Shown: positions 1 to 64,000 of the stretch, one piece after another
Layout: every line of letters starts with the position of its first letter
Position numbering within the stretch: position 1 is the stretch's first letter
Assembly: GCF_026151205.1 (NCBI RefSeq)
Contig: NC_087076.1
Coordinates: forward strand, 3,557,902-3,621,901
DNA: 64,000 nt
Origin: Bolinopsis microptera
Lineage: Eukaryota; Ctenophora; Tentaculata; Lobata; Bolinopsidae
Direction of reading: 5' to 3'
Program-made: the position numbers and the translations under genes
The notes under the pieces: generated by a model
Databases searched by the model: none
Seen by the model: the letters and a program-made list of their open reading frames with translations, nothing else
What the model was told of the DNA's origin: nothing

Positions 1-432
1 AATCACCTATTTGGTACTAAAAGATTCGTCTGATCAAGCTGATTACGATCCTGTAAAAATTATTTCAAAAAAACTGATACTTTTTGAGTAATAAGCATTT
101 TAATCTGCCATGTTTGGCCCTTTTTTACGATGAATTTTACTAAGTCGTTTAGGCCACATTTCATAGCTTAAAACTCAAAATTGAGAGAAATCCTGTTCCA
201 AAAAGCTTTCCATGATCATCAACTACACTCACAAGAAGTTTTGAAGCGATATCTGATGACCTGGGCGAGTGGTAAAATGTACAACTTTGGTGGTAGGCAA
301 AAATCCCAATTTTTCTGTACTGTGTAATTAATGTACTGTGTACTTAATGTACTGTGTACTTAATGTAATATAATGTATACTTAATGTACTGTGTAATTAA
401 TGTACTAAGTACTAACATATCTCGCCTGGCAG
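1..432 (+). other. Intron of the NRAMP gene, with short tandem repeat
   Basis: This is the 3' part of an intron ending in the acceptor CTGGCAG just before the first visible NRAMP exon. At about 317-418 it contains a degenerate tandem repeat of the unit TTAATGTACTGTGTAC. I see no coding potential in the rest. Confidence 0.6.
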
Positions 433-2292
433 GAAGTTGGAAGCGTTCTTCTGTTTCCTGATTGGAGTAATGGCGGTTATGTTTGGTATGGAGTACTTCT
501 GGCACCTCCCCGACCAGGTGGAGATCGTTAAAGGGTTCGTCCCGGGCTGGGGTTCAGGACATTGGGACACCACAGTTACTATTCAAGCTGTGGGAATGAT
601 CGGCGCTGTTATCATGCCACATAACTTCTACCTTCACTCTGCCCTCGTGCGATCTCGTGAGGTTTGTCATTTTCATCACATGTCAATTGTTAATACAATA
701 ATCTCACTCAATAATACTTCATTTAATGTATTTGATGGAAGGGTTCTCCGTTCTAGTTACCTTACTTGGCATATCTTCAGATCGACAGAACGAACAAGGG
801 AGCAGTTAGAGAAGCTAACAAATATAACTCTATTGAGTCAGGACTGGCCCTTGTCAGCTCATTTGTAATAAACTTCTTTGTGGTGTGCGTGTTTGCTAAC
901 GCGTGGTACTTCAACAACGGTCCTAATATGGACTGTAAAACTACTCTCAATCTCACAGGTAACAATCCCCGCCCATCCTTCCAACATAGTGAACATCCCG
1001 TCTTCTTCATTGTATTACACCAATCATTAATTTTAAACTAACCACCAGAAGGTATTGACTATTGACTACTAGTAAATAGCACTAATATCACCATAACTGT
1101 GCAGATGATTCAGTGGACCTCTATAGCGCCGGAGAGTATCTAGAATGTAAGTTTGGATCTGCTCTAAAATACATCTGGGCTATTGGTATCTTGGCTGCTG
1201 GCCAGAGTTCTACTATGACTGGCACTTACTCAGGTAATGGCGGTTTCTTTATCCATTTTCCCGATCTATGGCTTTTGAGGCAACGCTTCAAAAAATCATT
1301 ATCGAGGGTTAGAAATCGAGATTATTTCATGATATTATATAACGACCGAATTCGCATCCGTCCGCTCGACTATTATAGCTAGTGCATGCGCCATCTCTGA
1401 AGATGCTATGGTAATATTCGCAAAGTTATTTTATATTACGTAACTTCCGGGATGAAGCACTGTCGTAGATGCGCGGCGCTAAACAGAACCAAAAATCGAT
1501 AATTAGAACTTGCATACAGGACTGAGTGATTTAAATGAGTTGGAATAAGTTATATGAAAGGATGTAGATCGGGACATTGAGCGGCCGCCCTCAAAAGAAC
1601 TGCATTTCTTGTCGTCAGCGTAATCTGGCTAACGACAATTTATGGAGCTTAAATTAGAACCTGATCGTAGTTTCTCTCCAGCATTCTTTGTGTTATTGGT
1701 GAAAGGAGCGTGACTTATATTACTTATTTCAGGTCAGTTTGTGATGGAAGGTTTCATAAAACTGAAACTCCCTCGCTGGAAAAGGGTTCTGATCACTCGG
1801 AGTATTGCTATCTGTCCGACAGTCATCCTAGCAGTTGTCTCCAACAACAACATCGGCGAGCTCTCCAACTTGAACGACATCCTGAACATTCTCCAGAGCA
1901 TGATGCTCCCTTTTGCTCTGCTCCCCATCCTCCAGTTCTCCAGCGACAAGGCCATCATGGGCTGGTGCAAGTCACCAAAGAGCATTCTGGCTGTCATCTG
2001 GATTCTAGCTTTCCTGATATTTGGTATCAACGTTTACCTGGTTGTTGCTTCTGTGATAGGATTCAAGCTGAGTCATGGCTACATAGCCCTAGTGGTGCTG
2101 ATCTATGTTATCTACAGTGTAATTGTGGCCTACTTTCTCCTGCAAGCACTGAAGATAAGGGTTCCTCTGCTAGAAAAGTGGTTCCCGTCACCCGCTAATA
2201 GGGCTGATAATAAGAGAAATGTGGCCGATGCAGGACCTCATCAGTTTTCTGAGAGTGATAGAATTATTGAGAATGAAGTGTTTGGAGGGTAG
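433..2292 (+). CDS. NRAMP: NRAMP/DMT1-type divalent metal transporter, C-terminal half (5' exons outside window)
   Basis: SLC11-family proton-coupled importer of Fe2+/Mn2+ in plasma or endosomal membranes. Four exons can be joined: 433-661, 781-958, 1105-1233 and 1733-2292, all with GT-AG borders and matching phases. The first exon opens with KLEAFF and ends with the TM6 motif [16 protein letters not shown], whose Met-Pro-His contributes to the metal site. The second begins IDRTNK. The third ends [14 protein letters not shown], the family's conserved transport loop, which continues across the intron into GQFVMEGF. The last exon carries [10 protein letters not shown] and [11 protein letters not shown] plus at least two further hydrophobic helices, then a hydrophilic tail and TAG at 2290. 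The N-terminal helices, including the DPGN motif expected in TM1, lie upstream of the window. Family assignment is very secure. Invertebrate members are co-orthologous to SLC11A1 and SLC11A2, so no paralogue is claimed. Confidence 0.95.
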
Positions 2293-2766
2293 AAAGAGAA
2301 TTGAAAATATTTAGGTTTATTTGAACACGATTTACTGATTTGGCTCTAGCATACATCGATGAGGTTATGTTTCGGTTGAACAACGATCTTTATTTTGACT
2401 GTTTTAAATTAAAATGATGCCTGTAATACCGCTGAAATTATTTAAAAAACGATTCATTTTTCTGTCGGTTATGATTTTAGTGAATTTTTTACTAAACTCA
2501 GATTATTTTTTGATTATGATCAGTTTGCTCACAGGGAAGTGCTCTGCTTGCCAGTGCTTTTAAGCTGCAATTTCCGTCCCATTTTTACTTTTATGTTTTA
2601 ATTTTATATTATTTAATCTTCTGTAAATTTGAGTTATAAAATGTAATGAAGCAACGTTAACCCCTGATTTTTGGTAAAATTGTATGTTTGAAGTCGAACT
2701 CTAAACTCACACATGATCGCATATAATATATGATATATATAATATGATACAAAAGAATTGTCTATC

Positions 2767-2772
2767 AATAAA
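2767..2772 (+). terminator. Poly(A) signal of NRAMP
   Basis: AATAAA lies about 475 bases after the NRAMP stop codon and is the first canonical signal downstream, giving an AT-rich 3' UTR of roughly 500 bases. Confidence 0.5.
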
Positions 2773-3196
2773 ATATCCGTGATTGGTGATACAACAACTG
2801 GGTCATCTCACCCAATTTTGATTGTTGATAGGGTCAGATGACTCATGACTGATGTAGTGTGAAAAGTAATATTTTTTCTTTTCAATTATATTGACAAATT
2901 CGTCGTGACCTGTCCCACTCCCAGTTTAGAAATTAAGCATTTTATTTTGTTATCAAGGATTTGCGAGGGGCATTGTTATCGGTTTTTATTACGATGTGTT
3001 AATCAGTGCGAGCTACATTTCAATGGGCTATCTTCGGTTCGCGGTTGGGATGGATATCTTTGTATGCGATTAACACTTTATTTCAAAGAATACCACTAGC
3101 TTCTTCCCTGTTAAGTGTTACCACGGGCTTTCTAGTATATAGTAATAATATGATGGCATAAATTGAATTCTGTACTGCAAAATTACTCGTTCCTGT

Positions 3197-3335
3197 CACA
3201 ACTTGACGGATGTTACTCGTCTAAATTTCTTCGAAGTAGCGCGCGCCGCTTTCTTCTCGAAATGGCCCGACGGCATGAGCTACGAAGTAGCGCGCGCCGG
3301 GCCAGATCATTAACAATGGTCAATGATTGGGTGAC
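3197..3335 (+). repeat. Dispersed GC-rich repeat, copy 1 (family D)
   Basis: This stretch contains GACGGATGTTACTCGTC, a run around CTTCGAAG, and two AGTAGCGCGCGCC-type blocks. It recurs in reverse orientation at about 29071-29175, where the CGCGCGCTACTTCGTAG block and the ACGAGTAACATCCGTC end are easy to match. It has no coding character and is probably a short non-autonomous mobile sequence. Confidence 0.6.
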
Positions 3336-3412
3336 TGTAATCAATTAAATTTGATGAAACTTTCAGGAAATCTAAGTTTGATCAATATCTATAATCTCTG
3401 AAATTTCTGTGA

Positions 3413-3613
3413 ATGTTTATGAACATTATAGCCTGGGGTCCCCAGGTAAACATTTGATTGGACCTAGTTTATAGTTCATAGTTGTGGATAAGTCAGCCAC
3501 CTTAATGTTCAGGTTTCGTAGCACATAGCAGGGCAATGAACATAATTGTTTATTCCGCATCGTTATCAGTTATGCTTACCTGGGGACCCCAGGCTATAAT
3601 GTTCATAAACATG
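3413..3613. repeat. Short inverted-repeat element built on CCTGGGGACCCCAGG (family A)
   Basis: Left arm 3413-3454 and right arm 3572-3613 are near-perfect reverse complements of about 42 bases, each containing the palindrome CCTGGGG(A/T)CCCCAGG next to TATAATGTTCATAAAC. The right arm continues into GGAATGACAGACTGAGCGC and CCCAGTA. That tail also follows the palindrome at 31884-31950 and 62946-63030, and in reverse at 32690-32775, so this is one member of a dispersed family. Confidence 0.7.
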
Positions 3614-4727
3614 TAGACACCGAATAGAGATTAGGTGGAATGACAGACTGAGCGCTGCCCAGTAATTCGTTACTATGTATGCAGAGCTTCGTTGCTATAA
3701 TGGAAGGGATGGTATCATCAATCAACTTAGTATAATGCTTTTTGGTGTCCCTTAACTATTTAAAACACATATGTTGACTGTTGAGTCTCTAGTCGGATTT
3801 TATTGTAGTTCAGGCGATTCAGGGTTATGCAAAAGCCAGGCCCAAATTCATTTTAAAGTCATAGCAGCCACAGTACCAGGTTGCAGAGTTGGTTCATTAC
3901 TCAAAGCACACTTATCAAAAACGCAATCTATTAAGGCGTTTGATCAGTCAATTTAGTCATTACGATGACGTCCTTATATGGAGTAAAAATTTCCCCACAC
4001 TGATAAAAAAGATTCCCAATTAAGAATGAGATTAGTTTACATCCAATTAAAGACATCAGTGATTTCTCTCCGTGGAGACAGAGGTGCGAGAAAAAACATT
4101 GTTGATATTAACAGTCTAGATCTTAACTTGGAGCCACAAGGCCAAGGGTAAAAAATTTTTGATTGTTACGGGAATTTTTTGAATTCTTAAAGGGTTGATT
4201 TTATATAGGGTCATTGCTATATTATGTGTATATTGTTTGAATAATTTATATATTAAAGACATCTGACAGAAAAATGTTCTCCAAGTTACGTAAATATCAA
4301 TGGAAATGGACTTTGATGGATAAAACTAATTAGATTTGATCGAAGCCCAAACAATGGTTGGGATGTGATTCACACAATCAGCGTAAGAGTTAGCACTAAT
4401 ATCATTTAGGTCCGCATCAAACTAGCTCTGATGTAGTTCATGTTTTGTAATGTGAAAGGTTCCATTAATTTAAGGAGTAAAGTAGATTTCCATTAGCCAA
4501 TAGTAACCAGTGTCAAGCACTGGTCGTCCTAAGATAAGAGGGACTCTTCATTGCTTGGCTAAGGCCACATATACCAATGAGCATTAACTGCATAGTTTAG
4601 GAACTAGACTTCCCAGCTAGGCATACACATATACATGTGTGCATGTGAGTGAAGCTGTGCCGCAAAACCAAAATTACTGCAGAGGGAGTGGTGTGTGCTG
4701 AATTAAATTGTATATTGAAAATATATA

Positions 4728-5972
4728 CGAGTATATGCCTCACAGAATGGCTAGCCTCACAGAATGGCCAAATTTGTAAATGTTTTTGTAACTAATTTTT
4801 TATATAAGACTGGTAGGTTTTGTGGATACCATATGAAACAAAAGTCTTCTGGCAACACTTCCTGTGGTGAAATCATTAACTAGGACCACATTTTCTGGCA
4901 TAAATATGACTGTTTATGTAGAAATTTTTGAACTAAGTTTGCATTTTGGTGAGAACTTCTGGCACCAGTATGACAGAAGATGTTTAAAGAATAGTATTCA
5001 TCAAACAAAACGAACATTGTTCAATATAGGAAGAAAAAAATGCTAAAATGGTTACACGCCTCACAAAATGGCCAAAATATGCCTCACAAAATGGCAAAAA
5101 TTTAAAACTCCTTTTATTGATGTAGACATGTTAGTTTTGATGGTCTAAAGTATTCACAAGCTATTTATCATACAATAACACCCCAATCTAGCCGAATGAA
5201 GGTTATAAATCATGAAATCAGGGAATATGAACAACGCCTCATAAAAAAATGCTAAAATGGCTACACGCCTAGCCTCACAAAATGGCCAAAATATGCCTCA
5301 CATAATGGCCAAAATTTAAAACTCCTTTTATTGATGTAGACATGTTAGTTTTGATAGTCTAAAGTATTCACAAGCTATTTATCATACAATAACACCCCAG
5401 ATGAAGGTTATAAATCATGAAATCAGGGAATATGAACAACTCCTCACAAAATGGCCATTTTTGGTGTAGGAAATTATGCCCTTTTTATTCAGTTCTAAGA
5501 AATTTCACCTATATGGGGGTGTTAATGAGGCATATTTATACCAGCAGAATGCCTGAAACAAGAGCCAAAGGTTTTAGAAAAATAAAATTTTCTCGTTTTC
5601 ATTTTTTTTGGCCATTTTTTTAAATTTGTGAAATAATTTTTCACAGCTCAGTTTTTTCGTGAGTTTTAGGTTATTACCCCATTCCTTAATAGGTTTTCTT
5701 ACAACGTGTGGTGATAGAAATTTAAAAAGTATCTCCATCAAAAAATTATATTAGAAATTCAGATTTGGCCATTCTGTGGGGCATGTTTTTTTGGAGGAAG
5801 ATTTTCCGGCCAATTTTTCTCAAAGAAAAAATGATTATGAGATTAAATCAACCCCCGGGAAGAAAAATATGAGTGTCAACTTAGCTTCTTATGAGATAAA
5901 AACTGGAATAAAGTGTGTTTTGTGATTTTGAGAGACCTTCCTTTTTTGGCCATTCTGTGAGGCATATACCCG
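4728..5972. mobile_element. TA-flanked inverted-repeat DNA element (1,245 bp, non-autonomous)
   Basis: The ends are inverted repeats, CGAGTATATGCCTCACAGAA on the left and its complement with one change (CGGG for CGAG) on the right. A TA dinucleotide sits on each side (4726-4727 and 5973-5974), the target-site signature of Tc1/mariner-type transposons. The inside contains a direct duplication of about 150 bases (about 5043-5190 and 5251-5400) and many further copies of the end motif GCCTCACAAAATGGCC. No transposase-like reading frame is present. Boundaries come from the inverted repeats; superfamily is inferred only from the TA duplication. Confidence 0.7.
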
Positions 5973-5974
5973 TA

Positions 5975-6387
5975 GTAATGATAAATGATTTAAACATATG
6001 CCTGCTCAAATTTAGATATTTACAATCCACCTGATAGAACATAGATTTGTTGTAGCATTTAAAAAGATAATCCATAAACCATTCGTTAATGATAATTTTT
6101 TAAAAGGTGCGGTTCAAGTCGCAAATGGTGTAATATAACAAGAATTATGAAATAGGAATTAAATTTTGATAATTTTTCTTTAAAAACAACTATTGCAAGA
6201 TGGGGGCTTATAATTTGTATTTTTTTATTTGATTTTAAATAAAGGATACAATTTAGAAGTTGCTGCACCAAGATCATAAATAGGTAGCAACCAAAATATC
6301 AGATTAAAGAGGTGAGGAATATGCTCACGTGATAGGTTTCATAAGAATGAGACTTCGCTTCTCTCTACTCCAGAGCGTCCTCACAGC
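5975..6387. other. Intergenic spacer between two DNA elements
   Basis: AT-rich sequence without recognisable genes. It ends in the CTGTTCAAG that forms the flanking repeat of the next element. Confidence 0.4.
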
Positions 6388-6395
6388 TGTTCAAG

Positions 6396-8061
6396 GGGGG
6401 GGGGGGGGGGGGGATGCAACGACCATTAATGTCAGTAGATGGAATTTTGTCAAAACTGACATTGTCATTAATGGTCATTAATGGTCATTAATGGTCATTA
6501 ATGGTCATTAATGGTCATTAATGGTCATTAAATAATTGAAATTCTGAACTATCTTGGAAGCAACATGTCCAAGAAATTTACAATTATGATCACTTTGTAT
6601 CACTTCTATAAAGTTTCTCACAGCCCCCTACATAGATTGCCAGAGTCTCGTTTGAGAAAACGAATTAATATTCGCCTAATAGAGGCTCGGACCTCGGTTT
6701 CGGAATGAGTGCCAAGCACCATTCTGTTATACGTTGGTAACTTGTCTTGTCTGTTTGCTTGTTTGCATTTGACTTAGTATAAATGCTTGTTTGCAGTTGA
6801 CTTAGTATTTAAATGCTTGTTTACAGTTGACTTAGTATAAATGCTTGTTTGCAGTTGACTTAGTATACATGCTTGTTTGCAGTTTGCGTGGATTTGAATT
6901 GTATTGATTTATTTGTGTTGATTGCTTTTGATAATTTGGATTTTCAATACCTCCTCACAGTACCTTCTATGCCATCGTCGAACATTGCCATGGCAAGTAT
7001 TTCTCAACTCTGGTATAGGGCTGCTTTTAATCTAATGGTTTGATGTTACGATTTACTTTAATAGTAATTAGAATATTTTAAGCGAATGCTGAATCAGTTT
7101 CTTTTACTTATTTGTATACGTCGACGTCGAACAATTCGAAAGGGCGACTCATTAAGTGCTACCTTTGTTCCAAAAAAGGCTAAACGTCCCCTTCGTTGCC
7201 TCGGTACCATCTTATCAATGAGTGTCTCTGCTTCAAAAAAGGGCAACTGCAGATCTAGACGAATTCCTGCCGCATCAATTTGTCCCTATCATGATGACAG
7301 TGCTCGATTTTGGGTCAAAACTGCCGAAGGCAGAGTATTGAACTGTAAACGAATTGTTCTATCTAATCCTAGGAAAAGATCAGCTTTTTTGTTGTCCGAT
7401 TCAGACTGATGACGATGTATTTCATGAAGTGCTAAAGTTGAATAAGTTCATCTACTGTGTAATTACTATATAATCGACAAGCATAATGATTTGGCTAAAA
7501 TATAAATCTTGATATGATATAAGAACGGGAACGAAGTATTTAATTTTAATACCCGTGTTATTATTATTTTATTATTGATTGTTATTTTACTATTGATACG
7601 ATCTGATACTCCTAAATTGCCCTTTGAATTATTATTATTGATAACTATAAGTCACCAACTGTTATCTGGTTTAAATCCCGTGGCCGCAAAATTTGTTCTT
7701 CATTACATTCGAACTTAATAAATGTAATCCCTAACTCACTCTGGAATCCACTCAAGTGATATTCTGGAAGGTCTGCCTAACCACGGAAGATTCTATTCTA
7801 AGTTTTCTCTTTCGAATCTCTAATTGTAAATGTAAAATAATAACATATACTTGTAGTTAGTTAACTTAAGGTAGGGTCTAAGTGATGCAGGCGTCCGTCC
7901 TTTTCGCTCTAAGAAGTGCCGGAAAAAACATGACCATTAATGTCAGTAGATGAAATTTTGACAAAACTGACATTGTCATTAATGGTCATTAATGGTCATT
8001 AATGGTCATTAATGGTCATTAATGGTCATTAATGGTCATTAATGGTCGTTGCATCCCCCCC
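6396..8061. mobile_element. Poly-G-ended inverted-repeat element with subterminal ATTAATGGTC arrays (hAT-like?)
   Basis: The left end is an 18-base G run followed by GATGCAACGACCATTAATG. The right end is the exact complement, CATTAATGGTCGTTGCATC followed by C's. CTGTTCAAG is found on both sides (6387-6395 and 8061-8069), an 8-9-bp target duplication compatible with hAT-type insertion. Next to each end is a hairpin (AATGTCAGT...ACTGACATT) and a tandem array of the 10-mer ATTAATGGTC, at about 6471-6530 and 7976-8045. The interior has one 107-codon frame without transposase likeness. Superfamily is uncertain. Confidence 0.7.
7086..7409 (+). CDS. Basic hypothetical ORF inside the poly-G-ended element
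   Basis: A 107-codon ATG-initiated frame lies wholly within the transposable element. It is rich in Arg, Lys and Ser (IRRRRTIRKGD near the start, NPRKRSAFLLSDSD at the end), with four Cys and no recognisable domain. It looks less AT-biased than the flanking DNA. An upstream exon with MPSSNIAMASISQLW (about 6970-7014) could be spliced to it, but this is speculation. It may be a captured gene fragment, a remnant of element-encoded protein, or chance. Confidence 0.25.
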   Translation: MLNQFLLLICIRRRRTIRKGDSLSATFVPKKAKRPLRCLGTILSMSVSASKKGNCRSRRIPAASICPYHDDSARFWVKTAEGRVLNCKRIVLSNPRKRSAFLLSDSD

Positions 8062-8205
8062 TGTTCAAGAGGTCAGGGGAAAAGCTGTCAAAGAAGTCCA
8101 TGATGGATTCCTATTTCACTGTGTTTAATCTCCTTCTATATTGTGAATCATAGTATGACTGTTGGTATGACACCCAGCTTGGATAATCTGGCTGTTTTGA
8201 GTTAA

Positions 8206-9711
8206 GGCCAGAGGGGGGGGTAAATGGCACTTTTCTAGTTTTCACATATTTGATAATAGCTGCTGGAGACGAACAAGAAGAAAAAAACCGGATCAAAATC
8301 TGACCTTGCGTTCCTGAGATATCGCGCGCTAAATTTTGAGGTTTACCTGTAATTACATGTTAAACTGGATCTTTAAACGGCTGTAACTTTTTTGACCTTT
8401 CGATTCCTTAGTTGAGAAAACCGGCCACTCCCTGATCTTGAGGTTTGGTACAGTGGTTCCGTAGACAATTATCCTCATTTATTATGTGAGCGATTTTTTT
8501 TATTTGACTCGGTTCTCGAATTATGAGGTTAACCATGTCAAAAATTCGGAAAATTTAGCTGGTTAACCTCATAATTCGAGAACCGAGTCAAATTTAAAAA
8601 ATCGCTCACATAATAAATGAGGACAATTGTCTAAGGAACCACTGTACCAAACCTCAAGATCAGGGAGTGGCCGGTTTTCTCAACTAAGGAATCGAAAGGT
8701 CAAAAAATGTGTTTTGAGGTAGATGCAATTTAGTGTTTTCAAAATTTTGAATATTCACTGGAATGTATCACAGTTCGTTAGTTAGGACTTTTTATACACT
8801 TAATAACGTTTGCTTGATCAGACCTGGCCGTCCCCTAAATGATTTTAGCCACTTTCAGTAGTTAATGTCCTTGTATTGTAAAAAATGAGGTTAACCAAGA
8901 CTTCCTGTAAACACTAACTGCTTAAAATTTGGTTGTTAACCTCGCTTTAGACCATATAACACTGGGATTGGTTTATCAATATGTTATTATATATGTAGTA
9001 AAACATTTGCACAGTATAACGATTAAGGTTTTGAGGTTAACATGTAATTAACTGGTCAGATATTCAAAAAATGAGAGGTTAACCTCATTTTTTAGCCATT
9101 TACGGGTAAAATCTTCTACTAAAATATGGTCAGTTCAAATCACCTTTGTCACGTGATTATAGTTGTAGGCATTGTGATACCAATAGATACCTCACTTCGA
9201 TATTGTGGTACATTACATAAGTAAGAATCGTATGTATATTCCCTACGGTACCAAAATGTGATGGTTAACCTCATTTTTTTCATTTTCTCAAGATAAAAGT
9301 AAAGTCAATCAACACGTCATCTATTTAGAAATTTGTATACCGTAAACTTACCACGAAAATAATAACTCTATCATTTGATCTATTCTCGCTATATCTAAAA
9401 GAAGAGGTTAACCTCATTTAATCACGTTTGGATATTACTTTTTCTGATAATTATGAACCTAAAATTTAGAGTTTACATTTGCTGACCGAAATAACAAAAA
9501 ATTATGGCGTGTAATAAAATATGAACCTCAATTTTATTAACCTCAATGTTGTATAGTCAATTTTGTGAAAATCGGTTAACCTCAATTATAAAATAAAGTT
9601 AATCAGCTACAAATATGTGAATAGCAGCAATGTTTTTGTCATCAAAAATTAAATCGATTTAGAAAATAATATTTTGGTAGAATTTTTTGACCCCTTACCC
9701 CCCCTCTGGCC
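8206..9711. mobile_element. TTAA-flanked inverted-repeat element (piggyBac/Kolobok-like, non-autonomous)
   Basis: Both ends read TTAA then GGCCAGAGGGGGGG in inverted orientation (TTAA at 8202-8205 and 9712-9715). TTAA is the target duplicated by piggyBac and Kolobok transposons. The interior lacks a transposase frame. It contains a 147-bp-arm hairpin (8388-8707) and repeated GAGGTTAACCTC-type palindromes (for example near 8525, 8563, 9070, 9262 and 9404). It ends only about 160 bases before the CRTC start codon, so it forms much of that gene's proximal upstream DNA. Confidence 0.7.
8388..8707. repeat. Long hairpin, arms about 147 bp, 25-bp loop
   Basis: Positions 8388-8534 and 8560-8707 are reverse complements with only a handful of mismatches. 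For example, TTTGACTCGGTTCTCGAATT in the left arm returns as its exact complement in the right. The loop is about 25 bases. It lies inside the TTAA-flanked element. Confidence 0.9.
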
Positions 9712-9868
9712 TTAAGGAGATTGATAGAACCCTTGGTGTAATGACAGGCATTTCTAGTTTATTCCTTTCCAGCCTGCACTGGTACCTCAAACTTTTTGTC
9801 ACAGAATTATTAAACACTTTGCAGCTTATAGGAATGACATTAAAAGATGCGAGGACAACGTCACCAGG

Positions 9869-12800
9869 ATGAATCACAACCCAAGGAAGTTCGAGGAGAA
9901 GATCGCACTAAACAAGCAGAAACAAGCGGAACAAGACAAACAGTTTGAGGATATCATTCGAGATGTCAGCAACATCCGGGACAATGAGGTTGGAATATTT
10001 ATACACAGTATACAATAAATACAATATACATGTGTACATATTATAAACAATAAACATAAACTCTTCCACCTCCTTACTAGTGGCAAGGAGGTGGTCATCT
10101 TTAATTCCACAACAAAACTAATACCTCCTTAACTTGGGATTTTAGAGCATATTTTTGCTACAAATATATCTAAAATATATACATAATATGAAAGTGGCTA
10201 TCACGTTTTGCATCACTATTGAGTTCTAATTCTGGAGTGCTCTACTTAACTTGGATTGTTTTTGTCAAATTTGGAAATAATTGTCATACTTTAAATGGGC
10301 ATGAACAGTAAGGTATTTCGTGATGTAACAATATATTTCTTCAGTGCATCTCTAATCAGTTCCGTTCACTGCCCAACATTCATGGACCTCCTCCCGGGAT
10401 GTACCAGTATGTAAGTATACAATCTCCTCACGTCATATCCATTCTAGTCTACTTTAGAAGTCACTTTAGAGCAAGCGAGTGCTGTATGTTCTGTATTGAG
10501 AACTGCACATGTACAAAGCTGTAATTTAGAGAATTTGATCGTGTAGAATTGTCCATAATAATCTGAATTCCCGATTTTAAAACCAAGGCTATCATCACTA
10601 TGTAAGTCACATTCTGCAACTAGAATGGGTAGAATGTAGACCCTGACTAACTAACTGATCATTGCATTGAATATATTTCTCATTAACATGCATACCTCCT
10701 GCTTGGTAACCAGCCGCCCTGCTCAGTCCTGCTTTATCATGCAGGACATGCTGTAACATGCTTTAACATGTACTCTTCTTCAGAACATGGCCGCCTTCAA
10801 TGCTCCTGTAAACCACCAAGACGGGTTCTGGAACGCAGGTAATTAAACTAAATGTATTTAAACTTCATAACCAGTTGTCAAACTGGAGATAGTGTATGAA
10901 CTACTGAGTATGTTACTAGTTTCTACTGTCGGCTTGTAGTTCATTTCTTATTTATCTCTTATTTTATGTCTACATATCCGTGTCTATTGTTTAAATACTA
11001 GTACTCAAGTACTCAGATATTGTTTGTGATCATGTTGCCGTGGTGTTTGTCCCGGATGTTAGTTAATTAGTAATGAGTAATAGTCTGGCTGACAGTTAAT
11101 TACTGAAGCTTCAATACAGACTAAGTTCAAAAGGTCACACAAAGTTAGCAGATTACCGACACCAACAAGCCGCCAAAACACGTGGCTTACTTTAATCCTG
11201 ATAACACAAGTGCTATCATACACATTTTGATATTAACTTCCGGTATCCGGAGCTTCGAATTGATAAATTGACAGGTGCTTTAAGATCCCCCCTTCTATTT
11301 CAGTATACTGAGGTATTGCAAAACATAACGTCATAACCTCTCACGTCACTGATATGTTTTGCATTTTTAAGATTACCCTCTCACTAGTACTAGTTCGGGT
11401 GTATTTCGTGAGCTTATTTCGTTAAGTAAATCGTCTCTAGTCAAGTTCAGGCCTTGTCGTTAACCCATGAGGTCACCCTTGTAATATTTGAGGTATTCAT
11501 AATCTAATTTTCAGATATTCATCACGGATTGAACCTTCAACTACCTGAATCGCATCAAAGGAGGTTTTTATGCGAATCATTTTTGCACTCAATTCACGGA
11601 ACATGTGAATGGTATTAATTAATAAATTTAAGTAATATTACATCATAATTTTAACAAATCTAAGTAATATTACATCGTAATTCTTTCGAATTAAATAGAA
11701 ACTCACGATTTAATCCCCTAAACCAACTTCTCATGACTTGGTAATTATACTCACTAATTAAGCATTTTACTTACTTACTTACTGAACATTCAGATCATTT
11801 AAAACAAACAATCTTTCTCAGGGTGCTGTCAGATTCTCAACTTCATAAAACAGGAGTTAAAGGTAATATTTGTATTTCTTACAGCATATTGCCAATTTAT
11901 TACACTTTGTAATTTGTATTGATGTATACATTTTTAGGCGTGTGATTAAGTGCTTAGGTTTTCCAGTGTAAAACAAGAAAATGTATGTGTAAAATATTTA
12001 CTTTTTAGTTTGCATATAATAGTACATTCCTTTACACATGCTTATTTAAATAAACCAACCATAGACTTTAAGTAATCAAGGAAATAATCTGTTGTTGGAA
12101 TGTTGTTGTGGTAGGAACGATACCGCATAATACTGCGTCAAGTATGTTTCTCTACATTACAAGGGCAAAACTTGGTGTTTTGCAGAAGTAGCATTATATA
12201 ATCAAGAGGCTTGCATATGAACATATTGACATGGGTGTAGAGTTGAGCCTGTAGTCTGTACGGAACCTAGTAGTTTCAGTTCCTTGTTTAACTTGCCGTA
12301 CAGCAAGGACATTCACTACTTGTGCCAACCAGCCATTAAAATATCCCGTATACCTTTATCATTATAGAACTACTTGTCGTTTTAGTAACTTTATTTCCGC
12401 GATGAACTCCAAGAGTAACCACCTAAAATTGACGTTGCAAAGTTTGACGCAGAATTGTAGCACTGTTTTATCGATAACAATATTGAGGCAGTGATTCGAT
12501 TATTAAATAAAATTCAAAACGATAATTTAATCGTGCACGTTCAAAATAGAGGAATGGCCATGCAGGCATGAAATTAAGAATATGTTCCCCAGGATATTCA
12601 GTATGTTCATTGTTCATTCCTAACCTCAATTAGTTGAGGAACATTAATTAATGACTATTATTTTCTACAAATGATGAAACACAAATTGGGAGGGCGGCCC
12701 TGAATGAATATTAAAAATTAATTTAGCGTACATAAACCTGAAAACTGGTGGGGAAATAAACCACACGTTTATACACGTGACAGGGGTTGCGGGAAGCTGG

Positions 12801-15800
12801 TTGGTTGTGGACAGTCCCTAATCAGTAATCAGTTCACCTTTTCACCAGTATCCAAATCCGCAGCCCCCACCCCTCCCTTTTTGAAGAGTAATAAGGCAAA
12901 CCCTAAATTCTCTTCAAACTGTGTAAAACTTGTCATGATATTTACACATGTCTCATCACTGCAATATCGACCACCTCATACTGCAACTATTATATAATAA
13001 TATTGGAATGTGCAGGCAAATGTAGCATTATATATAAAACCTCAGTCGCAAGAAGACAATTCGGGATCAGTTGAATATGTACGAGTCCAGTGTTGCCTTA
13101 TATGGTGCTAGATAAAGTTAGCTCTAATATACCCGGCGCTGTAGTTCCCAGAGAGTTCACCTTTTAAATTGACAATGTTTTTTCTTACAGGAGAATCAGA
13201 AGGATGGAACAACCACTCGGTAAGTGTTTAATTTACCGTGTAAACGTGCGTTTTACTTGACACCTTAATCACATCTACCTCCAGTGTTTAATGGAACGAT
13301 TAATTAAATGAAACGACATTATATATGGATATGGTTATATTAAAAAGACTATTATAATCGTGTTCGCATTTTTTAGATAATGTCATGTTTGAATTGAAAC
13401 TAATAAGACCTTCTTTATTTCGTTGGCGGTAAAATTGTAAAATAAAATGGTAAAGTAGGGCTTTTCTCGAGATATTTAATCAATATTTGGGCTTCTCTCG
13501 TGTTACAATGTATAGTACTTGATAGAATTTCAAGGAAATAAAGCTGTTGTGTTTCAGTTACCGAGGCCCAAGTCAGCGTTAAGCGTCAAGTAAGTATTTA
13601 GAGGTATTTACTAATTTAATCGTAAATTTAAATAATTAATTAAATACGAGTGAGTGATTAATATTGGTTCAAACCACACAATCCTTCCCTCACCCTAATG
13701 AAACCAGTTGAAACCAATCTCTCATTCGATGCTTGCAACTTTTCTTGATTCCGCTCTATTTAAAGCACAAAAAGGATGGCAGCATTTCTGTAGAATCCAA
13801 TGTAGAGACCAGAGCTAATCATTGTCAGAACGCTTCTTCACAATTTTCTCTTCATTGGCATTACAATTATTTTTATAAATGTTTACTGACCACAGCTGCA
13901 CTGTGTAGTATCACGTAAACTGCCACCGACTTGATCAAATCATGCCATATCAAGTATCAAACTCTACCGATACTATTAAAATGAGACTGCATCAAATTGA
14001 GCTGGCGCAGACAGACTTCTGTTTCTAGAGAAGCCTGCTGCTGTATATTACTATATTTGTGGAGGGAGTTAACATATGTTACAGCAAGCTTCTCTGATAT
14101 AGCAATATATAGAGCCTATGTTATACACTGTACAGCGAGCCTCTATATATTTCTAGTATATAATATATATTGCTATATATTGCTACAACGCAGCTAAATT
14201 GTAACTACAGCTGTTTAGTGTGGAATTAATGTATGTTTTTTGTTAATGTATTGTCTTTTGTTTCCAGGTCGTATGAGAACAGCATATCTACCAAGACTAG
14301 TTCCTTGCCAGATCTGTCGCAGAATTACATTCCTGTTCAGGACGAGAGCTATAGTCAAAATGTTAGTGTAAACTTTTATAGATTTATACTTATATGCGTT
14401 ATATTTTATTAATACTGAGTGTATTGGTCTTGAGGCGCCTTTCTAAACTTCACTAGATGGATTATCATTTGTTTATGACAGCTCCACTAAGTCTATACAG
14501 TTAGGCTCGTTTTATTGCTTAACAACACGCTCAATAGATTATATCATATATAATATTACAATAATATTACAATATAGTATGTATAATATACATGTAAAGT
14601 TGTTCATAACATATAAGCTTGACTGTGGTTAATAATAAAACAATTGTCAAGTAACTTGACCAGTTATTTAATGTATTTATAGAAATATAACAACTTTACA
14701 ACTCTCATTTTCAGATCCTACATCAGCATTATCTGGACGGAATTCCGGGTGAGTTTAGATAAGTAACCTAGTACACTAGTACACTAACCTAGTAGTATAT
14801 AAGTAACTACTAGTAGTGTATAGTAGTGTTTACTAAAGAGCTTTCTTATTAGTACAGTCAAATCCGTCCTTATTTGAGCCTTTGTCGGACAAAATTCGCA
14901 ACAAAGCGATTTTAACGGGATATGGTCGGGACAGGTCCCAGGAATCATTCCAGAAAAGTCCCAAAAAATCTGACTTGAGCAAAATCCACAATTACCACTT
15001 TTTTACCACCTTTTTACCACTTTGGTTTTCCGCAAATAAGTCACGTTCTGAATATCTTAGAAGATTCTAGTTTAAAGCAGTGTGTTTAGGAAACAAAGGA
15101 GAACAACTTTTTCTTCAACAACTTTTTCAAAAATAAATTATTTAATTAATTAATTAAATAATTAATAAATTTTCAAATATTTAAAAAATATATTTTCATA
15201 AAAAATGTTCACAATCAAATTCCACGTATATTGAACTAATTCTTATAAAAAATTTGAAAATTTTCACTTTCAATATTTTGGACTTGTAAAATTTGTAAAG
15301 AATAACTAAACCACTATTTACCACTTTTTACCACATTGGATCTCCGCTAATAAAACGACTTCTGAATGTCGTAGAAGGTTTTAGATTGAACCGATGTGTT
15401 CAAAATATAAAAGAGAACAACTTTTATTCGCCAACCTTTGGATTAGATAATTAATCGATTAATTAATTAGATGATAAGTAAATTTTTAAAAATTTCATAA
15501 TTTTTACCAAAAATCTTTGCCGTGACGTAAAACGTAAAATGAATTTACTTGAATAATAGAACAAACACCGTCACATAGATTAGATAACAGATAAAAAGAG
15601 ATGCAGATAAATGGAATAAACGGTAAAATATCCAAATTTGTACGATACTATTATATTATAGATAATAACTATTTACACATCATCTCTCGACTTAGTGTTG
15701 TGCTTTTAAACTAGATTGTTAAACTGGTTCGTTTGGAAGCGTAAGCTTCAATATTTAATTTAAGGAATGAATCCTGGCATCACCAACCAGCGATGGAAAG

Positions 15801-18800
15801 TGAAAGCCCTCCAAGAGTCTATCAGCTCCAACCCGATCCACACTCCTTTCTTCACCTTGACGGAAACCCACCTCAAGTCGTATCACTTAGATGCAGAGGT
15901 TCACATCCCAGGTTATACCGGCTACTGAGCGGAGCGTACCAGTCGAGCTTGTAGCGGAGCCGCTACCTATCTCCACAACTCCATCACAGCAGAAGAAACA
16001 AAGTCCTTCTCAAACTCCTACTGTGAACTTGTCGCCATCTACAGTAAAGAAGCTAACAGTAACATCGTGATAGCGGGCATTTACCGGCCCCCTTCAGCTC
16101 CTTTTGACAAGTTTGATGAATGCCTCTCTACCCTCCAACAGTTCATCAACGGAATTCAACACACCCCTGTACTGCACATTACAGGAGACTTCAACCTACC
16201 CTTTATCAACTGGACGAATTCTTCTATCGACTCAGGATGCAGTATTTCCCTTTCAGACCGACAATCAGCCCTAGCACTTCTGAACTTCAATGAAGAATGC
16301 CTGCTCCAACAAGAAGTCCTCGAGCCAACTCGCAAGAACAACATCTTAGATCTCGTTTTCTCAAACGACTCTGACTCTATCCATAGTATCTCTGTTACCA
16401 AGACAGAGTTATCAGATCATGACATTGTGAGCTGCACTCTCCTCAATCCTGAACTCCTCCTCCCCTCGCAGACTCCGGAACGGCCAGTCTTCACCCCCTC
16501 CTGCCTCCTTGATGACATTAACTTCAACACAGCAGACTGGGATGCCATTAATGCAGAACTGGTAGAAGTAGACTGGGCTTCTATCACTGACCCAAGCAAG
16601 ATGTAGCGACCATGATGCTCCTGTACAAGTCCTACGTACGATCTCATCTGGAATACTGCTGTCCTCTGTGGTCTCCTCACATGCAGTGCGAAATTATTAA
16701 ACTCGAAGCAGTTCAACGATCCTTCACTGCTAAAATCCAGGGTCTTGGAAATCTCAACTACTGGGAACGCCTCCGTCGCCTGTCTATGTACTCCCTTCAA
16801 AGGCGTCGTGAGAGATACACTATCATCCTAGTTTGGAAGATCTATAACAATCTTACTCCAAACAGTATGAACATCAACTTCCGCGAGACCTCACGATACG
16901 GAACTACGTGTATACGACCACTAGGGTCCTCCAAGTACACTAGTGTCAATAACCTGAGGTTCAACTCCTTTGCCTCTAGAGCCTCTGCAGTCTGCACTGT
17001 ACAACGTGGTCCCTCCTAGCATCAAGTCCCTCCTAACCTTGACCGATTTCAAACCTGCTCTTGATGCTTTCATCAATGAATTCCCTGACACTCCACCATT
17101 CAACACCTGGGTACACTGGACAGAAGAGGAACTCAATGCTGGAGTGGGCCGGTGGCACGTGTCTCTGACGCGCTACTACTTGGCGGTGGATATGCAAGAC
17201 ATTCTTGGCCTGGTAGCACTTTAGCTCGGAACCCAACCAAAGTAAGTAAGTAATAATAAAGGGCCTTTAGAAGGAGTGCATACGCTAGGGTATTGTTTCT
17301 CCGTAGCTTAGTGCACTAGATTCCCACTATAGGGATCGTGCACAAAGCCCAATTACGGTATCGTAGCACCCTGTCGCATGATTAGCGATTAGGTAATCAT
17401 TGATTACCCAATCAATTTCGCTAACGAGATAAACGAATTGCTTGATGACTTCGTCATTTTCAGTCTGTTTCGCGCCAATATCTTTTCAGAATTCAGATCA
17501 TATTCCGAATGTAATGGCCTATTGCAATGTGCAGTTAACAGCATGTTCGCAAACACGATTATGTTGATTACAAGACTCAACGTATGTTTATTATTAATTG
17601 TTAATTATTCGTGTTATGCAATTTTAAAATATTTTGATCGAAAATAATTTTTGAATATTTGTTAAATAATTGATTAACTGATTAATTAATTATCTAATCC
17701 AAAGGTTGACGAATAAAAGTTGTTCTCTCTTATGTTATTAACACATCGGTTCAATCTACAACCTTCTACGACAGTCAGAAGTCGTTTTATTAGCGGACAT
17801 CCAATGTGGTAAAAAGTGGTTATTCTTTACAAATTTCGAAAATTTTATAAGTCCAAAATATTGAAAGTGAAAATTTTCAAAAGTTTTATGAAAATTAGTT
17901 CATTGTACGTGTAATGTAATTGTGAACATTTTTTATGAAAATATATTTTTTAAATATTTGAAAATTTATTAATTGTTTAATTAATTAATTAAATAATTTA
18001 TTTTTGAAAAAGTTGTTAAAGAAAAAGTTGTTCTCCTTTGTTTCCTAAACACACTGCTTTAAACTAGAATCTTCTAAGATATTCAGAACATGACTTATTT
18101 GCGGAAAACCAAAGTGGTAAAAAGGTGGTAAAAAAGTGGTAATTGTGGATTTTGCTCAAGTCAGATTTTTTGGGACTTTTCTGGAATGATTCCTGGGACC
18201 TGTCCCGACCATATCCCGTTAAAATCGCTTTGTTGCGAATTTTGTCCGACAAAAAGACGGATTTGACTGTACTATATTTGCTAATCTGGTATATTATAAT
18301 CCTGTATACTTGATTATTAGTTCAGAGTTGCTAAGTAAACTGAGCTGTTGACAATAATAACTGTTACTTATTGTAACTTTGTACGCACTAATTCCAATAC
18401 TATGCTTCACCAAGTCTGGACCTGGTGCATCTGGCTGCTGGCAACAAACCCTTACCAAAAGGAAAACTTGTATTCACTGATTGATCATTGTGATCATTTC
18501 CAAGATTTAGTAACTGAATTCTCAATGAATATTTATTCAGCCTAACCTGCAGTAATAGTCTCATTTCGTCTCGGTAGACGATAACAAGTACTAGCCTCAC
18601 TGCACAGCCCTCGTTGTTGCAAAATAGCGCACAATCGTCTAGAACAGATCACGTAATAATTGTAACCAATGTAGTAGCTATCAGTAGCCGGTAAAAAATG
18701 TGCTCAAGTATTTTACATGACCTGTAAAACCTCATGTTACGTAACGGCGACGTGCACAGGGCGTACTCCGGACAGGTCACGTGCCATGCTCGTATTGGTC

Positions 18801-21800
18801 ACGTGACTACCCACCGTGCTGATCTTTGTTTGTTTACATGCAGATTCGGTGGAATTTAAACAAGTCTAAAAAATTGTGGTCGATAAGCTAAATGGAATTT
18901 GAACGATTCGGGTCGGTGTGGCAGAGGATTTTAACTAAAGTTTAAAAGTCACACATGCAAGATTACGTATCCTGTGTACTGGGATTATGTAACATAATAT
19001 TTATATGTTGCTCATTATACACTGTTATCTGGTGATAAGGACCTCCCTGCAATACCTAATGTCTGGTGTACATATTAATTGTACATTATTTCCCCTCCAA
19101 CTCACAATCCTTTTTATACTGCTCCTGTGAAAATGTGCGGAGTTTTTAAAAACAGCATGCTATTACACACGTTGGTGTATTGTTAAGCTTTAATTATTGA
19201 AGCTCAATGAATGACGGAGTAATCATTGTCTAAATATGTTTTCAAGCTCAAGTCTACGTTACGAATTAGCCAATATTTGAACTATCTAATGTGTATATTA
19301 TGTATTATATATTATATTATATGGTTAAGTTAGCCATATATAATATATAGATATGCATAATCAAAGTAAGTAATAGCTATATAATATGTCATATTATATA
19401 TTATGTAATGGGACCTGAACATCACATTCAGTTGCGACTCGCGTCTCTTCTTCTATCCATTGACAATCTACCTTCAACTGGAGCTATCTTGGGTTAAGAG
19501 ATCAATAGATTTGAATACTGGTTGGAAAGTGTACCATGTTTGTTTGACACTGATCATGATTAGATTTTTGATTAGTTAATACCATGCTGAATGGTTGGAA
19601 CTCATTAGTTTATCGCCACCGCCTACATTAGATATGGTATGATTCTTCAACAATATGCAGTTCATGAAACGTCTGTAAATTAAACATCAGATGAGACCAC
19701 TAAGTTTAATTTATGCAACTTAAAATGTATTTATTATCTCTACTAATAGTTAATTCTAAACTGTGGTTATTGTAAAGACGCTTTACAAAAGACGGAGAAT
19801 GGGGATTGGGACCCATTCTTGTAACCTTACATCCCTTACTCAAATTATTTGTTATGAATATGTTATATAATATTTGTAGTGTTGAAAGTGTTAAATTAGA
19901 GGTGTCATATCTCCCGGAAATCAAATAATCTTCTCACATTCGAGAGAAACGACAAATCATTTTGAGCACTCATCCGCGGATTTTATTTAAAACCCTTCGA
20001 ATTGAATTTAGAAATTAATTTTATTTAATAAATATATATGACATGAGTCTCCTGTAATAACTATACATTTTCTTTAATACCTCTGTAGTAGTAGTAGAAG
20101 TAACAATACTAGTAGCGTAGTGGTACATTATTAATTACAGTTTGATATCGAAAAGGAGGCTAGAACAGCGTCCCTTCTATTTCTATTTCTAATTCCCCAC
20201 ATTGCTGTGTACAACAAGAGTACCATGTTATATTATTGTAGTTCACAACACTCCGTTAATGTAGACAATGTTCCTATACAGCTGTTTATTACTTCTACTT
20301 TTATGTTTTAATTGTTAGATAATTTACAGACTACACTATATAATGCCCTATTTTGTTGTGAATATGACTACACTACCATACACTGTGAAGCAATGCTGAT
20401 CTTTATATTATCCTGCTCTCAAAGTGGACCGCCTCCCTTACTATATTATTCCACACAACCTCCCCTACACACTACACAGCCTCCCCTACACAACCTCCCC
20501 TACACAACCTCCCCTACACAACCTCCCCTACACAGCCTTCCCTACACAACCTCCCCTACACAACCTCCCCTACACAACCTCCCCTACACAACGTCCCCAA
20601 CACAACGTCCCCTACACAACCTCCCCTACACACTACACAGCCTCCCCTACACAACCTCCCCTACACAGCCTCCCCTACACAACCTCCCCTACACAACCTC
20701 CCCTACACAACCTCCCCTACACAGCCTCCCTACACAACCTCCCCTACACAACCTCCCCTACACAACGTCCCCTACACAACCTCCCCTACACAACGTCCCC
20801 TACACAACCTCCCCTAAACAACGTCCCCTACACAACCTCCCCTACACAACGTCCCCTACACAACCTCCCCTACACAACCTCCCCTACACAACCTCCCCTA
20901 CACAACCTCCCCTACACAACCTCCCCTACACAACCTCCCCTACACAACCTCCCCTACACAACCTCCCCTACACAACCTCCCCTACACAACATCCCCTACG
21001 CTACATCCAATTATTACCGTATTTAGTTTATAATACATTAGCTTTTATTGAACGGTTATTGTATAATAAGCAGGTAGGATCGAAGTAGCAGTATCTATTT
21101 TAGTACTACAGAATCTACAGTTAAATGTACCTCTTGTGGCACCGCGCACTGTACATGATAAATAGGAGGATTTCTCTAAATTACATATAAATAGTCAGTA
21201 ACCACTTACAGGCCTGGGTTTACAATATTCACTATCGCCGCCAACGATACAGTGCTAATATGCGTTACAACGATACAGTGCTAATATGCGTTACAACGAT
21301 ACAGTGCTAACATGCGTTACAACAATACAGTGCTAACATGCGTTACAACAATACAGTGCTAACATGCGTTACAACGATACAGTGCTAACATGCGTTACAA
21401 CGATACAGTGCTAACATGCGTTACAACGATACAGTGCTAACATGCGTTACAACGATACAGTGCTAACATGCGTTACAACGATACAGTGCTAACATGCGTT
21501 ACAACGATACAGTGCTAACATGCGTTACAACGATACAGTGCTAACATGCGTTACAACGATACAGTGCTAACATGCGTTACAACGATACAGTGCTAACATG
21601 CGTTACAACGATACAGTGCTAACATGCGTTACAACGATACAGTGCTAACATGCGTTACAACGATACAGTGCTAACATGCGTTACAACGATACAGTGCTAA
21701 CATGCGTTACAACGATACAGTGCTAACATGCGTTACAACGATACAGTGCTAACATGCGTTACAACGATACAGTGCTAACATGCGTTACAACGATACAGTG

Positions 21801-24800
21801 CTAACATGCGTTACAACGATACAGTGCTAACATGCGTTACAACGATACAGTGCTAACATGCGTTACAACGATACAGTGCTAACATGCGTTACAACGATAC
21901 AGTGCTAACATGCGTTACAACGATACAGTGCTAACATGCGTTACAACGATACAGTGCTAACATGCGTTACAACGATACAGTGCTAATATGCGTTACAACG
22001 ATACAGTGCTTACATGCGTTACAACGATACAGTGCTAATATGCGTTACAACGATACAGTGCTAATATGCGTTACAACGATACAGTGCTAATATGCGTTAC
22101 AACGATACAGTGCAGTGCTTACTTGCGTTACAACGATACAGTGCTAACATGCGTTACAACGATACAGTGCTTACATGCGTTACAACGATACAGTGCTAAT
22201 ATGCGTTACAACGATACAGTGCTAATATGCGTTACAACGATACAGTGCTAACATGCGTTACAACGATACAGTGCTAACATGCGTTACAACGATACAGTGC
22301 TTACATGCGTTACAACGATACAGTGCTAACATGCGTTACAACGATATAGTGCTTACATGCGTTACAACGATACAGTGCTAACATGCGTTACAACGATACA
22401 GTGCTAATATGCGTTACAACGATACAGTGCTAATATGCGTTACAACGATACAGTGCTAACATGCGTTACAACGATACAGTGCTAACATGCGTTACAACGA
22501 TACAGTGCTAACATGCGTTACAACGATACAGTGCTAACATGCGTTACAACGATACAGTGCTTACATGCGTTACAACGATACAGTGCTAACATGCGTTACA
22601 ACGATACAGTGCTTACATGCGTTACAACGATACAGTGCTAACATGCGTTACAACGATACAGTGTAACATGCGTTTGACGGAGAATATAGACAACAAAAGA
22701 GATGGAATAATATATGCCATATTTATGTGGTGAATATGACATTTCTTAATAATTTGTTGCACACAATGATGTGTGATTATATTTGTTGTATAAGTTCGTG
22801 TATAAATTATATTATGAAGGAGCACACAGGCTCTACTCAACTCACACAGTTGGAGAAGAGACTACAAATACAGCTGATATTTCACTAATATGTACAGGAC
22901 TGGTCTCTGATTGGCTGGCCAGCAATTATACCTACTTTTAAACACTACACACACACATGACATGTCAAACGGTTTACCCAAAGTGCAGGGCTATTGGGAA
23001 GGAGAAGACCCAGGTTAAGTAGAAAGTGAATATTAGTCACTTTAGATAATCAGCAGATAATGAGCTTGTCAGTATGCCTGTTATTGGGTCTATATGTACA
23101 GGACACGCTCTATGTTCTGAAAATGTTACAATCAGACGTGGGATTGTGCAATAACATCATGTAGTCGGTCATAAACATTTACAAGTGTATAATGCAATGG
23201 TTGGTATTTACTTCAACTCATTCAGGGCAAGAGAGTAATGTTGCAACTTGTTTCTGTCCTGAACAAGTAGTGTTCTATTTTTATTATATCAGATTCACAA
23301 ATCCCACAAAATACGCCCCACAAGATCTAAGTGGGATTATAATGTTTGAGATGTACAGAGAAGTTAAAAGTAGAGAACTTACAATTTGTCAAAAACCTTA
23401 TTAGGCCAATTGTGGTCAAGAATTCCGATGCTATTTAATGCCAATTTGCTTTCCCCGAACCGTAACCACAAGCTTTTAAAAATCACGACACATTTACTCC
23501 AAATTCCAGTTCGCTTTTTGGAAGTCTGTTAAAATTGGGAGCCTGTATTGAAACACTCCATTATCATAGATATTGAAGTTTTACGGTTCCAAATTATCGT
23601 CATGTTAATGGTCACGTACAATCCCCATCACATACAGCACTTTAAAATAGTCTCCTGTATTCCCGGCCCTGTTCAGTCTTTACAGCCCACTTTATAGTCT
23701 CTATACTGACCTACTTTACAGCCCACTTTATAGTCTCTATACTGACCTACTCTATAGTCCACCATATATTCCATTGTATAATATACTTTATAGTCCACCG
23801 CACAGTTTACAGTACATTATACCCCACAGTCTACAGAACACACGCGCTACACAGTGTGTTGCAGTCTGTAGTTTGGCAGGAATTACAGACATACCAGGGT
23901 TAGAGTAGTTAGGAGAGGTAAGCAGTGTGTTACACTAGAGCTCTAGTAGACTATTAAATACTAGGCTTCCACTTACTCTAATGTAATAACCTTCTCACAT
24001 TTTAGACAGTATTTAAATACCTCATAGTCACGTGACCAATGTAGCTCTAGTGCATTACAACTGAAATCATTTTAAAGAGGGGGTGAGAATGTGGCTTGAT
24101 TGAAAGTGCGTCGTCTCCCTACTACTAGCGTAGTAGTTTAATTATTGTGCTCGAGACGGCTGCGGGCTGAGTGCCATTTTAAACGTTGCGACGGCTGAGA
24201 GTGCCACTTTAAGGTTGCATGTCACAACCTCTTAAATACACGCTTTATGATGTGAAATAACATGGTTGAGTAAACGTTTCGGTTCTTCTGTTATTTATTC
24301 CTAACTGTAGGAAATTAGCGTGGAGTGAAAACACCCGCCACCCGCTTAAATCTCACCAATTGAGCTCGAAAACAGAGTTCAAAGGATGTTTAGCGAGATT
24401 GTAAAACAATAATGTAAATAGATCATTATCATTTTGGAATTTTGATCTTGGTATTTTGTAAAGTCACGTCGAAACTCGAAAGGAGAGAAATATTGACGTT
24501 ATAAAAATACTACAAAGTTAGTGAAGATTAACTTGGACGATTCAAACTGCGTACTGTTAAAACAGTGTAGAGGTGCTAAATGATGAAGTAAGGAAGAAGT
24601 TCCATTTTTAATCCGTGGAGTTCGTGAACAAATAATCAGTTGACCTCTATCTCTAGTTAAATTCAAGACACAATACTATAAGTTATGAATTTACTTGTTG
24701 TTTATAACCAATAATATTCTATTCACATCATTTACTTAAACTGTTGTGTGGATCAAATATTAAGGTTAACGTGGCGTAATCAGAAAAATAAAATTGTTCT

Positions 24801-26880
24801 TTTTTTAATTGCCTTTTCACACTGGGTTTGAAATGTTGTGTGTCTGTGATTCGGTGTGGAATCAAATATAGAAGAGGGAGTGGCTGCCCGATTTGGCTGA
24901 TATTTAAAGTTAACTTTGACTTGAAAAGTCAATCTTACAGCACATGTCAGATGTTTCACATGCGCTAGCTTTTATTTATTCGCTTTTTAGACACAAAAAA
25001 CGTCCAGGGTGCTGTTTGAAGTCTAGATTAAGAATAAACTCTAGACCTCGGTGAAATAATTTTTTCCCGATTTGCCGAAAGAACACAATACTTTTGTACC
25101 ATACCATTTTCGGAATAGAGATTATGCAGTATACGACAGCTTGATGCCAGTGTTTACACAGTTAGATAAGTGTCCACGTTATTAATTTACAAGTCGGCTG
25201 GAAGCAGAAGTAGGCAGTAGTTCTGTACGGGACTATGATTTTATGTACGGGCTATGATTTTGAATTTACGGCAGACACTATGTAGCGCGCAACTTACGCA
25301 GCGCGCGAAAATACTTTGTCATAACAGGGTATACCGTAGTTAGCAATCTCTTGTTATTTTTGGAAAATTTCCCATAAATAAATACAAATCCAAGTAATCT
25401 TGATTTGCCCCTCCCCCCATTTTATAGCCAGATTTGAATATGAACCAGTCCCTGGACCCACTAACCAATGCATGATATACGGAGAACATTGCAATGTACT
25501 TATACTCCAAATCTTGTGCATATCTAATGCACAACGTCACTTTATAGGCTTCAAAGAAATGGCGATCCAGTAACCAGTTTTATTCGTTCAGCCCGAAAGT
25601 AACTGTCTTCTGACTTCTAGGAAACGTTAGTTTGACAATTAACTTTTCAGACAACTTGCGGATGGGAGGACAACACCAGTACCAAGTTCCGCCCCATCAA
25701 GGGGGTGGTTACTTCATGTCAATAGACGAAGCTACAGGGACAGATTTAAAGCACCGAGTGAGGCAGTACAGCCCCACTCCCTCCCCTCCCGCCACTCCTC
25801 AGAGCATGTCTTACAATGTAAGTAGTGAGCGATGTGTTGTACTATGTTGTACTATGTGATCTATCACATTGTGTGACAGACTGGGCTAACTGTAGTTAGA
25901 AGTGTTGTAAAATATTCGCCTTCCTTTCATCTATCCGACATCGCTATGTTGCGAACAATTAATTCTTCCAACAGCGACCATCTGATGAAGTAAGTGTCAG
26001 CGAATATCTCCGTTTCCCACAGTTCAGATTCTTTTCTATATCCTTCCTTCGTCCTACACTGTTTCAGCGTGGGCGTAGGACCTGTGGTCCACCAAATATT
26101 TCCTAACCAGACAGACACTATTTCATTCCATCCACCTAACGGCTAATTTCCCCTCAGTTTGGTTCCCCGAACACCAATTACCAGCGAATGACAGCTCAGA
26201 TGCAAGAATTCAACCTTCACTCGCCTACCGGTCAAATACTGCACAGTGGAAACTGTTCGCCACACAGTCGGAGCGGCCAAGCCTCCCCTGATGTGAGTCG
26301 CTATTCCTTTTTTGCAGATATCTGGTGCGTTTTTTACTCTAATGGTGTGTCGATAGCCAATAAATATTCTAGCTAGTGTATTAAAGTTAGTGCTGATGAA
26401 TATGGTGACAGGTGTACGACATTAAGCCCAGTATCGACGACTCGGTAGCAGCACACCAACAATACATAAACTATTACCCGAGCCAGCCTCCCACTCCTCA
26501 TGAGCAGCAGAGTTACAGCAATCCCCCCTCCATACCTAAGATACAGGTAATAATATGCCACTTCATTCTTTTATTAGGACAGCTGTTTTATTATGATTGC
26601 AACTTAATGAACTCCAGTATGGCAGTTGATTTTGAGAATATATGTTAAGAATGAGATGAATATAATGTAGAAGCTGACTGTGCTCCCACAGGTACAAGCA
26701 CCAGAGGAAGCCATGTCGCCGCAGTACTACCCTCCAGACGACGAGATGAGCGGTGCGGGCATGGACCTCAACGAGTACTTCGTGAACTTCGAGCACGACT
26801 CAATTCTCCAGGGGGAGGACGTCCAGGGCTCTCTGGACATGTATCCTAGCACTAGCTACCAAAACTATCCCTACTCCTGA
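9869..26880 (+). CDS. CRTC: CREB-regulated transcription coactivator (CRTC/TORC), 12 coding exons
   Basis: Cytoplasm-to-nucleus shuttling coactivator that binds the CREB bZIP domain when dephosphorylated. Exons: 9869-9988, 10345-10410, 10784-10838, 13191-13219, 13558-13589, 14268-14361, 14715-14748, 25651-25817, 25975-25989, 26158-26292, 26412-26546, 26692-26880. All junctions are GT-AG and keep phase; total 356 aa against about 600 in flies and humans. Residues 2-40 hold the diagnostic CREB-binding helix (NPRKFEEKIALNKQKQAEQ). Exon 2 has RSLPNI. Exon 6 has KTSSLPDLSQN, matching the family's SLPDL site for SIK kinase, 14-3-3 and calcineurin control. The middle is Pro/Ser/Gln/Tyr-rich and the C-terminus acidic (MDLNEYFVNFEHD), as expected of an activation domain. 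Exon 9 is a 15-nt microexon. Intron 7 is 10.9 kb and full of repeats. N-terminal identity is secure; small middle exons are inferred from phase. Confidence 0.9.
10839..13190 (+). other. CRTC intron 3 (2.35 kb)
   Basis: AT-rich intron with no recognisable gene or clear mobile element. A short near-duplicate (AAGTAATATTACATC, about 11630-11685) is the only local repeat noticed. Confidence 0.5.
14855..18269. mobile_element. Long-TIR, TA-flanked DNA element split by a LINE
   Basis: The termini read TA-CAGTCAAATCCGTC on the left and the complement on the right (TA at 14853-14854 and 18270-18271). The inverted arms are about 600 bases each (about 14855-15490 and 17660-18269) and highly similar. 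A 10-13-base insertion near the left tip and scattered substitutions distinguish them. The TA flanks and CAGT start fit the Tc1/mariner/pogo group. No transposase is visible. A 62-codon frame found once in each arm is just the arm sequence. The centre is occupied by a LINE fragment. Confidence 0.75.
15767..17224 (+). pseudogene. Internally deleted, frame-broken non-LTR retrotransposon (CR1/Jockey-like LINE)
   Basis: 15767-16606 encodes an apurinic-like endonuclease: LTETHL, then an in-frame TGA after GYTGY (15926-15928), AGIYRPPS, ITGDFNLPFINW and LSDHDIVSC, the usual catalytic blocks. From 16612 the frame jumps to the far C-terminal part of the reverse transcriptase protein (LYKSYVRSHLEYCCPLW, LEAVQRSFTAKI), so the whole catalytic RT core is missing. 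A further shift near 16975 is needed to reach ALYNVVPPSIKSLLTL and the end at 17224. The 3' end shows the short repeat AAGTAAGTAAGTAATAATAAA typical of such LINE tails. This is a dead copy. Confidence 0.85.
18272..20440 (+). other. CRTC intron 7, unique segment
   Basis: No exon or mobile element is recognised. It contains the composite box ATTGGTCACGTGAC at 18794-18807 beside a second TCACGTGCC (about 18777) and several short AT-rich palindromes around 19290-19410. Confidence 0.4.
20458..20999 (+). repeat. 14-bp minisatellite (CCTCCCCTACACAA)n
   Basis: About 38 tandem units of 14 bp, with variants CCTCCCCTACACAG, CGTCCCCTACACAA and a few length variants. Strong strand asymmetry: one strand is almost free of G. 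Long reading frames across it are by-products of the repeat. Confidence 0.95.
21243..22672 (+). repeat. 26-bp satellite array, about 55 copies
   Basis: Head-to-tail repeats of a 26-bp unit containing ATGCGTTACAACGATACAG then TGCTAAC. The central copies are identical over long stretches. The two ends carry variants (TAATATG, TTACATG), as expected when arrays homogenise from the middle. There are no unique spacers, so it is not CRISPR-like. It sits inside CRTC intron 7. Confidence 0.97.
22673..25650 (+). other. CRTC intron 7, distal part before exon 8
   Basis: Mostly unique AT-rich DNA. It holds a possible alternative first exon (22962-23013), the box GTCACGTGACCAAT at 24027-24040, and imperfect repeats of a phrase around TACTGACCTACT (23690-23760). 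Confidence 0.4.
22962..23013 (+). CDS. CRTC: Possible alternative first exon of CRTC
   Basis: An ATG opens MSNGLPKVQGYWEGEDP and runs into a donor (CCAG/GTTAAGT) with one spare base. Exon 8 of CRTC (25651) needs exactly that phase, so the two could join in frame to make a protein without the N-terminal CREB-binding helix. A reverse CCAAT box (GATTGGCTGG) lies about 55 bases upstream. Phase agreement has a one-in-three chance, and no acceptor precedes the ATG, which fits a first exon. Tentative. Confidence 0.25.
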
Positions 26881-27304
26881 TAATCGGTCCTCGGTCTACT
26901 CGGGCAGGTCCACTCCCTACATATATATAAAATATATGCGTTAATATGGTCAATGTGTGTAGGTAGGATAGATATAGATATCATATCATATAGAAACATC
27001 CCGTGAAACAGTATTGGTTCAGGGTCAGGGTCTCCGTGATATGTATATATTAATTATATATATATACTACCTTAAACACGGGTTCAAAATAGAAGTCACG
27101 ATGAAAATTTTAAAATGCTTTTTGATTGGACAATTGGTTTGATTCGGGGCTTCTGATTGGCCGATTACACGCCTGCTCGGGGCTGCTATTTTGAAACCCA
27201 CGCATAAACCCTTCATTCCCCTGATTTGATGTTTTATAACTTACGATTCAAAATATTCATATACTCTGCCTTATTATGTTCGTTTATCTAAAAGTGAGGG
27301 AGCT

Positions 27305-27310
27305 AATAAA
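27305..27310 (+). terminator. Possible CRTC poly(A) signal
   Basis: AATAAA about 425 bases after the CRTC stop codon, the first canonical hexamer I noticed downstream on this strand. Confidence 0.4.
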
Positions 27311-29070
27311 AGGTTTAACTTATGAGATCAGATGTGTTAGCAGTATGTAATGACATTCCACGCGTATTATAATTGTACATACACGCATTTTTGTTGGGTA
27401 GTTTGTGAAGCTGAGGTCTGTCAAGAATATGACAGATATTTCGCGGTTTTTTTACCGCTTGTCTGGATATCCTGAAAGCTATGTGATAGTCGTCCTTTGA
27501 TGCTTCAAAGGAATTCTTAATTTTTCTAAAGAAGATTGATTTTAAGAAACCGGTGGGTACCCTCCACTAAACGCATTTGCAAGAATTAGCAGGGAAATTT
27601 TAATTTTGCATATGCATACGTTGTGAAGCTTGGTTTTGCGAAGCCTTTAATATTTTGATGTCAAAAGGTTGATTTTGAAGTGTGTTACTTACCAAATGAG
27701 AATTTGCTCTATTTGAGATTTCATATTCTTGTGAGCTGCCGGACAATTTAGTTATTCTGTTTTCTATCGATAGAATTTGAAGCAAATCCCGACCAAAGTA
27801 AGGTCCGGCAAGGTATCAAACATTAAAAGTATGTTCGATAGGTTCAAAGATTTACAGTAAATCGCACCAATTAATAAAATTAGTTTTATTAATTAGTAAA
27901 ATTAATTATCGACTTGAACCTATCTTTTAGTGGACTAACTCGTAATATTTTTGTACTGTAAGCAACTTCTACCGCATGTTTTAACTATCGTAGGATGTAC
28001 GCAAGTTGGTCGAATGAACAAGTTTTTAGGCCGAGTTTTATAATATTGACTGTATAGTGCTGCATATGGCGAAGGAAAGCTCACACGTGTTAAATACGTG
28101 GCTCGGATATTAGCCAGATTTGTTATCAAGGCTATTGACCGTGTTGTGACCCGTGATATTCTGCCAAAATAAGCTCACTTTGTGACCCCCTTCAATTTTC
28201 TTTGTTGGGCGATCAGATTTGCCCTACTATTCGGTTGGGCTCCTTTGTCAAATTTATCAATCCAAATCGCCTGCCGTACAGTGTTTGAAAATTGATTAAA
28301 ACATCAACAAGTTTATTCTTGGCGGCGCTTTAAAAATTTTAGACGCTTCCATGACACGATTTAATTAAAATAGCTATTTTTGGTTAAATCACGGTCACAA
28401 ATTACTGCATTTTCGATAATTATGTCGGCTGAAAAGATAAACGTTTTTCCGTAATTTAGCGTATGAATACTTAAAATTAAGTTAAATTATTGTAGCCTCA
28501 AAGAGTCCAGCCAACTTATCAACTATTTTGTACCAACTTCTAACTCCGACCCCTTTATAATGGTTGATCATTGTGGGTATGCAATTGTTTGATCATTGTA
28601 CCACAAAAATCTACAAAAACTCTCACCGTATCTTCGTATATTAAAAAACAGTAATATAATTTAAACGGTGTTTCCATCTCAGCTCATTGACTGTTGAGTG
28701 TTGATCCGTAGATTGCTGATTAAATATAACATTGACCATATCAATGATCAAATCTTTGCTTGTTACACATTTTAATGTTATTAAAATATATCAGTAGCAA
28801 GTTGGTTGGACCGACTTTGATTAAATCCGGTATTTATCCTGTAGTAGTGGAGGAATGTGTAACTAAATGTTTATTTTCTTATAATACAATTCTTTTACCC
28901 TTATCATGCGTTATTTCTGCTGAAATCGAGAAAAAACAAGAAAATATTACCTAGCTTGTTAGTTTATTGCTCGCTTCTCTCTGTTCAGGAAGCTTGAAAA
29001 GAGCGCCGCGCACAGGGACTGGCGTTCCAGGTAAAAAATCCTGAATACGGTGCACGCACTGGCTGTTGAT
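27311..29070. other. Intergenic, no gene seen
   Basis: AT-rich intergenic DNA. Only short frames without domain likeness are present, and I recognise no mobile element. Confidence 0.45.
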
Positions 29071-29175
29071 TACGTGACCATTGTTAATGATCTGGCCCGG
29101 CGCGCGCTACTTCGTAGCACGTGCCATCGAGGAAAAAACTTCGAAGAAATTTAGACGAGTAACATCCGTCAATTG
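29071..29175 (-). repeat. Dispersed GC-rich repeat, copy 2 (family D)
   Basis: Reverse-orientation partner of 3197-3335, sharing the CGCGCGCTACTTCGTAG block and the ACGAGTAACATCCGTC end. Confidence 0.6.
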
Positions 29176-29334
29176 ATTACGTAATCAACATTTTCTTTTT
29201 TACCCTCTAGAATTATAACAATTTGACAATATTTTAATTCAAATTCCACTCAATTTAACTCTGATATTGATAAAATTTAGCATTTAGGAACAAGGAACGG
29301 GTCGGGTATGCGGCTGCTATAAACTATTTGATCC

Positions 29335-32300
29335 ACGATGTCAACCATTCGTAGCTCGGCGAGGCCCAGTGGTGCATCTCTCCGATCTACCGAAGTGGTT
29401 GCGAGTAGATGCGCGGCGCGGCCCAGTTAGTAGTGCATCGCGCTACAAATAAACTATGTGGTAAAGTCAAAAGTAAGTAGTTGGGAAGGTGCTTGGCCGG
29501 CCGATATCATAACAATGATTTTGGCTCGTAATGATCAGGGTATAAGTATGTAGCATGAAACGTAGAGACAGGGAAAAAAGTCGGAGGGGGGGGGGGGGTA
29601 ATACAGGGTGTACCATAGAAAGTGTGACTTATTTGAGAAATGATACAAAATATTATGAAGGAGCAGTTGCTAAAAACTCTTCATCACATTGTGTCACTAG
29701 GTGTCGAATTTATGCATTCCAAATTTCAAGTCCCCATCAATTTTTGATTTCTCACAAATTGCTATTTTGTTATGATGCTAATTTAGGAACTTAAGCTTGC
29801 TGTAATTTAGGGGTCTCAAGAAAAAAATGTTCGAAATCAATATTTTAGCTATTTTTGACAGTAAAGGCAAAAGGGTAATGTCTATCATTTGCTTTTGTTC
29901 CTATCAAAAAATTTTGTTCCTAGCCGAAGTTATCGCTGGTCAAAGGTCAGCGCTCATAAGTAATTGTATTGTGCGAGCGATTTTCTATCACGCGTAGTGA
30001 AAATCGAGTTTATCTGGCGTAGTGAAAATCGAGTCTAAAAATATTTTTTTTACATACGTTGCATGCCACTTTTCGCGCGCGAAACATGTTGTAGGTTTAC
30101 AACCTACCAGGCCGACGCGCGCCGAGTTGGACTCGTCGACGGTCCTGTATATATGGAACAGATATTTTACAAGTATCACCCGTTAAGAAACATGTATCAA
30201 ATATTTTTTCTCCGACTGTTTTTGATTAATCACCCTGAAACTTTCAAAATATGTGTTAGGGATCATTTAGAAGAGATTGTCCAGGCAGAATTTTGAGGAA
30301 GGTCTTTAAAACGTTTTTATTATATTTTGAAAATCTTGGACCTCAGCCATGAATAATGTCAATTTCAGACTCAAATATTTAATTTTTGGGAAGGGTGGCT
30401 TTTTTTGGAAGGTGCTTCACTATTAACCATATTTTTTATTATTGTTATTAATTCAACTATATTTCTGACAAAATTTAGTTAAAAATAACCGTGAAGTTTA
30501 ATTCTGTCAAAAACTATCAAAGTGGAAAAAAGTCACACTTTATACGGTACACCCTGTAGTTGATTCACGATGTCAATCCTTCGCATCTCGCCGATCTGCA
30601 TACGGTTGCATGTGGTTGCGAGAAGCATTATTGGATGCGCGCGCGCGACCCAGTAGTGCATCGCGCTACAAACCCTGTAGGTTTACAAACTACCAGGACG
30701 CGCGCCGAGTTGGACTCGTCGACGGTCCAATATATGGAACAGATATTTTACGAGTATCACCCGTTAAGGGGGGGGGGTCAGGCCATGATTACGTAATTTT
30801 GCTGTCAGGAGAGGGAGGGGGGTCTTGATTATGGTTGATTACGAAGGGGGTAAAAATTGCTAACATATTTATTAGTGATTACGTTAAATATGACAAAAAC
30901 CCACTTAAAATTTAAATCATTACAATTGTAATAGTGAATAGATTATATTAAGAAGAACTACCAGTACCCGAAGGCAGCTGTAAGTGTACTCGGCAATAAA
31001 GATTCAATAAACATCGGCTAATTGGACACTAACTACCACCCTTATTCCGAAATACTAGGTTCGCGACCCTAAATTGCTCGCCCAGGCCAAGTTTTAAGAA
31101 AATTCTTATGTGAAAAGGCCCTAATATGTAATATCAATATGTAATAGTCGCATGGTCGTGTCATGCAATTGGTTGCTCTAACCAGAGCCCTCTCGCTTGC
31201 AGTAGCGCGCGATCCTACTTGTGAAACAAGCGCGTCACGCAGTACGCGTAGGCACATGGCTATGTGAATGCAATTGGCAATGTGTAATATATAATTAAGT
31301 GTATGTTAATATGTAAAGAGGTGCTTACCTAGCCACTAGCATTACTTTACTTGCTAGTCTATTGCTCGCTATACGAGAATTGCTTGAATATTGAAAAAAG
31401 CGCCTGATCAGCGCTGCGCATTACACATTTAAGGATTGGCGTGCCAGGTAAAATGTAAAATTAAATAGGGAGCAAAGAAATTTTTTGATGTTAACAAATT
31501 TCATGTAAGTTTATAACCTACCAAGACGGGCGCTGAGTTCAAAGTTGGACTGATCGTCGATGATCGGCCTGATATTTGAAACAAATATTTGACGAGTATC
31601 ACCCGTTAACTTAATTGACGATGTCAATTCTTCGCAGCTCGGCGAGGCCCAGTACACAGTACATGGTATATTCACCTAACCATGTGCTTTCGCGCGCGCT
31701 TGATTCACAAGTCAAGAAAACAGAAAACAGAAAAGCACCTATCCACGAACCCCGATTGGAAGGTTCGTGCGCGCGCGCAGTGCTGACAACAGCGTCTATG
31801 TAGCGCAGGTAGTCTTGGTACTTCTCCCTCCAGTATATGCAGTAACCACTTTTCAGGTTTCTATAGTGCATAGTGACATTACCTGGGGACCCCAGGCTAT
31901 TATGTTCATAAAGATTTGGCGGAATGACAGGCTGAGCGCGGCCCAGTAGATAGTGACAGTGTATAGGGGTTAATTAGGTATAAACTACATGACAGTACAG
32001 CTGTACTTACACCTACATTCACAAGCATGCAAGCTCACCTGGTCCAATAGGCGGGCGCGCGCTACTGCAAGCGCTAGGGCTCTGGATAGAGCAATACATG
32101 GTACATGACAGTAGCGCATTTCACCGATCTATATGGTTGTTGTCAACCCGCCGCGCACGAGTGTCAAGTGTGCGGCTCCCCCTGTATTGTGAAACGACCG
32201 TGGGGGTTACGACGTGATACAATGTGGTTGCGAGAAGCACAATTGAGTGCGCGGCCCAGTAACGCATATCATCACGCTATGCGCTACAATTAACCGTTAA

Positions 32301-32934
32301 CGCGCAATTAAACTTTTATTCTTACTTCGCATCTGTTAATTCGCAGAGCAACGATCTGGAAGGGTGACATCGTCAATCAAATAATTATTATTCACTGTGC
32401 AGCACTGTTAACTCAGCTTTTATCAGAATCGTTAATTTAACGCCGCGCACTCGCGCGTCGTCCTCCGGCCGCATGAAAATTGATTCCACGATAGAAATCG
32501 AGCACCAATTGTTATTGGTTCCGTCAATGATGCACATGATGCTGTAAAGACTATTTATAGCTGGACAATTTAAAATGCTTAGATTGCTTTTGAATTCATG
32601 CAGTTTTGTGCAATAACATGATGACGATGAAAATATTAAAATAACTGCAAACTGGCTAAGCATCGTAGGTTTCAACGAATATGACACGGCCGATGTTACT
32701 GGGCCGCGCTCAGCCTGTCATTCCGCCTAATCTCTATTCGTTGTTTACCAACATTAAAGCCTGGGGTCCTCAGGTAACACGGATGATGATGAAATGGGTG
32801 CGGTGAACAAAAAAGCTAAGCCGTTATTGTAGGTTTATAACCTACCAGGATGCGCGCCGAGTTTGACTCGTCGACGGTCCCAGGTCCGGGAACAAAATAT
32901 TCGGAACAAATATTTTACGAGTATCACCCGTTAA
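29335..32934. repeat. Cluster of GC-rich dispersed repeats (families A, B, C)
   Basis: Family C (TTCGNANCTCG, GTGGTTGCGAGAAGCA, GTAGTGCATCGCGCTACAA) occurs at about 29335-29450, 30567-30672, 31617-31660 and 32210-32290. Family B (AACCTACCAGG, GCGCGCCGAGTTGGACTCG, TTTTACGAGTATCACCCGTT) is at about 30090-30187, 30673-30771, 31508-31611 and 32829-32934, with a reverse copy at 57148-57233. Family A is at 31884-31950 and, reversed, 32690-32775. C runs directly into B at 30567-30771, so both may be pieces of one longer element. GCGC-rich patches stand out from the AT-rich surroundings. No protein coding is evident. Confidence 0.65.
29604..30556. mobile_element. Mariner-type MITE with CAGGGTGTACC ends
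   Basis: Inverted ends CAGGGTGTACCATAGAAAGT (left) and CAGGGTGTACCGTATAAAGT (right, complement) are flanked by TA at 29602-29603 and 30557-30558. CAGGGTGT starts are common in Tc1/mariner-type elements. The 953-bp body has no transposase frame. A family-B repeat (about 30090-30187) is embedded in it, and a 14-base G run lies just outside the left end. Confidence 0.75.
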
Positions 32935-33212
32935 TGGTCAAATAATTTAACGATCCAAAAATTACAAAAATGAAATATTGAGCCTTCTAACGAACGGAAA
33001 AAAGAAGACAAATATCACATAGACACTGTACTGATATGAGAGGGAACAACATCCCAAACTAGGAACATTTTGCGTGCAGCGAGAAATTTAGTGTGCGTGA
33101 TATCTCTATTTATGTGTAAGCTAGAAATTCCGTTCTTTGATCATATTAGAGTATACAAGGCCTAGGTTAACGTAATATGCACAAAAATATTTGCCAAAAG
33201 TGAAAAACTCAT

Positions 33213-33244
33213 TTACGTCATTTTACGTCATTCTTTTACGTCAT
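33213..33244 (+). promoter_or_regulatory. Three clustered CRE-like TTACGTCA sites
   Basis: TTACGTCA occurs at 33213-33220, 33223-33230 and 33237-33244 (TGACGTAA on the other strand), a variant CRE/ATF site. The nearest gene is ISCA2, about 2 kb downstream. Function is inferred from sequence alone. Confidence 0.3.
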
Positions 33245-33392
33245 CTATTTAAAAACACTTACCACTGTTAATACTAATTAGCATTTACGATGTTGTTCTA
33301 CCAATTTTCCGTAATTTCTTAATCTTATTGCATACATTCTTTCATGAATTCATGTACCGTAGACTCTATAAGAAAAAAAAAGAAAGAAAAAA

Positions 33393-33507
33393 GGGGGGAC
33401 CCCAACCCATGTAGCTGAGACACCTCACAGCAAGTAGACCAAAGTGGCTCTTGCTTGTGAAAGGTGCGTCAACTACCCGCCGAAGCAGTGGGTTGGGAGT
33501 CCCCCCT
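33393..33507 (-). ncRNA. Candidate 115-nt hairpin RNA ending in a T run (Pol III-like)
   Basis: Read on the minus strand, GGGGGGACTCCCAACCCA pairs with TGGGTTGGGGTCCCCCC to close the molecule. Inside, GTAGTTGACGCACC pairs with GGTGTCTCAGCTAC, and CTTTCACAAGCAAG with CTTGCTGTGAG, leaving a small CCACTTTGG tip. The closing stem is followed at once by TTTTTTCTTTCTTTTTTTTT, which would serve as a Pol III terminator. TAGTTGACGCA resembles an A box, but no convincing B box is present. Y-RNA and vault-RNA genes share this general plan, but I see no homology. It could instead be a foldback repeat. Confidence 0.35.
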
Positions 33508-34675
33508 GGGATCATTTCGTCCGTAAAATTATATTTTTTTTTATTTGAAAATTCAATTAATTATTATATATATATAAATCAAGCGTTACATTTCAGCCAT
33601 GCAAAATTACAATGACATATTTTGATATACTAATTGATAAATGGAACTGCAATATAAGTTGCTTAATGTTTGGCCGGATGACAACTAACTAAAAGAGAAA
33701 AATAAACTTGATTACATAATAATTAATTCGGCTGAACCAACACATAGCAAGAGCCACATTAACGTTGGGGCACATACAACATAGAATAGTACAAATATCT
33801 TGAAATTTACATAAACAAATCTAGGAGACCTCAAAGCTCGTCTGATGTTTGATAGTTGCCAAATTCCGGTAATAAATTAAGACTTAATTTGAGTTTACTG
33901 CACGCGCGATGAATAATTTGTGTTTAAAGAGATCTGCGGCGCGATATCAGGTTAACCAATGAAATCGCAGCGTTTTCGTCACGTGACAGTCGACTGTAGA
34001 GTGATTAATTATCATTCACTACAATGAGCATTTTATTAACAATAAATAGAAGAGATCAAAAACTTTAAATTCCCACAGACTAATTTTAAATACCCACATA
34101 ACAAATTATACCCGCTATTAAACGTTATAAAACCTCAATAATTTAGTATAAAATTAAAGATCTTAACAACTACTACACTTCAAAATACTTGAATAGAACA
34201 TAATATTTGACTTTACCAGTCGATCACTTGATGTTTCAAAATGAAACTGAGGTTGAAGATGCAGTTACCAAAGAGTACTGGTTCTCAATGTTTACTGAAA
34301 CAAACTGTTTCCAAAATATCTATTTAAATCAGCCTACTATATTTGCTTCTCTGTGAACTAAACAGCTCAAATAGAAAAGCTATTGCCATGAGATTACAAC
34401 AATATCAATAATAGTGCAATAACATACTGTGTTAAATGTAAATTTGTCAACAATGGAACAATAATATTATCAGTAATTACGCATGATCTCAATCAACAGT
34501 TTGTATAAGCTTCATGACAAGTAGGGCTGTAAATCTGCAATTTAGCCAAGTTGACTACAAATTCAGCATCTTGAAGGAGGGAAAAAAGCTCCTTGATGAT
34601 ATTTTGAGGTTATACAGGGATGGCCTTTTATTTTTAAACATCATAATAAATGTCACCTAGTAGTAAGATAGTAGT
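33508..34675. other. Intergenic, no gene seen
   Basis: AT-rich sequence upstream of the retro-insertion. I found no coding exon; untranslated 5' exons of ISCA2 cannot be excluded. Confidence 0.4.
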
Positions 34676-34689
34676 AAGAAGTAAGATAT

Positions 34690-35241
34690 AGTAAGGGATA
34701 TATCAAACTTCTTAAACTTTCACTTACTGGTGACAAAATAGGCCACAAAAGTTCTATTGTGTCGATCTTGGCCGATTAGGGCAAATTGTCCACCCCATTT
34801 ATATTGCTGTCTTTGATATTTATTATCAATGGTTATTGTTACTATCCTACAGTACTACTAACTGTTTTTTTGTAGTACATGCCCTGCTTCCTTCCATTCC
34901 TAAACTACCTTACAAGCTCTTCCTCTTTTACACCCTTTTCAATCACTTCATTTCACTCATTCACTTCATATCTTATTACCACAGTATCTGCTAAAACCAA
35001 CATGGCCCATGTGGAAGGGGGCCTTGACGTTGTTGACCACTTGGCCCTGCATCCCAAGCTGACGGTCGGCCTCCACTCTCTAAAAACATACCTTCAGTGA
35101 AGGCAGATGGTCAGCAAATAGCGATGCTAGGGCTTGGTGTGAACAAATCTTGACCTACTTTCACACCTTAGGGACGACTCTCGCAAATGCGAGAGTAATG
35201 ACCCCGGGGAGGGCCCCATTGGTTTTAGTAGGTTGCATTTT

Positions 35242-35293
<52 letters not shown>
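34690..35293 (+). mobile_element. Poly(A)-tailed retro-insertion with perfect 14-bp target-site duplication
   Basis: AAGAAGTAAGATAT is present at 34676-34689 and again at 35294-35307. Between them is a 604-bp insert ending in about 48 A's (from about 35247). This is the signature of target-primed reverse transcription by a LINE machinery. The insert holds a 73-codon frame (34879-35100) with HVEGGLDVVDHLALHPKLTV near its end, and a GC-richer tail with the hairpin ACTCTCGCAAATGCGAGAGT. It is either a SINE/5'-truncated LINE or a processed copy of a cellular RNA. The intact duplication and long A tract indicate a recent event. Confidence 0.85.
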
Positions 35294-35297
<4 letters not shown>

Positions 35298-35398
35298 AGT
35301 AAGATATTGAATAATTACAATTTAGAATGATATACTTTGCTGTTATTTAACTAGTTGCAAATGTGAATTTTTTACTCCTGTTTAGCCATTGTGATGAT

Positions 35399-36436
35399 AT
35401 GTCCCTCATTGGAAGACTTGCTGTGAAGGCATTTAATGCTCACTTTCGAAAATTAAGCCAACTCGTCATCGACCCATCTACAGTTCAGCAACTTAAAAGT
35501 ATTGGTAAGTATTACATGCAAGACATACTATTATTTATTTTTATCGTAATAATGTGATTATTACCGATAACACAGAGAACTGTTGCCAATGTGCCTAGCC
35601 ATGAGAACCAACTTTAACAGAATGCTTTATAAAGTATTATGATATTCTAAACAGCATTATATATAGAAAGCTTTTTAAAGCAACTGCATGTATAATACAC
35701 ATCATACATACAAGTTTTTGTCTCTAAAGTTTACATGTCTGAGCTATTCATTAAGGTTGTACTCTACTGCACTGGCTGTTATGGGATACTTTTTAATTCT
35801 ATTCCATCATACTATGAAGGTCACCAAAACAAGTGAATATCTCAGAGGAGAGGAGTCTACGAGTAACAGTTGATGGAGGAGGATGTAGCGGGTTTCAGTA
35901 CAAGTTTGAAATAAATGACGCTGTAGGGGATGAGGATGTTGTACTCGAAAAGGATGGTATTCGGATAATAACCGACAAGATTTCCCTCGACTTTATGACA
36001 GGTTCCATTTAGCTTACCTATTTTATGTATTTGAACTAGATGATATGTGATTTTTGTATTGAAATGAAATGAAATGAGGTATTTATATCCCGCTCATATG
36101 ATTAACCAACAACACAAGGAAGGTGGTTAACCATGTCAGAGCGGCTGACTGTGAGTGATGTGAGCAAATGTGTAAAAATGAACAAGAGTATAACTCAATA
36201 TAAGGCTAAGACAAAATTAAAACATCTTTTATTTTAAACCACACTAAACTAAAAAGAAGCAGAGACCATTCCAAAGAGATAATTTTAAATTTACAGTTTT
36301 TTAACTTCCATAATTTACAGGATCAACTATTGAGTATCATGAAGAGCTGATCAGGGCTGCATTTAGAGTTGTTGATAATCCCCAAGCAGAAGAAGGTTGT
36401 TCTTGTGGGGTCTCATTTAGTGTTAAAATTGACTGA
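35399..36436 (+). CDS. ISCA2: Iron-sulfur cluster assembly protein 2 (ISCA2), three exons
   Basis: A-type Fe-S carrier of mitochondria that, with ISCA1 and IBA57, builds [4Fe-4S] clusters for late-acting enzymes. Exons 35399-35504, 35846-36001 and 36321-36436 join in phase to about 125 aa (human 154). Exon 2 gives [19 protein letters not shown], with the first cluster cysteine. Exon 3 gives [18 protein letters not shown] and [11 protein letters not shown], with the paired C-terminal cysteines, so all three ligands are kept. The start is the ATG before [11 protein letters not shown]; a basic, Ser/Phe-containing N-terminus suits a mitochondrial presequence, though an upstream exon is possible because an acceptor (TGTTTAG) precedes it. 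The donor after exon 2 (GTTCCA) is weak. A recent retro-insertion lies about 105 bases upstream. Identity is secure. Confidence 0.93.
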
Positions 36437-36500
36437 TACAAAACATGACCTGTGGCCGCAGATATATGTACAGGAGTGTTATGATTTTCTGAATATTTGA

Positions 36501-36506
36501 AATAAA
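36501..36506 (+). terminator. ISCA2 poly(A) signal
   Basis: AATAAA 65 bases after the ISCA2 stop codon. Confidence 0.6.
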
Positions 36507-37274
36507 TTGAGAATAATAAGCTAGTAAGTAAGGTAATTTTACTTCACTCTGTGATATTGTTAGCTAGGTATTAAAATTGAAACTAGTGAAACACTTTTGA
36601 AGTTTATCAATGTAATGACAGTTTTGATTTGGTGACTGTAGATGTCCTGTGACCTTTAAAACGATATCTATCTATCTTACACCTCAAATGTTTATTTACG
36701 AAAGACCTTAGTATATGAAAATTCGATGTAGTTCTAGTAAGGTACTACAATATATTATCGTGATTTTGTGTTTTGTACATTTATAACTTCCTAATTTATT
36801 TGCTGCATCAAAGACAGAAGAACATTGTTTTTAGGATCCACTTGATCAAATGCATCCAAACTGTTGTTTTAATCTAGTTTGTGATTAATTCATCTAGACG
36901 AGATTTCCAGAATTATTAGATATTTCAGAATAGATAGTAATAATGTGTCAAAATAAAAAGTATAGGTTTCATATTTTGTTTATTTGCGGATATTTTGTCA
37001 ATTAAATAAGCTAAAAACTAGCTTACATCTTCTGCTATTCAAAAATCGTCTAAAACAATTGTTCAGCTAGCACAATGGGCAGATCTTAAAAATGTTTGCT
37101 AGGAAAATATCAGACTTCCGGACAAATAAGTGCATGAGCAAATTTAGATCTTACGAAGAAATTGCCAAAAAATACCATTTACAGCCATTTTTAATGGTGG
37201 TCATTACTCATTAGCGCCAAATAGGAGGCATTTAAGATTTATCCTCCATCATTTATCTCTCTTTGAATGTAGCC
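36507..37274. other. ISCA2-SART3 spacer
   Basis: About 770 bases separate two genes on the same strand. No TATA box or other clear promoter element is recognised, and no coding sequence. Confidence 0.4.
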
Positions 37275-40200
37275 ATGTCACGAAGTGAAGATGACAGTTG
37301 CTCCTCAAGTGAAGATGAAGAGGTATCTGTAGACGAAACCAAAGTACAAGAATTGGAAAACAAGGTAATTAAGTTTTATAGTCTTCATTATAGTGCCTAT
37401 GTGATTGTATGATTGTTTTGTGGTATAAATGATTGAGATACCTGTTATTATAATTTTTAATTTATGTTTTAAAAGGCAGTAAAACAATCCTTGATAATTT
37501 CTAATATAATTCAGCTGTCTACATTATTTACAAGTCGGAAATGCTAAAAGTCTGGTTATGATTACTGTTATGAATAACAATACAGCTATCTGTAAAGATC
37601 ATTAAAATCGTATTCAGATAGTGTCCAAAGTGGTCTTTCCAACTAGGAGGACTCTTTGATCCAGTGTGACTGACATAGTGAACACTGGAAATATACTCAA
37701 TTCCAAGTTTCATAAACGCGACGAAACTTTTTACTAAATACAGTGGAAAAAAATAAAAGTTTAACCTCTATATTTCCACATTAATAAATAAATGTGGCTA
37801 AAAACTAATCTGAGTTTTAATATTCCTAAGTATGCAATCATAGTTTCTAAATATCTGAGAAAGCAGCTACTAACGTTGATGAACGGTAAAATAACTTTCT
37901 CATTAAAATAAACCGGGCATATAGGTGTCTAGAAGATTGTTCAAATTTACAAGTGTTGTAAGTAACAGGGCCAGCATTAATGAGATCGGATGATTTGTCA
38001 GCGGCAAGACAAGGCCTAACTATAAATACTGAACAATTGCCAAATAAATCATCGAGTTCAATTACAGTATCTACCTCGCAACAACAATGAATCAACATAA
38101 AAGAGTTTTTGCAAGAACATTACTGAACATGTATGTTCAGTAATGTTTAATATCACGTAACGCGTTACGTGCTATGCCGTCTAGCTAGGATCTCAGACCG
38201 GATCACGTACTGCAGTCTGTCCGCAGCACCTGCCGTTTAGCTAGATGTCAGAAGACTCCATCTCGTAATCGATAACGTGGAGTCTAGCTGGGGAGCTTTT
38301 CCGTTCCTACAGCTACTGAATAAATTTCCCTTGTATTGTTGATCACTGAAATAGTGTGATTATCTTAAGATAACTAACATAGAAAACAAATTGCACTTTT
38401 TATAACCCTGAGAGCAGTTACTTTTCAACAATTAACACTGTAACTGTAAGAAATATTACATTTCACGAGGTCTCATTGAGTCACAATAGGAGAACTATTT
38501 AGAGAACTATGCTATGTTCACTATTTTATTGTACTCACTTCCAAGGAGGGTATTAGAAAGCAGGGTCATGTACCACCAACCAGTCTCCCGAACACTTCAC
38601 TTATGGTACTTTCAGCTGCCACTGTTGGCTCCTTCACAGCGTTACCTTCTTCAAGTGCACTGCGGTTTCCGTAAGTCTTGAAATCTTTCTTATCTGCATC
38701 ATTCTCTGGCGTCTGTGCTTCTATCTCAGTATTCACTGTTCCGCTCGTCGCTTTTTCTTGATGAGCTATATTTCTTCTTGCTTGGATCCTCCGTATCAAT
38801 CCTGCAATAGCAATCTCTATGAGCTGGGCTACTGTGAAGAAAGAGAATCCTATGAAGATATCAACTGTTCCCCCAAATTCTGCTATGAAACTAGATTCAT
38901 CATAAGCCTTCATCTGTGACAGTTTGTCCACTTTTAGATCTTTGTAGAAAATGTGGATTCTTGCCATATTTTCTCGGGCATAGCTGAAATCAGCTTCATC
39001 TCTGAGATGAGCATCGAATTTGACAAAATGCTCAAAATATTCCTTGGTCGGTGGGAAAACAGTTGTGTCCATCTCAACATCCCACTCGTTGTACGTGCAT
39101 GGCTCATGACATTCTTCCATTTGCAGAATTCCTTCCTTTATCTCGTTACTTATCAGACCGTTGCACAGATTTTGTTGTACAAAGGTGCAGATATACTCTG
39201 TGTAGTTAGAGTGAAATACTGGGGAGTCTTTAGCTTTACCTACAACACGATGGTTGATGTGTGGACTGTGTGGAATGTTGTTCTCAGTTTTATCGTGATT
39301 ATCAGTTTCAGTATCAGTTTCAGTTTCATTTTCAGTTTCAGTTTCAGTACCAGTTTCAGTATGAGTTTCGTGCTCGGCTTCACTTGAAGTACTACGTTTT
39401 TTACCAGACTGGGCCTTCTTAACCTCCGCAACTGCATCATCTAGTACATTTAACCTTTTTTCGGTGTACATTCTTTCTGCAAAATACCAGGGGATACAAT
39501 GACAGTGATTAATCATAGCTTCTATCTGCTGTCGTTCCTGACATTCTCTTACTCCCTCAAACCGCTTCCCATACTTGGAATACTTGCTCAACTTATTCTG
39601 GCATGTACCATGCGGTTTTCCCAGCCGGGTTACGTTTTTAGCAGAGAGTTTGAGAAAGGTCTCTGTACCCGGTGCTACGAGGTACCCACCCTGGTTAAGC
39701 ATAACTGTCTCGTCGTAGTCTCTAATAAACACCACGAAACCTTTGCTGGATGTCGTGAAGAGATAGTCATTAACCTTGGCATCTACATCGATAGTTAACC
39801 TGCCGTTCTTTCCCAACACGTCCTGTACCAGCTCGCCTTTATCATTAATCTCCAGACACATACCTAGCTCGGTTGGGTTTGTCATCTCCGCTCTGTTTTC
39901 TTCTGTGATGTGGTAGCCTACTCCTCTGAACAGAAACTCAAAGTGCCCTACAACCATGTCTAGAATATCGTTTCTAAACCTAACCGCAATGGAGCCCTTC
40001 TTATCCTCCCAATGCTTCAAATCTTCAGCTCTTTCCAAATCCTCTGCAGTCAAGTTGACACCGTAACTCTCATACTTTCTGAAATCAGTTACGAGAGCAT
40101 CAAACTCCTCTTGAAGAGTCTCCCCTTCTCTGTGCTCCTCTGATTCATTGTCAGCTGCCAATGCTGTCTTGAGTTTGGAGTAGTTGAGGTAGTTGGTTCC

Positions 40201-43200
40201 ACACACTGAGATAGCTGGTAGCACTACACCAGACCTCCACTCAATTACACTCTTGTTAAAAGAGTCGTACTTGAAGTAGTTGGTCAGGAGACGGTAGGAT
40301 AGATAGCAGGTGAAACCAGCTAGTGTAAAAATCAGGATGGCCCATATGATTCGGCAAAATCTTGGTCTGCTTTTCTGTTGTAGTACCTGCCGGGAGATGC
40401 ATTAGATTATCAATAATAATAAGAAATTAAAAATAAAGAAATCTATGGTACGGTCAGACAGTTAAATATCTTTAATTTTGATAAGCAATAAAATTGGACC
40501 ATACCTCACCTAAAATTTAGAATTAATCTCATACCTGAAAATAGTCGCTGGCGAGATCTTGGAACCCAAAAAGTAGCTGAGCAGGTTGAGATGCGGTGAC
40601 GGAGACAGTGTCAACATTCTTCTCCCCCTCCAGCTCCCAGGGTTCAACAGTTAACACTACCATATATCACCTACACGAGTTAATTGTGGTTTAATTCTCG
40701 GCCTCAAAAATTCATATTCGTTGAATAAATTAAATGTATTACAGATTTTATCTCTAAGAATTACTGGTCCTCTGTTTTAACTGGAGCACGTTTTAATTTA
40801 AGTTTCAAATACATTTCATATTCTGAAAGTTTTGATAACAATTCTATATGAGATTATGATATGATATTTATTTCAGATTGTAGCAAACCCGTACGACTAT
40901 GGAACACATGTTGAACTACTGAACCTTCTCAATAAGGGTGGCGATGTGGACCGATGTAGAGAGGTTAGACACTTTCTTAGTCTTAAGTTTAATAAAATAT
41001 TGCTCTTCAAAATGCTCTACAAATGAGGGAGTACATTTGAGTTACAATTTTGTTATGTTAGAATTCATACTTAATCTGCATTGAACATGTCCAAAGAGTG
41101 GCAACAAGGTTACTGAAAATATATTCCCCATTCACAAACTGGCACAGTCCGAGAGGCAAAATCTTAACCGCGAACTCCAAACAGATTTATAGAAGTAACG
41201 TACGGTCTTTTGCGCGCATTTGTGCAATTTGACAATTCCACGAGCAGCAACATAACAATCGAGAAGCAGCCTTGCTCTTGGACGGTCAAAAGATCTGATG
41301 AGTGCCTTGACAAACAATCAGCTTAGTTCGCATAGATAGGAAGTTTGCGGGTTCCCTTGTCAGAACGTGCAGATCCTCTCTTGATTGTAGATTTGGCAAG
41401 ATGGTTGCTAAAAGCCTGGTTACCAGGCTTAGATTCATGAAACAACTTTATGGGAGTCAAAGGCTGATCCCCACTAATACCGCAGTTATGTGAAATGTTG
41501 GCTTATAATTGTAAGCGATGACAACGGAATCTTGCAATGATACTGGCAAAATAAAGCTCTTGTTAGACCAATATGTTAGATTATTGGTGATAATAAGAAA
41601 TGTGAGAGGGAATGCTTGAGTAAGAATAAGAGGACGCAAACGTTATAATATACGATTTAATTAGTGGTTTTTGTATTCTCAGTTGTATGCAAGGCTCCAG
41701 CCATATTCAAAGAAAACGATTAGACACCAACGATCACAGATCAAAGCGATTAATTATCTGTGCACAGATAGGGGGCTTGTCTGGAAGGGTGTCCAGGAAG
41801 TTTTGGAGAAATGTCTTGATGCTTGCCAGAGTATTGAAAATTTTTGGGAGAACATTCCAGAGTCTTCCAGCTCTCTGAAAATGAGTTGCGTGCAGCAGCT
41901 GATGCTTTTTTGTGAGCGAAGGGAGTATTGTCAATTTCCACATTCCTGAGTCCTTGTTACAAGTACTTCACTATAACGTTTGGGCTATTTTTTCCCGATC
42001 CATGACTCAAAGTGCCGAAGGCACAAAAGAGTCAAGGACAAGGGTTAGCGATCGAGGTTTTTTTTAATATGGTAGCTTTGCGACCGTGTGTGCGACCGTA
42101 CGTGCCTGCGAGCACTGTTATCGCCCACGTGACTACCTGCGCAAAGTTATTTTGCGTGACAATCTGAATTATATAATTGTTGGCGCGCGGCGCTGAACCA
42201 ACCAAGTACATTATTAATTTTATCATGTACGTATCCCACTAGGCACTAATTAATAGCATATTATTATTATTTTGAGTTAGTATTACTATTTTGCACAGAT
42301 CCGTGTCAGGTACAGGTTGCATAAACAATAAACATATGGTTACATAGAAGTATACACGATTTTCAAATTCAATATAGAATTATATTAACTGGGCGGCAGT
42401 CGGCATGTCACTTCGCCATATTTGCATGTTTATATAAACAGTAAAGACTGGGCCGTCCCCAGGTTGTATGGAATATGATAAATACGCCATCACAGATCGG
42501 GAAATTGAGCGGCCATCCACAAAAGAAAAGCGGCCGCATTTCTTGTTAATTAATCAACTTTCAAATTGTTACACAAATTTACAACATTTTATCAGAAATA
42601 AAATAAAAATTTCTCCGGAAGACCCATAAAAATGCCTTGACAAGTGTGAAGTGACCAAGTGTAATCAAAATAAGGGACACTAGCTGATGACGAGTAAACT
42701 GGTCATTACATCGGGCCATAGGTGCAACTATGAGTGGAGCCATTGCTGTGACCTGTGAAGGTAAGCAAAGTATATATTTTTATTTATACATTTGTAATAA
42801 ATAAATAAGTGAAATAGAATAGATAACATGCTTTGAAACAGGCGGTATTTACAAAAGAAATTGTAGCTGGTTGACTGATGAGCAGCCCTTAGTGCGTGCT
42901 AATATCATAAACAGTAGTATAGAGTAGAAAGTTATAATGACCACAGTGGTTATGCCTTGATAACTTCGTGGTGAGAGTGATAGCTTTACTGCTTAAAGTG
43001 TCTATACTGGAATCAACAGCAAGCCATCTAAACAACCCTGGCCAACAAGGGTAGAAACATTGATGTTGTCAACATTCCACGTCGCCACGGTTGTCGCGTG
43101 ACCCTTTTAAATAGAGTTGTACTAAGCACCTACATGGTCATTGTTTATATTTGGTGGATGCTGTATTCCTGTAGACCCCCTATTGTTCTACAACTTCATA

Positions 43201-46200
43201 GCAAGGTACCGATTTGACCGTTATCTCTAACGATTAGGCACTGTAGACTTGGGTTGTAAAGACTAATGGAGGGCACCACAAGATGAGCTAGATCTGGTAT
43301 CTATCAAATATAAACCGGCAAATAACTATTGAACTGGGCGCGGCTTTGTAGGCCCCAATTTGTGTCTGGTTCCCCGACTGTAACTGGGTAATGACGAGAA
43401 ACTGTTTACTTGAAACAGAAGATGATATTTGAGGGAAAAACAACTTACCATACTACACAGTACAGTGCAACTATATAAATAAGTGACCCACTACGTGATT
43501 TGATTTGAATCTTCTATTAAATAATACAGAATGATACAGGGATAAAATTAAATCAAACAATGGCAACAAAGAATGTTTAAGCTGGGAAAATGCTGAGACT
43601 GGTTTAAGGGCTGGCACAAGTAAACAGAAATTGACAGTACCTACTATATGACCAGTAACTTCTGATTCATGTTGGAGCACACGTGACCAGAAGAAGACAG
43701 CATACAAAAATGCTGTAAATTTGGCCGGATATCTGTTGAAAATACATCTGAAAAAAGATTTTATCGGATTACCGAGGTGGAGCTATTCTGCTTCAAATTG
43801 ATTTAGACACATTGCATGAAGCCACACAAGACTAATTGAGAACTATTTGATACTATCAATTCAATGTTCAACCATTTCATTGGTTGACGATTTTACAAAA
43901 TTTCCATGACTATTCAAACTGGAACCAAATAATGGCGGGTTTATATCCGATCAAGCTCTAGCAGGTGACCAGGCACAAAATAAAATAATTTCAAATAAAA
44001 TTAATCGTCACTGATTGGATGACATGATCCGATCTCTCTGGGGGCCGGATTAGTTTGGTTCCCCCAAGTCTGCTACTGAATAAAACAATAGTAATTAGCA
44101 CTGCCAGTTATCATCACGTCATACCAGGTGATTGTTAATTGGAAAACAGTTAGCACCCGATTTATATCTCTATCCAATTGCACCCTGATAATCATATTGA
44201 TTTAATATCTTTGATTTATTGTTGGAAAAGTGTGAGCTGTTGTTATGGCTTGCAGAACACTTCTTGAGATAGGTATAGGTACAGTAAATCTAGTTCATGA
44301 GGTAATGGCTTCCGTATCATTAAGAATATTTTGTAAAACTTCATGACAAGATGGGAAATAACCAACAAATTATGGCACTTTGCCAAACTTTTACGAAACC
44401 ACTGGTGCCTAATCTATGCCAATTTTGTTCGAAAATTTGTTCCGTTTATTGACACAAGTGTGAAATATGATACACCAGACAGGTCCTGTAAGAGTATTTA
44501 ATATTTTGTCGCCTTTGTATTAACATTGTGATGCAAAGTAATTAATTACAAAGTAATTAATATAATTAATTACAATTAAAATAATTAATTAATTAATTAC
44601 ATTTAACAATTTCATGATTAGCTTCAGTCGTAGTATCCTCCGCAGAATGTCTGTCTTGCAACGTTCACTACATGTAGCATGGCACCTGGCAAACTGAGCA
44701 TTTCCAAAATCTCAATCAGACTCTTGTGACAGACCGTGTCCTTTCCTGGTTGTTGGAAATTAGAATAGAGCTATATTCATCTCATAGTGAATTTGTCTCG
44801 CAAATGAATTTTAAATTGTATGTTTACTATTCTTTGAAAACGCTACAGGATGATTGCAGCGCTAGTTTGTAATACTGAGAACCTCTTACCTAACTCGTAG
44901 AACTTAGAGATAATATCCCAGAAGTAGCCCAGATCTCGCTCTATCAGGATAACATCCCGTTTAGTCATGGGTAGCTGCAGGGACAACGCCACCAATAGAG
45001 AACATACTACTAGCAAACCTCGCATCATTCTGGAACTCTGGAGCTTAGCTCAAAATTGAGAAAGTTAGAAAATAAATGATTTGTCGCGAAACTTGGTTTT
45101 TATGACAGGTGCAGGTGGTGCTGGTAATTATTTTAAAATTAATTCCACATCTGTCTCTCTTTTTCAAAACAATAACCTTTCTAACTCCTGGCCTGATGTT
45201 GATTAGACTGCTAGGGGCCTTTGTGTCTGATCGTATAACTTGGCGTATAACCAGCAAAAACAGATGGTCAAAATTCGTTCTCAATAAATTTAGGAAAATT
45301 TGGTTCTAACTAATTTTTAAAACGTTTAGTTACAACAAATTATCGATCCCGTTCAAAGTACTAAGTTGCGCAAGAGGGACAATTACTGTTCAAACCGCTC
45401 TCTCTCGCTCTCTCTCTCTCTGTTTTAGAAGTAAAGTGTTGTAAATATCGGATATAAAATCAAATTCAGAGACCCTGGAAAAACGTTTCTGTGCAATACA
45501 AATCACTGATAATCTCATTTCTCAGGTCCGAGAGCGGATGAGTGGTATTTTCCCCCTCACTCCGGAGATGTGGCTAGCCTGGATCAAGCAGGAACGCCTC
45601 TTTCTCCCTCTGGATCCGACCCGAGTCAGGGACACCCTCAGGAACCTCTACTCCAGGGCTGTCAACGACTACTCATGTGAGTCTTTTTAGTTTCTTTTAC
45701 TTTCAATTTACAGTTTCTTTGTGATGATTATGAACAAAATTGAAGTTATTTAGTGATACCAAATCGACAATTCCCAAACAGATTAACTTATGAAGAATTT
45801 ATAGACATTTAGAAATAATTCACTACCACTAATTTGATCAAAACAAAAATATAAATTTAGAATTCAAAACATAAATATCTATCTGACACGGGCAAAGGGC
45901 CACGTAAAAAAAGGTTCAATATTACCAACTGCACTTTAAAATCAGTATTTTCAAATAATATCGTCCTTTTTGGGTGCAACTTGGCTTAGTGTAACATGAC
46001 TGTCTGTGCACCAAGTTATCCTTCTAGCAAGTTTGAACTTGTTCCCACATTTGATCAATCATTGAACAAGACGGTGCCCTGCAAAACCTTGTCAACTGTC
46101 CCTGTGGTGTCCACTGAATGCCTTACTCGCCGACATTTTGGTGTTTTAGGAGGTAATCGGACTGAGTTTGGTGTTTTAGGAGGTAATCCGAGCGAGCTTC

Positions 46201-49200
46201 TCTTGTCGGTTGCAGCTCCACCAATCGGCACTTCTTTTCTACCCCGAGTTTTCAGAGATTCTTCTATCGATCTTATTCTTTCCTGAATTGACCCAGTTTT
46301 TGTACGACCACAAGATTTAGAACTCTGACATTCTTTTCCAGTCTGGGGAGCTGTCTTACCTTGTTTTCTAGAAGTTTGAGGAGTGTTATCTCCTCCTTTT
46401 TTAGAAGTCTGAGGAGTGCTGTCTCTTTCTTTTTTAGAAGTCTGAGGAGTTTTCTCTCGCCCTTTTTTTGGATTGCTCTCTCCGCTTGATTCTTTTCTAG
46501 AAGTCTGAGGATTGTTCTCTCCGCTTGATTCTTTTCTTGAAGTCTGAGGAGTGTTTTCTCTGCTTGATTTACTATGTTTCCGAGGCTTGTTTCTCTCTGG
46601 TGAGTTACTGTCTATGGGACAGGGTTTTATTGTAATGGGCTTATAAAGTTTCAACTTCAACCTCTTTTGTGTATTCGGACTAGGAGTAGCCGGACTAGGA
46701 GTAGCCGGACTAGGAGTAGAACTGCAAGGTTTTGGAATATTTGAAGTTCTCTTGACTGGTGGTGTGGTGAACCCCTTTTTACTTTCTTCATCTTTTTCAA
46801 CATGCGGGTCAGAAGGAGACATCTCTTCCTTTGGTTGATCTATAATTAAATTAGCTGGTGGTGTTTTGATCTGACTGTTTCTCCGATCCAATACTTTCTC
46901 CTTGAGCAGCGAGTTCTGTTTTAACTGTCGCTCTCTGACGTTGTGGAAAAGTTTCTTGGCTGGTACAACTTGAGCACACAAAGTTGAGTTTATCCCAGAG
47001 TTGATAAATAGACCATGAGATTTGGGGCTGTTTAAAGAAGTGTGTCTCTGATTTGAAGGGGAGATGTCCTCGCTGGTTGACGAATCTTCCTCACTATCTG
47101 AACCTGCATTGATCACTGCAACGAATGATTGTAGGGAATAGTCCTTACTATTTCTCTCCTCACTGTTGAAACCGGATTCTGATTCAGTCTCTGATTCATT
47201 ATAGGAGATCTTCGCTACAAAATAATTGTCCCTAATATCCTTATTAAAATTTTGACAACCGTTCTCATCACCGCTATCGCTCGAATCACCAGACAAACTC
47301 AACGGTTTCCTCTCAAAACCATTCCCGAATGGCCGATGAGAAGTAGTTGATTTCCACTTCTCATAGGACGACTGGAACGAAGTTGTTCCACGAACCCCGG
47401 TAGCACCTGTCACGTGTTTCTGACAAATCTTAGGCTCCGTTATGTTTTTGTAAGACTGTCTAAATGATTTGTAGCTTTTTGAGTGAACTGTTATCTTCTT
47501 CTCTGATAGTGGTACCTCTTCCAATAGTTCTGAATTATAGTCGGTTAAGAGTTCGGAGATTCTTAGAGGTCTCTTTTTAGTGGAAGGGCAACTTTTAACG
47601 GTGGACATTGAAACAGTCCGACATAATAGGGACCCGTTAGATTTTGGTTCATCAATTGAAATATACTCAGGAATGTGTTCTGTGTTCAATGACTTCTGGG
47701 GTTTATTACGGGACTTGGAATGTTTTTCTGAGGCCTTGGATTCCACAGATTCTTTCCTCGTTTCGTTCAGCTCAGCTGCAGTAAATTTGGGTATTTTGTT
47801 AGACAGAAGGTATTCTCCTGATAAACTCCCGGATCTCGAACTGTCATCTTTTCTGAGCGTGTTGAAAATAGGTGTCCCGCTGTCCTGGAATTAAAAAAGA
47901 GTTTATTGAAAAGTTCCTCGTGGATAAAGAAACAGAAAGTCAGGATAAGAAATAAGAATCTCGGGGCTCTACTTAGAGCTTATTTCATAATACTTACAAC
48001 AGTTGATGGGGGTGAAGTATTTCCACTGGATGGTGTCAAGATATCATATGAGCTCTGTGATGTGATACTCAAACTGTTGCTAGAGTAGGATCCTGTCTTA
48101 CTTGACCGCTTACGCAGGACATCTACAAAAGAATTTACGTAGGGTATCATTTCAACAAACAGGCAACAAACAACACTCATGCCAATTGCCAAAGGAAGCG
48201 TCAAAAATAATCTAGTGACTAAATTAATGTGCCACCAAAGCCGTAATTGCAAATTAAGAGTGTGAATTTTTAGATCGACATCCGTTTTGACAGTTTATAT
48301 AAGCATTGGATGAACTAGAAATGAATATTGATTATTGATCTCAACAATTGTCGTCTATTATTAGTATCAGATAATCGAATGTCAATAAATTTGGATACGT
48401 TTAATTATGTATAATGTATATGGATTATGGTGTCCATGTGATAATTAAGTTTACCTCTAATACTAAGATTATTCTCTAATTCCGTTGAAAGGGGCGCAGT
48501 TTTATCAGATAGGTTGTTATTTCTATCATTATTTCCAGATTTCGACCTGCAGAATAATGCAGAGTTAGTTTATAATTGCACGTGAAATGAATAAGGAAGA
48601 AGATTTAAACTGTACTCGGTTATCTACACTTTATTCATACTGTTATACGGTATGAAGATTCTATAAATTAACATGTTAAATTAAAAGAAAACTGTTTTGT
48701 ATTTCCTTTGTCATCAGATAAAGAAGCTAACCTCATATCCCCTGATATCCGTATAAAGAAGCTTAAACAATATATTTAAAGAGATACTATCCGCTACTAA
48801 CTTGAGTGCAAAGTAGAAACTGCAAATAGGGCGATCTCCTGCTCACCATTTACACACCCTAATTATCTCACTAGTTACTAAAGTAAGTGTTCAATTATTC
48901 GCCCCGGATACAAACTAATTTGATCGGCTTATTTCTTGGTTTGTAATCATGCTGTGACTGGTCAGCAAATCATGATCAGTAAAATATGGGATGTCAAACC
49001 ATCGGTCAAATTAGTATCAGAGAAATGAATTCTTATCGGATAATTTTAGCTAGAAAGCAACCAAAGTTTACGATCTATCCAAATATACCAAAATACGCGA
49101 GCAAAATAAAGCTAAAGGGGTTTGTTAATGTTTTCTGACCTCTCCTCTCTCCCAGCGGTGAGGTTGTGGTGTCAGTACTGTTCTGATGCAACTAGTGTCC

Positions 49201-52200
49201 TGGACTATGAAGAGACCAGGATTAGAGAGATATTTGAGCAAGCTCTATCTGCCATTGGGCTTCACGTGACAAAGGTTTGTGTGGAATCATTATACAGTCC
49301 TCTTCCCTCTTAACCCCCTCCTCCCCTCTTTACCCCCTCTTCCCTCTTAACCCCCTCCTACCCCTGGCCCCCTACCCCCCTCTTAACCCCCTCCTCCCCT
49401 CTTAACCCCCCCCTTCCCTCTTAACCCCCTCCTACCCCTGGCCTCCTACTACATATTGTCTTGGATAGATGATTTATTTAGCTAATACATAAAGAAACAT
49501 AACCTACTTACTGGTGTTACCAGGGTAGCGAGCTGTGGGATCAGTACAGGCAGTATGAGGACACACTCCTACAAACTATAAAAGAGAAGCTTGCGGAGGA
49601 CAACTGTACTGAGAAGGAGTTCCTACAGGACCTATATAACAAACAGAGAAGCAGGGTGGACAACTTATTTCAAAGACAACTTGCTGTTCCTCTCAACGGT
49701 TCGTTTCAAATACATTGTCTGTTGTAGCAGTTAAAGGTGTGTGTTGACCGAATGATGATAGGTGTTACAAGTGCAGGCCTCATATTTTAATCTACTACTG
49801 GGCTACTTTGTGTAAGGACGTGTTAGCAATTACAACTGATAGAAACTAGTGTTCTCTACTCTTCAGGTTTGGAGTATGCAATGTCAGAGTATAAGACTTG
49901 GTTAGGAGGGGCTCATGCTGACATTCCTATTGCCCTTCAAAACAGATACGAAACAGCCCTCAAGAAACTTCAAGCTGTCACCTCTTACGAACAAGCGCTG
50001 GTAAGATCTTTCATTTGTTTATAGAATTACAATCAAGAAATGTATAAACTTATCTGCAACTTAGCTAAGTTTTCATTGTTGACATTTACTATTGCACTTT
50101 GCATCTTCAAGGACCGTTGCGTTGATTGTTTGCCTATATTCAGTGTTATACTCGTGCTACAGTGTTACAATTGTGTAACAGTGTTGTACAGTGTTGCACA
50201 GTGTTACAGTGTCTTCTTCTCAGGATAACACTGCGCCTCCACACGAGGAGGAGTATTTCTACTATATCGAGCATGAGAGAAAACACGGTGACCCTGCTAG
50301 AGTCATCTGTTTAATGGAGAGAGCTATTACAGACAATCCTCTCAACTCCAACAGATGGGTCGACTACCTCAGATACTTGGTGAGTTTGGGGACGCTGGGC
50401 CCTACCTCCAGGGATCGGAACAGCCATTACAATTCATTGTTTTATTTTTGGTTTTACTTGATATTTTGAAAGCTTGGAACAATTCAAAATCTTTGACGGA
50501 CGAAAATAATAAAAACAAGCAAAGAGATCATAAAACTGATCCCTTTAAATGTTTCAGGACCAAATCCTAAAAGTGAAAAGTGTGGTGTTATTAGCGTACA
50601 GTAGAGCAGTAAGGAATGTTCCCTGGATAGTAGAAGTGTGGACTCAATACATGCTAGCTCAGCAACGCTACCAGCTTCACTTCTCCCACATTGACGGTTA
50701 GTACAATTAAATAATCTCATAGTCTCAGTGGTTTAAGTGCTCCTGGAAAAAGAAGATTCTGGAACTTCATCCGGAGGAACAAAAGCACTGTGACTGTAGT
50801 TTCAGTTGCCGTTGTTTTCATAATTAGTATTGTTCCGGTATTTCTAGTTCATCTTTTTTAGTATCTTGGTGTTTGTTTGCACCCAAAATTGGCACTTTTT
50901 GAGGAGATATTTGAGATGTTAAACGTCGTTATTAATCCTTTTATTTATTCTTCAACAAATCCAACCTTTCTTCAGTTTTATAGAAATCGCTGGAAGTTTT
51001 GATGATTTGATTTGATTTTATTGATTTCATATTATTATTAATGTAATAATTATCAACTGATTTTCAGAATTGTTTGTTCCTCAAATATAACGGTCTAGAG
51101 TTCCATCGTGGCAACAATGTGTATTTATGCGATTTTAAGACCTTTGTATGACAAATAGAATGTACCACAATCAGCAAAAAGTCAAATAATGAAAATAGAA
51201 TAGCTAAAACTATGAAAGCAATGATACTCTTTATACCCAGAGACGTTGGAAGAAGCACTGAAGAACGGTTTCCAGGACTCAGCCAGCCACTTATCCCTCT
51301 GGAGGTGTTATCTGTCGTGTCACTGGAGACAGGAACGGTTCCAGCCTCTCAATACAAACGGATCCGAGAAGCATCTAGATAACAACCCTCTGAACGCAGC
51401 TTTTCAGCGGGGTATTAATTTCATCAACCAGACCTTTGGAGAAGAAGGAGACCCTCAAGGTATGTTCAGTAATTGTCTCAAATGTAAATACTTCGCTCTT
51501 TTAAACTATGGGTTTGATGTTTTCTTGGGTTGATTTTATAACGACGTGAATTTAGGTGAGTTAACGTTCTTCATGGCTGAATGCGAGGATTGAGAGATGA
51601 CGTACAAAGCTTTCGAGTTTTGATGTCGGGACTTTTTGAATCCAAGATTTACAAAGAACAAACCAGTGAGTTGATAATTGTACATCACAAAATTACAAGT
51701 TTATTACCTTACAATTTTACATTTCTCTCACAAAATAATACAAAAAATACGAACAAGCAAATTCGTGCATTTTTTTATCGACTCTACTCGATTGCTTTCA
51801 AGGTTACATCCTATGCTTGTCAGGTTTGTGGCTGAAGTATATCGCACTGGAGCTACGGTTTGGTGATATCACAGAGGCTAGGAGGATATACCAGAAAGCA
51901 GTTCAATGTAACACAGACAATCCTCAGATGATTATTCAGAGATTCCTGAACTTTGAGAGTGTTCATGGTATGGGTCCAACTTAACCATAAAATCTGTTAT
52001 TTTGTCGCAAGTTGTTTTTGGTTCACACAATATAAATATAATATTTTTATTAGCGTTATAGAAAAAGCAAGTTCATTAACCTGTTCCTCAACTTCTTTCC
52101 GTTTTATGTAGTATTTTTGACAGGTACGCTAGAAACGTTCGATAACACAGCAGTGAAGTGTCGGAGACAGCAGAAGAAAATTGACGAAAAATCAGCGAAG

Positions 52201-53394
52201 GTTGGTTTATTTCACTATTTTAGTGAATATAGTCAGTTCTTTAAAGGTGTCGTTTGTACAGTGTACACTTTCGACCATAATCGTCAATTTAGATAACTTT
52301 CAGGAAGCCGAAAAGTTGGCTCTTCAAAACAAGAGATCATCGGAAAACAAAGGAAAGAGCAGGCCGAACGCTAAAGAAGGTTTTGGTAAAAGTAAAAACG
52401 ATCAAAAGAACAAACACGACAATAAACCAGCCTCGTCAAAGAAAAGAAAAATCTCATCAGAACCCGAGAATCAGAAGGACACTAAAGTTATGAAACAAAA
52501 CACCAAAAGTCAGAGAAAACGTCTTTCCCTAAAAAGCCCGCCACAGACTCAACAGAAATTGACAAGAGCAAATACCCTCTGACTATATTCGTCAGTAACT
52601 TGTCGTACGATGCGACAGAGGATGATCTGAACAACACGTTTAAGCACGTGGGCAGTATCGTGGACATCAGACTGGTGAAGAGCGTCAACAACAAGTCTAG
52701 AGGGTTCGGATACGTTGAGTTCCACAGAAGAGAAGAGGTGATGGCTGCTCTGGAGATGGACCGAGTGCCTGTGCTGAACAGACCTTGTTACGTTAACGAG
52801 TGCAAAGAAAAGACTGCTGACGATAAAACGGAGTTCAAGTATAAGATGGGTATGGAAAGTCACAAACTGTTTATCAATAACCTTCCCTACGAAACAACTG
52901 AATCTCAGTTGAGAGACATGTTCGGTAAAATCTCCGATATCAAAAGTCTTAGAATGGTAACTACCAAGAGTGGAAAGTTCAAGGGATTTGCTTACGTTGA
53001 GTACTCGGACAGCGAATCCGCTAAGAAAGCAATTCTTGAACTAAACGATAATATGATAGGAGATAGGAAAATGAGCGTTGCTATTTCAAACCCTCCGGGA
53101 AAATCAGCTGCACCAAAACACTCTGATTCCTCTTTGATTTCTGAGAAAGCTGAAGACGGCACTAAGAGGAAAATGAAGATGAACTTCATGATTCCGCGAG
53201 CTATCAGCAAACCTAAGACTAAACAATCAGACGAAGTAAAGACCGAAAATAAAGCGGCTGCTTCTAATTCCCTGACTGATAGTAATAGCACACTCGGTAA
53301 CCTCTCAGAAAGCAGGTCTAAAGCTATAAGTCGTGATGAAGCACCTAAACAAATGTTATCGAACTCTCAGTTCAGTAAACTCTTTTACAAGTAA
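37275..53394 (+). CDS. SART3: SART3 / p110 (U4/U6 snRNP recycling factor), 13 exons, two apparent frame breaks
   Basis: Nuclear HAT-repeat, two-RRM protein that reassembles U4/U6 snRNPs and recruits USP15/USP4 in vertebrates. Exons: 37275-37364, 40877-40963, 45526-45676, 49156-49274, 49524-49698, 49867-50000, 50224-50379, 50558-50696, 51241-51459, 51556-51665, 51824-51967, 52124-52200, 52304-53394, about 897 aa (human 963). The N-terminus is acidic (DDSCSSSEDEEVSVDE), then HAT repeats such as MSGIFPLTPEMWLAW and HEEEYFYYIEHERKHGDPAR. RRM1 begins LTIFVSNLSYDATEDDL, RRM2 HKLFINNLPYETTES. The end, MLSNSQFSKLFYK, is the LSm-binding tail. Breaks: exon 10 reads MAECED then TGA, while the HAT sequence resumes as LRDDVQ in another frame; exon 13 changes frame between 52486 and 52579, before RRM1. 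These may be assembly indels. Introns 1-3 each contain a gene on the minus strand. Confidence 0.92.
38525..38530 (-). terminator. Poly(A) signal of the DEG/ENaC gene
   Basis: AATAAA on the minus strand, 36 bases after the channel's stop codon. Confidence 0.6.
38566..40663 (-). CDS. DEG/ENaC-family sodium channel subunit, nested in SART3 intron 1
   Basis: Two-helix trimeric cation channel of the plasma membrane (family of ASIC, ENaC, FaNaC, HyNaC). Two exons, 40663-40535 and 40386-38566, join in phase to 649 aa. TM1 is RIIWAILIFTLAGFTCYLSY, followed by VVLPAISVCG, the family's FPAVTIC-type block. The extracellular part has the Cys-rich region RECQERQQIEAMINHCHCIP and EECHEPCTYNEW. TM2 is FGGTVDIFIGFSFFTVAQLI; GFS occupies the G-x-S selectivity-filter position. 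Oddities: the N-terminal HG gating motif appears as FG (LLFGFQDL), and the extracellular domain contains an acidic Thr/Glu run (TETGTETETENETETDTET, about 39300-39360) before TEYICTFVQQNLC. Ligand is unknown. It lies on the opposite strand to its host gene. Subfamily cannot be judged. Confidence 0.9.
41078..41943. pseudogene. Scrambled remnants of a LINE reverse-transcriptase C-terminus
   Basis: On the minus strand, 41943-41734 encodes RAGRLWNVLPKIFNTLASIK, the pattern seen at the very end of CR1/RTE-type ORF2 proteins. On the plus strand near 41078, IEHVQRVATRLLKIYSP resembles the block that precedes it in such proteins. The opposite orientations indicate rearrangement. Too little is left for classification. 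Confidence 0.4.
44624..45028 (-). CDS. Small secreted protein (86 aa), nested in SART3 intron 2
   Basis: Two exons, 45028-44890 and 44745-44624, join in phase 1 across a 144-bp GT-AG intron (donor GTAAGAG, acceptor CCAACAACCAG). The first exon opens with MMRGLLVVCSLLVALSLQLP, a textbook signal peptide, followed by MTKR, a possible dibasic processing site, and a Trp/Tyr/Phe-rich stretch (LGYFWDIISKFYELG). The second exon contains two cysteines (DTVCHKS and TFCGGYYD) separated by 29 residues, enough for one disulfide, and stops with TGA. I do not recognise a family. A secreted peptide, prohormone or extracellular ligand are all possible. The joined frame, clean splice sites and signal peptide make it a likely real gene. 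It is the second of three minus-strand genes inside SART3. Confidence 0.6.
45526..45676 (+). other. SART3: SART3 exon 3, between two nested genes
   Basis: This exon encodes VRERMSGIFPLTPEMWLAW and the rest of a HAT unit. It is listed separately because it lies between the nested secreted-protein gene and the nested disordered-protein gene, which confirms that the two sit in different introns of the host. Confidence 0.85.
46055..48736 (-). CDS. Large disordered Ser/Lys/Pro-rich protein, nested in SART3 intron 3
   Basis: Exons 48736-48732 (tentative, encoding M and part of R), 48546-48455, 48122-47998 and 47884-46055 join in phase to 683 aa. The first exon is inferred because the sum becomes divisible by three and the start reads MRSKSGNND. 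The protein is hydrophilic and low-complexity: SSNSLSITSQSSYDIL, an acidic patch (SDSEEDSSTSEDISPS), repeated SPATPSPATPSP, then four to six imperfect repeats around TPQTSKK and ESSGENNPQTSRKE. Near the end, LPPKTPNSVRLPPKTPK supplies paired TP sites. Abundant SP/TP motifs suggest a proline-directed-kinase substrate, perhaps nuclear. I recognise no folded domain or family. The long open frame (609 codons in the last exon) is strong evidence that it is real. Confidence 0.7.
49303..49450 (+). repeat. C-rich tandem repeat in SART3 intron 4
   Basis: Imperfect repeats of a unit near CCCTCTTAACCCCCTCCT fill most of this 249-bp intron. The opposite strand therefore carries many G runs capable of quadruplex formation. 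Confidence 0.8.
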
Positions 53395-53457
53395 TTTATA
53401 ATAATATTAATATTACCTGGCTAATGATTACTGCATTGGAAAATTAGTAATGTTCCC

Positions 53458-53463
53458 AATAAA
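53458..53463 (+). terminator. SART3 poly(A) signal
   Basis: AATAAA 64 bases after the SART3 stop codon. Confidence 0.6.
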
Positions 53464-54155
53464 GGCGATATTTCCGATTTAAGTCTGAAGACTTATTGTC
53501 ATTGACACTCATCGATTGATTTTGCAATATATTTATCAGTTAGCGGGGTCTTTTAACTTATTAATAACGATAAGGTAAGCCAAAATTAACTGCTTCATGA
53601 CTGAGAAGTGAAATTCTTTCTTAAGCTTAAACTTGCAGACTTTGAACTTGCAGAGTTACAGATTTTTAGTTTCTATTGAATATTACGTCTCACGTCAACG
53701 GTTAATTGTTTTACTAAATACGACCGGTGACTTGTGACATCTTAATAATAATACATAATATTTTTATTGTTGTTGATGAATAATTCATCTTCCTAAATTT
53801 CGGGTTTTATTTTTGAAAAAATGGACAATGAACATTTTAGTTTTACTATGCGACAAGTCAAAAATTATAGGCAAAATCGCGGCGAAAGATAATGTATTTC
53901 AATTTGCTGTAACACAATCAATAATTAAGCTAATGAGCATCATGAGAATATGTGGATCATGCGGAGAAGAGTATGCTTAGAGCAACACTACCCTGCTACC
54001 CAGTAGGGTAGTACCCATTCAATCATCTCAAACACAACTTAATTGCTACACGTTGTAATTGTGTACCAATTTTTTCCTACTTTCATGTCTCCATTCCAGC
54101 ATCTCTGTTGTCTGTCAAAACTGTTCCCCTTCTTTACTTGACTCAATTATAGTAG
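53464..54155. other. Intergenic, no gene seen
   Basis: AT-rich spacer between SART3 and the next mobile element. No coding or repeat structure is recognised. Confidence 0.4.
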
Positions 54156-56216
54156 GGCGGGGGGTACCAATGGTATAAATGGCATAATGGAGAATTGGCC
54201 AAAAAAATTTCCATTAATGCCATGAAATTTTATGCCATCTTATGCCATTCGAAATATGAAATTTTAAAACTTTGAACTGAGAATTTAATAACGAATTGTC
54301 TGCACCCCACTAGTACTGTCCACCTTTATCTTTATTTATTGTACCACAACATCTATTTTCACCCATTAATTTCCTCAAAATACCCTAGCAATGGGCATTA
54401 TTGATTATAATGACGTTCAATGTATATATCAATATGATATGAGAATTTGGTTGATAGTGGACAAGTGACCGGGCAGTATGGCATAGTACACGCTATACAC
54501 CGTATAACAGAGAGGACAGTCGACTGAATGCTCCCAGTCAATCGGATATCCAAATTAACAGTGGACAACTGTAACATTACCAACTCGATTAAAATATTAT
54601 TTGTTAATGATGTGTACAGATGTATCGTGTCGGGACCGTGTTCATGTTGAAGGTTTTGAAATTTGAACATTTTCATAAGATTGATAATGATCTGTAAACA
54701 TGTTTCGAATGGGTAGCCTCTTAAAAATAATATTCATTGATCATATCTCGATGAACCTGTATATTAGTATTACATAACCCATCACCAAATGACCTGAAAG
54801 ACTTGCTTCCTATTATAAAAAAATGATGATGACATAATATATTGCTTAAATATCTTCATATTCACTGCTGCATAGCAACATAGCACTCCTTAATTAGTTA
54901 ACGATAATCTAGTATAATCATTGTAGGATAAACATGTCAAGACATACTCATGCAACAAGTGGAAATGCGGCAGATGTAAGGTGGTGGTTCGCGAAGATGT
55001 TGGGAAATGACCGAAGTGTTGTTTGCATTTATTCGGGTTTCTTTTTCATCTGGTTGCTCAAGAAATATGGATGCGATAACTATGGCCCATAGAATGGAGA
55101 GAAAGAATGTGTACAGTGCTTTATGATTATCATTACATGAAGACACATCTGCAATTGCACATGCACGTGGAAGTACAGTTTTGCATCCTACAGTTCACCT
55201 CAAAAAGGTTAAATCTACAGGCCAGAAAGCAGAACGAGTGAAATGGACTGGTGGTATGATAAGCCTAGGCAAGTTGGCAAAAACGCTGGTCAGGGCATCG
55301 AGGGACTGCATTCGAGAAGGGAAAAGATTAAGAAACAATTTCCCTGTGTTCGCCGCAGTCGCTGATCCTGAAGAACAGAGTGGGAAGCCAATCGTCCATG
55401 GCCAAGTACTTCCTTGGGAAGCTGTAGATGATGAAGCTGGATGCCTCGAGGATGAGGACGAACCTGGAGTTGATGATTGTGATGATGGAGAAACGATATC
55501 AACAGATAAATATGGAACACTTTCCTTCCGGTCTTTTGAGACACTCACGCTCAATGGAGGAAGAAGCACTTTATCAACAAAATCTTCAAGGGGGACGCGT
55601 TTGGAGTGTCTTCTGATGTTCGCATATACAATCAACCTGAATGCGGATGTTCAACAGTTTTGAAAGCTGGCAGTACAGAAACTCTTAAAGTCTTCAAATC
55701 TCAGCAGGACTTTGCAACAGGAGTGGTTAGATTTATTTCTTATAAGTCATGCCCGATGAAGTACTACTGCCAGGAGCATAGCCTAATTAATGGATCTCCT
55801 AATGTTTGGCTATTCGTCGAAGACAAATACATCAGATGCATTGTTCTTTGATGACATTCAAAATCGTTGTGTTGTCAATGTTTGTATTCTGTACATTTTG
55901 AACATCTCACAATTTGCTTTTCTTGAATAGTCAAATGTTTGGTATATGTTTGATATAATTATAATACATTTCTATTTTCTTTATTTGTCATATGAATCTT
56001 TAACGATCATTCCAAGCGTTATAAAGCATGAAACATGTCTCTTATTCAAGTACTAATAATAATTTGCGAATTTAAAGTCATCCTAAAGGTCAAATATGAA
56101 GACCTAAATTCATGGCATAAATTGGCATAATGGAGAATTGGCCAATAAAAATTTCCATTTATGCCATAAAAATGTATGCCATTTGATGCAATTTTATGCC
56201 AATGGTACCCCCTGCC
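54156..56216. mobile_element. G-rich-ended inverted-repeat element with ORF cargo (hAT-like?)
   Basis: The left end reads GGGCGGGGGGTACCAATGG and the right end, complemented, GGCAGGGGGTACCATTGG. Just inside each end is a subterminal block of about 90 bases with ATAATGGAGAATTGGCCAA and repeated ATGCCAT/ATGGCAT motifs able to fold back. Possible 8-bp flanks are AATTATAG (left) and AATGATAG (right), one mismatch, which would fit hAT insertion, though exact borders are uncertain. The architecture (G run, subterminal hairpin, one inner ORF) parallels the element at 6396-8061. No transposase is recognised. Confidence 0.6.
54934..55851 (+). CDS. Unrecognised coding region carried by the G-ended element, one frame break
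   Basis: A frame with coding-like composition runs through 55223-55560: WTGGMISLGKLAKTLVRAS, a basic helix, then FPVFAAVADPEEQ and a strongly acidic stretch (DEDEPGVDDCDDGE). After TLTLNGG (about 55560) the sensible reading moves to another frame, KHFINKIFKGDAFGVSSDVR, then ECGCSTVLKAGSTE, SYKSCPMKYYCQEHS and the stop at 55849-55851. A possible first exon is 54934-54975 (MSRHTHATSGNAAD) with donor GTAAGG and acceptor GGCCAG at 55222. I recognise no family. The C-terminal half has five cysteines and a beta-strand look. It could be a host gene fragment captured by the transposon, a decayed gene, or a gene with an assembly indel. Confidence 0.4.
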
Positions 56217-56694
56217 ACCCCAATGATAGCACATATGAATTGTCCTCGAAGGCTGGACAATTCAACAGTAAATATACTTCTAATACTAAACATAAACACA
56301 CAATATTTAATCAAATATTTATGAATTCACGACAGAGATGTATTTAAGAAATTCAAGATATATTCAAAATGTATTATCCTTTTGCCACACAAACTCAGTA
56401 AAGCATTGAACCTAAAAAACACATGCTGTTTAAAAATTCTATTGTTATTACCCAATTAAACATATAAACAGAACCCCACGTAATGTTTCACTTCCCCACT
56501 ACGTAATTTTAATACGATACTAGTGATAGAATTATAACATTTACATAGTAGTTATGGCTATGCTATCCTAACTAAAAGTAAAGAGTTTGTCCATGCTATC
56601 ATTACAAGTTAAATTGAGCATAGAACAGGATTCCACAGCACGTTTTCCAGCACGTGTTCCATCACGTGTTCCAGGAATCGCAAGAAGCATTGTA

Positions 56695-58096
56695 CTATTC
56701 ACGCGTATCATTATCAAGAAATCCTAGCCCAATGTTACCAATGCTTGCAACAACAGAGGCAACTACACACGCGTATCCGAAATAGAATGTCGCACTGATG
56801 CTGGGGTTGCTTTTGCGGCTATTGTATTTCGCTATTTCAACAGTCAACCAGATGAAGGCAACAAAGGCACACAAACCTGAAATGATACTCCTTAAAAATT
56901 ACAATGTCTATTGAATGAGCAGAAATTAGTATTAGTAATTAGTAATTGATAATTAGTAATTTAAATACTAATAATTAGTAATTGTGAAAAAGAAAACAGA
57001 AGGTATGTGGTTCAATTCTAAGATATTTGGTTGGGGAGGCGGATTATCGTTGTGAAGTACTGTACTACTCACGAAGTACTTTACACGATGTTTTCAACCC
57101 ACGAGTCAGAGAGCAAGCTCAACTGACGGCTCCCAGATGACTTAACGGGTGATACTCGTAAAATATCTGTTCCATATATTGTCATTGACGAGTCCAACTC
57201 GGCGCGCGTCCTGGTAGGTTGTAAACCTACAACCAGATGACGTATGCACATGTAGCTAGGTGAATCGGTCTGATCAAGTAGTTGGTTAAACTTCAATTCT
57301 TGTTTTTTCATTTTTACCTTAAACTTTTACACTGTTTAGTCAGGTTAACTTACCAGAAATTGCCGCGATTGCAACGACGAGCATGTTAACCATCTTCTTA
57401 TCTGAAATAACAAACATGCAACAAATATGTATTATTATTAATATTAATAACAATAATTTATTAATTTATTTTCATTCATCGTATATTTGAACAACGTGAG
57501 CTGTAGTCTATTGGAATTAGTATGACTAGAACGGTTCCACTCCTGGCTGAGCTATATTTTAGTTCTAATCATTATAATATTATAAAAGTTCTCACTGTCA
57601 TTGATGACTCCTAGTCCTATCTCCGTTCCTGACAGGAAATAAGCATTGCAATTTACTTAGTTAAAAGTTGTTAATTTATTAGGTTAACACTAACAGTTCG
57701 TAATTAGTATGTAAACTTAAAGCTATACTTTAAATATAGAAAGACATGTCTAAATCTATCTTATACTTGATGTTATAAAAGAGTACTTGCCATTTGCGTT
57801 GAGTACGACGAGAAGCCTAATGATAGAACACAGCCCAACAGCCAGGAATGCTAAAAGGACCTTAGAAATTAGGAAATTCATTATCTTTTAACAATGAACA
57901 CGCTCTTCTTAGGGCATCAAAAAATGGTTTAGTACAATGTGACGTGGAGGAAATTCAAAACTCAATTTGATTTTTGCTTTTTTTAATAACTCACAAGGAC
58001 GACAGATTCTTTAACATTCCACAGACATAGAGGGATAAGGAGAAGGATAGTCGCAACAACTGATAAAATCAATCCGGGCACGCTTTTTTCAGCCAT
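56695..58096 (-). CDS. Small four-helix membrane protein (133 aa), four exons
   Basis: Exons 58096-57995, 57860-57791, 57401-57354 and 56876-56695 join in phase. Helix 1 is PGLILSVVATILLLIPLCLW, helix 2 VLLAFLAVGLCSIIRLLVVL, helix 3 spans the exon 3/4 junction (MLVVAIAAIS then GLCAFVAFIWL), helix 4 YACVVASVVASIGNIGLGFL; the tail is DNDTRE. A tetraspan layout of this size recalls the PMP22/EMP/claudin and MARVEL groups, but I see no signature motif (no W-GLW-C-C), so no family is claimed. Intron 2 has a GC donor (AATG/GCAAGT); the nearby GT would bring a stop codon. Intron 3 contains a reverse family-B repeat. Three CACGTG boxes lie upstream (58247-58345). All exons are short, but phase and hydrophobicity agree throughout. 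Confidence 0.7.
57148..57233 (-). repeat. Family-B GC-rich repeat in an intron of the four-helix gene
   Basis: Reverse copy of the repeat found at 30090, 30673, 31508 and 32829: AACGGGTGATACTCGTAAAA, then CGAGTCCAACTCGGCGCGCG and CCTGGTAGGTTGTAAACCTA. Confidence 0.75.
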
Positions 58097-58246
58097 CTTA
58101 CGTTTCTATATTGATTTTGGGGTTAATATCGTTAATGCGCCTTCCAAAGTTGGATGACTGATGCCCCTCATGATGTTCGACCACCTTTAATAAATCAAAA
58201 TGTGAAATTAACTTTATTGGGTGCAGTGCGGAGGTGGAACTAATTA

Positions 58247-58345
58247 ACACGTGCACACTGCACATGTTGACACGTGTCAGCGATTAAGGAGTTTTATTAT
58301 ACCCCCTATAATCAGCCGCTGATTTCCTTACTACTGTCACGTGCA
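58247..58345 (-). promoter_or_regulatory. Cluster of CACGTG E-boxes upstream of the four-helix gene
   Basis: AACACGTGCAC (about 58247), GACACGTGTC (about 58269) and GTCACGTGC (about 58337) lie 150-250 bases upstream of the start codon at 58096. CACGTG is the core recognised by bHLH-Zip factors. The link to this gene is by position only. Confidence 0.3.
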
Positions 58346-58832
58346 CTAATATAGATTATAGGTACTTAATCCGTTCTCGTTGGTAAACAAACAAAATTGT
58401 AGCTATCACGAAAGTATTTTTAACAAGCAGCTCAACTCGAGTTAGATAATCATTGGAATTCATGTAAAAAACATAAACATATTAGAGACTAGATTAATAT
58501 GAAATATCACTATCTTAGGGTCGTTAAACCAACCAACAACATGCGAAAAATCAAATTAGAAAAAATGAAAACGGGCAAGTAGAGAAAGTAAATTCCTCCC
58601 GTATTTACACTCAGTATTAAGTTGAGTCATTTTCAATACGAGTTTGGGGACGGGTTTATGGAAAGAGTAAAGTATGGCGTAGGCCCAATGATAAGGCGGT
58701 ATTTTGTACGTCTCCTGCAGAAATCTAGCATTCCAGCATTCCATAATTATGAAATTAAATAGAACTATGGTTAGGGTTTTTTCCATAGAAAGATCTGTGC
58801 GTCTTACACTTAAAATTATAATATGTCGACAA
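58346..58832. other. Intergenic, no gene seen
   Basis: AT-rich spacer with only short, unconvincing frames. Confidence 0.4.
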
Positions 58833-58907
58833 ATTGAGAATTTTCTCCATAAACCAATAAGTATTAGTAATACTAATACTTATTGGTTTATGGAGAAAAT
58901 TCTCAAT
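58833..58907. repeat. Perfect palindrome, 37-bp arms around one base
   Basis: 58833-58869 and 58871-58907 are exact reverse complements (arm begins ATTGAGAATTTTCTCCATAA), with a single central A at 58870. Confidence 0.97.
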
Positions 58908-59102
58908 ACTATTACTATTACATAATCATGATACATGATAGGTTAAGTCATAAATAGATGCCAATGGGTCACAAAATTAAGATCTTGAAGAAATTCTTAA
59001 GAATTTTTAGTTTTCTAAATGCACCACAGCGAGCATGCAAACCTGGCTATCAGCATTCCACATCTTATCTGGTATCTACTGCAACTGTACTAAGTATAGT
59101 TG

Positions 59103-59628
59103 CTTGGCACTGCTAACCAAGTTGGCACTGCTAACCAAGTTGGCACTGCTAACCAAGTTGGCACTGCTAACCAAGTTGGCACTGCTAACCAAGTTGGCAC
59201 TGCTAACCAAGTTGGCACTGTTTACCAAGTTGGCACTGCTTACCAAGTTGGCACTGCTTACCAAGTTGGCACTGCTAACCAAGTTGGCACTGCTAACCAA
59301 GTTGGCACTGTTTACCAAGTTGGCACTGTTTACCAAGTTGGCACTGCTTACCAAGTTGGCACTGCTTACCAAGTTGTCACTGCTAACCAAGTTGTCACTG
59401 CTAACCAAGTTGGCACTGCTTACCAAGTTGGCACTGTTTACCAAGTTGGCACTGTTTACCAAGTTGGCACTGCTTACCAAGTTGGCACTGCTTACCAAGT
59501 TGTCACTGCTAACCAAGTTGTCACTGCTAACCAAGTTGGCACTGCTTACCAAGTTGGCACTGTTTACCAAGTTGGCACTGTTTACCAAGTTGGCACTGCT
59601 TACCAAGTTGGCACTGCTAACCAAGTTA
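59103..59628 (+). repeat. 18-bp minisatellite (GGCACTGCTAACCAAGTT)n, 29 units, with higher-order repeat
   Basis: Units differ at two places (GCTAACC, GCTTACC, GTTTACC; GGCACT or GTCACT). From about 59302 a block of seven variant units (126 bp) is repeated nearly three times. Because 18 is a multiple of three, several frames on both strands stay open; these are not genes. Confidence 0.97.
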
Positions 59629-59639
59629 ACCTCATTTTA

Positions 59640-60480
59640 AAGTTTTAACGGAAGCTATGTTGAAAGTGATTGAATTATGATAAATGTTAAAATACTAAAG
59701 AACTTGGCGAGGAATTTTTAAATTGTTTTAGACAGACTTGTCAGTGAAGAAAATGAGGGTAAATGATATGTTTTCCAAAGCTTGTTTTCTAAATAACGAG
59801 TGGAATGTGACCTCTAAGACATGAAGGCTATAAAAAATAGACTATATTGTTGAGCAACATTAAACATGTGCGGTGGATACGGAATCGCACTATTGACATT
59901 TGACCGCACTTTTTCGCACCATCGGCCGATATTCGTTCCATTATGTTTGTGTAATTGGTACCGTTGTTTATAATGTCAATGTGATAAGATCGAAATGCCT
60001 ACAACTATGGTTAGGGTCAAACGATTTTCATGACGTAACATCGGAAATAAGGATTACTTTTACAAATCAGATGACAAGTTAATAATAAATGTTGGATTCC
60101 GCAGCCACCGTAATTAATGCAACTTTTAATATTATCGATATTTGATAAAGAAACAAAAAGAGGAAAGAATGCAAAGAGGGCGAATGATCTTATATAATAA
60201 TTTAATTATATTTGTAGTTAGAAAATATTATAGTTTTCCGGACTTAGTTTTAGCTTCTACACACAATGTGTTACACTATTGAATACTCTGCATAAATTAT
60301 GCTCGTCAATTAGCCCCATTTATCCATCTAAATGTAAAACCTTCTGTGATGGTAATTCTAGAATTAAATTAAATATTAATATATTAAATTAAATAAAATC
60401 GTAAATCTAAAATTATAAATCTTAAATTTTCAGAAATGTACCCCTAGTTCAACACGTATTGTAAAAAACCCTTAAGTTCG
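59640..60480. other. Intergenic, no gene seen
   Basis: AT-rich DNA with no recognised gene or mobile element. Confidence 0.4.
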
Positions 60481-60790
60481 ACTTTACAGGGGGATCATGC
60501 ACTTAGTACTGGACGTGACGTTGGGGTGGTGGGTCATATTTTCTTCCAACACAGTTAGTACGTTTGTACTAAGTGGTGGGTCTGCTGCTCATTTCCCAGA
60601 AAAACAGTTAGTACATGGTACTTAGGGGATATCTTATTTTATATACCAAGACACAGTTAGTACCGTGATTTCTGAACACTTAGTTAAGGGGGTGGGTGTC
60701 TAAATTATTATCTGAAAAATACAGTTGGTACTGCAAAGGGGATGGGTGGGTCTTTTGAAAAATTCTAAAATTACACTTAGTGATAGTCGA
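60481..60790. repeat. Degenerate repeats around CAGTTAGTAC / GTACTAAGTG
   Basis: The phrase CACAGTTAGTAC or its complement recurs about every 50-70 bases (near 60501, 60558, 60576, 60606, 60653, 60722), with GGTGGG blocks between. It looks like an eroded tandem or foldback repeat. Confidence 0.5.
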
Positions 60791-61105
60791 CCTAAAGGTT
60801 GCAAATTTGACGAATTGGTCTGCTCAATTGCGGTGTTTTTGTCTCAAAATTTGCCGCACATAAAAACATTTAGAGTTTAGACAGATGCGGATTCGCACTA
60901 TTTGCAAAATATTACCGCACCTAAAATGTTGCGTCCGAACTGTCACGTGTCAAAAATATGCTTCGCCAAAGTCCACATCAGTGATGTAATCACAGTGCTG
61001 GCAAGCACGACCGGTGCATTTATTGTGGGTATACTATGTACCCCCTTTACTATTATACCCCCTTTACTATTATACCCCCTTTGGTACACGTTACAAGCCT
61101 CTTTC

Positions 61106-61162
61106 GTGCACGCGAAGCGTGCACTCCGGCCGGAGGAGGCGGCCGAAGGCCGCCGCCTCCGG
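61106..61162. repeat. GC-rich tandem hairpins with GAA triloops
   Basis: GTGCACGCGAAGCGTGCAC (61106-61124) is an 8-bp stem closed by GAA. CTCCGGCCGGAG (61124-61135) is a perfect palindrome. GGCGGCCGAAGGCCGCC (61138-61154) is a 7-bp stem, again with GAA, and the flanks CCGGAG and CTCCGG extend it. Confidence 0.9.
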
Positions 61163-62548
61163 CAGGAGTTTTTCAGGCATTAAGACTCATCGGAAGTCGT
61201 TCAGCAGATTTAATTTTAGTTCAAAACATTCTAATTTGATGTCAAAGATGACAGGAATAAAAAATAGTTATGTTGAGATTTTTAAGAAATTTGCATAAAA
61301 TACTCGCCAGCACTGTTATACGAAATTCGGTAAAAAACCCAAAATCGCCATATTCAGGAGCCTTAATAACCATGTTAAAATCGAGTTAGAGATCTGAAAT
61401 TTTTCAGAGCGTCTAGACGTTGACCAAATCGACTGCAAAAAAAGTTTCAGGTCTCAGGATCATCGGGAAATGGGTTTTCTAGAACCCCTGTTTTACGATA
61501 GATTGTCGTGATACATACATACATACATATATTCAGGGATAGACGCTTTGCCAGTCAAATGTAGCCTGTTTTTAATTGTCCATAGATTCAAAAGTATAAA
61601 AGATACAGCAATTTCCGACCACAGGTCTTGAAAATAATTGTTTACACTTTAGTTTACATTGTATAAACAAATTATTTGACGTCATGAACACCCCTTGATG
61701 ACGTCATCAAGTTAACCGTTTTTAAAACTTGATTTTTGACAAAGTAATAACTTTTAAAAATGATTTTACACCATTAAAAAGTAATTGAATTCAAAATCTG
61801 AGGAATTTTTCATCTTAGATAATTGTTCAAGCATTCTGAAAATCTACCGGAAAGTTTTTCTAGCTTGCTCCTTCATAAAGATATTCGTGATTGAAGTTTG
61901 TGCTTTTTTGAAGAATTATTTTATAAAAACGTCAATTTTGCGATTTAGTATTCTCTGATGTTGGGCCATGCCTTGGGTTGTGGAGCTCAGTTCTGCTTCC
62001 TATAGGTATAAATTGTGCATTAGGCTAGTTTTAAAGTTGAAAATCGAAAAGTTGCACACGTGGGGACACGCCCAAATTGATGGAAAATTGCTAAAATCAC
62101 TGAAAATTGCTGTTTTCGTCATTTTCTGTCAACTTTAGAGTGCCGTTGTGATTACTGTTCTTCTTGAAATACTTTGAAACTTTGCATGCTTATCAAGCTA
62201 TATATAAAACAATTACACGCAAAAATTTACGGCGATTCAATATTGGATGCGCACGCAACGTCCGCTCAAAGTTTGCACGTGCGAAAAGTGAGAATTTTGC
62301 TCATTCGTGATTTCCAACAAATTCTGCTTTTTAATGTCATTATATATGAATTTAATGCCAACTTGAATGAGTATAAAGTGGCATATTCAGTCAGTGATCG
62401 ACCGATATGCTTACCTAAACACAAGGAAATGTTTTTAAAGGAAAAATTTCTAAATCGTGGAAACTTCCTCCTTATTAATATTAATGAAGATATCAGTTTA
62501 TATTTCGACGTTATAAAGTACCCTGACATTATAATCAAAAAGAGATGA
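61163..62548. other. Intergenic, no convincing gene
   Basis: AT-rich DNA with a short CATA microsatellite (about 61513-61530). A 124-codon frame (62174-62548) ends at the edge of the next hairpin and has no recognisable domain; I do not call it a gene. Confidence 0.4.
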
Positions 62549-62890
62549 TATTTTACCAAAACCCATAATCATGGGTAGAGTGGACCGCTGCCAGTGTCTC
62601 TCTTTCCCAAACAAAAGGAAATGATATTAATTTGATTGACCGTTCTCAAATGCAAAATGATACCGAGAATGAAATCGGTCCCTCGCTTTTCCCATTCATT
62701 TACAATTGTAATAGATTAAGAAGAACTACCCAAAGGCATCTGTGGGGGAAAAGCGAGCGACCGATTTCATTCTCGGTATCATTTTGCATTTGAGAACGGT
62801 CAATCAAATTAATATCATTTCCTTTTGTTTGGGAAAGAGAGACACTGGCAGCGGTCCACTCTACCCATGATTATGGGTTTTGGTAAAATA
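62549..62890. repeat. Long hairpin, 145-bp arms, 52-bp loop
   Basis: 62549-62693 and 62746-62890 are reverse complements with essentially one mismatch (GGTCCCTCG against GGTCGCTCG). The loop includes ACAATTGTAATAG and AAGAAGAACTACC, phrases also found together at about 30920-30965. Confidence 0.95.
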
Positions 62891-62945
62891 TGAAGATATA
62901 AAAACTATTGGTAAATGTGTACTGATTGGAATAATATGTTAAACC

Positions 62946-63030
62946 TTACCTGGGGACACCAGGCTATTATGTTCATTAACATAATAGAATAGAGATTAGG
63001 CGGAATGACAGGCTGAGCGCGGCCCAGTAA
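62946..63030 (+). repeat. Family-A repeat copy
   Basis: TTACCTGGGGACACCAGGCT, ATGTTCATTAACAT, then GGAATGACAGGCTGAGCGCG and GCCCAGTA, closely matching 31884-31950. Confidence 0.8.
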
Positions 63031-63252
63031 GTTAAACCCAGAACAGTATTATCAACTCACTCTGTTGTTGTTAAATGCTTAATACAACTCCTCTGACATA
63101 TCGAACTGTTATGTTAATTATCTCAAGAGATCATTTTTGGGACCTACATATTCAATATTTAAACATTATTAAGATTATTGCAATTTAAGATTTAAGCAAT
63201 TTCATGTTGACTGTCTACTACTAGTACTACTACTACTACTATTGTGTCCGAG

Positions 63253-64000
63253 CTAAGTCCGAGCTACGCCAGATAACCCCCTCCATATATCCCTGTCCCG
63301 CATTAGGGTTCGTAGTTCCTCTTTAGAGTTTGTCCCAACTTCCTTCAGTAACATAGACAAGTAGCTTTGTCTTGGTCGGCCTTGCTGTGCTCTACCTTTC
63401 GTAGGTTCCCATAAAACTAAATCACTGGCAAGTAGCTCAGGATGTCGGATGCAGTGTCCCGCAATTTTTAATCTCCTGCTTCGTAACTTGTTTGACAGCC
63501 TTGGTAGGCTACCATACAAAGTTATATTGCTGACCTTGTCCTTCCATGAGATACCCAGCACCATACGGAACATCTTTGTGTATGTCCTGTCCAAACTTTT
63601 CTCTTGAGCCTTTGTCAGTGTCCAGGTTTCTGTTCCGTAGAGCAGTATGAGCAATCTAATCTTGAGGCTCTTTGAAAGTTTGGATTTCCAGATATCCTTC
63701 AGTCTATGTAGGGCACCCCACGCTTTTCCCTGTCTAACCCTTATCTCCCTATCTGTGCTCTCAATCCAGGAGCCTAAGTAGATGAAATCATCCCCATTTT
63801 CTATGGCTTCCCCGGATCGACTTTGTAGGTCGCTAGATCGATCCTCCATATTCAGTGTCATGACCTTGGTCTTGCCTTCGTTTATGTGTAGTCCCACGCT
63901 TGCTGCCGCCGATTCTACTCTGAGCAGGAACTCGTTAGCCTTGTCCATGTCCTCAGATAAAAGTGCTATATCATCTGCAAAGTCCACATCGGTGATGATC
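63253..64000 (-). pseudogene. Non-LTR retrotransposon reverse transcriptase, C-terminal part, running off the right edge
   Basis: The frame is open from the window edge to TAG at 63253-63255. It starts with ITDVDFADDIALLS, the catalytic F-A-D-D motif of the reverse transcriptase palm. Then follow GLHINEGKTKVM, FIYLGSWI, LSKSLKIRLLILLYGTETWT and RMVLGISWKDKVSN, the usual order in RTE/CR1-like ORF2 proteins. The end is RDIWRGLSGVART. A TAC/GTA microsatellite (about 63218-63242) lies directly after the stop codon on the coding strand, a common LINE 3' end. The visible part is intact, so whether the whole element is functional cannot be judged; it is labelled pseudogene only as a 5'-incomplete copy in this window. 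Confidence 0.85.

Follow-up and report, generated by a model that had tools for sequence, protein, structure and literature searches.

Introduction

Three antisense genes lie within one intron of human NF1, and Drosophila dunce is a host with several nested genes. Counts on a genome scale have been published for two animals: the ctenophore Hormiphora californensis has 2,357 nested intronic genes, spread over 1,654 hosts (Schultz et al. 2021, PMC8527503), and in C. elegans 567 opposite nested pairs were analysed (PMC12274878). Here we analyse a stretch of 64,000 nucleotides of Bolinopsis microptera contig NC_087076.1 (the window, in which positions below are counted), where a preliminary description had placed three unrelated minus-strand genes in the first three introns of SART3 and had suggested that the arrangement may reflect conserved architecture or shared regulation. 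A literature search for SART3 together with "nested gene" found no paper.

Results

The SART3 host gene

SART3, a splicing-factor gene, occupies 37275..53394 on the plus strand. Twelve exons were modelled: 37275-37364, 40877-40963, 45526-45676, 49156-49274, 49524-49698, 49867-50000, 50224-50379, 50558-50696, 51241-51459, 51824-51967, 52124-52200 and 52304-53394. The predicted protein matched HAT models of Pfam at its N-terminus and carries two RRMs at its C-terminus (PF00076, two stretches, E 4.8e-41). Against the solved SART3 structure 5ctq, presumably the human protein, the whole query aligned in three stretches (E 4.3e-81), with the N-terminal HAT repeats collinear. One of these stretches, query residues 20-167, contains small gaps only (E 5.6e-28); it starts at the end of exon 1, crosses exons 2, 3 and 4 and finishes within exon 5. 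Because this single stretch crosses exons 2 and 3, both belong to the host by homology and do stand between the guests, as had been proposed.

In the last modelled exon the reading frame changes between 52486 and 52582, which corresponds either to an additional intron or to an assembly indel. As 24 candidate GT-AG introns could bridge this change, we do not read it as a sign of a pseudogene.

Introns 1 (37365..40876, 3,512 bp), 2 (40964..45525, 4,562 bp) and 3 (45677..49155, 3,479 bp) are the three longest of the 11 modelled, the remaining eight measuring 103-544 bp. Each of the three contains one minus-strand coding sequence, antisense to SART3, at the place first described. The coding spans each lie within a single intron, 213 to 3,660 bp away from the flanking exons. 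Intron 2 also contains an interspersed repeat of about 560 bp (41987..42547), for which at least 39 other genome copies with 92-96% identity were found when 40 of 1,033 candidates were scored; it is transposon-like.

A DEG/ENaC channel gene in intron 1

The guest of intron 1 spans 38566..40663 on the minus strand, with exons 40663-40535 and 40386-38566, and encodes 649 aa. It is a predicted DEG/ENaC channel, which would conduct sodium or other cations as a trimer, with a match to PF00858 (ASC domain) at E 5.9e-44 and 151.3 bits, above the curated cut-off of 23.6, covering profile positions 15-454 of 455. An AATAAA is found 35 nt past the stop codon. The 5′ exon and the intron position are common to paralogs, while the intron is absent in 3 of the 5 paralogs examined. 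A retroposition origin is not favoured: since its intron sits at the site used by paralogs L011 and L012, this guest is most likely not a freshly processed retrocopy. A literature search on DEG/ENaC in ctenophores returned the phrase DEG ENaC in none of the matches listed.

Whether the paralogs are nested too was addressed by opposite-strand Pfam scans of four paralog loci. Three gave no match, and the fourth, L028, gave one clear Pecanex_C exon near its edge together with one match below cut-off. The same scan applied as a control to the plus strand of 37275-47273, with SART3 exons 1-3 inside, also gave nothing, and the paralog scan is thus without power.

A small predicted secreted protein of a multi-copy family in intron 2

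The second guest (44624..45028, minus strand, exons 45028-44890 and 44745-44624) encodes a predicted secreted protein of 86 aa with one domain of about 58 residues. Two cysteines are invariant in this domain, and their spacing was C-x28-C in 26 of 26 family domains of the genome (20 distinct), a set for which the spacing had been left free between 25 and 31. The 86-aa domain shares 19-34% identity with 11 other aligned family domains; taken one by one, the matches that the protein itself has elsewhere are weak (best E 0.004, one genome). Its gene has a phase-1 intron five residues ahead of the first cysteine. Among 17 copies picked by the fixed C-x28-C pattern, one of which (L007) is also among the 26 domains, 13 show, on reading by eye, an acceptor AG that agrees in position and phase. 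The intron is missing in the other 4 and in tandem-domain frames, so it marks only part of the family.

No Pfam family matched the 86-aa protein at E 10. A tandem-domain relative matched 8 Pfam families, every one below its cut-off and saposin not among them. The fold predicted for the domain of a relative found its best PDB match at E 2.3. Saposin-like proteins have a six-cysteine pattern; with two invariant cysteines, no Pfam saposin match and this PDB result, saposin membership was rejected. We propose that the family, multi-copy in the genome, is a secreted, two-cysteine one with a predicted four-helix fold. Downstream of the gene the poly(A) signals are distant or non-canonical (ATTAAA at 121, AATAAA at 173).

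A predicted disordered protein in intron 3

The third guest (46055..48736, minus strand) would encode a 683-aa protein, predicted disordered by composition, from exons 48736-48732, 48546-48455, 48122-47998 and 47884-46055. An independent exon model gave exactly 683 aa. The first of these coding exons, of 5 nt, is uncertain and is the weakest piece of the anatomy. The largest exon holds an open frame of 609 codons; across 500 dinucleotide shuffles none exceeded 263. In-frame repeats with periods of 33, 39 and 15 bp show no indels (0%), and the modelled exons are joined by GT-AG introns whose phases agree. The main frame had no other genome match at E 1 and no Pfam match at E 0.1. Codon usage did not separate the true frame and was set aside as proof of the gene: 4 of the 5 alternative frames scored above the true frame's 4.9 for synonymous codons, the true frame led on the full-codon score by just 39.1 to 38.3, and the two smaller exons had full-codon scores below 0. 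The signal after the gene, TATAAA at 251, is distant or non-canonical.

Discussion

Taken together, SART3 of this ctenophore very probably hosts in its introns 1-3 three protein-coding genes, antisense and fully nested, that are independent of one another and each have a promoter of their own. This reading draws on the anatomy and reading frames, on the homology of the host and of two guests, and on guest intron positions common to paralogs, all read from the genome. The DEG/ENaC and 86-aa gene models, as sequence predictions, were independently confirmed. Because the guest proteins are dissimilar and conserved host exons stand between them, it is reasonable to regard the three as products of separate nesting events. 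The guests most likely came in through separate insertion or rearrangement events at the DNA level, each into an intron; one of these introns also contains the transposon-like repeat. Each guest is probably transcribed from its own promoter to its own poly(A) site, and would be lost from the sense pre-mRNA when the SART3 introns are spliced out; the opposite orientation of the guests would avoid conflict in splicing and polyadenylation. Any effect on SART3 may be ordinary antisense interference or activation, with host and guest active in the same cell.

Ctenophores use spliced-leader trans-splicing widely. The three antisense genes might form one operon-like unit resolved in this way, their shared orientation then being functional. 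Three guests in a row with the same orientation are consistent with this proposal, and so are the poly(A) signals of genes 2 and 3, more distant or less canonical than that of gene 1, and the spliced leader on 56% of Hormiphora Iso-Seq reads, a figure called a lower bound (PMC8527503). We nevertheless consider an operon-like unit very improbable. About 4 kb, with the interspersed repeat within, lie between the stop of gene 2 and the start of gene 1; and random orientation would give three guests alike 1 time in 4, and all three antisense to the host 1 time in 8. Moreover, no Hormiphora-type leader locus stands out in the genome, although the leader may have diverged: a partial Hormiphora leader with at most 3 mismatches gave 22 genome matches against 24 for the reversed control, and a second leader pattern gave 6 against 6. 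Equally improbable is a reading in which the three antisense genes make up a single trans-spliced unit, retained to regulate the host, with SART3 exons lying among the genes of that operon as in an "interdigitated" pair of opposite transcription units.

It could also be argued that the triple nest is conserved and selected across ctenophores, with guests regulating SART3 by antisense transcription or interference. An antisense nested gene can induce its host, as described for ceh-10/polq-1 of C. elegans (PMC12274878), but nested pairs are there reported to be on average less coexpressed than neighbours, and ctenophore gene order is described as extensively rearranged (PMC8527503). Selection of this kind is therefore highly unlikely, and nothing in the present sequence analysis supports the shared regulation or conserved architecture first suggested, whereas the three separate genes with real host exons between them stand. 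Finally, gene 3 or its 5′ end may not be a real separate gene, which would leave two genuine guests. A main frame lacking a homolog in Pfam or the genome, uninformative codon usage and a best model that starts with a 5-nt coding exon point in that direction; the length of the open frame relative to shuffled sequence, the indel-free in-frame repeats and the phase agreement of the introns point against it, and we think this very unlikely, if a little less so than the foregoing alternatives.

Three independent guests thus remain the preferred reading, and the locus adds a clear, homology-supported triple-nested host from a basal animal lineage. Automatic annotation must permit nested genes in this genome. 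Also of note is the predicted helical, secreted family, multi-copy in the genome, that the 86-aa gene brings to light; it matched nothing in the libraries searched and merits a study of its own. Should the nest prove conserved or co-regulated, it would let antisense interference be studied in ctenophores as a natural experiment.

As a phenomenon the locus is not new, since nested genes like these had been recognised as common in a comb jelly; it serves as a good example of them. With the mean of the Hormiphora counts given in PMC8527503, a zero-truncated Poisson or geometric distribution predicts about 129-147 hosts with at least three guests, a frequency that may not hold for Bolinopsis microptera; such a host is accordingly unremarkable without any special mechanism. 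A close likeness is found in H. californensis itself, where the figured material of PMC8527503 has genes wholly within host introns, four of them in one host; that example has doubly nested genes, whereas here, in a different species, there is one antisense guest per consecutive intron. In C. elegans, ceh-10 is likewise an antisense gene within an intron of a DNA-repair gene, polq-1; as presented in PMC12274878, that case concerns one guest and one host with regulation tested, while the SART3 nest is described from genome sequence. Human NF1 and Drosophila dunce resemble SART3 in having several guests per host. The NF1 guests share one intron, and those of SART3 are spread over three.

The host gene and its three longest introns

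SART3 (37275..53394, plus strand) was modelled with twelve exons, in a window whose GC content ranges from 31 to 43% by 2-kb block. Residues 1-497 matched the solved SART3 5ctq in three stretches (E 4.3e-81), and the domain set was completed by the HAT models of Pfam and two RRMs. The first 5ctq stretch (query 20-167) starts late in exon 1, spans exons 2, 3 and 4 and reaches into exon 5, with small gaps only. The preliminary description had staked the nesting on exons 2 and 3 belonging to the host; at the level of homology this is borne out, as the 5ctq alignment crosses both.

Introns 1, 2 and 3 (37365..40876, 40964..45525 and 45677..49155), each of which holds a minus-strand guest, measure 3,512, 4,562 and 3,479 bp, and the remaining eight modelled introns 103 to 544 bp. 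All three exceed every other of the eleven modelled introns in length, a 1 in 165 event by chance, which is partly trivial because guests need room. An interspersed repeat of about 560 bp lies in intron 2 (41987-42547) and has at least 39 other copies with 92-96% identity (40 scored out of 1,033 candidates), so that a transposon-like element added to the length of this intron. A search with 1,196 bases of intron 1 turned up only short partial matches in the rest of the genome.

More than half of intron 4 is a C-rich tandem array (49305-49449, units of 19 and 74 bp). In the last modelled exon the reading frame changes at 52486-52582, which points to a further short intron, for which there are 24 GT-AG options, or to an indel in the assembly. 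Elsewhere in the window, an exon of an iron-sulphur assembly gene is found upstream of SART3 (35818-36012, plus strand, PF01521, E 1.7e-8), an endonuclease-reverse transcriptase fragment at 15929-16606 (PF14529, E 1.2e-12) is probably a LINE remnant, and a satellite-like tandem repeat (59011-59648) forms open reading frames on each strand, with LALLTK / SSANLV as the units.

A DEG/ENaC gene in intron 1

The large exon of the first guest (38566..40663, minus strand, 649 aa) matched PF00858 across nearly the whole profile, and AATAAA is present 35 nt after the stop. Its 5′ exon of 43 codons, read from the sequence, was found in the paralog L011 at 51% identity (E 4e-9). An acceptor stands at the same position in L011 and L012, while L013, L014 and L015 read straight through; the intron is therefore present in 2 of the 5 paralogs examined. 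Since the closest paralog found is only 56-60% identical, this guest is not a recent copy. At another locus, L028, a Pecanex C-terminal exon (about 128-331, minus strand, PF05041, E 2.9e-12) lies some 3.6 kb from an opposite-strand DEG/ENaC paralog, which could also be nested.

A member of a multi-copy family of predicted secreted proteins in intron 2

The two exons of the second guest (44624..45028, minus strand) encode 86 aa with a hydrophobic N-terminus. A genome search with this protein gave 24 matches at E 10, namely its own two exons and 22 others, individually weak (E 0.004 to 8.5). Some of these come from long frames of contig C1 that string domains together, in places with KR sites in between; each of the three frames fetched and read carries eight domains, one of the three being truncated at the edge of its locus. 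When the cysteine spacing was allowed to vary from 25 to 31, C-x28-C was present in all 26 domains found, 20 of them distinct. Alignment of the 86-aa domain to 11 others required a single gapped column within the domain, at 19-34% identity.

Seventeen copies were chosen by the fixed C-x28-C pattern, one of which (L007) was already among the 26. In 13 of these 17, an acceptor AG, read by eye from the printed letters, stands at exactly the guest's place and in the same phase, which confirms its splice model independently. Besides the window copy, the family occupies L003-L008 (C1:17.654-17.672 Mb and C3:11.854 Mb), L016 (C1:22.1855-22.1925 Mb) and L017-L022; it comprises a C1 cluster of at least nine copies, scattered others, and the genes that carry tandem domains and KR sites.

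The 86-aa protein had no match in Pfam at E 10. A tandem-domain relative gave 8 weak Pfam matches, all below their own cut-offs, and none among PDB sequences at E 10. The domain of the relatives, aligned without the 86-aa protein itself, is predicted as four helices (mean pLDDT 93); of the 66 Foldseek matches between this prediction and the PDB, the closest had an E of 2.3. Set against Pfam, the PDB and a loosely worded literature search, the family is possibly lineage-specific and possibly still undescribed.

A predicted disordered protein in intron 3

For the third guest (46055..48736, minus strand), an independently built exon model returned 683 aa, the length previously reported. Its main exon is an open frame of 609 codons, to be compared with a maximum of 263 in 500 dinucleotide shuffles, and contains repeats with periods 33, 39 and 15 and no indels, as expected of a kept frame. 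Codon usage did not clearly single out this frame: the full-codon score was just barely highest in the true frame and fell below zero for the two smaller exons; by the synonymous-codon score, four of the five other frames ranked above the true one. Of the modelled exons, the 5-nt first coding one is doubtful; all the others sit comfortably within intron 3. The main frame (611 aa) had no other genome match at E 1 and no Pfam match at E 0.1. The protein's earlier designation as disordered fits its composition, which falls below the charge-hydropathy boundary and is strongly disorder-like: order-promoting residues make up 19%, compared with 33% for SART3 residues 1-497.

Origin of the nest and comparison with known nested genes

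The conserved host exons that stand between the guests suggest that it was the guests that entered introns, and not SART3 that expanded around its neighbours. Separate events are most likely, as the three guests are unlike each other. In the most likely working of the nest, each guest would be transcribed independently, antisense to SART3.

The open-licence literature yielded no paper on SART3 with 'nested gene'. For the ctenophore Hormiphora, passages of Schultz et al. 2021 (PMC8527503) count 2,357 genes nested in introns of 1,654 hosts, many parallel to the host and 484 doubly nested, and a figure shows a host with four guests. From the Hormiphora mean, simple count models predict very roughly 129-147 hosts having at least three guests, regardless of guest strand or of different introns, under a distribution absent from those passages. 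Part of a glass sponge paper (PMC10282587) describes about 10% nested exonic bases as a normal value across several phyla. In C. elegans, according to sections of PMC12274878, an antisense guest is able to induce its host, and coexpression is on average weaker within nested pairs than between neighbours. Because of these nesting frequencies and coexpression data, the three guests in three SART3 introns are an attractive but ordinary case, and support no claim of shared control.
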